A stretch of DNA of 51,147 bases, from the NCBI GenBank assembly GCA_025934355.1, contig JAICYF010000003.1, positions 1 to 51,147 on the forward strand, written 5' to 3'. A program made the translations under genes and the position numbers. Of the stretch, positions 1 through 51,147 are shown in pieces (the first letter of the stretch is position 1; each line of letters starts with the position of its first letter). This DNA is from Acidothermaceae bacterium (lineage in GTDB: Bacteria; Actinomycetota; Actinomycetes; Acidothermales; Acidothermaceae). A model generated the notes under the pieces. That model saw nothing but the letters and a program-made list of their open reading frames with translations. It was not told where the DNA came from and made no database searches.

Positions 1-671
1 GCCGACATGTCGAAATCGTTGAGCAGCAAGGTCGCGCCAGGGTTGGCGGCTCGCGCCTCGTCGAACACCATGCGGATGATGCCGATCCGGCCGAGTTCGC
101 GCGAAATCCGGGTGATGCCGTTGTCGTACTTGTCGAAGATCGGCATGATGACGACCTCGTTGATGACGTCCCAGGCGTCGATGACGCCTTTGAAGTCGGT
201 GACCTCTCGCCGGATGCGCGCTTTCTGCGCGTCGATGATCTCGGCGTTCGACAAGCCGAGCAACCAGTCTGCGGTCACCGTGTGCCACGCCAACGGGTGG
301 CCTTTCACGAGACATCCCTTGTCTTGGAACCACTTCGCGGTCTTCAGCACCCGCTGCGTGTCGGGCTTGCCGCGTTCGGGCTCGAAGTTGCCCCAGTAAA
401 AGGGCAGCGTTGCGAAGTTGAAGACGTCGAACCAAAGGTCGGCCATCTTGTCGAGGTCCTCGCCATTCGCCGACGGCTGACCATTGACCAACTCGATGAA
501 CTCAAAGCCGATACAACCGAACAGGAACTTGTGTTTGCGCTGTGCCACGGTCACAGCTGTGTTGGCGAGCGGTCGTCCGTCGGCTTCGCGCACGGTCACG
601 GTCGCCGAACCACGGCGATGGGCCAGCTGCGGATCAACAGTGAACGAGCGGTCTTCGATCACGGTGTTCAC
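1..671 (-). CDS. GH10-family endo-1,4-beta-xylanase-like protein, partial (C-terminus runs off the left edge)
   Basis: Reverse-complement reading (missing from the ORF track because the frame is open at the edge): VNTVIEDRSFTVDP...FLFGCIGFEF...FYWGNFEPERGKPDTQRVLKTAKWFQDKGCLVKGHPLAWHTVTADWLL...IDAWDVINEVV...LLLNDFDMS. Motifs 'HPLAWH' and 'WDVINE' are typical of GH10. GTG start at 671 or 662. Confidence 0.8.
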   Translation of the reverse strand, partial: MNTVIEDRSFTVDPQLAHRRGSATVTVREADGRPLANTAVTVAQRKHKFLFGCIGFEFIELVNGQPSANGEDLDKMADLWFDVFNFATLPFYWGNFEPERGKPDTQRVLKTAKWFQDKGCLVKGHPLAWHTVTADWLLGLSNAEIIDAQKARIRREVTDFKGVIDAWDVINEVVIMPIFDKYDNGITRISRELGRIGIIRMVFDEARAANPGATLLLNDFDMS

Positions 672-693
672 ACCTTTCTCGGACGACGTGAGC

Positions 694-1542
694 TCAGTCG
701 ATCAGCGGTCGCACTTCCTGCGCGACAAGCCGGATGAATCCCTCAAGGTCTGGGTCGTCAGGCGTCGGCTGAAACACGACGGTATCGGCGCCGGCGTCGA
801 TCCATCGGCGGGCGCCGGTCGCGAACGCGGCCGCGTCGCCGACGATGCTCACGTCATCGACGTTTTCGTAGCCCCAACGCTCGCCTTCGGCGGCCGTGCG
901 CGCTGCGGCATCCGGTCCCGTGGCGGCATGCACGTAGACCACAACCTGGTTGGCGCTGTTGCCGACCTGCCGCCGCTTCTCCTCGACCTGTCGCGGTGAC
1001 GTACCGCCGGTCAGGATCGTTCCGTCGGCGAGGTCGCCCGAAAGTTTCAAGGTGCGTTCGCCGACCGCGCCGACCAGGAGCTCCGGTCGCCGCGCCGGCG
1101 GCCAGTCCAACGCCACGTCGTCCAACTTCACGTAACGACCCTCGACCGCAACCCGCTCACCGGCGAGCAGGGCACGCAGCGCCGTGACGTACTCGCGGAG
1201 GAAGGTCATCGGTGATTCCGGGCGGTTGCCTACCTGACCCATCCAGTCGAGCACGCCGTGGCCGACGCCGATGCGTGCCCGCCCCGGAAAGAGCCGTTCG
1301 AGCGTGGCGATTTCCATCGCCGTGAGCGCGACGTTGCGCAGCGGCGCGGGCAGCAGACCGACGCCGACGCGAAGTCGAGTCGACCACGCGAGGATGGCCG
1401 CCGCGGTCGCTATGCCCGACTCCTTGAAGCAGTCTTCCCACAACCAAAGCTCCTCGAGGCCGGATTCGTCCGCGATCCGCACCACCTCGCGCAATCGCTC
1501 CGGCGGCAGATCTGGCAGGAAAACGACGCCTAACGAAGCCAT
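694..1542 (-). CDS. LLM class (F420/flavin-dependent) oxidoreductase
   Basis: MASLGVVFLPDLPPERLREVVRIADESGLEELWLWEDCFKESGIATAAAILAWSTRLRVGVGLLPAPLRNVALTAMEIATLERLFPGRARIGVGHG; luciferase-like monooxygenase signature. The ORF extends further 5' but homology begins at the Met at 1542. Confidence 0.9.
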   Translation of the reverse strand: MASLGVVFLPDLPPERLREVVRIADESGLEELWLWEDCFKESGIATAAAILAWSTRLRVGVGLLPAPLRNVALTAMEIATLERLFPGRARIGVGHGVLDWMGQVGNRPESPMTFLREYVTALRALLAGERVAVEGRYVKLDDVALDWPPARRPELLVGAVGERTLKLSGDLADGTILTGGTSPRQVEEKRRQVGNSANQVVVYVHAATGPDAAARTAAEGERWGYENVDDVSIVGDAAAFATGARRWIDAGADTVVFQPTPDDPDLEGFIRLVAQEVRPLID

Positions 1543-1620
1543 CCGCTGATTGTGCCGCGTGTGGTCTACCAGCGCATGGGAAGGTGCCTCAAGACACGTC
1601 GCTCTGCGAAGGGACCTCGC

Positions 1621-2508
1621 ATGGCCGAGGCACGTTCGATCGCCGTCCTGGGCACCGGGATCATGGGCGCGCCAATGGCGCGAAACCTGGTCCGTACTGG
1701 GTTCTCGGTGCGGGTCTGGAACCGCACCCACGCCAAGGCAGCGCCACTGGCGGCCGACGGCGCCGAGGTTTGCGACACTGCCGCGCAGGCGGCCGATGGT
1801 GTCGACTTTGTGTTGACGATGCTCGGCGACGGCGCCGCTGTCGAGTCGACGATGACCGGTCGTGGCGACAATGGTCCGAACGTTCTCGAGACGATGCGCG
1901 ACCACTCGATCTGGCTGCAATGTTCGACAGTTGGCATCGACGCCTGTGAGCGACTTGGCCGACTTGCCGACGACGCTGGCGTCAGCTATGTCGACGCACC
2001 CGTGCTTGGCACGAGAAAGCCCGCGGAAGACGCGGAACTCAATGTGCTCGCGTCAGGTGACGACGCGCTGCGCGATCGTTGCGCAGAGGTCTTCGCTGCG
2101 ATCGGTCAAAACACCCGTTGGCTCGGACCAGCAGGAATGGGCAGTCGACTAAAACTCGTCATGAACAGCTGGGTGCTCGCGGTCACGTCGGCGGTCGCCG
2201 AAGCGGTCGCGCTTGCAGAGAATCTCGGCCTCGACCCTGCGTTGTTCTTGTCGACGCTGGAAGGGTCGCAGCTCGACACGCCGTATGCGCACCTCAAGGG
2301 CGAGGCGATGATTCGGCGCGATTTCACCGCGTCGTTCCCGTCAGGCGGCGCGGCAAAAGACGCGACACTCATCGTCGCCGCGGCAACGTCGTCCGGCGTC
2401 AACGCCGATGTGGCTCGTGCGGTGCTCCAAAAGATGCGCCGTGCGGTCGACGCAGGCCACGAGGACGACGACATGTCGTCGGCCTATCTCGTCACCGTGC
2501 CGTCCTGA
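1621..2508 (+). CDS. NAD(P)-dependent oxidoreductase, 3-hydroxyisobutyrate dehydrogenase family
   Basis: MAEARSIAVLGTGIMGAPMARNLVRTGFSVRVWNRTHAKAAPL; GxGxMGxxMAxNL Rossmann motif and HIBADH C-terminal domain pattern. Confidence 0.9.
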   Translation: MAEARSIAVLGTGIMGAPMARNLVRTGFSVRVWNRTHAKAAPLAADGAEVCDTAAQAADGVDFVLTMLGDGAAVESTMTGRGDNGPNVLETMRDHSIWLQCSTVGIDACERLGRLADDAGVSYVDAPVLGTRKPAEDAELNVLASGDDALRDRCAEVFAAIGQNTRWLGPAGMGSRLKLVMNSWVLAVTSAVAEAVALAENLGLDPALFLSTLEGSQLDTPYAHLKGEAMIRRDFTASFPSGGAAKDATLIVAAATSSGVNADVARAVLQKMRRAVDAGHEDDDMSSAYLVTVPS

Positions 2509-2536
2509 ACTGCCGCTCCTCACCTCCTCACCTCCG

Positions 2537-3589
2537 CTACGTGCGCTGGGTGCGCGACCACGCGTCGACACCAACCGCGAGCAGCAGGATCACCCCAAGC
2601 GTGATTTGCTCGTACAACGGGTTGACGCCGAGCAGGTCGTAGCCGTTGCCGACGAGCGCGATGAACAGCACGCCGGCGACCGTGCGCCAAATCGCACCGT
2701 CACCGCCAAGAATCGATGTGCCACCGACGACAATGCCGGCGAGCACCGTGAAAGCGAGTTGATTTCCGGACGACGCTTGCGCGCTCAACACCCGGGAAGC
2801 GTCGATGATGCCGGCGATTCCCGCTGCCGCACCACTTGCGGCGAAGGCGACGATGCGCACGCCTTTGACCCGCACGCCAGCGAGGCGCGCAGCCTCAGCG
2901 TTGCCGCCCGCCGCGTACAGGTAGCGGCCGGTTGTGGTGCGCGCCAGCAGCACGCCAAGCAACAGCACGCAGATCACCATGATCCAGATCGACGTGCGGA
3001 CGGTCAGAAAATCGGTGCGGGCTATCTTCGCGAAATCTGGCTTTCCGGTGAGCACGAGCAGGTTCCCGTTGGTGACGCGACTCGCGATGCCGCTGGCGAT
3101 GAATGACATCGCCAACGTGGCGATGAGCGAGTTGATGCGGAAGAACGTCGTGATGACGCCGTTCGCGAGGCCGACGAGCAGGCCTACCCCGACACCTGCC
3201 GCAATACCCAAACCGATGCTGTTGTGTTGCAAGACCTGGGCGGCGACAACACCCGAAAGCGCGTAGTTGGCGCCGACAGACAGGTCAATGCCTCCAGCAA
3301 CCAACACCAGCGTGCCGGCTGCCGCCATGATGAGCGTCGCGGACTGCTGATCCAGGATGTTCAACAGGTTGTTCTTGGTGAAGAAGGGTCCGCTCGAGGC
3401 CGACAGCACGACAAACAGCACTACCCGCGGGAACAGAATTCCGGCGCGCCTCCAGCGTGCGACGATCGGCGCACCGCCACCGAGCCGAGAAAGTCGCTGC
3501 GACCAGGGCGCCGACGCGCCCGCGGCGGCTGGCGCCGGTTGGCCGGCCGTCTTCCGCACGCGGCTGCGCTGCTCAGTCATCGGTCGCAT
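2537..3589 (-). CDS. ABC transporter permease, sugar type (RbsC/XylH-like)
   Basis: NNLLNILDQQSATLIMAAAGTLVLVAGGIDLSVGANYALSG...GGTSILGGDGAIWRTVAGVLFIALVGNGYDLLG; BPD_transp_2-like. Overlaps the upstream ATPase stop. Confidence 0.92.
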   Translation of the reverse strand: MRPMTEQRSRVRKTAGQPAPAAAGASAPWSQRLSRLGGGAPIVARWRRAGILFPRVVLFVVLSASSGPFFTKNNLLNILDQQSATLIMAAAGTLVLVAGGIDLSVGANYALSGVVAAQVLQHNSIGLGIAAGVGVGLLVGLANGVITTFFRINSLIATLAMSFIASGIASRVTNGNLLVLTGKPDFAKIARTDFLTVRTSIWIMVICVLLLGVLLARTTTGRYLYAAGGNAEAARLAGVRVKGVRIVAFAASGAAAGIAGIIDASRVLSAQASSGNQLAFTVLAGIVVGGTSILGGDGAIWRTVAGVLFIALVGNGYDLLGVNPLYEQITLGVILLLAVGVDAWSRTQRT

Positions 3590-5120
3590 CACCTGGCTCC
3601 TGCGTTTGATCGGGTCGCACCTCGGCGAACGCGGCATGCAGCACGTTCGCTTCGGTCATCTGGTCGTCGGTCAACTCCGCAACCACTCGTCCGCCCCGCA
3701 TGACCAACACGCGATGCGCGAGGCCAAGCACCTCCTCGACATCGGAGGAAATGACGACGACTCCGACACCCGCTTGCGCCTGCTCAACGATGAGGTCGTA
3801 GATCGCCCGGCGGGAACCCACATCGACACCGCGGGTCGGCTCGTCCGCCACCAGCACGGACGGCTTGCACAACAGAGCGCGCGCGAACAACGTCTTCTGC
3901 TGATTGCCACCAGACAGCCCTGCGATCGGCGAGCTCAACGAGGGGGCCTTGACCCGCACTTGTTCAAGCACCCCGCGCACTGCCTTTTGCTCGCGCCGAC
4001 GCCCGATCATGCCGCCTCGGCTGTAGTCGCTCAGGTTCGCGAGCGTGACGTTCTCGTCGATCGCGCGCTGCAAGACCAACCCTTGCTCTTTGCGAGACTC
4101 GGGAATCATCACCACGCCGCGACGCAGCGCGTGCCGTGGCGAGCGCAGGGCCACCTGTTTGCCGTGCAAGCGCACATCTGCGCTGACGGCAGGTGCGGCG
4201 CCGGTGAGCGCGCGGGCCAGCTCGGTGCGCCCGGCACCCACCAGGCCCGCCAGCCCGACAATCTCGCCCGCCCGCACCTCGATTGAGACGTTGTTGACAC
4301 CTGGCGCCGTGACGTCGCTCGCCGCGAACACGACCGGCGCGTCGGACGACGGCCGCGGCGGCTTGTCAGGAAAGACCGACTCCAACGTTCGGCCCAGCAT
4401 GCCTTCGATCAGCGAGGCGTTGTTCTCATCGCGAGCTGGCGCGGTGCGCACGTGCCTTCCATCACGCAATATCGTCACCGTGTCGGCGAGTTGCAGCACC
4501 TCCGACAAGAAGTGCGAGATGAGGACGACGGTGTGCCCGGTGCCCGCCAGATGTTTGATGACGGCATGCAGGCGAGCGGTGTCGGGCCCTGACAGCGCGG
4601 CGCTCGGCTCGTCCATGATGATCATCGAGGCGCCCCGTGAGAGCGCCCGTAAAATCTCGACCTTCTGTTGGTCGGCGGTTCGTAGACCGCCGACTAACGC
4701 CGCCGGGTCCAAGTCGAAACCGGCTTCTGCCGCTAGTGCGTTGAACGCCTTGCGCAGCGCCCGCGGCCTGAGGAACGCGCCAGCCGCCGGCTCCGAGCCC
4801 AGAAACACATTCTGTTCGACGCTGAGATGAGGCACTAGCGCGAGCTCTTGCGCGATCGACGCGATCCCATGAAGCAGCGCGTCGCGCGGTGATCGCAGCG
4901 TCACTGGAACCCCGGCTATGACGATTGAGCCGGCGTCCGGCGGCATCACGCCAGCGCAGATTTTGCTCAGCGTCGACTTGCCGGCGCCGTTCTCGCCGAC
5001 CAACGCGTGCACCGAGCCGGCCGCGATTCGCACGGTGACATCGTCGAGGGCTTGCACCCCGCCGAATCGCTTGCTGATGTTCAGCAATTCCACGTGCGGC
5101 TCGCGGCCGGCTGTCGTCAT
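3573..5120 (-). CDS. Sugar ABC transporter ATP-binding protein (two ABC domains, RbsA/XylG-like)
   Basis: 515 aa with two nucleotide-binding domains: GENGAGKSTLSKICAGVMPPDAG and LSGGNQQKTLFARALLCKPSVLVADEPTRGVDVGSR. Confidence 0.95.
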   Translation of the reverse strand: MTTAGREPHVELLNISKRFGGVQALDDVTVRIAAGSVHALVGENGAGKSTLSKICAGVMPPDAGSIVIAGVPVTLRSPRDALLHGIASIAQELALVPHLSVEQNVFLGSEPAAGAFLRPRALRKAFNALAAEAGFDLDPAALVGGLRTADQQKVEILRALSRGASMIIMDEPSAALSGPDTARLHAVIKHLAGTGHTVVLISHFLSEVLQLADTVTILRDGRHVRTAPARDENNASLIEGMLGRTLESVFPDKPPRPSSDAPVVFAASDVTAPGVNNVSIEVRAGEIVGLAGLVGAGRTELARALTGAAPAVSADVRLHGKQVALRSPRHALRRGVVMIPESRKEQGLVLQRAIDENVTLANLSDYSRGGMIGRRREQKAVRGVLEQVRVKAPSLSSPIAGLSGGNQQKTLFARALLCKPSVLVADEPTRGVDVGSRRAIYDLIVEQAQAGVGVVVISSDVEEVLGLAHRVLVMRGGRVVAELTDDQMTEANVLHAAFAEVRPDQTQEPGDATDD

Positions 5121-5153
5121 CGTCGTTGTTGTCGTTGTCTGACTAGTGGCTGA

Positions 5154-6254
5154 TTAGCCTGGCCACTCGGCGGTGAACTTGTCGACGTTGGCTTTCGTCA
5201 CAATGCCTTGGTCTGGCAACTGCGACAGTGGGTCCAGACCGCCGGTGACGGTGTTGCCGCGGATCGCCTTGACGAGCGACTCGACGCCGATCTGCCCCTC
5301 AGAAGCTGGGTCTTGCATCACGGTGCCGAACCAGCTGCCGGCCTTCACTCCGTTCAGGCCGGCGGCGCTGCCGCCGTAGCCGACGAGCAACACCTTGCCG
5401 GTTTTCTTTGCGGCGTCGAGTGCCTGTACCGCGCCTTCGATGCCCTGGTCGGATCCGACGATGACATTGATGTCGGGGTGGGCGGTGAGCATGTTTTGCA
5501 CGGCCTTGAGGCCGCCCGCCGGGGTGAAGAAGTCTTCGCCTTCCGCGACCACCTTCACCGGCGATGACGCGGTCGCGGCACCGAACGCCTTGTTGATCGC
5601 GACGTCGAGCGACGATGCCTTGATGTCGTATAGGTAGCCCGCCTTGCACGGGTTCAGGTTCGCCGACGCGCAGGCCTGTACAGCCAGCTGCCCCAACTTG
5701 GTGCCCATGTCAGTTGGCACGAACGCGATGTTCGCCGACAAGCCCTGCACCTGGGGTTGCACTGTCGTCAAATCAGCGCCGAGCACCTGGTCGATGTTGA
5801 CGACCTTGATGCCTTTGTCGATGGCCTGCTTCACCAGGTCGGTGAGGCCGGTGCCGAAAATCGGCTGCACGATAATGCCGTCGTATTTGCCGGTGCCGAT
5901 GGCGTTTTGCAGTTGGGAGAACTGTGCGTTCGGATCGTTGTTGGCGTCGAAGACGGTGAGCTTCGCATTGCCTGCTGACGCCGCAGCTTGCGCGGCTGCG
6001 AGCATCGGCGCGTCGTAACTGTTTGCGACCGCAAACGACAGATACGCAATCTGCAGCGTCTTGCCGGAGTTGGCGGTGTCACTTGGCGCCGGCGTCGCAC
6101 TCGTGTTCGACGACGGCGCCGACGACGCCGGTGGGGGCGCGCTCGTTGCCGAACTTGCTTTCGTGGAATTGCTGGAACAACCAGCAACCGCGGCCGCCGC
6201 GGCAAGTGCCGCGACACCCGCCGTCGCAAGGTGACCGGGTCGACGAACTCGCAT
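5154..6254 (-). CDS. Sugar-type ABC transporter substrate-binding lipoprotein
   Basis: 366 aa; signal peptide with lipobox AVAGCSSN; periplasmic-binding-protein-like LQIAYLSFAVANSYDAPMLAAAQAAASAGNAKLTVFDANNDPNAQFSQLQNAI. Confidence 0.92.
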   Translation of the reverse strand: MRVRRPGHLATAGVAALAAAAAVAGCSSNSTKASSATSAPPPASSAPSSNTSATPAPSDTANSGKTLQIAYLSFAVANSYDAPMLAAAQAAASAGNAKLTVFDANNDPNAQFSQLQNAIGTGKYDGIIVQPIFGTGLTDLVKQAIDKGIKVVNIDQVLGADLTTVQPQVQGLSANIAFVPTDMGTKLGQLAVQACASANLNPCKAGYLYDIKASSLDVAINKAFGAATASSPVKVVAEGEDFFTPAGGLKAVQNMLTAHPDINVIVGSDQGIEGAVQALDAAKKTGKVLLVGYGGSAAGLNGVKAGSWFGTVMQDPASEGQIGVESLVKAIRGNTVTGGLDPLSQLPDQGIVTKANVDKFTAEWPG

Positions 6255-6328
6255 GCGTGCCTCCCTGGCAGCGGGTCGTTCGGGGCGACGCCGGTGTTAC
6301 CTGACGTGCTGGCACCGCTCCGATTCCT

Positions 6329-6462
6329 CGGACATTCGTCCGCTGTACGGACAGTGGTCTTGATGGAGAACTGTTGTACGGACAACGAGCGCTGTCAATA
6401 CTGCGAGGAGCACGATTTGATAAGGCTTTCTGCTTGCCCGGCCAAGGGCGGACAGCTGTCCG
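6329..6462. promoter_or_regulatory. Operator cluster of the CGGAC-N4-GTCCG family upstream of the ABC importer
   Basis: CGGACATTCGTCCG at 6329-6342, further TACGGACA half-sites near 6346-6354 and 6377-6384, and the perfect 14-bp palindrome CGGACAGCTGTCCG at 6449-6462. Confidence 0.75.
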
Positions 6463-6480
6463 TATTGTGAGCCGCGCAAC

Positions 6481-6522
6481 AAAAAGATCGGTAGGCCACG
6501 CCGTGTGGGCGTGGCCTACCGA
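6481..6522 (-). terminator. Rho-independent terminator of the amidohydrolase transcript
   Basis: Perfect 15-bp stem TCGGTAGGCCACGCC / GGCGTGGCCTACCGA with a 5-nt loop, followed on the minus strand by TCTTTTT. Confidence 0.9.
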
Positions 6523-6608
6523 CCTCGCGACCGCTCCCTGCAGTTCGCCCAACCGCGAGAGGTGGCCGTCGCGTCAGCGGGTTAGCTCAGCGCGTTATCG
6601 CGCCAAAC

Positions 6609-8099
6609 TCAGCGCTTCCATTGCGCGCTGTCCGAACCCCAATCGGTGTACGTGTAGGGGTTGTCGAGCACCTTCTTCTCAGGGATCTCCGGGTTCATGC
6701 CGGCGCTCCACGCCTCTTCGCCCAGCTGCGACTGCAAATACTCAACCGTGCTTTCGACCGCCTTCCGGGCCTTGCCCAGGTCGACGCCAACGAGTGCGTG
6801 GTTGTGCTTGACCAATCGGCCGTTCACCACCACCGAGTGCACATCGCCGCGCTGCGCCTGGAAGACCACGTGCCCGTAGGGATTTAGCACCGGGAACATT
6901 GCGGGCGACGCGTCGTTCTTGATGAGGACGAGGTCAGCCTTCTTACCGCGTTCGACGCTTCCGACGGCGCTTTCCATACCTAGCGCTTGGCTGCCACCAC
7001 GTGTCGCCCAGCCGACGACGTCCTCAGCCCGCAACTCGCAATGCGTCACCGTCTCCTGACGGGCGTGGTGGTCCAGGTGACAGCGGCTGCGGTCGGCGCT
7101 CAACGTCGTCCGCATCGCCGTGAACAGATCGCCGCTCCACCAAACGCTGGTGTCCATTGACAGCGAAACCGGGATGTCGTGCTTGCGCAACTGGAACGTT
7201 GGCGGGTAGCCCTGGCCGGCACTTTGCTCGCTTTCGGTCGAAACCGAAACGGACCCGCCGGTGGCGGCGATGCGGTGGTAGGAGTCGGAGGTCAGCGTCG
7301 CGGCGTGCACGTAAATCGTGCCGGGTGTCATGAAGCCGTTCTCATACATCAACTTGATGCCGTCGTCGTTCGTGGCGCCCCACACGCCCGCGTGCGTGGT
7401 CACGGGCGCGCCGAGCTCGCGAGCCACCTCGAACGCGGCCCGCTCCTTGAACGCGGGATCGCCCGGGACGTCGAAGGCTAGCTGGAAGCCGAGCATGTCG
7501 CCGCGCCCGGCAAGCCGGCGACTCACGAAATCACGAAACTCCGGCGCCGTCGACCACTCCCACGGGCCAGCCTGGATGTTTCCGTAGGCGAGCACGAATC
7601 GGCCAGGAACCTCTTCGAGCGCGTCGACCGCGGCTTCGGCGTGGTCGATGGTCTGCAAGCCGTGCGACCAGTCGACCGTCGTCGTCACGCCGGCGTCGAT
7701 CGACTCAATGGCCGACAGCAGGTTGCCCGCGTAGATGTCCTCGGGACGGAAGATCTTTCCCCACTCGAGGTAGTACCAGACGAAGTATTGGGTCAACGTC
7801 CAGTCGGCGCCGTAACCGCGCATCGCCGTTTGCCACATGTGCCGATGCGTGTCGATCATGCCCGGCATGAGCAGTCCGCCGGTCGCGTCGACCTCCACCG
7901 CATCGGACGGCGCGGCCAGGGCCGGCCCGATTTCCGCGATGCGCTCGCCAACGACGAGCACGTCGGTGTCGGTGAGCACCCTGCGCTGATCGTCCATGGT
8001 GAGCACGGTGGCATGGCGGAAAACCACCGGGCGGCCAGCATCTGGTGCCGCCGCCGAGTCAGGTGCCGCAGGGAAAGGGGTGTCGGACGAGTTAGTCAT
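6609..8099 (-). CDS. Amidohydrolase family protein (TRZ/ATZ/cytosine deaminase-like)
   Basis: MTNSSDTPFPAAPDSA...VLTMDDQRRVLTDTDVLVVGERIAEIGPAL...GGLLMPGMIDTHRHMWQTAMRGYGADWTLTQYFVWYYLEWG; HxH metal motif. The ORF-track start (8345) extends into the tandem repeat and operators; Met at 8099 is preferred. Confidence 0.92.
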   Translation of the reverse strand: MTNSSDTPFPAAPDSAAAPDAGRPVVFRHATVLTMDDQRRVLTDTDVLVVGERIAEIGPALAAPSDAVEVDATGGLLMPGMIDTHRHMWQTAMRGYGADWTLTQYFVWYYLEWGKIFRPEDIYAGNLLSAIESIDAGVTTTVDWSHGLQTIDHAEAAVDALEEVPGRFVLAYGNIQAGPWEWSTAPEFRDFVSRRLAGRGDMLGFQLAFDVPGDPAFKERAAFEVARELGAPVTTHAGVWGATNDDGIKLMYENGFMTPGTIYVHAATLTSDSYHRIAATGGSVSVSTESEQSAGQGYPPTFQLRKHDIPVSLSMDTSVWWSGDLFTAMRTTLSADRSRCHLDHHARQETVTHCELRAEDVVGWATRGGSQALGMESAVGSVERGKKADLVLIKNDASPAMFPVLNPYGHVVFQAQRGDVHSVVVNGRLVKHNHALVGVDLGKARKAVESTVEYLQSQLGEEAWSAGMNPEIPEKKVLDNPYTYTDWGSDSAQWKR

Positions 8100-8120
8100 G
8101 TTGTGCGGCTCCTTCACCGT

Positions 8121-8190
8121 GCCGAATTTCGCCGTGCCGAATTTCGCCGTGCCGAATTCCGCCGTGCCGAATTCCGCCGTGCCGAATCTG
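8121..8190. repeat. 15-bp tandem repeat, about 4.7 copies, in the leader of the amidohydrolase gene
   Basis: GCCGAATTTCGCCGT x2, GCCGAATTCCGCCGT x2, then GCCGAATCTG (plus strand). Confidence 0.95.
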
Positions 8191-8191
8191 A

Positions 8192-8332
8192 CGGACGTTC
8201 GTCCGCATGGCGGCCAGACTGTGTCGCTCACGATGCGACGGTCCGCCGTCGATGTCAAGAGCCTTCGACGGAAGCGCGCTGGCCGGACCATCGTCGTCCG
8301 CGCGTGGTTGTTCGTCGTCCGCGTGACGGACA
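8192..8332. promoter_or_regulatory. Operator cluster in the divergent amidohydrolase/IclR intergenic region
   Basis: CGGACGTTCGTCCG at 8192-8205 (CGGAC-N4-GTCCG); CGGACCATCGTCGTCCG at 8284-8300 (N7 spacing); GTCCG-CGTGA-CGGACAA near 8318-8333. Confidence 0.7.
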
Positions 8333-8413
8333 AACCGCCATTCACCCGTTACAGTCGTCGCGACGAAGTCCGAAAAGGTCCGCTCGTTGACCGGTCGACC
8401 CTGGGGTGAGCAC

Positions 8414-9223
8414 ATGGCGAGGCGCAGCAGCGAGCCCGATTTCATCGAGGCCCTCGCCCGCGGGCTCGACGTGCTGCGCGCGTTCGAGCCGCGACAACCG
8501 GTGCTGTCGCTCAGCGACGTCGCGACGCGCACCGACCTGGCCCGCCCCACCGCGCGCCGCATCCTGCTCACCTTGGCTGAGCTTGGCTATGTGCGCGGCG
8601 AGAACGGCGGCTTCACGCTGACGCCCAGGGTGCTCGAGTTGGGCATGGCGTTCATCCAGTCGCTCGGACTGTGGGAGGTCGCGAGGCCGCACATGGAGCG
8701 GCTGGTCGGATGGACCAACGAGTCGACCTCGATCGCGCAGCTCGACGGCGCCGACATCGTGTACGTCGCCCGTGTCGCAGTGCCCAAAATCGTGGGCCTC
8801 GCGGTCTCGATCGGCACCCGTTTCCCAGCCTTGCCGACGTCGCTGGGCAAGGTGCTGCTGGCTGCGCTCGAACCCGACGAGCTGAAGCAGGTGCTCGCCG
8901 AGCCGAGCCGCTCGGGTGTCACACCGCGAGTGCAGCCGGATCCGAAGTCCATCGACAAGATGCTGCGCGACGTGCGCGCCAAGGGATGGGCGTTGACCGA
9001 CGAGCAGTTGGCCGCCGGCATCCGGTCGGTGGCGGCGCCATTGCGCAACGGCGACGGCAAGGTGGTCGCCGCGCTCAACGTCAACACCAGCGCGGCGGAG
9101 ACCAGCCTCGATGTGCTGATCGAACACCACCTGCCGCGGTTGCTGCAGACCGCCGCGGCGATCAGTGCCGATTGGGCCCGGCTGCATTCGGTGCCGCAGG
9201 TCGTCGCGGCCGTGTCGAATTAG
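8414..9223 (+). CDS. IclR family transcriptional regulator (PcaR/PobR-type)
   Basis: MARRSSEPDFIEALARGLDVLRAFEPRQPVLSLSDVATRTDLARPTARRILLTLAELGYV; C-terminal IclR effector domain ...FPALPTSLGKVLLAALEPDEL. Confidence 0.95.
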   Translation: MARRSSEPDFIEALARGLDVLRAFEPRQPVLSLSDVATRTDLARPTARRILLTLAELGYVRGENGGFTLTPRVLELGMAFIQSLGLWEVARPHMERLVGWTNESTSIAQLDGADIVYVARVAVPKIVGLAVSIGTRFPALPTSLGKVLLAALEPDELKQVLAEPSRSGVTPRVQPDPKSIDKMLRDVRAKGWALTDEQLAAGIRSVAAPLRNGDGKVVAALNVNTSAAETSLDVLIEHHLPRLLQTAAAISADWARLHSVPQVVAAVSN

Positions 9224-9296
9224 GCCGCCCGTGCATGCCCGCGAACGGCACGCGGTGCTTGACACCGCGCAGGGGTCGCGGCCAGACTCGCGTCAA

Positions 9297-9320
9297 CGGA
9301 CAGTTGTCCGACTGACGGAC
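9297..9320. promoter_or_regulatory. Operator upstream of the CoA-transferase operon
   Basis: CGGACAGTTGTCCG at 9297-9310 plus CGGACA half-site at 9315-9320, just ahead of the GTG start at 9326. Confidence 0.75.
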
Positions 9321-9325
9321 AGGAT

Positions 9326-10528
9326 GTGGCTGATGTGGCTGGATTGGCTGTGACGGCGTCGGCAGCGCAGCCTGCGACCGCCGGGCCGCTTTCCGGCCTG
9401 CTGGTCGCCGACTTCTCCCGCATCCTCGCTGGCCCGTACTGCACGATGCTGCTCGCCGACCTCGGCGCCGACGTCATCAAAGTCGAGGGACCGGCCGGCG
9501 ACGACACCCGGACCTGGATGCCACCGGTGCGCGGCGAAGTCTCGACCTACTACCTGGCGATCAACCGGAACAAGCGCGCGATCGTGCTGGATCTGCGAAA
9601 CGACGACGACCGCGCGGCCGCGATCGAGTTGGCCCGGCGCGCCGACGTGCTCATCGAAAACTTCAAGCCCGGCGGCTTAGCCCGGTTCGGTCTCGACTTC
9701 GACACGGTCGCGAGCAACAACCCGGGCATCATTTACACCTCGATCAGCGGTTTTGGCACGGCGCCGCAAGCGGTCGGCATCCCCGGATACGACCTGATGG
9801 TGCAAGCGATTTCGGGCCTCATGAGCCTCACCGGCGAACCCGACGGCCCGGCCTACCGGTCCGGCATCTCGGTCTTCGACGTGATGGCGGGCATGCACGC
9901 GTGCATCGGCATCCTCGCCGCCGTGCAACATCGCAACGACACCGGTGAGGGCCAACACGTCGAGGTCAGCTTGTTGGCATCGGCGCTTTCAGGGCTGGTC
10001 AACCACACGTCGGCTTACGTCAGCGGCGGAGTGGTGCCGTACCGCATGGGTAACGCGCACCCGAGCCTGTTTCCCTACGAGCCATTGCCCACCGCCGACG
10101 GCGAGCTCGTCATCATCGCAGGCAACGACAATCAGTTCCGCACGCTGGCAAAGGTTCTCGACCTGCCGGACGTGCTCGATGACCCCCGCTTCGAGCACAA
10201 CCAAGACCGCACCGCCAACCGCGAGGCGTTGCGGCCATTACTGGTCGAACGGCTTGGCAAGCGGACGTCGAAAGAGTGGTTCGACGACCTGATCGCGGCC
10301 GGCGTGCCGTGCGCACCGATCAACACCATCGACAAGGGCGTCGCGTTTGCGCGCGAAATCGGGCTCGACCCGGTTGTCGAGGTGCGCGACGGCGACGAGA
10401 CATTGCCGATGGTGCGCAACCCCATCACCTTCTCGAAGACGCCGCCGACGTACCGCACTCCCCCGCCGACCATCGACCGCGATGGCACCGAGATCCGGCA
10501 ATGGCTGCTGGGAAAATCTGATGACTGA
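9326..10528 (+). CDS. CaiB/BaiF family (class III) CoA-transferase
   Basis: PLSGLLVADFSRILAGPYCTMLLADLGADVIKVEGPAGDDTRTW...YYLAINRNKRAIVLDLRND; family hallmark. Confidence 0.95.
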   Translation: MADVAGLAVTASAAQPATAGPLSGLLVADFSRILAGPYCTMLLADLGADVIKVEGPAGDDTRTWMPPVRGEVSTYYLAINRNKRAIVLDLRNDDDRAAAIELARRADVLIENFKPGGLARFGLDFDTVASNNPGIIYTSISGFGTAPQAVGIPGYDLMVQAISGLMSLTGEPDGPAYRSGISVFDVMAGMHACIGILAAVQHRNDTGEGQHVEVSLLASALSGLVNHTSAYVSGGVVPYRMGNAHPSLFPYEPLPTADGELVIIAGNDNQFRTLAKVLDLPDVLDDPRFEHNQDRTANREALRPLLVERLGKRTSKEWFDDLIAAGVPCAPINTIDKGVAFAREIGLDPVVEVRDGDETLPMVRNPITFSKTPPTYRTPPPTIDRDGTEIRQWLLGKSDD

Positions 10529-11315
10529 CGCTTCCGGTTATCCGACGTCGCTCGGCACGTCCGACGCCGACTCCATCCGCCTGCTCGGCCACGATCTCGC
10601 CGACGAGTTGATGGGCAAGGTGGGCTTCGGCGAGCTCGCGTTCTGGCTGGTCGCCGCGCGTCGGCCGACCCCCGGCGAAGTGCGCGTGTTCGAGAGCGTG
10701 CTCGTCGCGCTTGCCGATCACGGTTTTACGCCCACCGCGATCGCCGCGCGACTCACCTACCTGAGCGCGCCTGACTCATTGCAGGGGGCACTCGCCTCGG
10801 GTTTGCTCGGCGGCGGCTCGCGATTTCTCGGCGTCACCGAAGACGCTGCCATGTTCTTGTCCGGCGCGTTACACGGCAGCGATTCACCGCGCCCGAACGA
10901 CGACGCCGGATGGGACGCGATGGCTTTTGCCGTCGTCAAAGCTGCTCGCGAGTCGAAGCGGTTCATTCCCGGTCTCGGTCATCCGGTGCACAAAGAGGTC
11001 GACCCCCGCACGCCAGCGCTGTTGCGCATCGCCACGGAGGAAGGCACTCGTGGCGATCACATCGCGCTGTACGAGGCGATCGGCCGGGTGCACCCGCAAG
11101 TTCTCGGACGGCGGCTGCCGCTCAACGGGGCCGGCGTGTGTGGCGCAGTGCTCGCCGACCTCGGTTTGCCGGTCGAGATGCTGCGCGGATTTGCCCTGCT
11201 GGCACGGACCGCGGGCCTGCTCGGCCAACTCGCCGAGGAACGCCGCCGACCGGCCGCCATGCGCATGTATCTCGACATCGACCGCAACGCCTACTACGTC
11301 CCCCCGGATCAATAA
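10521..11315 (+). CDS. Citrate synthase-superfamily protein, citryl-CoA lyase-like
   Basis: 264 aa; LLGHDLADELMGKVGFGELAFWLVAARRPTPGEVRVFESVLVALADHGFTPTAIAARLTYLSAPDSLQGALASGLLGGGSRFLG...FIPGLGHPVHKEVDPRTPALL...LNGAGVCGAVLADLGLPVEMLRGFALLARTAGLLGQLAEE; 8-bp overlap with the upstream gene. Confidence 0.85.
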   Translation: MTDASGYPTSLGTSDADSIRLLGHDLADELMGKVGFGELAFWLVAARRPTPGEVRVFESVLVALADHGFTPTAIAARLTYLSAPDSLQGALASGLLGGGSRFLGVTEDAAMFLSGALHGSDSPRPNDDAGWDAMAFAVVKAARESKRFIPGLGHPVHKEVDPRTPALLRIATEEGTRGDHIALYEAIGRVHPQVLGRRLPLNGAGVCGAVLADLGLPVEMLRGFALLARTAGLLGQLAEERRRPAAMRMYLDIDRNAYYVPPDQ

Positions 11316-11366
11316 CGTCCACCGAACCACTTGCTCTCAAGCTCAAATCGTTTGGCAGGAGAGACG

Positions 11367-12227
11367 ATGGCCACCATCGCCGCGGTGATCGCATCAACCC
11401 ATCACCCGTTTTACTACAAGGCCAGCACGTCGACCGGCGCGGACCGGCCACCGTTCGCTGACGAGTGGGTGCGCAAGGTTGAGGCGTTTCGCGACACCCT
11501 GACCCGCGCCAACCCCGACGTCCTCGTGCTCGTGGGTTCTGACCACTTCCACCAGCTGTGGCTCGACAACATGCCGCAGTTCCTGGTCGGCAACGCGCCG
11601 CACTACGACGCCAACTGGTACAACGAAGAACGCGAGTTCGGGCTGCCGCGCTTCTTTATGAACGGCCAGCAGGAGTTGTCATGGCACATCCTGCGCGGCG
11701 GCATCGACCGCGGCTTTGACCTCGCGTTCAGTAACGAGCTGCGGCTCGACCACAGCGTCACCTGCCCGATCATCACGCTGCGACCGCAAAACGACCTGCC
11801 GGTCGTCCCGATTTACACGAACATCTTCGCGCCACCACTTCCCCAACCGAAACGGTTCGTCGAGTTAGGCCGGATGATCCGCGAGCTGGTCGAGTCGTGG
11901 CCGAGTGATCTGCGGGTGGCGATCATTGGCACCGGGCACCTGTCGCTCGAACTCGGCGGACCACGCCAGTTCGGTCCGCACGGGCCCGACCCGGAATTCG
12001 ACGCGAAGGCCGTGGAGTGGATCGCGACCTCCGACATCGAGCGGGCAATTGCCGAAGTCTCGCTGGACAGCCTTTGGATGCCGGGAAACGCGACCCACGG
12101 GTTCATGGACTTCATGTTGATGATGGGTGTGGCTGGTGAGGGCGTGAAAGCCGACTACGTCGACACCTACGACCTCTTCCACACAATGGAGGCGTACTTC
12201 ACCTGGTACCTGGAGGCGACGGCATGA
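11367..12227 (+). CDS. Class III extradiol ring-cleavage dioxygenase, catalytic (LigB-like) subunit
   Basis: MATIAAVIASTHHPFYYKASTSTG...LVLVGSDHFHQLWLDNMPQFLVG...LRLDHSVTCPIITL...VAIIGTGHLSLELGG; LigB-type His motifs. Confidence 0.9.
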   Translation: MATIAAVIASTHHPFYYKASTSTGADRPPFADEWVRKVEAFRDTLTRANPDVLVLVGSDHFHQLWLDNMPQFLVGNAPHYDANWYNEEREFGLPRFFMNGQQELSWHILRGGIDRGFDLAFSNELRLDHSVTCPIITLRPQNDLPVVPIYTNIFAPPLPQPKRFVELGRMIRELVESWPSDLRVAIIGTGHLSLELGGPRQFGPHGPDPEFDAKAVEWIATSDIERAIAEVSLDSLWMPGNATHGFMDFMLMMGVAGEGVKADYVDTYDLFHTMEAYFTWYLEATA

Positions 12228-12589
12228 GCAGATACTTGCTCGATAAGTTCCTCTACACCATCGACCGCGATCCGGAGTTGGTCGAGCGCTATCGCGACGA
12301 CCCGGCTGGCACGGTCGACTGGTGGGAGCGCGAGCGCGCCAATGTGCTTCTTAACTGCCACGTCGGTGAGAACTCCACGTGGTTGAAGTTCGACGACGCC
12401 GAACGTGCCGCCCTCGTCGCTCACGACTACGTCAAGCTGTACGAGATGGGCGCGCACCCGTTCCTGACGTTGACGCTCTTCATCGCGATGTACGAGCGGG
12501 ATTTCGCCGAGCCGCTGGGATTTCAGCTCGAGTATGCGCAGAAGTTGAGCGCGTGGCGGGAAAAGCCTTATCCCGACATCACGACTTAA
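12224..12589 (+). CDS. Small (LigA-like) subunit of extradiol dioxygenase
   Basis: 121 aa; MSRYLLDKFLYTIDRDPELVERYRDDPAGTV...LYEMGAHPFLTLTLFIAMY; ATGA overlap with the LigB gene. Confidence 0.8.
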   Translation: MSRYLLDKFLYTIDRDPELVERYRDDPAGTVDWWERERANVLLNCHVGENSTWLKFDDAERAALVAHDYVKLYEMGAHPFLTLTLFIAMYERDFAEPLGFQLEYAQKLSAWREKPYPDITT

Positions 12590-12602
12590 GGGCGGAGCGC
12601 AG

Positions 12603-13580
12603 ATGAAAGCCGCGGTGTTGCGCGAGTGCGGACAGCCACCGACGTTTGACGAATGGCCCGACCCGGTCGCGTCGTCCGAGGAACACGTCGTTGTCGACGT
12701 GACAGCAGCGGCGATCGTGCCGCTGGATCTGTTGTGCGCGAGCGGGACGTCGTATTTCGGCACGCCACAGGTGCCGTACATCCCCGGCGTGCAGGGAGTC
12801 GGCGTGGTGCGCGACGGCACGCAAGCTGGCCGCCGAGTGTGGTTCTCGACAACAGCTGGCCAACAACCCGGTGACGGCAGCCTGGCCGAGCGCGCGCTCG
12901 TCAGCATGGCCGACCTGATCACAATCCCGGACGGCGTTTCCGACACGAGCGCGGCGGCGCTTGGTCTCTCGGCGGTGGCGGGGTGGTTGTCATTGACGAT
13001 GGGCGGCGAGTTGCGGCCCGGCGAGACCGTGCTCGTGCTTGGCGCCGGTGGAACCGTCGGCCAGGTCGCGGTGCAGGCCGCCCGGCTGCAAGGCGCGAGC
13101 CGCGTGGTCGCGGTCGCACGAAGCGCGCAGGCGCGCGACCGCGCCCTGCGGCATGGTGCCGACGCGGTCGTTGACAACACCGACAGCTCCGACGCCGCGG
13201 CGCTCACCGCAAAGATGTCCGACGCGTGCCACGGCGGGGCCGACGTGGTCATCGACCCGGTGTTCGGGCCGACGGCGGCTGCCGCGAGCCGAGCTTTGCG
13301 ACCAGCCGGACGACTGGTCAACCTTGGCAGCGCCGGCGGCGAGCTCGCGACGTTCGACTCCGCAACGATCAGAAGCCGCCGGCTGAAGATCGTGGGTTAC
13401 ACCAACACGGGTCTGCCGTCCGCACAGATCGCTAGTGCGCTCCGATCGATCTTTGATCACAACGCCGCGGGTGAAATGCGAGTCGAATTCGACGAGGTGC
13501 CGCTCGACGAGGTCGCGGTCGCCTGGACGCGACAGCGCGCAGGCACCGACCGACGTCAGGTGCTGATCCCACGGCGATAG
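12603..13580 (+). CDS. MDR-family NADPH:quinone reductase / zinc-type alcohol dehydrogenase-like protein
   Basis: MKAAVLRECGQPPTFDEW...PYIPGVQGVGVVRDG...LRPGETVLVLGAGGTVGQVAVQAARLQGASRVVAVARS. Confidence 0.92.
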   Translation: MKAAVLRECGQPPTFDEWPDPVASSEEHVVVDVTAAAIVPLDLLCASGTSYFGTPQVPYIPGVQGVGVVRDGTQAGRRVWFSTTAGQQPGDGSLAERALVSMADLITIPDGVSDTSAAALGLSAVAGWLSLTMGGELRPGETVLVLGAGGTVGQVAVQAARLQGASRVVAVARSAQARDRALRHGADAVVDNTDSSDAAALTAKMSDACHGGADVVIDPVFGPTAAAASRALRPAGRLVNLGSAGGELATFDSATIRSRRLKIVGYTNTGLPSAQIASALRSIFDHNAAGEMRVEFDEVPLDEVAVAWTRQRAGTDRRQVLIPRR

Positions 13581-13649
13581 TCGATCTTGTAAGCCTTTTC
13601 ACATCGCCGAATCACTCGGACGCGGTCGGGCGCAGTCGAGTGGAATGAC

Positions 13650-16031
13650 ATGGTTCCGCCTTCTCGATCCGATCGCGACGACGCCTCGCCCGAGCGTGCG
13701 GCAAGCAACATGCAGCGGCTTTGGAAGATCACTCTCTTCGGCGGACTCGCACTTGCCGCGATCTACTTCGCGCTGCCGGGTCTCGACGCGAAGGATCTGG
13801 CGTACAGCGCGATTGGCGTCGGCTCCACGCTGGCGATGTTGATCGGTGTGCGAAAGAACCGTCCAGCACAACCGCTCGGATGGCTCTTGTTGGCCGTCGC
13901 CAACGGGTGTTTCGTCTGCGGCGACGTCGTCTTCAACGTCTACGACCTCGTGCTGCACACCGACATCCCGTTCCCGTCCGTCGCCGACGGGCTCTACCTC
14001 GCGGGGTATCCGTTCCTGTTCGCGGCCGTGTTCTTGATTAGCCGGGTGCGCATCGTCCGGCAGTCTCGCGAGACCTGGGCTGACGCGATGATCGTGTGCG
14101 TCGGGGCGGTCGCGTTGTCATGGCAATTGCTGATGCGCTCCTACGCTCACGACGACACGGTCGACTGGTTCGGCAGGTTGGTCACGATGTCGTATCCGAT
14201 GATGGACATCGGCGTGATCTTCATCGTGGCCGGCGCACTGCTGTCGGGAGCGGCCCGTCGCGCGGCCGACCAGCTCGTCGTCGCGTCGATGACTGCCATG
14301 CTCGTCGGCGACTTCATCTACGACGTCCTCGTGCTACATGGCAGCTACACGACCGGAAACCTGGTCGATGCCACCTACCTCGTCAGCTACGTGCTCCTCG
14401 CGGCCGCCGCGTTGCACCCGTCGATGGCGCAGCCGGTGCGAGTGCGCGACGTGAGTGACGAGCAGACGCGTCGCTGGATACCGCTCGTGGCGGTGGCGGG
14501 CTTCGTGTCGCCGACGCTGCTGTTGTTGAGCCGGCCATTGCGGTTTGACGTCGACGTTCCCGTTCTGGCGGCGACGTCCATCATCTTGTTCGGCTTGGTC
14601 GTTCTTCGATTTGCGTGGCTGTACGGACGCACTCGAGAGCAGGCGATGCTGCTCGAACAACGCGGTGAGTCACTGCAAGCCGCGCTGGATGCCCAGCGGG
14701 TCCTCGAAGAAGAGCTGCGACACCAAGCATTTCACGACAGCCTGACCGGCCTGCCGAACCGCGCGCTGCTTCACGATCGCGTCGGCCATGCACTAGCCGG
14801 GACGCCGAGGTCGGGTGGCACCGCTGCCCTTTTCTTCTGCGACCTCGACGGCTTCAAGGCGGTGAACGACAGTCTCGGGCATCAGTTCGGCGACGATTTG
14901 TTGGTGCTGGTGGCGAACCGGTTGAAGGGAATCGTCCGGCCCGGTGACACCGTGGCTCGTCTAGGTGGCGACGAGTTCGCCATTCTGATTGACAACATCG
15001 AGAGCGTGGACGTGGCGACCGCGTTGGCCGCCCGACTCGTCGGCGTGCTCCGTGAGCCGGTGACGATGGATGGCCACCAAGCCCGGCTGTCGGCGAGCGT
15101 CGGCGTCGCATTCGGCGATCACACGGTCGATGTCGAGCAGATTCTCAGCGAGGCCGACACCGCGATGTATGAAGCCAAGGCATCCGGCAAAGACCGGTTC
15201 TCCGTGTTCGAGCCACGGATGCGGTCACGGCTGCTCGACCGGATGGCCATCACCAACTCGTTCGACGGCGCACTGGCGCGCGACGAGTTCTTCTTGGAAT
15301 ACCAACCGCAGATCTCATTGACCGACGAGCACCTCGAGGGCTTCGAAGCGCTGGTTCGGTGGCGACATCCCACGCTAGGCGCGATCGGCCCCTACCGGTT
15401 CATCCCGCTGGCGGAGGAGACCGGGTTCATCGTCGAACTCGGCAGATGGGTCCTGCAATCCGCGTGCAGGGAGGCGGCCACGTGGGACGACGGAGACGCG
15501 GCTTTGTCGGTCTCTGTCAACATCTCCGCGCGGCAGCTCGAGAGCGACTCGTTGGTCGCCGACGTCGAGTCGGCCCTCGCCACCAGTGGAGTGGACCCAA
15601 GCCGCTTGGTGCTCGAGGTGACCGAAAGCATCTTGGTGGTCGATCCAGAACGCACCGCACACGCACTCTCACGGCTGCGCGACATGGGGATCCGGATCGC
15701 GATCGACGACTTCGGCACGGGTTACTCGTCGCTCGGCTACTTGCATCGGTTCCCTGTCGACATCTTGAAGATTGACAAGTCGTTCGTCGACCCGCTGGAT
15801 GAAGCTACCGAAGAGGGCGCCGCGTTCGTTCAGATGATCCTGCGGTTGGCGCGAGACCTGCGCGTCACCACCGTCGCCGAGGGAGTCGAGAGCGGCGTTC
15901 AGCGCGACGCGCTCACCAAGCTGCATTGCCATAGCGCGCAGGGTTATCTGATCTCCCGGCCGCTGCCGGCCGAACGCGTGCACGAGTTCATCGACCACCA
16001 GCGGCCGGCGCTCCGTCAGCAGCCGGCTTAG
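13650..16031 (+). CDS. Multi-TM diguanylate cyclase/phosphodiesterase (GGDEF-EAL)
   Basis: 793 aa; N-terminal multi-TM region, GGDEF domain with RLGGDEFAIL, EAL domain with FEALVRWRHPTLG and VTESILVVDPERTAHALSRLRDMGIRIAIDDFGTGYSSLGYLHRFPVDILKIDKSFV. Confidence 0.96.
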   Translation: MVPPSRSDRDDASPERAASNMQRLWKITLFGGLALAAIYFALPGLDAKDLAYSAIGVGSTLAMLIGVRKNRPAQPLGWLLLAVANGCFVCGDVVFNVYDLVLHTDIPFPSVADGLYLAGYPFLFAAVFLISRVRIVRQSRETWADAMIVCVGAVALSWQLLMRSYAHDDTVDWFGRLVTMSYPMMDIGVIFIVAGALLSGAARRAADQLVVASMTAMLVGDFIYDVLVLHGSYTTGNLVDATYLVSYVLLAAAALHPSMAQPVRVRDVSDEQTRRWIPLVAVAGFVSPTLLLLSRPLRFDVDVPVLAATSIILFGLVVLRFAWLYGRTREQAMLLEQRGESLQAALDAQRVLEEELRHQAFHDSLTGLPNRALLHDRVGHALAGTPRSGGTAALFFCDLDGFKAVNDSLGHQFGDDLLVLVANRLKGIVRPGDTVARLGGDEFAILIDNIESVDVATALAARLVGVLREPVTMDGHQARLSASVGVAFGDHTVDVEQILSEADTAMYEAKASGKDRFSVFEPRMRSRLLDRMAITNSFDGALARDEFFLEYQPQISLTDEHLEGFEALVRWRHPTLGAIGPYRFIPLAEETGFIVELGRWVLQSACREAATWDDGDAALSVSVNISARQLESDSLVADVESALATSGVDPSRLVLEVTESILVVDPERTAHALSRLRDMGIRIAIDDFGTGYSSLGYLHRFPVDILKIDKSFVDPLDEATEEGAAFVQMILRLARDLRVTTVAEGVESGVQRDALTKLHCHSAQGYLISRPLPAERVHEFIDHQRPALRQQPA

Positions 16032-16483
16032 CCAGGAGGCCGTCCGGCGTCGGGCGCGATCAGGGCGAGCCCCGATTCGGGGTCTTGCCGCTTTCGCAAG
16101 TGGGCTGGCGACTCTTGAATCACCAACTCGAGCGTCGGACGCACCGTGCCGCTGACGAAGTGACCGCCTCGGGTGCTCGCGTCGTGACGGCCGACGACGA
16201 TGTGGGCGTGAATCGCCGGCTCGCCGTCGTTCAACGCGACGTCACCGGCGAGGCTCAGCACCTCCACCTGCTCGTCTATGCGGATCTCCCGGTATTCCTT
16301 GGCCTGCCAGTCGAACCAGGCGACGACGACCCGCTCGAACGCGCCGATCGCGGTGAAGTGCGCCGCCGTGACCCCTTCCTCGACGCACCAGTCTTTGAGC
16401 ACCGGCATGACGTCGTCACCGTTCTCGAACACAAGAACGGCCGTTCGACCGTTCGCGTCCTTGGCAAGTTCACGCCACTGCAT
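16028..16483 (-). CDS. PPC (PCC/DUF296) domain-containing protein
   Basis: VLVFENGDDVMPVLKDWCVEEGVTAAHFTAIGAFERVVVAWFDWQAKEY...EVLSLAGDVALNDGEPAIHAHIVVGRHDASTRGGHFVSGTVRPTLELVI. Confidence 0.88.
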   Translation of the reverse strand: MQWRELAKDANGRTAVLVFENGDDVMPVLKDWCVEEGVTAAHFTAIGAFERVVVAWFDWQAKEYREIRIDEQVEVLSLAGDVALNDGEPAIHAHIVVGRHDASTRGGHFVSGTVRPTLELVIQESPAHLRKRQDPESGLALIAPDAGRPPG

Positions 16484-16740
16484 CCGCGTCTCCTGTCGTC
16501 AGGCGTCACCGCTGATCATTCCCACTGGCGCTCCAACGCACGCGCCAAGAGGCAGTCGCATGGAAGGACCTCGGCAGCGACTTCCTGCGACCGTCAGGGC
16601 GTCAGGCCTATTGGCAAAAGCTGCTGCGCGACTCGTCGAGGCACAACAGCCCGGCGAGTGTGCTTCCATCGTCCGCTACGACGACGAGACAGTGCGTGTG
16701 TTCGACACTCATCTCAACACCTCTGCAACAAACGCGAGTT

Positions 16741-16779
16741 GGCGCGGCCGGCAGCACGATTTGTGCCGCAGGCCGCGCC
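16741..16779 (-). terminator. Hairpin downstream of the ScyD/CWB2 gene
   Basis: GGCGCGGCC (16741-16749) / GGCCGCGCC (16771-16779) with further internal complementarity; ~25 nt past the stop of the minus-strand gene. Confidence 0.6.
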
Positions 16780-16804
16780 GTTCGCGTGGAGCGCGTCTCC
16801 TCGC

Positions 16805-19030
16805 CTACTTGCCGAGCGCGCTGATCACCTGGCCCTCGACGTTGATCGAGATGGCGGCTGGGCCGCCGAGCAGTTTCGCGGACCCGGTGCCCGCTTGACC
16901 GCTGATGACCGTCTTCGTGGCAGGGCTGCCGGCGAGGTCGTCCGGGTTGACCAGCACCAGGACGCCGCCGTCATCGGCGATCGCTGACCCGGCCGCGACC
17001 GCGTCAGGCCAGTTGACACCGGTGGCCAGCCACAGCTTGGACAGGCTCAGGCCGGCCGACGTCGCCGCGTTCGCGACCGCCGCCGACGTGCCGTACCGGT
17101 CGCTGCCGGCGAGTCGCGGCGCGACCGTCGTCACAATCTTCCCGATGGCGTCGGAGACAGACGACGAGATCGCCACGGTGCCGCCGACGATGGTGGCGGT
17201 GCCGACCCCTGCCAACGCCTCAGCCGTGTCGGCCGGCAGTTGTCCTGACGTCGCGAGCAGGATCGGGCGACCTTGGCGGGCCGCGAGTGGCGCCACCGAC
17301 ATCGCGTCGGCGAAACCGTTGCCGTTGACGACGTAGACGTTGTTAGAGCTCGTGCCGGTCAGCGCGTCGACCTTGGCCTTGATGGCAGCCGCCGTCGCGA
17401 ACCTGTTGGCGCCGCCGACCCGCACCACATTGGTGATGCCGGCTTGCGAGCTGAGCGCGCTCGCCGTCGCGTCGCTGATCGCGCTTTGCTCGCCGAGCAC
17501 ATACGCCGTCGTCGCGCCCAGACGTTTGATTTCAGCCGCGGTCTCCGGCGACAACTGCTTGCTTGTCGTGAGCAGCAACGGGACGTTGGTCGTGCCGTCC
17601 GGCGAGGTACCGGGCATCGCGGCGACGGAGGCGAGCACGGAACCCGCTAGCGCGTCGGCGAAGTCGTCAGACCGCGCGATGACGACGGCAGGCGCGCCGT
17701 TCGGGAACGTCGCCCGCGACGTCGCGATCGCCGTCCCGATCCGGTCGGCGCCGCTGAGCCGGGTCAACAGCGGTGTGGCGTTCACCGCGTCGAACCGCAC
17801 GACGTTGCCGGTCTGAGCGGCGCTCGGACCTTGACCGGTGCACACACTGCAGGTCGTGATGTAGGCCATGCCGTCAGGACCGAACGCGATTCCGCCAGGG
17901 AAGTTCAGGTTGTTCAGCAGCAGTTGCTTGCTTCCGCCGTCCGCCGAGACCCGGAACAAGGCGCCGACGGGCGGCGCGCCTAACAGCGAGTTGTGCGCGA
18001 TCTCGAGGACGTAGAGGTTGCCGTCAGGGCCGACAGTCTCGTCGATCACGTTCGTGAAGCCGCTGACGTACGACGACAAGGTCGTCCCGTTCAAGCTGAA
18101 CACCGACGCACCGCCAAGCGGGAACGGGAAGCCGGTCAGTTGCCCCACGTACGTCGTTCCGTTCGGTCCCGCGGCGAGCGACGTCGGCACCGGCTCCGCG
18201 GGGATGATCGTGCCTGGCGGCATCTTCAGGAACGGGGGCGCGGGAGTGAAGATCGGCGGCAACACGGCGGCGGTGCTCACCGCGCCGGTCGCAGCGTCGA
18301 CCGCCAGCACGTCGTCGCCACCCGCGTCGGCCACCAGCACCGAGGAGCCGTTGACCAGAACGCTGTAGGGGTTGGTGTCGAGCGTCGACGTCGGGACGAT
18401 TCCGTGGTCGGGGTTGTGGGCGGCCTCGTAGTCGGCGAGGCTGGCGACCTTCGTCGCGCCGGTGCCGTCGGAGTTCGCCTTCCACAAGGCGGCGAGGTTC
18501 GCGCCCGGAGCGCCACCCTTGGTCAACGCGTCGCGATCAGCCGGCGCGCCGCCGAGGCCGATCACGTAGTAGATCGTGCCGTCGCTCGCGACCGACACGT
18601 CGGCCGGACCCGTCGCCTCGGTGCCTTGGTCGGGTTGCGGCGTGCTTGGGTCGTCGGTCTGCGTCGCGAACGACGGCAGGCCGCTGATGAGCCGGTCGGA
18701 CGACGTCGCCACGTGCCCGGTGACGGTCGAGGCGTTCGGGACCGCGGTGATGGCGCCAGTCGGGCCGTAGCAGACGGTCGAACCCTCGGAGCTCTTAAAG
18801 CAGACGCCATTGCCACCAGCGCCGGACTCCGCGACGTAAAGGGTGTCGCCGGAGAAGGTGAGTCCGCGCGGGTTGTTCAGGCCGGAGATTACGATCTGCG
18901 GCGCGGTTGGCGCCGCAATCGCGGTGGCGGTCGGAACGAGGATGGATCCGGCGCCGATCAGGCCGCCGACTCCGACGGCACTGGCCATGAGCTTGCCGAT
19001 GGTCTTGGACTGCGAGCTCTTCGGTCGCAT
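16805..19030 (-). CDS. Secreted protein: ScyD/ScyE-like beta-propeller domain followed by cell-wall-binding repeat 2 (CWB2) domains
   Basis: Signal peptide; APQIVISGLNNPRGLTFSGDTLYVAESGAGG...LAAGPNGTTYVGQLTGFPFPLGGASVFSL; then CWB2 modules RLSGADRIGTAIATSRATFPNGAPAVVIARSDDFADALAGS, RVGGANRFATAAAIK, RLAGSDRYGTSAAVANAA. Confidence 0.9.
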   Translation of the reverse strand: MRPKSSQSKTIGKLMASAVGVGGLIGAGSILVPTATAIAAPTAPQIVISGLNNPRGLTFSGDTLYVAESGAGGNGVCFKSSEGSTVCYGPTGAITAVPNASTVTGHVATSSDRLISGLPSFATQTDDPSTPQPDQGTEATGPADVSVASDGTIYYVIGLGGAPADRDALTKGGAPGANLAALWKANSDGTGATKVASLADYEAAHNPDHGIVPTSTLDTNPYSVLVNGSSVLVADAGGDDVLAVDAATGAVSTAAVLPPIFTPAPPFLKMPPGTIIPAEPVPTSLAAGPNGTTYVGQLTGFPFPLGGASVFSLNGTTLSSYVSGFTNVIDETVGPDGNLYVLEIAHNSLLGAPPVGALFRVSADGGSKQLLLNNLNFPGGIAFGPDGMAYITTCSVCTGQGPSAAQTGNVVRFDAVNATPLLTRLSGADRIGTAIATSRATFPNGAPAVVIARSDDFADALAGSVLASVAAMPGTSPDGTTNVPLLLTTSKQLSPETAAEIKRLGATTAYVLGEQSAISDATASALSSQAGITNVVRVGGANRFATAAAIKAKVDALTGTSSNNVYVVNGNGFADAMSVAPLAARQGRPILLATSGQLPADTAEALAGVGTATIVGGTVAISSSVSDAIGKIVTTVAPRLAGSDRYGTSAAVANAATSAGLSLSKLWLATGVNWPDAVAAGSAIADDGGVLVLVNPDDLAGSPATKTVISGQAGTGSAKLLGGPAAISINVEGQVISALGK

Positions 19031-19209
19031 CAAGCACCCCCCGGGGGAAGAGAGAACGATCAACATCGTGAGGCGACAGGCGTATCAAGGATTCGTTAAC
19101 GCGCGCAATAGCGGTCGGGAAAAATACGGAAATCGACTACCTCTGGCCGCACCAGCGGTCGACGCGCCGGGCACGGTTGACCACATTGCGTGACGGGCAT
19201 CGATCAAGC

Positions 19210-20046
19210 ATGTCCTCAACGGTCCGCGCCAATCGGTCGGGTGCGAGCAGGTCACACCGGGTGTCGGACGACGAGAAGCGAACCCTCGGGTGGGCCGCGC
19301 GCGTCGGCTTAGTCGCCCGCGGCGTCTTCTATTGCATGCTGGTCTACCTGGTCGCCGAACTCGCAGCCGGCGGTGGGAAACAGGCGAACGCCAACGGCGC
19401 GTTGACGACGATCGCATCGAAACCCGGCGGGTTGGCCGCGATCGCGGTGACAGCGGCCGGCTTTCTCGCGTTCGGCGTAGCCCGCATCATCGGCGCGGTG
19501 CGCGACCAGCAACCGTCGATATGGAGTCGAGCCACCGCGTTCGTTCAGGGCGCCTTCTACGTCGCGCTGACCTGGGTTCCACTCTCCTACGCGTTGGGCG
19601 AACACGGCAGCGGCAGCGAGCAGCAGCATCAAAAGGCGGCGAGCGGTCTGCTGCGGCTGCCGGGCGGGCGGGAACTGCTGTTCGCGCTCGGCCTGATCGT
19701 GGTCGGCGTCTGCGTGCACCAGTTCTGGAGCGGGGTCGATCAGGACTACGCCGAGGGGATGGACATCAAACGCTCACCACGCTGGGTGCGCGGGCTCGTC
19801 CGAGTGTCCGGCACCGTCGGGATCCCTGCCCGCGCCGTGGTCTTCTTGCCCACGGGGGTGTTCTTCATGATCTCCGCCGTGCAAGCGAACCCGCGGCACG
19901 CGGACGGCCTCGACAAACAACTCGCCGCGCTAGCCGGTCACGATTGGGGTGTCGCGGTGCTGGCGCTGGTCAGCCTCGGACTGGCGATCTTCGCGCTGTA
20001 CTCGTTTCTCGAGGCGCGCTACCGGGCTGTTCTCCGCGCCGACTAA
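19210..20046 (+). CDS. DUF1206 family membrane protein
   Basis: WAARVGLVARGVFYCMLVYLVAELAAGG...ANGALTTIASKPGGLAAIAVTAAGFLAFGVARI; three repeated two-TM units typical of DUF1206. Confidence 0.88.
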   Translation: MSSTVRANRSGASRSHRVSDDEKRTLGWAARVGLVARGVFYCMLVYLVAELAAGGGKQANANGALTTIASKPGGLAAIAVTAAGFLAFGVARIIGAVRDQQPSIWSRATAFVQGAFYVALTWVPLSYALGEHGSGSEQQHQKAASGLLRLPGGRELLFALGLIVVGVCVHQFWSGVDQDYAEGMDIKRSPRWVRGLVRVSGTVGIPARAVVFLPTGVFFMISAVQANPRHADGLDKQLAALAGHDWGVAVLALVSLGLAIFALYSFLEARYRAVLRAD

Positions 20047-20100
20047 CGCCGACTGGAAGGGCCATCCTGCCGACTCATGGGGCCTTCCGCGACGCCGAGT

Positions 20101-20148
20101 GAAGGGTTTGAGTGGTTTGGGAGCGCTCGCACACAGCGCAAACCCTTC
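20101..20148. terminator. Inverted repeat between convergent genes; possible bidirectional terminator
   Basis: GAAGGGTTTG (20101-20110) / CAAACCCTTC (20139-20148), 10-bp perfect arms, 28-nt loop. Confidence 0.45.
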
Positions 20149-20199
20149 TGTCGGCGCAAGTCGGGGGCGGCCGGCGCCGGCTGCAGCATGCGGCGGCAG

Positions 20200-20388
20200 C
20201 TAGGCGGCGGCCGGGTGCAGCAGCACCTTGGTCCAGCCGTCGACCCGGTTGTCGAAGTTCTCGTATCCGGTCGGCGCCTCGTCGAGCGACAACTCGTGAG
20301 AGACGATCCAGCCCGGCCGCGCTTTGCCAGCGATGATGAGGTCGCGCAGGCGGATTCGGCCCTTCTTGGCGCGTGGGCTATCCGTCAG
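20200..20388 (-). pseudogene. C-terminal remnant of a zinc-dependent alcohol/formaldehyde dehydrogenase
   Basis: Minus-strand reading: WLTDSPRAKKGRIRLRDLIIAGKARPGWIVSHELSLDEAPTGYENFDNRVDGWTKVLLHPAAA*; in-frame TGA just upstream and no N-terminal domain anywhere nearby. Confidence 0.75.
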
Positions 20389-21098
20389 CCAACCGCTTCA
20401 TCCGCCCGATCCGGCGCCGACTCGGGGACCGGCTCGGGCCGCATCTCGCGGCCGCTGCGCGGCGACGGGCTCGGACGACGTGGCTCTCGCACGCCCGACC
20501 CGCCGCCACCGGCCGCCAGCCACAACCGCACGGACGATCCGGACGAGACCTTCGCGCCAGCCTCAGGGACTTGGCCGGTGACGACCTGGTCAGGCCAGCC
20601 GAGGTTCTCGTAGGGGACGCCATCGGCGTCCCATCCGACGGGCACGAGCCCGTGCTCCTCGATCAGGCCGCGCGCGCCGGCGGTGCGCAAACCGATCACC
20701 CGAGGGACGACCACCGAACCCTTGCGCCGTCGACGCTTCGCCCAATCGGTGAGCTCGGACGCCGCGCTCGCGACCGCGTGCGCCTGCGCGGGCGTTTCCA
20801 CCACGGCGCGCGGGAGGTCGTCCGAACTCTCCTCGGCCGTCTCGTCGAGCTCGCGCCACCGCTCCCACGCCGATTGCCTCGTGACGCCGAGCATGGTGGC
20901 GATCTCCGCCCACGATCGTTTCTGTCGGCGCGCCACCCGGACTGCGGAAAGCTCGGCCTCGTCGAGCAACCGACGCAGCATGCCGATGTCGCACAAAGCC
21001 TCCAACGGATCGCCTTCGCGCCCCGCGCCGCTCGCTTCATCCCACTCGGAAAGCCGGGCCCACGCCTTGCGTGGGTCATGCCGTCTACCGCCGCTCAT
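20385..21098 (-). CDS. HTH-domain protein with C-terminal PASTA domain, no predicted TM
   Basis: AVRVARRQKRSWAEIATMLGVTRQSAWERWREL (HTH) ... VVVPRVIGLRTAGARGLIEEHGLVPVGWDADGVPYENLGWPDQVVTGQVPEAGAKVSSGSSVRLWLA (PASTA). Confidence 0.82.
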   Translation of the reverse strand: MSGGRRHDPRKAWARLSEWDEASGAGREGDPLEALCDIGMLRRLLDEAELSAVRVARRQKRSWAEIATMLGVTRQSAWERWRELDETAEESSDDLPRAVVETPAQAHAVASAASELTDWAKRRRRKGSVVVPRVIGLRTAGARGLIEEHGLVPVGWDADGVPYENLGWPDQVVTGQVPEAGAKVSSGSSVRLWLAAGGGGSGVREPRRPSPSPRSGREMRPEPVPESAPDRADEAVG

Positions 21099-21100
21099 GA

Positions 21101-21175
21101 CTGTCAGGCTACCCTGACAGCCGTGCGATCGTCTCGGGCCAGCCGCGAAATTCTTCGCAACGAAATTCTTCACAA
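21101..21175. promoter_or_regulatory. Divergent regulatory region: inverted repeat plus tandem 15-bp repeat
   Basis: CTGTCAGG-CTAC-CCTGACAG (21101-21120) next to the HTH-PASTA start; CGAAATTCTTCGCAA/CGAAATTCTTCACAA tandem repeat (21146-21175) before the sigma gene. Confidence 0.6.
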
Positions 21176-21215
21176 CGGAGTGCACGCCGATCCAGGCTGC
21201 GGCGTCAGTAGTGGC

Positions 21216-21734
21216 GTGACCTTCGAGGAGTTCATCGCAAGCCGGCTGACCGACCTCCTCAGGCACGCCGCCGTCCTCACCGGCGATCGAGACCTCGCGC
21301 AAGACATCGTGCAAGAGGTGCTCGCCCGGGCGCAGGTGAAGTGGCGGCGGATCACGCACGCGGACTCCCCTGACGCGTATGTGCGCCGAATGATCATCAA
21401 CGAGTACCTGTCATGGCGGCGGAGCTGGGCCTCCCGCAACGTGCACGCGGTCGGCGAACGGCTTGCGGCCATCGCCGACGCCAGGCGGGTGGGTCGCGAC
21501 CACGCGCAGGACCTCGCCGAGTCCGATGAACTGTGGCGCCGCCTCGCCACGCTGCCACGCAAGCAACGCGCCGTTTTGGTGCTGCGCTATTACGAACAAC
21601 TGGACGACGCGGCTATCGCCGACCTCCTCGACTGCGCACCGGTCACGGTCAGAAGCAACGCGTCAAAAGCCTTGAAATCGCTGCGACTCGCCTCTGAGCA
21701 ACAGCTCCGAGTGCGAGAGAAGGAGTTGAGATGA
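21216..21734 (+). CDS. ECF RNA polymerase sigma factor, SigE/SigM-like (SigE family)
   Basis: VTFEEFIASRLTDLLRHAAVLTGDRDLAQDIVQEVLARAQVKWRRI..DSPDAYVRRMIINEYLSWRRSWASRN..LPRKQRAVLVLRYYEQLDDAAIADLLDCAPVTVRSNASKALKSLR; sigma2 and sigma4 signatures. Confidence 0.93.
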   Translation: MTFEEFIASRLTDLLRHAAVLTGDRDLAQDIVQEVLARAQVKWRRITHADSPDAYVRRMIINEYLSWRRSWASRNVHAVGERLAAIADARRVGRDHAQDLAESDELWRRLATLPRKQRAVLVLRYYEQLDDAAIADLLDCAPVTVRSNASKALKSLRLASEQQLRVREKELR

Positions 21735-22780
21735 GCGACGAAGACGAATTGCTCCACGAAGTCTTTAGGGCGCACGAGTATTTGGCGCCAGACCCGGTGG
21801 TCGTGCGCGCCGGAATTCGCAACCGGGCAAGGGCTTATGCCCGACGCCGCAAAGCCGCACAGGCGGCTGGCGGCGCGGTGCTCGGCGCCGGCTTGGTGAC
21901 CGTTGGGGTCGCCGCGCCGTACGTGGCGCGCAACACGTCGAACCACTCGACGTCGGGTGTCGCCGCCTTGGGCGCGCCGTCATCGAGCGGTGACGCGACG
22001 TCGTCGACGGTGTCGTCGCCGGCGCCGCTGCCGTCGCCGGTGTCGTCAGAGGAGGCGCAGCGGGCGCTGGACGCGTACTTCGCCGCGGGCTACGACTACA
22101 ACGACGCGATGCAGCTAGCCGTGTTGTGGAAGATGCCGAACGACGTGCCCACCGTGAAGACCGCGGCTGGTGAAAAGCTGCTCGCCGGCGACACGCTGCC
22201 GATCAAGCCCAGCTCGCCGCAGGGCTCGACAAGCGCTGCCGAGGTCGACGACACCAACGCGTTCTTCAACGCCGGCTACACCTACGACGACGCATTGAAG
22301 TTGGCGCAGTTGTGGAACTTGCCCGACGCCTACCACGCAAAAGTGAGCGGCGGACAGAAGTTGATCGCGGGCCAAACGCTGCCGATCAAGCCGGGTTCGA
22401 CGCCATCGTCCATTGAGACGACGAGCCCCGCCGGTATCGCCGACAGCGCGCGCACGGCGTACTTCAACGCCGGTTACGACTACAGCGACGCCATGCAGCT
22501 GGCGAAGCTGTGGAACATGACCGACCCCACGGCGGTGAAGACGGTCGCCGGTCAAAAGCTGCTCGCAGGTCAGCATCTGCCAATCAAACCGAGCGGCACT
22601 CCGGTCACCACGCCAAGCGCCGACGAGACCGCCGACATAGACGCGTTCTTCAACGCCGGCTACACCTACAACGACGCCGCGCAACTGGCCACGTTGTGGA
22701 AGCTCGCCGACCCTTACCACGCAAAGATCACTGCCGGCCAGAAGCTGATCGCCGGCGAAACGCTGCCGATCAAACCGTGA
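21731..22780 (+). CDS. Single-TM protein with four extracytoplasmic ~45-aa repeats; putative sigma-operon partner
   Basis: ATGA overlap with the sigma gene; cytoplasmic N-terminus ~40 aa, TM AAQAAGGAVLGAGLVTVGVAAPYVA, then repeats at residues 115-160, 177-221, 243-287, 305-349. Confidence 0.9.
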   Translation: MSDEDELLHEVFRAHEYLAPDPVVVRAGIRNRARAYARRRKAAQAAGGAVLGAGLVTVGVAAPYVARNTSNHSTSGVAALGAPSSSGDATSSTVSSPAPLPSPVSSEEAQRALDAYFAAGYDYNDAMQLAVLWKMPNDVPTVKTAAGEKLLAGDTLPIKPSSPQGSTSAAEVDDTNAFFNAGYTYDDALKLAQLWNLPDAYHAKVSGGQKLIAGQTLPIKPGSTPSSIETTSPAGIADSARTAYFNAGYDYSDAMQLAKLWNMTDPTAVKTVAGQKLLAGQHLPIKPSGTPVTTPSADETADIDAFFNAGYTYNDAAQLATLWKLADPYHAKITAGQKLIAGETLPIKP

Positions 22781-23829
22781 CTCACGCCCTGCGGCGGCGC
22801 ACCGGCTTCGAGATCGAGCTGCTTGCGCCAGAGGGTTCGAGTCGGCGCACGTTGGCCGACGAGATCGCCTTGCGCCGCAACGGAATTGTCCGGCCGGTCT
22901 GGCACCACGACAGCGAACCGTCGCTGGTGCCAGGCCTCGGCCGTTTTCTGCATCTGACCCAAGGTTTTGAGGTGCTCGACGCCGAGGGCAGGTCGGTGTG
23001 CACGCTGGTCGACGACATCACGATCGTCGCCGACCTCGATCAGCGGGCGCGACCAGCGGCTGGCTGGTATCGCGTGCTCACCGATGACGCCCGCCTCTTG
23101 CAACTCATCGCGGCGACCGCCGACCCCGCTGATCCGGTGGAAAAATCGCTCGACCCGGTCGCAACACTTTGGGGGGCGCGCGTTCAACGACACGGCGAGT
23201 ACTTCAAAGTCGACGACGCCAGCGGCGCGACGATCGCGATCGCCGCGCCGTTGGGCGGCGGCCGGGAGCGCCCGTGCGAGATCGTCACTCCCCCGCTCTC
23301 GACGCACCATTACGTCGCACTCGACGAGTTGCTGTCGGCCGCGCGCGAACTGGGCTTCACAGTGCCAACCGAAGCGGCGTTGCATCTGCACTACGACGGT
23401 GAGCTGTTCCGGCCAGCCGGAGCTTTGGCCAACCTGATAAGGCTTTTCGGTTGGTGGCGTGAACCGTTGCGCCAACTGCTGCACACCAATCCCGCCTGCG
23501 TCAGGCTTGCCCCGCTTCCGGCAGGTCTCGTCGCGGCGGTAGACGCAAGTCCGACCTACGAGCAGCTCCGTGACGTTGCCAGGTCGTCCGGGCTTTCGAA
23601 GTTCTTCGACGTCAACCTCACCCAGCTGTTCTTGGCCAACCCGGTGCGCGACACGCTGGAGGTGCGCATTCTGCCGGGTGCGATCGACGCTGACGACATC
23701 GTACGGCAGGCGCAACTCGTTGAGGCGCTGCTGCTGCGATGTCAGGACCCGACGCCGATCTCACGTCCCCCGGCGAGCGTCGGAGACGCGGCTCACATGC
23801 TCCTCGCGGCTCTCAAGCCCCCATGGTGA
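22777..23829 (+). CDS. Amidoligase-family enzyme (glutamine-synthetase-like fold, Amidoligase_2)
   Basis: GTGA overlap with the repeat-protein gene; motifs RTGFEIELLAPEGSSRRTLADEIA (ExE), FKVDDASG, CEIVTPPLSTHHYVALDELLSAARELGF, ALHLHYDG, LEVRILPG. Confidence 0.82.
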   Translation: MTHALRRRTGFEIELLAPEGSSRRTLADEIALRRNGIVRPVWHHDSEPSLVPGLGRFLHLTQGFEVLDAEGRSVCTLVDDITIVADLDQRARPAAGWYRVLTDDARLLQLIAATADPADPVEKSLDPVATLWGARVQRHGEYFKVDDASGATIAIAAPLGGGRERPCEIVTPPLSTHHYVALDELLSAARELGFTVPTEAALHLHYDGELFRPAGALANLIRLFGWWREPLRQLLHTNPACVRLAPLPAGLVAAVDASPTYEQLRDVARSSGLSKFFDVNLTQLFLANPVRDTLEVRILPGAIDADDIVRQAQLVEALLLRCQDPTPISRPPASVGDAAHMLLAALKPPW

Positions 23830-23908
23830 CAACGGCACCGACCGTCAGTCAGCGCCGTCACGGCCGGTCAACGCAGATCGCGACCGGTCAACGCAGATTG
23901 CCGCCGGG

Positions 23909-24922
23909 TCAGCGCGCGGTCGCGGCTGTGACGTCGGACTGCGCCGCGGTGCGAAGCACGAGGTTGCTGCTTGGTCCGTGCCGCAACGTGGTGGCCACGG
24001 CGCCCACAGTCGGGACTGAAATTGCTAACAGCGCCAGGCTGATGACGAGCTGATGCCAACCCTTGTCGAGCATCGCCAATTGGGCCAGGAGTAGCACAAG
24101 GACACCACGGCCGGCGATCGCCATGCACGAGATGAGCGTCTCGTCTCGTCGCGGGCCTCGGTCGTCGGCGAGTGCGCGCAGCGCCACGAGAACTCCGATG
24201 ATGCCGACGAGAGAGCAGCCGAGATACCCGACTGAAGGTCGTCTCGTCGCGATCAAGATGACGGCGCCACCCGTCGTCCAGAATCCCGCGCTGATAACAC
24301 AGGTGGCGCGACGACCGTGCCGCACGAGGAACGTGCGCTTGCCAAAAAGCGCGTCACCACGAACGTCGCGAAAATCCTTCAGCAGAATGCGCCCGATGAA
24401 TCCCAAATACAGCCCAGCCAGCAACGCGGCGTCACGAGGGGTCATCGACGAACGAATTGAAAGCAGGCCGACCAAATACGGCGTCGCAACGTAACCGGCC
24501 GGCAGCACCATTGCCGCGAGAGCTCCCCGCGCGGCGAGCCGAACCGGCGGTAGGGAGTATGCCGCGCTCAGCAGCAGAGCGGCCGCCACAACGATGAGGA
24601 TCAGCCAACTGACGAACATCGCGACGCCAAGGGCGACAACCGCCGACACCGCGGCGATCGCCCGCATTTCCCGTTCATCCGCGCGACCGGTGACGAGCGG
24701 ACGGTTCGAGCCAGGCAAGTTGCAGCGGTCGATCGGAGCGTCGGCAATGTCGTTGACCGCGACGGAAAATAGCAGATACGCCATCACGACAAGGAGATCG
24801 ACAAAGAGCTTCGGGCCTCCCGGAGTGGCACCCGCCTGGGCAAAGCCAACCACCGCGTAAGCCGCCAGCAAGAACACGACCGCCGGGCGCGTCAGGATGA
24901 GGACGAGTCGGACGCGGTTCAT
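23909..24922 (-). CDS. UbiA family prenyltransferase
   Basis: MNRVRLVLILTRPAVVFLLAAYAVVGF...LFSVAVNDIADAPIDRCNLPGSNRPLVTGRADEREM...FIGRILLKDFRDVRGDALFGKRTFLVRHG. Confidence 0.9.
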   Translation of the reverse strand: MNRVRLVLILTRPAVVFLLAAYAVVGFAQAGATPGGPKLFVDLLVVMAYLLFSVAVNDIADAPIDRCNLPGSNRPLVTGRADEREMRAIAAVSAVVALGVAMFVSWLILIVVAAALLLSAAYSLPPVRLAARGALAAMVLPAGYVATPYLVGLLSIRSSMTPRDAALLAGLYLGFIGRILLKDFRDVRGDALFGKRTFLVRHGRRATCVISAGFWTTGGAVILIATRRPSVGYLGCSLVGIIGVLVALRALADDRGPRRDETLISCMAIAGRGVLVLLLAQLAMLDKGWHQLVISLALLAISVPTVGAVATTLRHGPSSNLVLRTAAQSDVTAATAR

Positions 24923-25137
24923 TTGTTGTGCGCCCATTGGTTGAGCGCGATTGCCATCATGACGAAGAACGCGAGGGCGGCAAGGCCCGCGACGCCCAGT
25001 GCGATCGCCACGGCCAGCCCGAAGTAGTGCCACCACGAACGGGGCCGCCGACCGGCGATCGGCGCTCGAGAAAACGACTGGCCGACGTAGCCCGGGTCGC
25101 CCGGCGCAGCGTACGGGTTCGGCACGTCGGCATCCAC
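24919..25137 (-). CDS. Small single-TM membrane protein
   Basis: 72 aa MDADVPNPYAAPGDPGYVGQSFSRAPIAGRRPRSWWHYFGLAVAIALGVAGLAALAFFVMMAIALNQWAHNK; ATGA overlap with the UbiA start. Confidence 0.75.
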   Translation of the reverse strand: MDADVPNPYAAPGDPGYVGQSFSRAPIAGRRPRSWWHYFGLAVAIALGVAGLAALAFFVMMAIALNQWAHNK

Positions 25138-25197
25138 CCGAAACCCCTTCCGCCTGTTCCGGCAATTCCTTCGAACATCGGATGACGAAGCGGTGGT

Positions 25198-26988
25198 CTA
25201 AAGGCCGAACGCGGCCACGAAGGACGGCGCGGTGCTAGCTGCCCCGAGGTGGCCGAGACCGAGCAGGTCCTCGGTGCCGCGCAGTAACCCGTAGTGGTCG
25301 AGCCGAGCGTTCGCAACCGTGGCGGGCTTGACGCTCGGCGCGATCACGATGGTCGGGATTAGGTTGCTGGAGCCGGTTCCCTCGTCCCAGGTCAAGACGA
25401 TGAGCGTGTCGCCCGATCGGTAGTTCGGCCCGGCGGTGATGGCGCCGATCCACGTCGAGAGCCACTTGTCACCGGTCGCGACGGAGCAATTGTGCGTGTC
25501 GTCGCACATGTTCGGTGTGATGAAGGAGAACGACGGGAGCGCACCGGCCGCGATGTCGTGCGTCAAGTTGCCCTCGAGTGGGATGTCGCTCGTCGCACAC
25601 GTCATCCGGATGCTTGTGTAATACGCGGCCGGGTTGTGTTTCACGGCGTAGGGGTCCTTGGATGTGAGGGCGCAATTCGCCGGCATCGATTCGTCGTACG
25701 AGCGCCAGCTCAGACCCGCTGCGGTGAGTTGGCTGAACAACGAAGGCGCGGCAATTGGATGCGCAGCCGGCTCATTGTCGTCGGTCACCCCGAACGTCGA
25801 TCCCCCTGTCGCCGCAAGGTAATTCGGCAACGAGGGATGCGTGATCGCGAAGTAGTTCGACGCCAGGCCGCATTGTTTCGCAAGCGAGTTCTCGTACGGC
25901 GCGCTCGAACTGCCGATGACCGAGCGGTAGGGCTTGTTCTCCATCCAAATCCACACCACATGCACGTAATGCGTGCCCGCGGGCGCGAACCCGCACAGTT
26001 GGTTGGCGGGCGCCACTGGACAGGTCGTGAGCGACGCGACTCCCGCGCCTAACGCGGCGGGTCCGCCAAGCAAGGTGATATGTGTCAATGACGGCACTTG
26101 CTTTGCCGTCGGCTGCGGCAGACACGTCGGGGCGGCGAGCAGCAACGGCTCACCGTGTGTTCCCGCCACCGGGCCACCGGCTAGCGCATCGGCGAAGCCT
26201 GCGCCCGACGCGACGAGAGCGCCTGTGGCGCCAGGGAATTCGGTTGTCGCGACAGCTACCGCCGTGGCGTATCGGTCGGCGCCTCCGATGCGGCTGACCT
26301 TCGCGCTGTAGGCGGCAAGTTGGCTCGCGACGCCGGCGCTCACGACACTTGTGCCACCGACGATGGTGATGGACGACGGGTGCAGGGTGGCCAGCGCAGC
26401 CGCGGTCGCGGCGGGAACCGCGTTCGGCTCGGTGAGCAGAATCGCCGCGTGTTGCGCAGCCGCTGCGGCCGTGGCCGACAGCGCGTCGGGGAAGTTGAGG
26501 CCGGTGGCAAGGTAAACCGGGCTGCCATTGGGAAACTGCGTGGCAAGCGCCGCCGCGGTGGCGTAACGGTCTGCTCCGCTCACCCGCGTGACGCTTCCGG
26601 CTGTGTAGCCCTGCAAGGCATCCTGCACCGCGGAACTCACCGCCCTTGTGCCGCCGAGCACAACGATCCGCCCGGGGTTGAGCCGGCGCAGTTCCGTGGC
26701 GATGGACGACGGGATGGAGTCGGGCGTGACAAGCAGGAGCGGACCATCGTCTTTCGCGGCGGCCGCGCCACCCGCGAGCGCGTCGGGGAAGTTGGCGCCA
26801 GTGGCGACGTAGGCCACTGGCACGCCCGGGCTGTAGTTCGCATCGACGATGGCCGCGCTGGTGGCGAACCGGTCTGCGCCTTGGTAGCGGGCGACCGTCG
26901 GAGCGGCCGCAGCGGTCCCGCTTGGGAGCCCCACGCAGACCGTCGCGGCCGCCAAAGCGGCGCAAAGCGGGGCGAGTCGTCCCCTCAT
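25198..26988 (-). CDS. Secreted protein: three CWB2 repeats fused to an alkaline-phosphatase/phospholipase-C-like phosphoesterase
   Basis: Signal peptide MRGRLAPLCAALAAATVCVGLPSGTAAAA; CWB2 units RYQGADRFATSAAIV, RVSGADRYATAAALA, RIGGADRYATAVAVA; phosphoesterase VHVVWIWMENKPYRSVIGSSSAPYENSLAKQCGLASNYFAITHPSLPNYLAATGG...LIVLTWDEGTGSSNLIPTIVIAPSV. Confidence 0.92.
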   Translation of the reverse strand: MRGRLAPLCAALAAATVCVGLPSGTAAAAPTVARYQGADRFATSAAIVDANYSPGVPVAYVATGANFPDALAGGAAAAKDDGPLLLVTPDSIPSSIATELRRLNPGRIVVLGGTRAVSSAVQDALQGYTAGSVTRVSGADRYATAAALATQFPNGSPVYLATGLNFPDALSATAAAAAQHAAILLTEPNAVPAATAAALATLHPSSITIVGGTSVVSAGVASQLAAYSAKVSRIGGADRYATAVAVATTEFPGATGALVASGAGFADALAGGPVAGTHGEPLLLAAPTCLPQPTAKQVPSLTHITLLGGPAALGAGVASLTTCPVAPANQLCGFAPAGTHYVHVVWIWMENKPYRSVIGSSSAPYENSLAKQCGLASNYFAITHPSLPNYLAATGGSTFGVTDDNEPAAHPIAAPSLFSQLTAAGLSWRSYDESMPANCALTSKDPYAVKHNPAAYYTSIRMTCATSDIPLEGNLTHDIAAGALPSFSFITPNMCDDTHNCSVATGDKWLSTWIGAITAGPNYRSGDTLIVLTWDEGTGSSNLIPTIVIAPSVKPATVANARLDHYGLLRGTEDLLGLGHLGAASTAPSFVAAFGL

Positions 26989-27096
26989 CCAGCCCACCTT
27001 CGCACATAGGCGGACGCGACCGTCGGCCGACGGCCGACGGACAACTTCGGGGTCCCCGCAGCCGCCGCGACCGCAGCCGCCGCACCAGCGGGCCCT

Positions 27097-27157
27097 GGAC
27101 ACCTGACGTCACGCGAGGACATCGCTCGGCGGGGTCCTCGCGTGCTGTCAGGTGTCC
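27097..27157. repeat. 61-bp imperfect palindrome/hairpin between divergent genes
   Basis: GGACACCTGAC-GT-CACGCGAGGAC-(13 nt)-GTCCTCGCGTG-CT-GTCAGGTGTCC: two 11-bp perfect arms separated by a 2-nt imperfection. Confidence 0.9.
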
Positions 27158-27216
27158 TCGGCTTGGCGTAAATGCGCAGTCCGCGAATGTCGGCGGACGG
27201 CTGCATACTTCCGGCC

Positions 27217-27555
27217 ATGGCTTACGACGAGGATCTTGCATTCCGCATCCGCGAGGTGGTCGCCGCCGAACATGGCGTGACCGAGAAAAGGATGTTCGGC
27301 GGCCTCGCGTTCTTGATCAACGGAAACTTGGCGGTCAGCGCTAGTGGCCGCGGAGGCCTGCTGCTGCGTGTCGATCCCGCGCGCAGCGAGACGCTGTTGA
27401 AGCAGCGCTGCGCGGGTCCGTTCGAGATGCGTGGGCGCGAGCTGACGGGTTGGCTGCACGTCGACACCAGCAAGATCTCGGACGACGCGGAGTTCCGCGG
27501 CTGGGTGACCCAGGGAGTGACCTACGCCAAGTCGTTGCCACCGAAGAACAAATAG
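27217..27555 (+). CDS. TfoX/Sxy family N-terminal domain protein
   Basis: MAYDEDLAFRIREVVAAEHGVTEKRMFGGLAFLINGNLAVSASGRGGLLLRVDP. Confidence 0.9.
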   Translation: MAYDEDLAFRIREVVAAEHGVTEKRMFGGLAFLINGNLAVSASGRGGLLLRVDPARSETLLKQRCAGPFEMRGRELTGWLHVDTSKISDDAEFRGWVTQGVTYAKSLPPKNK

Positions 27556-27615
27556 CTGCCAGGGACGCTCGCCCGTGGGTAGTGCGCGGTCCGGGGCTGC
27601 GCGTAACGCCCGCGA

Positions 27616-28317
27616 CTAGCCGACGGCGCGCATGACGTCGACGCTGTCGGTCGTCAAGCCGTCGACTCCGATCTCACGAAGCCAGCGGGCACGCGACACG
27701 TCGTTCACCGTCCACGCGACGACGGTGCCGGTGAGCGAATGCAATCGGTCGACGACGGCCTGCGACAGCAGCTTGTGCTTCACCGTGACGGCTTCGTCCG
27801 CAACCGCGTCGCCCGCGAGCACCGCATCGAGTCGACGTTGGTCGCCGATGGTGCGCCAGGTGCGAAAACGCTTGGTCCGCAAGAGATCCAGGTCTTCGAC
27901 CACTGATGTGCACGCGAAATAACGACCAGACGTCGGCAACGTCTCGGCGATTGCCGCAAGCAGGTCCGCGCGCCGTCCAGGCTCTTGCTCTTTGAGATCA
28001 AGCAGGACGGCGCGATCGGGCGGCACCAACTCGGCGACCTCGGCGAGGGGCGGCTCGTGACGCGGGTTCCAGCCGCGGACAACCCGCCAGCCATCGCGAC
28101 GCCAGCCGCTCCCAAGCAGCGGCAAATAGTGCGAGACGACGAGCTGCCCGTCCCAGATCTGGACGTCGATCTCGAAAATCGTGGCCCCGGCCTCGGCGAC
28201 CGCCTCGCAGGCGGCGGCCGAGCGCGGCGACCGATGAGCGACGAGCAGCACCGCCCAAACATAGGCGGCCGCGGGCGGTGAGATCGACGCGATGTCCTGG
28301 TGGTGTTGCGATGACAT
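27616..28317 (-). CDS. Glycerophosphodiester phosphodiesterase family protein
   Basis: LLVAHRSPRSAAACEAVAEAGATIFEIDVQIWDGQLVVSHYLPLL...VVAWTVNDVSRARWLREIGVDGLTTDSVDVM; start codon uncertain. Confidence 0.88.
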   Translation of the reverse strand: MSSQHHQDIASISPPAAAYVWAVLLVAHRSPRSAAACEAVAEAGATIFEIDVQIWDGQLVVSHYLPLLGSGWRRDGWRVVRGWNPRHEPPLAEVAELVPPDRAVLLDLKEQEPGRRADLLAAIAETLPTSGRYFACTSVVEDLDLLRTKRFRTWRTIGDQRRLDAVLAGDAVADEAVTVKHKLLSQAVVDRLHSLTGTVVAWTVNDVSRARWLREIGVDGLTTDSVDVMRAVG

Positions 28318-28341
28318 CAGATTGATGTCAAGATGACGTCA
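28312..28341. promoter_or_regulatory. Putative operator with three TGACRTCA-type elements
   Basis: TGACATCA-GAT-TGATGTCA inverted repeat (28312-28330) followed by the palindrome TGACGTCA (28334-28341), which overlaps the ATG at 28341. Confidence 0.6.
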
Positions 28342-28856
28342 TGCAGCTCACCGAGTACGTCGTCCAAGTTCAATCCCAGCTCGTTTCGGCCGCCGCCCTC
28401 GGCGACGAGTCGACGCGGGCGACGGCGGAGGCGCTCAGCACCGCGGCCGAGCCAGCCGTCCGGCTCGCAGTCCTCGCGGCGGTCTCAGCCGCCGCTGATG
28501 AGATCACCGCCGCGTTGCTCGACGTCCCAGGCGCACCGGTCGTGGCCGTGCACCTCGACGGCGCCGAGCTCCGGGTTGATGTCAGACCCACGCAGCAGAT
28601 CGAACCGGCCGCGGCGGATGTGACCGGCGGCGCGGCTTCGAGCGACGAGACCGATGCGACGGCTCGCATTTCATTGCGGCTATCCGAGGCGCTGAAGAGC
28701 CAGATCGAGTCGGCAGCGCGCAATCGTTCGGTCTCGGTCAACAGCTGGCTGGTGCAGGCCGCGAACGCCGCGTTGGCCAGCTCAGGTTCTTCGGGCTGGG
28801 GTCGGTCGTGGTCGGCCGGGCCCGCGCAACGCGTCACCGGCTGGATCAACGGTTAG
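28341..28856 (+). CDS. HicB-like/ribbon-helix-helix domain protein
   Basis: C-terminal RHH: TARISLRLSEALKSQIESAARNRSVSVNSWLVQAANAAL; N-terminal MQLTEYVVQVQSQLVSAAALGDESTRATAEALSTAAEPAVRLAVLAAVSAAADEI. Confidence 0.82.
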   Translation: MQLTEYVVQVQSQLVSAAALGDESTRATAEALSTAAEPAVRLAVLAAVSAAADEITAALLDVPGAPVVAVHLDGAELRVDVRPTQQIEPAAADVTGGAASSDETDATARISLRLSEALKSQIESAARNRSVSVNSWLVQAANAALASSGSSGWGRSWSAGPAQRVTGWING

Positions 28857-28885
28857 TCCAAACACCCACTCTTGGAGGTGCCGCG

Positions 28886-29707
28886 ATGGCGGCGAAGGTC
28901 AGCACATTTCCACTCAACGAAAGCATCAATCTCGTCGTGAAGCTTGCGCACGGCAGTGTCGTCGTCAAGGCGGTCGACGATGTTCGCGAGGCCGTGGTCA
29001 GGCTCACCCCGCGCGACGCAGGCAGTGACGTCGTCGACCGCTTCACGGTCGAGCTGCGCGGCTCGACGTTGCTGGTGTCAGGTCCGCGACAAGAGGGTTT
29101 GCTCGATCTCATCAGCAACTGGCGACGCGATCGCGAGGCAGTCGACGTCGTTGTCGAGGTTCCGAGTCTCACGCCGGTCAAAGTGGCGTCGGCTAGCGCT
29201 GATGTGACCGGCACCGGGCGTTGCGGCAAGGCCGACATCGCGATCGGCGCCGCGAACGTCACCCTCGACGCGGTGGCTGGAGACTTCCGGCTGCGCTGCG
29301 GCAGCGGCGAGACGCGGGTGCGCTCCGTCACCGGCGGGGCGCACGTCAAAGCTGGAAGCGGGTCAGCGCACTTCGGCGACGTCGGCGGCGTGCTCGAATG
29401 CGGGTTCGGCAGCGGGCAAGTCACCGCAGCAGCGGTACGTGGCGGCGTCCGAGTTCGCGGCGGCGCGGGCTCTGCCGACGTCGGCGCAACTTATGGCGAC
29501 GTCGACATCGCCTTCGGCACCGGCCCGATCCGGGTTGGGCTTCCGGCCGGAACGCCGGCTCGCGTTGATGTCACGAGCGGATCAGGCCACGTGCACTCCG
29601 ACCTCGCGGTTGAAAACACGCCAGCAAGAAGCGGCGATCCGATTTCGGTGCGCGCCCGCACCGGTAGCGGCGACGTCCACCTCTCTCGCGCGACACCTGC
29701 GGCCTAG
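28886..29707 (+). CDS. DUF4097-like beta-strand repeat protein
   Basis: Repetitive short beta-strand pattern: VKVASASADVTGTGRCGKADIAIGAANVTLDAVAGDFRLRCGSGETRVRSVTGGAHVKAGSGSAHFGDVGGVLECGFGSGQVTAAAVRGGVRVRGGAGSADVG. Confidence 0.85.
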   Translation: MAAKVSTFPLNESINLVVKLAHGSVVVKAVDDVREAVVRLTPRDAGSDVVDRFTVELRGSTLLVSGPRQEGLLDLISNWRRDREAVDVVVEVPSLTPVKVASASADVTGTGRCGKADIAIGAANVTLDAVAGDFRLRCGSGETRVRSVTGGAHVKAGSGSAHFGDVGGVLECGFGSGQVTAAAVRGGVRVRGGAGSADVGATYGDVDIAFGTGPIRVGLPAGTPARVDVTSGSGHVHSDLAVENTPARSGDPISVRARTGSGDVHLSRATPAA

Positions 29708-29728
29708 GCCGCTGCGGTGCCCTGACGG

Positions 29729-30466
29729 TCAGCTGTGCGTCGCTTCTGTCGGGCTGGCAGGCAGGGCGTATCCGGGCGTGGCAAGAACAGAGATGGTGAG
29801 CCCGTAGCCGACCGCGCATGGATATGGCGGCACCGGACACGCCACTCCGTAATGTGTTCGGACGTCCGCGTCACCCGGCGAGACGGCTCGCCAGAACACC
29901 CGCATGGCGCCGTTCTGGGTGGACTGTTTGACAAGTCGCACCACGCTTTCGTCCGGAGCGCTCGGCACCTCGCTTGGCGCCGGATTCAGGTCGGCTTCGA
30001 TCATCGTGCCCGGGAAGACATTCAGAAACGCAGGCGTTGTGCCGCGGGTCAACACGACCGCCGGTTGGTTCGCCGCTATCGGCGACGGCGATTGCGATTG
30101 GACAACGGAAATCGCGACACCCACGCCGTCTTGCCTTCTGACGTCAACCGTTCCGGCCTGCTCGGCCCGAAACACGGTTTCGACCGTCGTTCCGAGCATG
30201 TGCGGCCCTGAGGTGACTTGACGCAGCACCAGCGGGTTGCCTGACACGTCCGGCCGAATGTCCGGCTCCGACAAGAACGCGAGCAGGGTGCCGGGTGTGA
30301 CAGTCAGGTTTGAACCTCCACCCATGGACGGACCGACGAACACGTCGGGGATCACGAGATCCCCGGTCGGCGTTGGATGTGACGTTGGCGGACCGCCGCC
30401 GGCCGAGCACGACACAGCGCTCGCGAATGCGAGCACGGTTGCCGCGAGAGGACGTCGAAACATCAA
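29729..30466 (-). CDS. Putative secreted lipoprotein, function unknown
   Basis: MMFRRPLAATVLAFASAVSCSAGGGPPTSHPTPTGDLVIPDVFVGPSMGGGSNLTVTPGTLLAF; lipobox-like AVSC. Confidence 0.7.
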   Translation of the reverse strand: MMFRRPLAATVLAFASAVSCSAGGGPPTSHPTPTGDLVIPDVFVGPSMGGGSNLTVTPGTLLAFLSEPDIRPDVSGNPLVLRQVTSGPHMLGTTVETVFRAEQAGTVDVRRQDGVGVAISVVQSQSPSPIAANQPAVVLTRGTTPAFLNVFPGTMIEADLNPAPSEVPSAPDESVVRLVKQSTQNGAMRVFWRAVSPGDADVRTHYGVACPVPPYPCAVGYGLTISVLATPGYALPASPTEATHS

Positions 30467-30474
30467 ATCCTCGG

Positions 30475-31590
30475 CTAGCTAGCCGAAGCTTGTGGGCAGG
30501 TCGGCAGCTTCACGTGCGACATCGCGTCAAGCCAGGCCTTGTCGGCGCCTGGGGCACCGGTCGGCCTCGGCGGGAAGCCGTACTCCTGAAGCTCTTGCGC
30601 GGTTGCCGTGAGCGGCGACCAGCCCGGCGGCGGGCACGCGAAATGCACCGACGGCAGGCTCGGCGGCACGGTGTCGCTCGGCTGTGGTGGGTCGACGATG
30701 CCAAAGAGACCATCGAGGTAGCTGATGACGGGATCCGCATCTCCCAGGAGGGGTTGCTCCACGCCATTCGCCGACACCCCAATAAGTGAGCGCGGCTCGT
30801 TGGTCGTGAACACCAACGACGACCCGGAGACCACGAACGTCACCGTCATCCCTGTGGTGATCTGCGGCCCATGAGTCACCGCGTTCGCCTCGGTGGGTAG
30901 CGCATTGAGAAGCTCTGCGATGTGGCGAGCGGTCGAAGCATCCGCGTTCAGCGTCTTTGTGACTTGGTCGGCGGTGCGCACGATCGTCGCGCCGGTCACG
31001 GACGTCGGAAGAGTCTCAGCCGCAGTCCGCAAGGGCCGCCAAATGTCCTGCACGTCAACTCGGATGTCCACTCCCCCGCTCGTGTCGGGCACAGCGGTCA
31101 TAAGCAATTCGGGGCCTTGATCCACCGGGCCAGCGGCGGCGCCCGTGTACATCAGGCTCGCTTCGGCGTCAGACCCACCGCTGCCCCCGCCGGTCAGCGT
31201 CAGACCCGTCGGGGCATGTGCTTGCAGGTACTCGAGCACCGACTCCATAGTGCCGCTTGTCTTCCACAGCGCGCTGACGTCGATGAGATCATCCGAGCTG
31301 GGCCAGCTGAAAGGGCCGGCCAGTGTTCCTTTCGGCGGCGCTGCGAGTGCGACAGAGCCCGGCGGCACTCGCACTTTCGCAATAAGCCTCTCGGCGATGG
31401 CGGTGACCGCGTCGGCACGCGCAACGCTGGCGTCGTCCGTTGGCGCGGGTGAGCCCGTGCTCGCCACCGCGTGGGGTAACGAAACACCGGACGACGGCGC
31501 CGCGCCCGGCGTGCCGGCCGACCGGGCGCAGCCCCCGATTGCCACCGTGGCCGCCAGGGCCAAGACGAGAGCGGGCGCCTTCATGCTCAT
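30475..31590 (-). CDS. Putative lipoprotein, function unknown
   Basis: MSMKAPALVLALAATVAIGGCARSAGTPGAAPSSG; lipobox AIGGC; long ORF on the coding strand. Confidence 0.75.
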   Translation of the reverse strand: MSMKAPALVLALAATVAIGGCARSAGTPGAAPSSGVSLPHAVASTGSPAPTDDASVARADAVTAIAERLIAKVRVPPGSVALAAPPKGTLAGPFSWPSSDDLIDVSALWKTSGTMESVLEYLQAHAPTGLTLTGGGSGGSDAEASLMYTGAAAGPVDQGPELLMTAVPDTSGGVDIRVDVQDIWRPLRTAAETLPTSVTGATIVRTADQVTKTLNADASTARHIAELLNALPTEANAVTHGPQITTGMTVTFVVSGSSLVFTTNEPRSLIGVSANGVEQPLLGDADPVISYLDGLFGIVDPPQPSDTVPPSLPSVHFACPPPGWSPLTATAQELQEYGFPPRPTGAPGADKAWLDAMSHVKLPTCPQASAS

Positions 31591-31619
31591 CAGACGGCGA
31601 CACTACGCGATCGCGTTCC

Positions 31620-31649
31620 AAGGGGCCCGGACTTTCGGCCGGGCCCCTT
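31620..31649 (-). terminator. Hairpin terminator of katG
   Basis: AAGGGGCCCGG / CCGGGCCCCTT 11-bp arms, 8-nt loop, just past the katG stop. Confidence 0.8.
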
Positions 31650-31657
31650 GCGACTGA

Positions 31658-33868
<2,211 letters not shown>

Positions 33869-34339
33869 TCATTGCTTTTCTCGGTTCACGTTCTTTGCTG
33901 TGAGCGGCGGCTGTTCGCGCCGTGCGCAGCTCGGACACTGGCCCCAGTACACGACCTCGGCCTCGTCGATCGCGAAACCCTGAGCGTCAGCGGCGGTGAG
34001 GCATGGCGTCTCGCCGACGGCGCACTCGACATCGGCGACCACGCCGCAAGTGCGGCACACGACGTGGTGATGGTTGTCGCCGACCCGCGCCTCGTAGCGC
34101 GGCACCGAACCAGCCGGTTCGATGCGACGCACCAACCCGGCTGCGGTGAAGGCGCGCAACACGTCGTAGACGGCTTGGTGCGAGACGTCGGCGGCGTGCT
34201 CGCGAGCGAAGCCGATCAGCGAGTCGGTGTCGGCGTGCGGGTGCGCGTGCACCGCGCGCAACACCGCCAGGCGCGGCCGGGTCACCCGCAGTTGCGCCTC
34301 GCGCAACATTCCTTCGAGCTCAGCGGACGTCGGCACAAC
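33869..34339 (-). CDS. furA: Fur family transcriptional regulator, FurA-like
   Basis: VPTSAELEGMLREAQLRVTRPRLAVLRAVHAHPHADTDSLIGFAREHAADVSHQAVYDVLRAFTAAGLVRRIEPAGSVPRYEARVGDNHHHVVCRTCGVVADVECAVG; immediately upstream of katG. GTG start near 34339 preferred over the ORF-track Met at 34372. Confidence 0.93.
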   Translation of the reverse strand, partial: VVPTSAELEGMLREAQLRVTRPRLAVLRAVHAHPHADTDSLIGFAREHAADVSHQAVYDVLRAFTAAGLVRRIEPAGSVPRYEARVGDNHHHVVCRTCGVVADVECAVGETPCLTAADAQGFAIDEAEVVYWGQCPSCARREQPPLTAKNVNREKQ

Positions 34340-34357
34340 CCGCAGTCTTGCCCATTT

Positions 34358-34374
34358 TCTTGAATCAATCAAGA
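34358..34374. promoter_or_regulatory. Putative FurA box upstream of furA-katG
   Basis: TCTTGA-ATCAA-TCAAGA, AT-rich inverted repeat in an otherwise GC-rich region ahead of furA. Confidence 0.6.
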
Positions 34375-34493
34375 CAAGCGGGAAAGTCGGCTGGCCCTAC
34401 CGCGCTCGATCTCGAAAAATGGCCCGCCCAACGATGAGTTCGTGGCGCTCGCGCGGTCATAGCTGCTGACCGACACGAAAAGGGAGACCCGAG

Positions 34494-35927
34494 ATGTCCG
34501 ACACGCTGAGCACCCGGACCCGCTGGCTGGCGCTCATCATCCTTTGCGTCGGCGATCTGATGATCGTCGTCGACACAACCGTGGTGAACGTCGCGCTGCC
34601 GTCGATTCGCAGCGACCTCGGCTTTTCGCAGACCTCGCTCGCGTGGGTCGTCAACGCTTACATGCTGACCTTCGGCGGGTTTCTCCTCCTAGCAGGGCGT
34701 TTCGGCGATCTCTTCGGACACCGACGGCTCTTCCTCGGTGGCACCGCCGCGTTCACCGTTGCGAGCCTCGTCTGCGGCGTCTCGACGACCAAGGGCATGC
34801 TTGTCGCCGCCCGTGCGGTGCAGGGCCTGGGCGGCGCCGTCGTCTCGGCCGTCGCGTTTTCGTTGATTGTCGTGCTGTTCACCGAGCCCAGCGAGCGCGC
34901 CAAAGCGATGGGCGTCTTCGGCTTCGTCATGTCGGGCGGCGGCAGCATCGGCGTTCTCGCCGGAGGCGTGCTCACCGATCTCGCTGGGTGGCACTGGGTG
35001 TTCCTCGTCAACCTGCCGGTCGGTCTCATTGTCACCGTGGCCGGGCTAAAGCTCTTGCCGTCATTGGAAAGCAGCGCAGGGCGCACGACCGTCGACGTCC
35101 CGGGGGCGATCGGAATAACCGGAGCGATGGTGCTCACGGTCTACACGATCGTCGACGGCAACAGCAACGGCTGGACTTCCGCGCACACGCTCGGTTTCCT
35201 CGCCGCCGCAGCGGCGACCGCTGCCGCGTTCGTCGCCTGGGAGGCGCGCGCGAAGGCGCCGCTCGTTCCCTTCGGAATCTTCCGGCATCGCAACCTGTCG
35301 GTCGCGAGTGTCGTCGGAATCCTCTGGTCGGCGTCGATGTTCGCGGTGTTCTTCCTCTCCGCCCTGTACCTCCAACTCGTCCTGCACTACAGCCCGCTGC
35401 AGGTCGGACTCGCCTTCCTTCCTGGCAACGTGTTGATGATGGTGTTCTCGCTCGGAGTGTCGGCGAAGCTCGTCATGCGGTTCGGATTCCGCAAGCCATT
35501 AGCTCTCGGGCTCGGCTTGGTGGCCCTCGGCCTTCTCTTGTTCACCCGCGCTCCGGTTGACGGCGCGTTCCTCTTCGACGTTCTGCCCGCGATGCTGCTG
35601 ATCGGCGTGGGCGCCGGCCTCGCGTTCAACCCGCTGTTAACAGCAGCGATGAGCGACGTCGAGCCACAGGACGCCGGTCTTGCCTCGGGGATCGCAAACA
35701 CCTCGTTCATGATGGGCGGCGCCCTCGGACTTGCCGTCCTCGCAAGCGCGGCAGCAGCCCGCTCCGGACACAATCCGACCCTCGAAGCACTGACCCGGGG
35801 CTACCACCTCGCGTTCGCGATTGGCGCGTTCATCGCGTTCACCGCCGCCGTCGGCGGCGTGCTGTTGCGCGAGACACCCGCCGTCCACAACAGTGCGATC
35901 AGTGAGCCCGCGCTTGAGGCCGTCTAG
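34494..35927 (+). CDS. MFS transporter, DHA2 (14-TMS drug/H+ antiporter) family
   Basis: MSDTLSTRTRWLALIILCVGDLMIVVDTTVVNVALPSIRSDLGFSQTSLAWVVNAYMLTFGGFLLLAGRFGDLFGHRRLFLGG. Confidence 0.95.
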   Translation: MSDTLSTRTRWLALIILCVGDLMIVVDTTVVNVALPSIRSDLGFSQTSLAWVVNAYMLTFGGFLLLAGRFGDLFGHRRLFLGGTAAFTVASLVCGVSTTKGMLVAARAVQGLGGAVVSAVAFSLIVVLFTEPSERAKAMGVFGFVMSGGGSIGVLAGGVLTDLAGWHWVFLVNLPVGLIVTVAGLKLLPSLESSAGRTTVDVPGAIGITGAMVLTVYTIVDGNSNGWTSAHTLGFLAAAAATAAAFVAWEARAKAPLVPFGIFRHRNLSVASVVGILWSASMFAVFFLSALYLQLVLHYSPLQVGLAFLPGNVLMMVFSLGVSAKLVMRFGFRKPLALGLGLVALGLLLFTRAPVDGAFLFDVLPAMLLIGVGAGLAFNPLLTAAMSDVEPQDAGLASGIANTSFMMGGALGLAVLASAAAARSGHNPTLEALTRGYHLAFAIGAFIAFTAAVGGVLLRETPAVHNSAISEPALEAV

Positions 35928-35937
35928 AAAGAACCCG

Positions 35938-37371
35938 CTACGGACGCCACGCTCGCGCCGGCGCCGGTAGCGACGGCGGCTCGGCGAACGCCGGCGGCGA
36001 ATCGAAGTCGAGCATGTCCCACGGTGCCACGGCTTCCGCGTCTCTCCTGGTGAGTGGCGGCAGATTCCATTTCTCCTCAATCAGCTTCAAAGCCGACGTG
36101 TGATCGAAGACGGTCGACGAGACGTAGTCGGCTTTTGCGAAGGGCGACACGACGACAGCGGGCACGCGAAACCCGTATCGGTCGTAACGGCCGGACGTCG
36201 TGTCGACGGTCTGCGCGGTTCGCCACATCGGCGTGTGCTTCACCAGCCAACGCCAAGGCCCGGTGGCGTCGAGCAGGCTGTGCGGCAGCACGTCGTCCGG
36301 CTCAATTGCGGTCGGCGGCGGCACGTGGTCGTAGTAACCACCGTGCTCATCGTAGAACCAGATGAGCAATGTGTTTGCCCAAGCCTTGCCGTGCATGACG
36401 GCGTTGATGACACTGGCGGCGAATCCTTCACCGCTTTGGATGTCCTGCGGATTTTCTTCCGAGCACGACGTGTAATCGGGATCGACGATGCTCACCGCGG
36501 GAAGTGTGCCAGCGGCGGCGTCTCGGAAGAATCGGTCGATGTGCCGCAAGTGGCTGATCGTGCGTAAAAGCCCAAGCGGATAAAGGTTTGCCGTGCAGTC
36601 AATCTCGCCACGCACACGGTGCTCGACGAACGGGAGAAGCTGGCCGGCGGCCAGTTTGAGACCTCGCAACAACCGGAGGACCCCACCACCCGCGAGTCGC
36701 TTGCCCAACAAGCGGCCGTGCGGAACGTGATGATAGTTCGTCCAAGAGATGCGATGCCTGTTGAGCAGATCGAAAATCGTGCCGGTGCGCGGATAGTCGA
36801 CGATGCCGGCGATGATGTCGTCGATCAGCCCGTTCGCTGTGGCCGCGAGCATGAACCGACGATTGGGAAACGTTGGCCCAAGCAATGAGCAAAACCAGCG
36901 GTCGGCAAGGGGAAACGTGCGGGCCAGCCCGGCGTAGAAGGGCAGATCGGCGTCAGTCCAGTAGCCCATCGCAAGCGTCGCGTCGGCGCCAGGGGCGATG
37001 TCTTCGACACTCGTGACGAATCCGTCGTTGTGGCCGTCGTCGAACTGCTCGTGGCTCGCTCGCCAGCTCTGCGACGGCACACCCGTCGCTTGCGTCGTCC
37101 GGTCAAAATGAAACGCCCTAACGGCAGGGCCAGCGTGCCGCGGATTCTCCGGCGCGGGCTCGGGGAAGCCGTCGCCTTTGCCGAGGGTGCCGAAGTAGTT
37201 GTCGAACGAGTGGTTCTCCATCATCAGCAGCACGACGTGCTTGATCTGTGGCACCCGGTCGGTACCCGCAGGCAGCGTCGGGTCGGGCAGGCGTGACAGG
37301 TCGTCGGCGGCGTTGCGATGCCGCAACCGACGCCGGGCCGAAAGCTGATCAAGTCGTTCCATGGCTGGCAT
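35938..37371 (-). CDS. Phospholipase C / alkaline phosphatase superfamily protein
   Basis: PQIKHVVLLMMENHSFDNYFGTLGKGDGFPEP...MGYWTDADLPFYAGLARTFPLADRWFCSLLGPTFPNRRFMLAATANG...LLIWFYDEHGGYYDHVPPP. Confidence 0.93.
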   Translation of the reverse strand: MPAMERLDQLSARRRLRHRNAADDLSRLPDPTLPAGTDRVPQIKHVVLLMMENHSFDNYFGTLGKGDGFPEPAPENPRHAGPAVRAFHFDRTTQATGVPSQSWRASHEQFDDGHNDGFVTSVEDIAPGADATLAMGYWTDADLPFYAGLARTFPLADRWFCSLLGPTFPNRRFMLAATANGLIDDIIAGIVDYPRTGTIFDLLNRHRISWTNYHHVPHGRLLGKRLAGGGVLRLLRGLKLAAGQLLPFVEHRVRGEIDCTANLYPLGLLRTISHLRHIDRFFRDAAAGTLPAVSIVDPDYTSCSEENPQDIQSGEGFAASVINAVMHGKAWANTLLIWFYDEHGGYYDHVPPPTAIEPDDVLPHSLLDATGPWRWLVKHTPMWRTAQTVDTTSGRYDRYGFRVPAVVVSPFAKADYVSSTVFDHTSALKLIEEKWNLPPLTRRDAEAVAPWDMLDFDSPPAFAEPPSLPAPARAWRP

Positions 37372-37412
37372 CGTTACACGCCCTGCCCGCGGCAGTTATG
37401 GCCGATGGGGTC

Positions 37413-37449
37413 TTGACCTCGGGCCGATAGCGCTTATTATACCGGGTAT
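37413..37449 (+). promoter_or_regulatory. Sigma70-like promoter with overlapping palindrome upstream of padR
   Basis: TTGACC (37413-37418), 16-nt spacer, TATTAT (37435-37440), overlapping ATACC-G-GGTAT (37439-37449). Confidence 0.65.
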
Positions 37450-37470
37450 GCAAACACGTGTGATCGTGCC

Positions 37471-38052
37471 ATGAGCATCCGCCACGCGCTGCTCGCGCTA
37501 CTGAGCGAGGGCCCGAAATACGGCCTCCAGCTTCGACAGGAATTCGAATCGCGAACCGGCGAGGTCTGGCCGCTCAACGTCGGCCAGGTCTACACGACCC
37601 TGCAACGCCTCGAGCGCGACGGCATGGTCGAGTCCGAGGGCGCCGACGACGCAGGCCCGCAGAAGGGATTTCGCATCACGGCGTCCGGGGCGGAGGAGTT
37701 GGCCAGCTGGTTGCGCACGCCTCCTGATCTTTCGTCACCGCCGCGCGACGAATTGGTCATGAAGGTGCTCATCGCGGTCCACACACCCGGTGTCGATGTC
37801 GGCGAAGTCATCCAGACGCATCGTCGTTACCTCGTCCAACTCATGCAGGAGTGGACCCGGCTGAAGGAGTACTCCGCAGACCGCGACCTGGCGTTCGCGC
37901 TCGTGGTCGACGCCGAGCTGTTCCGGCTGGATTCCGTCGTCCGCTGGCTCGACGCGGCAGACGGCAGGATCAAACGGGCGGACGCCGACAAGGAGCCGGC
38001 CACCCGCGCACGGCTGCCAAAAGCGCCGAAAACTGTTGGAGTGCGGCCATGA
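37471..38052 (+). CDS. PadR family transcriptional regulator
   Basis: MSIRHALLALLSEGPKYGLQLRQEFESRTGEVWPLNVGQVYTTLQRLERDGMVESEG. Confidence 0.96.
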   Translation: MSIRHALLALLSEGPKYGLQLRQEFESRTGEVWPLNVGQVYTTLQRLERDGMVESEGADDAGPQKGFRITASGAEELASWLRTPPDLSSPPRDELVMKVLIAVHTPGVDVGEVIQTHRRYLVQLMQEWTRLKEYSADRDLAFALVVDAELFRLDSVVRWLDAADGRIKRADADKEPATRARLPKAPKTVGVRP

Positions 38053-38771
38053 GCGTTCTCGAATTGCGCGGCGTTTCCAAGACCTACGGTGAGGGCGCGT
38101 CGCTCGTGCATGCCTTGCGCGACGTTGATGTGTCCGTAGCTGCCGGCGAGCTGGTCGCGGTCATGGGTCCGAGCGGGTCAGGCAAGAGCACGTTGCTCAC
38201 GATTGCCGGAAGCCTTGAGCGTCCAACCTCCGGCGAGGTTCTCGTGGCTGGTCAGTCGCTGTCGGGCCTTACCCGCAACGATTGCGCCCGGCTACGTCGT
38301 CGAACGATCGGCTACGTCTTTCAAGACTTCAACCTGCTCGCTGGTCTCACGGCGGCCGAAAACGTCACGCTCCCCCTCGAACTCAACGGGACGTCGGCGA
38401 AGGCGGCGCGCTCAATTGGCTTGCAGGCACTGGACGAGCTCGGGCTGGCCGATCGAGCCGGGCGCTACCCCGACGAGTTGTCGGGCGGCGAACGACAACG
38501 AGTGGCGATCGCGCGTGCCATCGTCGGAGACCGCACGTTGTTGCTTGCTGACGAACCGTCAGGCGCGCTCGACAGTGTCAACGGCGAGGCGGTTATCCGA
38601 CTGATCCGGACGGCGTGTCAGCGCGGCGTCGCCGGCGTCGTCGTCACCCACGACGCGCAACTCGCGTCCTGGGCAGACCGCGTCATCTTCCTGCGCGACG
38701 GTCGTGTGGTCGACCAGACCGCGCCTCCGGATGGTCCCGAGTCGATGCTCGAACCGAGCCGTCGTTCATGA
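38049..38771 (+). CDS. ABC transporter ATP-binding protein (LolD/MacB-like)
   Basis: MGPSGSGKSTLLTIAGSLERPTSGEV...DELSGGERQRVAIARAIVGDRTLLLADEPSGALD; ATGA overlap with padR. Confidence 0.97.
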   Translation: MSVLELRGVSKTYGEGASLVHALRDVDVSVAAGELVAVMGPSGSGKSTLLTIAGSLERPTSGEVLVAGQSLSGLTRNDCARLRRRTIGYVFQDFNLLAGLTAAENVTLPLELNGTSAKAARSIGLQALDELGLADRAGRYPDELSGGERQRVAIARAIVGDRTLLLADEPSGALDSVNGEAVIRLIRTACQRGVAGVVVTHDAQLASWADRVIFLRDGRVVDQTAPPDGPESMLEPSRRS

Positions 38772-41332
38772 CCGCGACGCTTCGAGAGCGGTCGCCGAGT
38801 CGCGTCGACGAGAACGGCGGCACGCCTGCCCGCAAAGCGATTGTCCGGTGGGCATGGCGGTTGTTCCGGCGCGAGTGGCGAAAGCAAACGCTCGTTCTGC
38901 TCCTGCTGGTGGCTGCTATCGCGGCCACGATTGTCGGTCTCGGCGCCGTAACCAACGCAGCGCAGCTGAAAGCCAGCCCGACCTTCGGCACGGCAAACAC
39001 GCTCGTCGCGTTGCCAGGTTCCGATCGTGACATCAGCGGCGACGTCGCAGCACTGCAGGCGCGATTCGGCGTCGTCGAGTCGATCGTTCACGAGAGCGCA
39101 CCAATACCAGGATCGGTCGCGGATCTCGACGTGCGCGCCCAGGATCCGAGCGGACCGTACGGCCACGCGATGCTGCGGTTGGACGGCGGGCGTTATCCAA
39201 CAGGCGCTGGCGAAGTTGCGTTCACCTCGCAGGCGGCGAAATCGCTCGGTGTGCAGCTCGGCGGGCAGTGGGAGTTCGGCGATCGCTCACTCCGCATCGT
39301 GGGGATCGTCGAAAACCCGCTTGATCTGCTCGACCAGTTCGCACTGCTTGCGCCCGGCCAAGCAGACAACCCGCAGAGCGTTTCGCTGCTGCTCAACGCC
39401 AGCTCGCGCGCTTTCGAATCGTTCAGGCTGCCGAGCCACGCCGGGCTGAACGTGTCGTCGCGCGACGCGGCTGACCAGGCATTGATCGCCGGCGTGGTGT
39501 TGGTGATCAGCACTTTGGGTTTGGTCTTCATCGGGCTCATGGCAGTCGCCGGTTTTGCCGTCATGGCGCATCGGCGCCAACGCGCGCTCGGAATGCTTGG
39601 CGCTCTCGGCGCCACCGACCGGCAGCTGCGTCTCGTGGTTCTCGCGAACGGCGGGGCGGTCGGAGTCACCGCGGCGGTGGTCGGCGGACTTGTCGGGCTG
39701 GCAGCGTGGTTCGCGCTCGCCCCGACGATTCAGACGATCGCTCACCACCGCGTCGACCGCTACGCGTTGCCCTGGTGGGCGATCTGCACGGCGCTGCTGC
39801 TCACGTTTATCACGGCCGTCGCAGCCGCCTGGTGGCCAGCGCGCGCCGTGGCGCGGATGTCGCCGATGACCGCGCTTTCCGGACGACCGCCTCAGCCGCA
39901 GCCTGCCCATCGCTTCGCCGCGTTCGGTGGCGTCCTCCTCGCGGGCGGCGTCGTGCTACTGGCCTTCACCGACCAGCAGCGGGTGGGCTTCATCATCGGC
40001 GGCACAGTCGCCACCGCGGTTGGGCTGCTCTTCTTCGCCCCTCTAGGTATCCGGCTGGTCTCCGCCGGCGGCCGTCACTCGACAATCGCCGTCCGGCTTG
40101 CGCTGCGTGACCTGGTGCGCTACCAAGCGCGCTCAGGCGCGGCCCTTGGCGCCATCACCTTGGCAATCGGCATCGCCGCGACGATCGCCATCAACGCGTC
40201 GGCGTCAGATACGCCAAATCCCGTAGGCAATCTCGCGTCGAACCAGCTTGTCGTTCACGTAAGTCGCGGATTGAGCGGCGACCCCGTGCCGGCCCTCTCC
40301 GAGACGCAAGCCCAGACAGCTGTGAGCGGCGTCAACGAGCTAGCAGCCACTTTGCACGCGTCGACGCTGGAGTTGGACGAAGCCTATGACGCCCACAGCG
40401 CGCCCGTTTCACTCAACGGCGACGGCGGCGCCACGACAACCACCCCGGGACAGGCTGGCCCGGTCGGCGGCCAGTCGTCGGGATACTTGACCGCGGTGCT
40501 CGCAAAGATCACGCAAAAGGGACGTGGCGTGCAGATGTCCAACATGCAGGCTATGTACGTCGCCATCCCCGCGGTCCTCGCCCGCTACGGAATTGCCGCC
40601 ACCGACATCGACTCTGACGCCGACATCATCTCGTCGCGGACCGATCTCGCCGGTTTGCAGATCTTCCATCCGTACACACCTGGACCGAACGCGACGAAAG
40701 CACAACGCACCCAGCGCGGCGATGAGATCACCACCCCGGTCGTCCAAGTGATGAGCAAGCTACCGGCTAACAGCTCAGGCGCCGTCACTCTCCTCACGCC
40801 CCACGCGATGCAAACCCTCGGCTTAACGACGCTGCCGGCTGGGTGGCTGCTCCAGACGAGCCACCCCTTGACCAAAGCACAGACCGATCTGGCCACCACC
40901 ACGGCTGCTAGGGCAGGTCTCTACGTCGAGACACGGCACCCGGCGAGTTCCCTTGCACCGTTGCGAAACGGGGCAACCGGGGTCGGGATGCTCTTAGCCC
41001 TCGGCGTGCTTGCTATGACCGTAGGTTTGATCCGCAGCGAATCAGCCGCCGAGGTTCGCACACTAGCCGCGACTGGCGCGAGCAGCACAACCCGCCGAAC
41101 GCTGACCGGCGCAACGTCGGCAGCGCTCGCGTTCCTCGGCGCAGTGATGGGAACCGCCGGTGCCTATGCGGCGCTGCTTGCCTGGTACCGAAGCGATTTG
41201 ACGCCCCTGGGCCGGGTGCCCGTCGTCGATCTCATCGCCATCTTGGTCGGGCTTCCAGTCCTGGCCTATTGCGGTGGTTGGTTGCTCGCCGGTCGCGAAC
41301 CGACTCGGGTCAGCCGCCAGCTGCTGGAGTAA
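38768..41332 (+). CDS. FtsX-like ABC transporter permease
   Basis: 854 aa from ATG at 38768 (ATGA overlap); MacB-like extracellular region and FtsX TM clusters: VVLVISTLGLVFIGLMAVAGFAVMAHRRQRALGMLGALGATDRQLRLVVLANGGAVG. Confidence 0.93.
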   Translation: MTATLRERSPSRVDENGGTPARKAIVRWAWRLFRREWRKQTLVLLLLVAAIAATIVGLGAVTNAAQLKASPTFGTANTLVALPGSDRDISGDVAALQARFGVVESIVHESAPIPGSVADLDVRAQDPSGPYGHAMLRLDGGRYPTGAGEVAFTSQAAKSLGVQLGGQWEFGDRSLRIVGIVENPLDLLDQFALLAPGQADNPQSVSLLLNASSRAFESFRLPSHAGLNVSSRDAADQALIAGVVLVISTLGLVFIGLMAVAGFAVMAHRRQRALGMLGALGATDRQLRLVVLANGGAVGVTAAVVGGLVGLAAWFALAPTIQTIAHHRVDRYALPWWAICTALLLTFITAVAAAWWPARAVARMSPMTALSGRPPQPQPAHRFAAFGGVLLAGGVVLLAFTDQQRVGFIIGGTVATAVGLLFFAPLGIRLVSAGGRHSTIAVRLALRDLVRYQARSGAALGAITLAIGIAATIAINASASDTPNPVGNLASNQLVVHVSRGLSGDPVPALSETQAQTAVSGVNELAATLHASTLELDEAYDAHSAPVSLNGDGGATTTTPGQAGPVGGQSSGYLTAVLAKITQKGRGVQMSNMQAMYVAIPAVLARYGIAATDIDSDADIISSRTDLAGLQIFHPYTPGPNATKAQRTQRGDEITTPVVQVMSKLPANSSGAVTLLTPHAMQTLGLTTLPAGWLLQTSHPLTKAQTDLATTTAARAGLYVETRHPASSLAPLRNGATGVGMLLALGVLAMTVGLIRSESAAEVRTLAATGASSTTRRTLTGATSAALAFLGAVMGTAGAYAALLAWYRSDLTPLGRVPVVDLIAILVGLPVLAYCGGWLLAGREPTRVSRQLLE

Positions 41333-41395
41333 GAGGCAGCCGGCACCGCCGTCGTCAGACGGGGCAGGTCATCCGGATTTGAGAGACTGGCCTGC

Positions 41396-43387
41396 ATGGT
41401 CGATTTCGCGGACGTTGAACAGTTCGTCTCGACGCGAAGAGTCACCGGGCTGGTCGCGACCCCTGACGGCAAGCGACTGATCGTCACCTGTCAAGAGCCT
41501 GATAGTGACAACGCACGCTATGTCACGTCGCTGTGGGCCGTCGATCCCGCGGGCTCGCTGCCGCCGCACCGGCTGACCTGGTCGGAAAAAGGTGAGACGA
41601 CGCCAGCGCTCATGCCCGACGGCAGCGTGCTCTTCGTCTCAAGCCGACCGCATCCCGAGCAGGTCGAAGACGAATCGGCGTTATGGCTGTTGCCGCTCAG
41701 CGGAGAACCTACGGTTTACGCAACGACGCCTGGAGGGCTGAGCAACCCGGTCGTGTCGCGGGAAAAAGGCGTCATCGTCGCGTTGGGCAGCCGGCTGATC
41801 GACTCCAGTGGCGCCGACGACGACAAGGAGCGCCGGGAGGTGCGCCGCAAGTCCAAGCTCACCGCCATCGTTCACGATGGCTTTCCCATCCGTTATTGGG
41901 ATCACGAGCTGAACGACGCGATACCGAAGCTCTTCGGGTTCGACCATATGGGCGACAATCACGACGCGATCGATCTGCTGCCCGACGTCCGAGAACACCT
42001 CCTCAACGCGACCGTTTCGATGAGCGATGACGGCTCGCGTATCGCGTTGACCTGGAAGCGGCGTCGTCGTGGCGGGAACTTGCCAACGGGGTTGGCACTT
42101 TTCGACATGTCGTCACGCCAGCTCACGGTGCTCGCCGAGGACGATGCGGGTGATTACGAGTCTCCGACTCTGTCGGGCGACGGCACGACGCTGGCCGCGA
42201 TCTACACGACCGACGGCGATCATGAGCAGCCGATGACGTATCGAGTGCGCGTATTCCAACTCGACACTGGCGACATCCACGACATAGACACCGGCGACCT
42301 CTACCCGAACGAGCTCGCATGGGCGAGCGATGCGACCACCCTGTTCATCAGCGGTGACTTGCACGGGGCTGGCGGTCTTGCCAGTTGGCATCGCGGTGAC
42401 TCGACGCCCCGCACACTGCTCGCCGACGCCATCTACTCGTCGTTGTCCGCGGTGAAGGACGGTTCGCTTTTCGCGCTGCGATCACGAGTCGACGCACCAC
42501 CACAACCGGTGCGAGTCTCGAATGTCAACGACGAAACCACGGTCACCGTCACCCCGATGCCCTCACCCGCCCCTTCGCTCTCCTTGCCTGGCCGGCTAGA
42601 GCGGCTCACCGCCCAGGGGCCCGACGGCGTGCCGGTCGGGGCGTGGCTCTGCCTGCCCGACAGATCGGACGACGCCGGCGCGGACGCGCCGGTTCCGGTG
42701 CAGGTGTGGATTCACGGCGGCCCGTTCAGCTCTCACAACGCGTGGAGTTGGCGATGGTGCCCATGGGTCGCGGTTGCTCGCGGCTACGCCGTCGTCCTAC
42801 CCGATCCGGCATTGTCGACCGGCTACGGCCACGACTGGCTCGCGCGAGCGTGGCCGCACCGCGCACAGCTGGTGTGGGCGGACGTCGAGGCCACGCTCGA
42901 CGAGGCGCTGCAGCGGCCCGACCTCGACGGCAACAGGGTCGCGTGTCTCGGCGGTTCCTTCGGCGGCTACATGACGAACTGGATCGCTGGACACACCGAC
43001 AGGTTCAAGGCGATCGTCACCCACGCGGGTCTGTGGGCGCTAGACCAACAGCACACCACCACCGATGGCGCCGCGTGGAAGACCAGGCTGTTCAAGACTC
43101 CAGCCGCATATCCCGACTGGTATGCGGAAAACTCGCCGCACAACTTCGTCGACCGCATTGCGACACCCATGCTCGTGGTGCATGGAAATCGCGACTACCG
43201 GGTGCCGATCAGCGAGGCTTTGCGGTTGTGGTGGGATCTGGTGAGCCATCACGACGGCGAGCCTTCCGACTTACCGCACCGTTTTTTGCAGTTCACCGGC
43301 GAAAACCATTGGATACTCTCGCCGTCCAACGCCGCAGTTTGGTGGCGCACCGTGCAAGGGTTCGTAGACCAGCACGCAAAGATGTAG
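41396..43387 (+). CDS. S9 family peptidase (prolyl oligopeptidase/acylaminoacyl peptidase-like)
   Basis: N-terminal beta-propeller; catalytic VACLGGSFGGYMTNWIAGHTDRFKAIVTHAGLW...MLVVHGNRDYRVPISEALRLWWDLVSH. Confidence 0.95.
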   Translation: MVDFADVEQFVSTRRVTGLVATPDGKRLIVTCQEPDSDNARYVTSLWAVDPAGSLPPHRLTWSEKGETTPALMPDGSVLFVSSRPHPEQVEDESALWLLPLSGEPTVYATTPGGLSNPVVSREKGVIVALGSRLIDSSGADDDKERREVRRKSKLTAIVHDGFPIRYWDHELNDAIPKLFGFDHMGDNHDAIDLLPDVREHLLNATVSMSDDGSRIALTWKRRRRGGNLPTGLALFDMSSRQLTVLAEDDAGDYESPTLSGDGTTLAAIYTTDGDHEQPMTYRVRVFQLDTGDIHDIDTGDLYPNELAWASDATTLFISGDLHGAGGLASWHRGDSTPRTLLADAIYSSLSAVKDGSLFALRSRVDAPPQPVRVSNVNDETTVTVTPMPSPAPSLSLPGRLERLTAQGPDGVPVGAWLCLPDRSDDAGADAPVPVQVWIHGGPFSSHNAWSWRWCPWVAVARGYAVVLPDPALSTGYGHDWLARAWPHRAQLVWADVEATLDEALQRPDLDGNRVACLGGSFGGYMTNWIAGHTDRFKAIVTHAGLWALDQQHTTTDGAAWKTRLFKTPAAYPDWYAENSPHNFVDRIATPMLVVHGNRDYRVPISEALRLWWDLVSHHDGEPSDLPHRFLQFTGENHWILSPSNAAVWWRTVQGFVDQHAKM

Positions 43388-43413
43388 GTGTCGACCGCTA
43401 GCGGGCGTCGTCG

Positions 43414-43836
43414 TCACGCAACGCAGAACTCATTGCCTTCGGGATCGGCCATGGTGACCCAATGCACCGGGCCTTGGTCGCCTTCGTATAGCTGCCGCGC
43501 GCCGAGGCCCTCGAGCCGAGCGACCTCCGTGTCTCGCGCATCAGCGCCTACTCGCAAATCGGGGTGGAAGCGATTCTTCGCGGTCTTCGGCTCAGGCACC
43601 CGCTGAATGTAGATGCGCGGGCCCGCCTTGTCGGGATCGCTCAGCGCGGTGGCGTCTCGCCATCGGTAGCGGCCGGCCACCTCTTCCACATCGGCATCGG
43701 TGGCGTAGCCGGCGTCGAGCATGCGACGACACAGATCGTCGGCGTCTTCTACCTGGTAGCCAAGTGCCGATGCCCAAAACTGCGCGAGCGCGTGCGGATC
43801 AACAGCGTCGAATGTGCACTGGAATGAGATCGCCAT
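43414..43836 (-). CDS. VOC family (glyoxalase-like) protein
   Basis: MAISFQCTFDAVDPHALAQFWASALGYQVE...VHWVTMADPEGNEFCVA. Confidence 0.93.
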   Translation of the reverse strand: MAISFQCTFDAVDPHALAQFWASALGYQVEDADDLCRRMLDAGYATDADVEEVAGRYRWRDATALSDPDKAGPRIYIQRVPEPKTAKNRFHPDLRVGADARDTEVARLEGLGARQLYEGDQGPVHWVTMADPEGNEFCVA

Positions 43837-43884
43837 GCCGGAATCCTGCCAGCCGGCGCCGACAACTGCGACGGACAGAACAGT

Positions 43885-44970
43885 TCAGGGGCGCAGGAAC
43901 GCCTTGATCGCGGTTCGCTCGTCCATGGCGCGATACGCGGTGGCGACTTCCGACAGCGGGAGCGTCAGATCAAAGACCTTTCCGGGATCGATCTCGCGGC
44001 GCAACACCAAGTCGATCAGCTCCGGTAAGAACCGCCGCACGGGCGCTGGACCGCCGAGCAACCCAACGTGCGAACGGAACAGCAGCGTGCCCGGGATGTT
44101 CACCCCGTGCGGCACACCGACAAAACCCACGTGGCCGCCAGCTCGCGTCGACTTGATCGCCTGCGTCATCGCCTCGTCGGTTCCGACGCACTCCAAAGTC
44201 GCGTCTGCCCCAACGCCGTCCGTGAGCTCTTTGACCCGCGCGACGCCGTCGTCACCGCGCTCGGTCACGATGTCGGTGGCGCCGAATTCGAGTGCCAGCT
44301 TTTGCCGCTGTTCGTGACGGCTCATCGCGATGACCCGCTGCGCCCCCATACGCGCGGCAGACAGCACGCCGAGCAACCCGACGGCGCCGTCGCCGACAAC
44401 CCCCACGGTCATGCCGGGTCGCACATTCGCGGCGACGGCGGCGAACCAGCCGGTGCCCATCACGTCTGACAATGTCAGCAAGCTCGGCAGCAGATCGTCG
44501 TCCGGGATATCGGGGGTGGCGACCAGCGTGCCATCAGCCAGCGGTATGCGGATCAGTTCGGCTTGGCCGGCGCCGACCGGCTCGCGGTTCTGGCAGGCAG
44601 TTTGAAAGCCGGCACGGCAGTTCGGGCAAGTGTTGTCAGACGCGAAGAACGAGCCGATGACAAACTGCCCAGGCCGCACTGTCGTGACGTCGGCACCGAC
44701 CTCTTCGACGACGCCGCAATACTCGTGCCCGAACGGCGAGGGCTCCGACACGGTGTTGACACCGCGGTAGCTCCATAGGTCAGAACCGCAGACGCAGGTC
44801 GCCGAGACACGCACGATCGCGTCCGTCGGCTCGACGATTGTCGGGTCGGCAAGCTCCTCAAACCGGACGTCGCCCGGCGCATGCAAGACCGCGCCTCGCA
44901 GAATGCTGCTCCTTCTCCTCGGGTTGTTTCGCACGATGATTCTCGCCGTACCCATTGTGACGACCGCCAC
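43885..44970 (-). CDS. Zinc-dependent alcohol dehydrogenase
   Basis: LRGAVLHAPGDVRFEELADPTIVEPTDAIVRVSATCVCGSDLWSYRG...FGHEYCGVVEEVG...ASDNTCPNCRAGFQTAC; true start probably downstream of 44970. Confidence 0.93.
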   Translation of the reverse strand: MAVVTMGTARIIVRNNPRRRSSILRGAVLHAPGDVRFEELADPTIVEPTDAIVRVSATCVCGSDLWSYRGVNTVSEPSPFGHEYCGVVEEVGADVTTVRPGQFVIGSFFASDNTCPNCRAGFQTACQNREPVGAGQAELIRIPLADGTLVATPDIPDDDLLPSLLTLSDVMGTGWFAAVAANVRPGMTVGVVGDGAVGLLGVLSAARMGAQRVIAMSRHEQRQKLALEFGATDIVTERGDDGVARVKELTDGVGADATLECVGTDEAMTQAIKSTRAGGHVGFVGVPHGVNIPGTLLFRSHVGLLGGPAPVRRFLPELIDLVLRREIDPGKVFDLTLPLSEVATAYRAMDERTAIKAFLRP

Positions 44971-45011
44971 CCTCGGGGGTTGTTCTGCTGAATTGGCCTT
45001 AGTTTGGTGCG

Positions 45012-45806
45012 ATGGCTGACGACGCGTGGGCGAGCTTGGCCGATCGATTCGCCGACGAGGCGTACGCCTCGGTCAAGGGGTATGTGCGCACCTACGTGAT
45101 GCACCACCAGCTGATGGAGCACCTGCCGCCGGCGCCCGCGCGAGTGCTCGACGTCGGCGGCGGCGCGGGTCATCAATCGTTTCCGCTCGCCGAACTGGGA
45201 TACCAGGTGACGTTGCTTGACCCGTCTCAAACCATGCTGGGCAAAGCGCGACAACGACTCGAGCGACTGTCGCCCGACGCTCAGCGTCGAGTGACTTTTC
45301 TTCAGGCGGACGGCGAGAACGCCAGCGCCGCGACGGAAGGCCAGCCGTTTGACGCGGTGCTGTGCCACGGTGTTCTCGGCTACCTCGATGAACCCGCACC
45401 GATGGTCAACCAGCTTTGTCAGTGCGCCGCGCCCGGGGGCGTCGTCTCGATCATGACCGGAAATGCGCGGGCGGCAGCCGTGCGACCGGCACTCGAACGC
45501 CGATGGGGTGACGCGCTTGCCTCGTTCGACGCCAGAACCGAGATCGGCGTGCTTGGAGTGCAAGGTCGGGCCGACACGGTTGACGAGATCAGTCAGCTGA
45601 TGCGCCAACGCCAGGTCGAGCCGGTGCGTTGGTACGGCGTCTGGTTGTTCGTCGACTGGCTCGAGTTCGGGGGCGCACAGCTTGATCCATCTGACTCCGA
45701 GCAAGTGGCTGCGACCGCCGCGGTGGAGTTGGAGGCCAGCCGACGTGATCCCTACCGGGCGGTCAGCCGCGTCTTTCATCTCGTCGGGCGTAAACGTTCG
45801 GCTTAA
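45012..45806 (+). CDS. Class I SAM-dependent methyltransferase
   Basis: PARVLDVGGGAGHQSFPLAELGYQVTLLDPSQTMLGKARQRL; motif I and post-I motifs. Confidence 0.92.
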   Translation: MADDAWASLADRFADEAYASVKGYVRTYVMHHQLMEHLPPAPARVLDVGGGAGHQSFPLAELGYQVTLLDPSQTMLGKARQRLERLSPDAQRRVTFLQADGENASAATEGQPFDAVLCHGVLGYLDEPAPMVNQLCQCAAPGGVVSIMTGNARAAAVRPALERRWGDALASFDARTEIGVLGVQGRADTVDEISQLMRQRQVEPVRWYGVWLFVDWLEFGGAQLDPSDSEQVAATAAVELEASRRDPYRAVSRVFHLVGRKRSA

Positions 45807-45880
45807 CGGCGAACCGATGACTTCCGCCAGCCGCCGTCGTCATAGAGGCTGTACACGATGACCGGTCGAAGGAGAACGTC

Positions 45881-46264
45881 ATGGCAAGCAGCGCAAGGGT
45901 GAGCAAAATCGCCAACGTGGTGATCCCGGTGGCCGACCAAGACGGCGCGATCGCTTTCTACGTCGACACGCTCGGCTTCGAAAAGCGAGTTGACCTGCCG
46001 TTCGGCGACAAGTACCGCTGGGTCGAGGTTGGCCTGCCGAACCAGGAGACCACGATCGCGCTCGCGCCGCCGCCCGAAGGCGGGAGCAGTGGCAAGCGCG
46101 AGACCGGGATCACCTTGCAGACCAACGACATCGACGCGTACTACACGCAGTTGAAAGACAGCGGCGTCGACGTCGACGCGGAGATCATGCGCATGAGCGG
46201 CCCCGTACCACCGATGTTCTGGTTCCGCGACCCTGAAGGCAACACGCTTCTCGTCGTCCAGTAG
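45881..46264 (+). CDS. VOC family protein
   Basis: NVVIPVADQDGAIAFYVDTLGFEKRVDLPFGDKYRWVEVG...MFWFRDPEGNTLLVVQ. Confidence 0.95.
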   Translation: MASSARVSKIANVVIPVADQDGAIAFYVDTLGFEKRVDLPFGDKYRWVEVGLPNQETTIALAPPPEGGSSGKRETGITLQTNDIDAYYTQLKDSGVDVDAEIMRMSGPVPPMFWFRDPEGNTLLVVQ

Positions 46265-48439
46265 TCACGAACTGGTGAGCACGACGAGTCGCTGCGTCGC
46301 GCGCGTCATCGCGACGTAGTGGTCGACCGCGCCTTCGATCCCGCTGCCGAACGATTGCGGGTCGACCAGCACGACGAGGTCAAACTCCAGTCCCTTGGCC
46401 AGTTCCGGGCTGAGTGATCGAACGCGTGATGTCGCCGAGAACCCGGGATCGCCTATCACACAGGCGATCCCGTCGGCGGGTTCGCGCTGCCACCGGTCAA
46501 CGATGGACGGTAGCTGCGCAGTCGTGCCGTGGAAGACGGGCACGCCAGCGCTCCGAACCGATGTCGGCACGTTGGCGTCGGGCAGCACGGCTTTGATCAC
46601 GGGCTCCGCCTCGACCATGATTTCTTGCGGAGTCCGATAGTTGATCGTCAAAGTGGCGGCCGCAATCTGGTGAAGGCCGACGCGAGACAACCGGTCGTGC
46701 CACGACTCGGTGAACCCGTGACGGGACTGCGCGCGGTCACCGACGACGGTGAAACTGTGGGACGGACAGCGCGTCAGCAGCATGTGCCACTCGGCGTCGG
46801 TCAACTCTTGCGCCTCGTCGACGACCGCATGTGCGAATGGGCCGACCAGCGCGTCCGGCTCGATCGTCCTCGGCAGCGCGGCCTCGTCGACGAGCGCATC
46901 CTGCAGGTCGGGCCGACGCAGCATCGACATCACGAGCATCTCGGAGTCATCGCTTGCGACCAGATGCTCGACGACCCGGTTCATCTCCTCTTTCGCCGAC
47001 GCCAACTCCGCCTCGCGCAGCCGTTTGCGCCGTTCCATCTGCGGATCGCCGAGGCGCTGTCTGGCGACGTCGAGGAAGGGCAGATCGGACGTCGTCCACG
47101 CGCGAGGATCTGACCGTTGCAGCAGCGTGACGTCATCCGCGCTCAACCAGGGAGCGCACTTGCGCAGATAGGCCGGCACCGTCCACAAATCCCCGACGAC
47201 ATCGGCGGCTTCGAGCAGCGGCCAGGCGCGATTGAACGACGCCGTCAGCTCGGCGTCGGTCGCCAATGCCCGCCGGAACTCAGCTGTTGGCAGTTCTTCG
47301 TCGTCCGAGCTCTCGATCTTGTCGATGAGGATGCTGAGCAACGCTTGCCACACCTGCTCACGCGCTTCGTTGTGCGGTGTGCCGGGTTCGACAGCGTCGA
47401 ACGCCTCAACCCAATCGTCGGCACTGATCGAGACGTCGCACCAGTCGGTTTCGACGTTGATTGCCTTAGCGGGCGGCTGCTCGTAGAACGCCACCGCGGA
47501 CTCGACCGCGGTCAACAGCTCGCCGGACGCCTTCAACCGCGCAACCGCCGGATCCAACTCGGCCGTCGCGTCACTGCCTTCAGCGACCAGATCGCGCAGC
47601 GTGCAGGTCTGCACGCCCTCTTCGCCAAGACTCGGCAGAACGTCTGAAACGTAAGCCAAATACGGCTGATGCGGACCGACGAACAACACTCCCCCGCGGT
47701 GGTGACCAAGTCGCGGGTCGGCGTAAAGGAGGTACGCGGCGCGGTGCAACGCGACGACAGTCTTGCCCGTGCCGGGACCGCCCTCGACAACGAGCGCACC
47801 TTGCGACGAGGCGCGAATGACAGCGTCTTGGTCGGCTTGGATGGTGCCGAGGACGTCGCGCATTCGCGCGGACCGGCTGCCGCCAAGGCTCGCGATGAAG
47901 GCCGACTGATCGTCAAGTGCCGCGTTGTTCTCAAAGCCCTCAGCGGTGAAGACCTCGTCCCAGTAATCGCTGATCCTGCCGAGGGTCCATCTGTACCGTC
48001 GACGGCTGACCAAGCCCATCGGATTCGCGTGCGTGGCCGCGAAAAACGGCGCTGCTGAAGGAGAACGCCAGTCGAGAAGCAATCTCCGGCCCGCGCTGTC
48101 GGTGAGACCAAGTCGCCCGATGTAGGTCGGCGCCGCGGCGTCGACGAGGACCATCCGGCCTAGGCAAAGGTCTAAGCCGAAGCGTCGCAGCAACCGCAAC
48201 CGCGCGGCGAGCCGATGGATCTCCATGTCCCGATCCATGGCTTCTTGACCGATGCCGCCGGGAGTTCTGCGCTCGGCGTCGAGCCGTTCTGACAACTCGG
48301 TGATCGTGTGCTCAAGGGTTGCAGCGATGGCCGCGAAACGCTGCTCGTCGACCGCGATCATCGCCGGGTCGGTTTTGGCGACCAGCCGGTGCGGAAGCGC
48401 GAATGCGCTCAGGTTGGAAATCGATGACAACAGGCACAC
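46265..48439 (-). CDS. helR: HelD/UvrD-like superfamily 1 helicase, HelR-type RNA polymerase-recycling ATPase
   Basis: ALVVEGGPGTGKTVVALHRAAYLLYADPRLGHHRGGVLFVGPHQPYLAYVSDVLPSLGEEGVQTCTLRDL; VVDEAQELTDAEWHMLLTRCPSHSFTVVGDRAQ; KGLEFDLVVLVDPQSFGSGIEGAVDHYVAMTRATQRLVVLTSS; N-term RDMEIHRLAARLRLLRRFGLDLCLGRMV. GTG start near 48439 (or TTG 48430) preferred over 48604. Confidence 0.88.
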   Translation of the reverse strand: MCLLSSISNLSAFALPHRLVAKTDPAMIAVDEQRFAAIAATLEHTITELSERLDAERRTPGGIGQEAMDRDMEIHRLAARLRLLRRFGLDLCLGRMVLVDAAAPTYIGRLGLTDSAGRRLLLDWRSPSAAPFFAATHANPMGLVSRRRYRWTLGRISDYWDEVFTAEGFENNAALDDQSAFIASLGGSRSARMRDVLGTIQADQDAVIRASSQGALVVEGGPGTGKTVVALHRAAYLLYADPRLGHHRGGVLFVGPHQPYLAYVSDVLPSLGEEGVQTCTLRDLVAEGSDATAELDPAVARLKASGELLTAVESAVAFYEQPPAKAINVETDWCDVSISADDWVEAFDAVEPGTPHNEAREQVWQALLSILIDKIESSDDEELPTAEFRRALATDAELTASFNRAWPLLEAADVVGDLWTVPAYLRKCAPWLSADDVTLLQRSDPRAWTTSDLPFLDVARQRLGDPQMERRKRLREAELASAKEEMNRVVEHLVASDDSEMLVMSMLRRPDLQDALVDEAALPRTIEPDALVGPFAHAVVDEAQELTDAEWHMLLTRCPSHSFTVVGDRAQSRHGFTESWHDRLSRVGLHQIAAATLTINYRTPQEIMVEAEPVIKAVLPDANVPTSVRSAGVPVFHGTTAQLPSIVDRWQREPADGIACVIGDPGFSATSRVRSLSPELAKGLEFDLVVLVDPQSFGSGIEGAVDHYVAMTRATQRLVVLTSS

Positions 48440-48491
48440 CCCGTCAATTCGTTGTTGCAAAATGCCGGACGGCGATTGTGCGCCACAACCA

Positions 48492-48510
48492 GGGTCTTGC
48501 GGCAAGACCC
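48492..48510. promoter_or_regulatory. Rifamycin-associated element (RAE)-like 19-bp palindrome upstream of helR
   Basis: GGGTCTTGC-G-GCAAGACCC, perfect 9-bp arms; matches the TTGCGGCAAG core of the RAE as I remember it. Confidence 0.8.
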
Positions 48511-48527
48511 CTGGTGCGCTATAGCTT

Positions 48528-48559
48528 GAAAGTGGAGAGACGAGAGTCTCTCCACTTTC
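48528..48559. repeat. Perfect hairpin, 14-bp stem and 4-nt loop, in the helR/MFS divergent region
   Basis: GAAAGTGGAGAGAC-GAGA-GTCTCTCCACTTTC. Confidence 0.95.
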
Positions 48560-48568
48560 GTTCTCCGG

Positions 48569-49912
48569 GTGATTGAACGTCGCGGTGACGGCGGCGGGCC
48601 CCACCGCACCGGCCTCGCGTCGTCCGGCGTGTCGACTGGCCCTGGGCAGGTTGCGGTCAGCATCGTGGTGCGGGTGCGTCGTGGCTTGCGTGAATCGCCG
48701 TTCGGGTGGCTGTGGGGCGCGTTCGCGGTCAGCACGTTGGGCACCTGGCTAGCCTTCGATGCGTTCTCGATGGTGGCCATCCTCGCCTTGCACGCTCGGC
48801 CGCTGCAGGTGTCACTGCTCGCCGCGGCCGGGTTAGCGGTGGCGGCCATCGTCGCCGTGCCGCTTGGTCCGTGGGTCGAGCGCTGCCGCAAGCGGCGCGT
48901 CATGGTGGCGATGGACGGCGTGCGGTTCGCGGCGCTGGCGAGCATCCCGATCGCGTACGCGGTTGGCCGGCTGACGTTCGGACAGCTCGTGGTGGTGGCC
49001 GTGGTCGTTGGCGCCGGCGACATCTGCTTCAGGGCGGCCAGCGGCAGCTATCTGAAATCACTGGTGTCGCAGTCGGGTTTGCTCCAGGCAAACGCCCGGT
49101 TCGAATCGACGACGTGGACGGCAACGATGGTCGGACCGCCCGTCGGAGGTGCGCTGATCAGCGTCTTCGGGCCGGTCACAACGATGATCGCTGACGCGGT
49201 CAGCTACCTGCTTTCAGCGTTGGGAATCACCGCAATTCCGGGTCGCGAGCCGCGCCCTGTGGTGTCGCAACGCCGAACGCGCGGCGAGGTGCTTGAAGGG
49301 TGGCGTTACATCCTGCGACATCGCGCGTTGCGCGCGCTCTTGGCCAACGCGATGGTGTTCAACGGTTTGATCATGGCGACCGCCCCGCTGATCGCAGTGC
49401 TGATGCTGGGCCGACTCGGCATCGCGCCGTGGCAGTACGGAATCGCGTTCGCGGCGCCGTGCGTCGGGGGGTTGCTCGGGTCGCGCGCCGCCCGAGGGCT
49501 GTCCGCGCGGTACGGCAGTCACCGCGTGCTGAGGTGGTCGGGCGGGCTGCGCGCGTGCTGGCCGGTTGCTCTCGCGTTCATTCCGAGCGGCGTGGCCGGC
49601 GTGGTCTTCGTCGCGCTCGTCCAGTTTGGGCTCGTGACGACGTGCGCGGTGTTCAACCCGGTGTTCGCGACCTACCGGCTTGAGCAGACACCGATCGATC
49701 GGCTGTCCCGAACGCTTGCGGCCTGGACGATCACCAGCAAGTGCAGCGTCGCGGCGCTCACGGCTATCTGGGGCGTGCTCGCCGCTTTCGCGGGCGTGCG
49801 TGTGGCCATCGGCGTGGCCGGCCTGATCGTGCTGGGCACCCCGCTCTTGCTGCCACGGTGGCAACACCTCGCGTCGTTCGAGCAAACGAACGAAGAGCTC
49901 GTCGCGGCCTAG
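48569..49912 (+). CDS. MFS transporter
   Basis: VRRGLRESPFGWLWGAFAVSTLGTWLAFDAFSMVAILALHARPLQVSLLAAAGLAVAAIVAVPLGPWVERCRKRRVMVAMDGVRFAAL; start may be an internal GTG near 48656-48671. Confidence 0.92.
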   Translation: MIERRGDGGGPHRTGLASSGVSTGPGQVAVSIVVRVRRGLRESPFGWLWGAFAVSTLGTWLAFDAFSMVAILALHARPLQVSLLAAAGLAVAAIVAVPLGPWVERCRKRRVMVAMDGVRFAALASIPIAYAVGRLTFGQLVVVAVVVGAGDICFRAASGSYLKSLVSQSGLLQANARFESTTWTATMVGPPVGGALISVFGPVTTMIADAVSYLLSALGITAIPGREPRPVVSQRRTRGEVLEGWRYILRHRALRALLANAMVFNGLIMATAPLIAVLMLGRLGIAPWQYGIAFAAPCVGGLLGSRAARGLSARYGSHRVLRWSGGLRACWPVALAFIPSGVAGVVFVALVQFGLVTTCAVFNPVFATYRLEQTPIDRLSRTLAAWTITSKCSVAALTAIWGVLAAFAGVRVAIGVAGLIVLGTPLLLPRWQHLASFEQTNEELVAA

Positions 49913-49923
49913 CCGCACATGTT

Positions 49924-49966
49924 CTGGTGACGTTCACTACCGGATTCCGTGAGAAAACGTCACCAG
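49924..49966. terminator. Inverted repeat between convergent MFS and ArsR-like genes
   Basis: CTGGTGACGTT (49924-49934) / AACGTCACCAG (49956-49966), 11-bp arms. Confidence 0.7.
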
Positions 49967-49983
49967 CACGGCGGGTGACTGTG

Positions 49984-50664
49984 TCACGCGGATTGCTGGG
50001 CGGCCGATTCGTCGATAAGCCAGCGCAACTCGTCGCGTCCGCGGTCGGTGATCCTTACCGCGCGACCGCGACCGACCCTCGTGATCCACCCGCGCTCGAA
50101 GAACGCCGTCGTCACGGCGGCCGGCATCGCGCCCGCGACGTGGTAGCAGCGTTCCGTCCAGTCGATGCAAGGCCGAACGAGCGGACGACGTGAACCTTGC
50201 GGCAACGCGACCCCGATCGCTTCCAATGGCGCGACGTCCTGCACCGCGAGGTCGGTGTTGAGGACGCCGGTACGCACGAGTCCTTCCGTGACCGCGACTC
50301 CGAGTTGCCCGGCGAGGTGGTCGTAGCAGGTGCGCCCGACGCGTAGGTCGGCGCCCGCTCTGCTCTCGCCCAAGCTGTTGACAGGGCTCGTCGGGGCGAT
50401 CGCGCCGAGCGCCTCGAGTGCCGCGGCGACGTCCGGGCCAGCGAGGCGGTAGTAGCGATGCCGACCCTGGCGGGTCACTTCGACGAAGCCCCCGGCCAGC
50501 AATCTGGCCAGGTGTTCGCTGGCCGTCGAGGGTGCCACCCGCGCCGCTTGGGCCAACTCGCCGGCGGTCCGAAACCGCCCGTCGAGCAGCGCCTGGCAGA
50601 TGGCCGCCCGGCTGCGGTCGGCAAGCACGCTCGCCACCGCCGCGATGTCAGCATCTCCGGGCAT
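49984..50664 (-). CDS. ArsR family (winged HTH) transcriptional regulator
   Basis: MPGDADIAAVASVLADRSRAAICQALLDGRFRTAGELAQAARVAPSTASEHLARLLAGGFVEVTRQGRHRYYRLAGPDVAAALEAL. Confidence 0.94.
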   Translation of the reverse strand: MPGDADIAAVASVLADRSRAAICQALLDGRFRTAGELAQAARVAPSTASEHLARLLAGGFVEVTRQGRHRYYRLAGPDVAAALEALGAIAPTSPVNSLGESRAGADLRVGRTCYDHLAGQLGVAVTEGLVRTGVLNTDLAVQDVAPLEAIGVALPQGSRRPLVRPCIDWTERCYHVAGAMPAAVTTAFFERGWITRVGRGRAVRITDRGRDELRWLIDESAAQQSA

Positions 50665-50711
50665 GCCTCCACGGTAAGCGGACGACGCTTCGGCCCGCGC
50701 CGAAAGACCAG

Positions 50712-50879
50712 CCGATAATCAGAATCCTGTCGTCCGACCCGTCGACGCACGTCAAGAAGCTCAAGGCGATTCGCGCAATGGGCACCACAACGGTGGCTGT
50801 CATCAACGTGTCGGGCGTCGACCCGGTCGGCAAGCTTCGCACGTACGGCGAGTCGGTGCTGCCGGGGCTGCGCTCATAG
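50712..50879 (+). pseudogene. C-terminal remnant resembling an LLM class F420-dependent oxidoreductase
   Basis: PIIRILSSDPSTHVKKLKAIRAMGTTTVAVINVSGVDPVGKLRTYGESVLPGLRS*; no N-terminal barrel upstream, where the sequence is occupied by the 5' end of the ArsR gene. Confidence 0.55.
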
Positions 50880-51147
50880 GAGCAACCAAGAGTTCGAACA
50901 CGTCTCCCGCAGCACCAACGTCCCGGGGGTAACGACGCAGCACGGGTCGTAGGCGGGTTCGGGCGTGCGACATGCCTCGCACACTGCGGGTGCCCACCAC
51001 CACTGGGCGGGCACCCGCATTGGCGCGTCTACTGGTGGTACAGCACGTACGAGGGAGCAAGAGATGAGTCGGCCCGGAGGCTTGAGGTGCCGTTTGTGCG
51101 CACCCATTGACCCGTCTGTACGGAACTTATCTGCACGTTCTGATTAC

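Follow-up and report, generated by a model that had tools for sequence, protein, structure and literature searches.

Within the window (the whole stretch of 51,147 nucleotides analysed, a single contig of a 3.19-Mb draft genome that is 84% complete) lies a compact, self-switching three-gene unit that occurs in some soil actinobacteria and whose conservation marks it as real. It encodes an ECF sigma factor, a protein with one TM segment and four tandem repeats, and an enzyme of the Amidoligase_2 family. The sigma/anti-sigma part is ordinary for SigE-like sigma factors; the unusual part is the repeat–amidoligase pair, the core of the cassette, which also occurs where the sigma factor is missing. 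The best explanation, to which we assign a probability of roughly 0.4, is an autoregulated envelope module in which the amidoligase would modify the repeat units through an amide or isopeptide bond before these are exported.

Organisation and conservation of the cassette

The promoter, the three genes and the parts of the repeat protein are arranged as follows:

21181–21186, forward strand: −35 element TGCACG of the conserved operon promoter (TGCAC[AG]-N16/17-C[GA]TC in most cassette loci)
21203–21206, forward strand: −10 element CGTC, 9 nt before the GTG start (same conserved pattern)
21216–21734, forward strand: SigE-like ECF sigma factor, 172 residues, GTG start (Pfam PF08281/PF04542, TIGR02983-like; orthologues about 70% identical in 40 of 41 loci)
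21731–22780, forward strand: repeat protein, 349 residues, with a basic cytoplasmic N-terminus of about 45 residues, one TM segment, a Ser/Thr/Pro linker and four repeats
21872–21928, forward strand: predicted TM segment, about residues 48–66 (hydropathy maximum at residue 48)
22070–22210, forward strand: repeat unit 1, residues 114–160 (HMM; AF2 pLDDT mostly above 90)
22256–22393, forward strand: repeat unit 2, residues 176–221 (HMM; AF2)
22454–22591, forward strand: repeat unit 3, residues 242–287 (HMM; AF2)
22640–22777, forward strand: repeat unit 4, residues 304–349 (HMM; AF2)
22777–23829, forward strand: Amidoligase_2 enzyme, 350 residues, GTG start overlapping the repeat-protein stop (PF12224, E = 3.7e-14)

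Both junctions in the window are 4-nt stop–start overlaps, ATGA at 21731–21734 between the sigma factor and the repeat protein and GTGA at 22777–22780 between the repeat protein and the amidoligase, just as an earlier note on this DNA had described. Its gene assignments also stand: Pfam sigma-70 regions 2 and 4 both match the first product above cut-off, the second is a one-TM protein in which four units of about 46 residues were located, and the third belongs to the amidoligase family by a PF12224 match that it shares with 40 aligned homologues. A scan of named genomes yielded 41 loci, nearly all in Actinoplanes, Paractinoplanes and other Micromonosporaceae (one of them, L051, is the same contig as G001, where it was read as L015). 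The repeat protein is encoded immediately 5′ of the amidoligase in all 41, and a sigma factor is encoded 5′ of the repeat protein in 40, the exception being L054; the neighbourhood whose conservation the earlier note had proposed to check is kept in relatives. The sigma/repeat overlap is preserved at 40 of 42 loci, that between repeat protein and amidoligase at 39 of 43. The amidoligase gene of Actinoplanes liguriensis (L057, 8001–9093) looks interrupted, with a best open frame of about half the length, due to either an assembly error or a pseudogene.

Comparison of the window with G108, G001 and the Actinoplanes loci revealed no common neighbourhood outside the three genes. The cassette thus stands as a self-contained unit, and because the 4-nt overlaps recur across loci that share no flanking genes, the three-gene arrangement is more than chance. 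In the window, a divergent gene beside the cassette promoter (20385–21098, reverse strand) encodes a PASTA-domain protein that also gives a weak HTH match, and has no conserved counterpart at other cassette loci. Farther away, the cassette has on either side a gene for a protein with three CWB2 cell-wall-binding repeats (16805–19066 and 25198–27102, both on the reverse strand); in the second protein the repeats are fused to a phosphoesterase domain.

Repeat and amidoligase co-occur across the genomes sampled. Among 148 relatives, the amidoligase is present in four, and the repeat-unit profile matches exactly the same four. When 396 genomes from across the phylum were sampled, the two were found together only in the window genome and in G649, apart from a borderline match to just one of the two in G582 (6e-4) and in G696 (1e-3). 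Weak repeat matches in G054, G129 and G582 were judged to be chance after their ORFs had been read. A phage origin was rejected, as neither the repeat protein nor the amidoligase matched phage records, and so was a plasmid or viral origin, the amidoligase being without a match in plasmids or viral contigs.

The repeat–amidoligase pair

In the AF2 model, each repeat unit consists of three helices followed by an extended LP tail (pLDDT mostly above 90), and the units are strung as beads on linkers; confidence in the model is lower in the linkers, around the TM segment and at the N-terminus. Three residues, a Trp, a Lys and a Gly, never vary across 132 repeat units (132/132); near-invariant are G-Y, A, L-A, G and L-P, together with a position in helix 2 occupied by Asp, Glu or Asn. 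The Lys lies on the conserved face of the helical wheel. Searches with the full-length repeat protein gave no Pfam or NCBIfam family, and the repeat unit itself had no member-wide Pfam match, no PDB sequence match and no Foldseek match at E ≤ 0.001 among PDB and viral folds. Known repeat or cell-wall-binding domains (LysM, PASTA, CWB2, Ltp) were rejected as an identity for the repeats because no Pfam or significant fold match was obtained; a resemblance to LysM, peptidoglycan-binding or Ltp-like domains was likewise set aside, with two phage Ltp matches at E values of 0.2–0.6 as its sole trace.

The window amidoligase matches PF12224 over nearly its full length (residues 6–318, 53.6 bits against a cut-off of 22), and the family matches all 41 aligned amidoligases. 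The motifs read from the window sequence in the earlier note (ExE, E-I-V-T/S-P, HxH and R) are invariant or nearly so in this set: E12 and E14 of the ExE motif, E168-I/V-x-T-P, H203xH205, and E295/R297. Formation of an amide bond is the predicted activity. The AF2 model of the enzyme has a pLDDT of 88.6 and a pTM of 0.86, but Foldseek retrieved no solved structure from the PDB at E ≤ 0.001, so a GS-like fold is predicted through the Pfam family only. No Pup-ligase Pfam match was found. A role in defence was discarded: its sole lead is a weak match of residues 105–188 to a model of the CRISPR-associated Csx19 (E = 0.0012), which is probably chance.

The sigma factor is dispensable to the pair, because two genomes carry the pair without it. 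In L054, a Micromonosporaceae MAG, and in G649, which belongs to the same phylum and lies outside the class of the window organism, no sigma factor is encoded beside the pair. A signal-peptide-like start replaces the anti-sigma-type N-terminus of the repeat protein, and the amidoligase follows with a 4-nt overlap. The two amidoligases cluster with supports of 83 and 84 on one side of a midpoint-rooted tree. Such a grouping would fit one gain, or one loss, of the sigma front end, although the branches are long and the placement is unsure.

Repeat distances track amidoligase distances after correction for the sigma factor (partial r about 0.6) and do not track sigma factor distances after correction for the amidoligase (partial r 0.03), a co-variation that is only suggestive because the longer amidoligase may be the better proxy for the species tree. 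In the best explanation, the amidoligase, translationally coupled to the repeat gene, would form its amide or isopeptide bond on the repeats before their export, with the invariant Lys as the candidate acceptor. The timing is a difficulty for this explanation: with the enzyme expected in the cytoplasm and the repeats outside the membrane, any modification would have to come before export. Furthermore, the units are modelled as ordinary folded three-helix domains in which the Lys may be purely structural, and Paractinoplanes atraurantiacus carries a duplicate of the sigma–repeat pair that is not adjacent to an amidoligase gene.

The topology problem disappears if the repeats are instead a sensor or binding domain for an exported small molecule or cell-wall peptide precursor on which the amidoligase acts, the bound product feeding back on release of the sigma factor; in genomes without the sigma factor, a secreted repeat protein would simply bind that product. 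This reading has a substantial, if below-even, chance of being correct. It accommodates the co-occurrence of repeat and amidoligase equally well, the conserved aromatic residues and the beads-on-linkers fold suit a binder, and the extracytoplasmic parts of other SigE-family partners in the genome vary as sensors would. However, Pfam, PDB sequence and Foldseek searches recognise no ligand-binding family in the repeat, and a strictly invariant Lys is explained less directly. We rank modification of the repeats slightly above binding of the amidoligase product.

The sigma factor, its membrane partner and the promoter

The sigma factor has the hallmarks of the ECF group: about 170 residues comprising sigma-70 regions 2 and 4 only, with PF04542 and PF08281 both above cut-off. 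Its score against the SigE-family model TIGR02983 (131.8–132.7 bits) is just under the cut-off of 141.55, placing it just outside the NCBIfam model. In the window genome, all ten SigE-family sigma factors above the cut-off (on contigs C101, C25, C280, C214, C28, C312, C30, C268, C301 and C251) have an overlapping one-TM partner, as do others below it. These partners have a short Arg-rich N-terminus and one TM segment near residue 40–48. Their extracytoplasmic parts differ from one another, and those of the ten constitute a family of candidate sensors. The cassette has in common with such actinobacterial pairs the sigma factor sequence, the 4-nt overlap, the Arg-rich cytoplasmic N-terminus and the single TM segment, but the portion outside the membrane is here an unnamed tandem repeat, and a third gene encodes an amidoligase.

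The anti-sigma topology that the earlier note attributed to the repeat protein is supported by analogy with the SigE-family partners, which share the short basic N-terminus and one TM; binding of the sigma factor is what we infer from it. Pfam and NCBIfam recognise no anti-sigma domain in the N-terminus. Class I anti-sigma domains are cytoplasmic four-helix domains averaging about 101 residues (PMC7406223), and the N-terminus of the repeat protein, which has about 45 residues ahead of the TM segment and two predicted helices that precede this segment or run into it, is too short for this class. With fewer than 50 residues and two such helices leading into one TM, its layout resembles that of the class II anti-sigma factor CnrY, which wraps its sigma factor with two helices (PMC7406223). 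A reading in which the repeat protein has no anti-sigma role, being an ordinary membrane protein whose gene shares a transcript with an autoregulated sigma factor that is controlled otherwise, is improbable. The short N-terminus without a recognised domain would fit such a protein, as would the TM segment, which is only moderately hydrophobic (mean hydropathy 1.7). However, every above-cutoff SigE-family sigma factor in the genome precedes the same arrangement of a short basic N-terminus and one TM, and N-terminal distances stay correlated with sigma factor distances after correction for the amidoligase (partial r 0.50 for all loci and 0.27 within Micromonosporaceae).

A conserved promoter, TGCACA-N16/17-CGTC, is found 8–9 nt before the GTG start of the sigma factor in most loci, usually with an A-tract 5′ of it; the window version is TGCACG-N16-CGTC (21181–21206). 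Because the −10 element lies 9 nt 5′ of the GTG, a transcript with little or no leader is predicted. The TGCACA-N16/17-CGTC pattern alone cannot define targets because its 29–57 matches per genome are near the count of the reversed control in many genomes, and a wider regulon based on it was rejected. The A-tract form is almost confined to the cassette in 20 Actinoplanes-type genomes, with four other sites. Three of these were discarded as targets since they lie inside long open frames, have the wrong spacing and look like chance; the fourth precedes the duplicated sigma–repeat pair of P. atraurantiacus (L136, 1520–2839). Because the A-tract form is nearly unique to the cassette and its spacing is conserved, the data point to autoregulation and, at A-tract stringency, to a regulon that is the operon itself, a closed circuit; targets with weaker promoters would be missed.

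In the autoregulated envelope module that we favour, the short N-terminus of the repeat protein would hold the sigma factor at the membrane until a change of state in the extracytoplasmic repeat array frees it. The freed sigma factor would then act at the TGCACA-N16-CGTC promoter to transcribe little beyond its own operon, and the levels of repeat protein and amidoligase would rise together. The signal-dependent peptide or envelope modification suggested in the earlier note is plausible. The complete chain, a protein-modification circuit with no described counterpart in which a GS-fold ligase modifies an exported tandem-repeat protein at the invariant Lys, the modified array serves as the sensor of the anti-sigma factor and the sigma factor drives only its own operon, is unlikely to be right in every part. 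Since repeat and amidoligase stay linked in genomes where no sigma factor accompanies them, their linkage is not accounted for by a common sigma control, and this speaks against the improbable reading that the repeats are self-stabilising stalk domains (through, for example, a spontaneous Lys–Asp/Asn isopeptide bond), that the amidoligase modifies the envelope independently and that the linkage reflects shared regulation only, even though the invariant Lys and the near-invariant Asp/Glu/Asn position in helix 2 would suit such domains.

Relation to known systems

Amidoligase_2 enzymes are said to have been described by Iyer et al. in 2009 as predicted GS-like amide-bond formers. The cassette enzyme resembles them in its full-length PF12224 match and in its ExE, HxH and Arg motifs, and differs from other Amidoligase_2 enzymes in being dedicated to an exported repeat protein within a sigma-controlled operon. 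The Pup ligase PafA is a GS-like enzyme that ligates to Lys residues of proteins; the likeness is one of concept, a GS-like ligase with a Lys of a protein as its target, and the cassette has no gene for a Pup-like tag. Graspetides with multi-core precursors likewise combine a repeated precursor with a ligase gene, but graspetide ligases are ATP-grasp enzymes (PMC8939145), whereas the cassette enzyme is not, and the repeats here are predicted folded domains of 46 residues.

An ECF sigma factor with a one-TM regulator is of a known kind; the new elements are the repeat domain, which has no family name, and its dedicated amidoligase. A literature search, with most subscription papers outside its reach, found no description of a sigma–repeat–amidoligase system. 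Sequence surveys rarely supply an Amidoligase_2 enzyme with a specific protein partner that can be tested, as this pair does, and because many cultivated Actinoplanes species carry the cassette, the question of the substrate is directly testable. If the repeats prove to be modified, the cassette would amount to a protein-modification circuit under sigma control; should they act as a sensor, they would represent a new input domain for ECF signalling.
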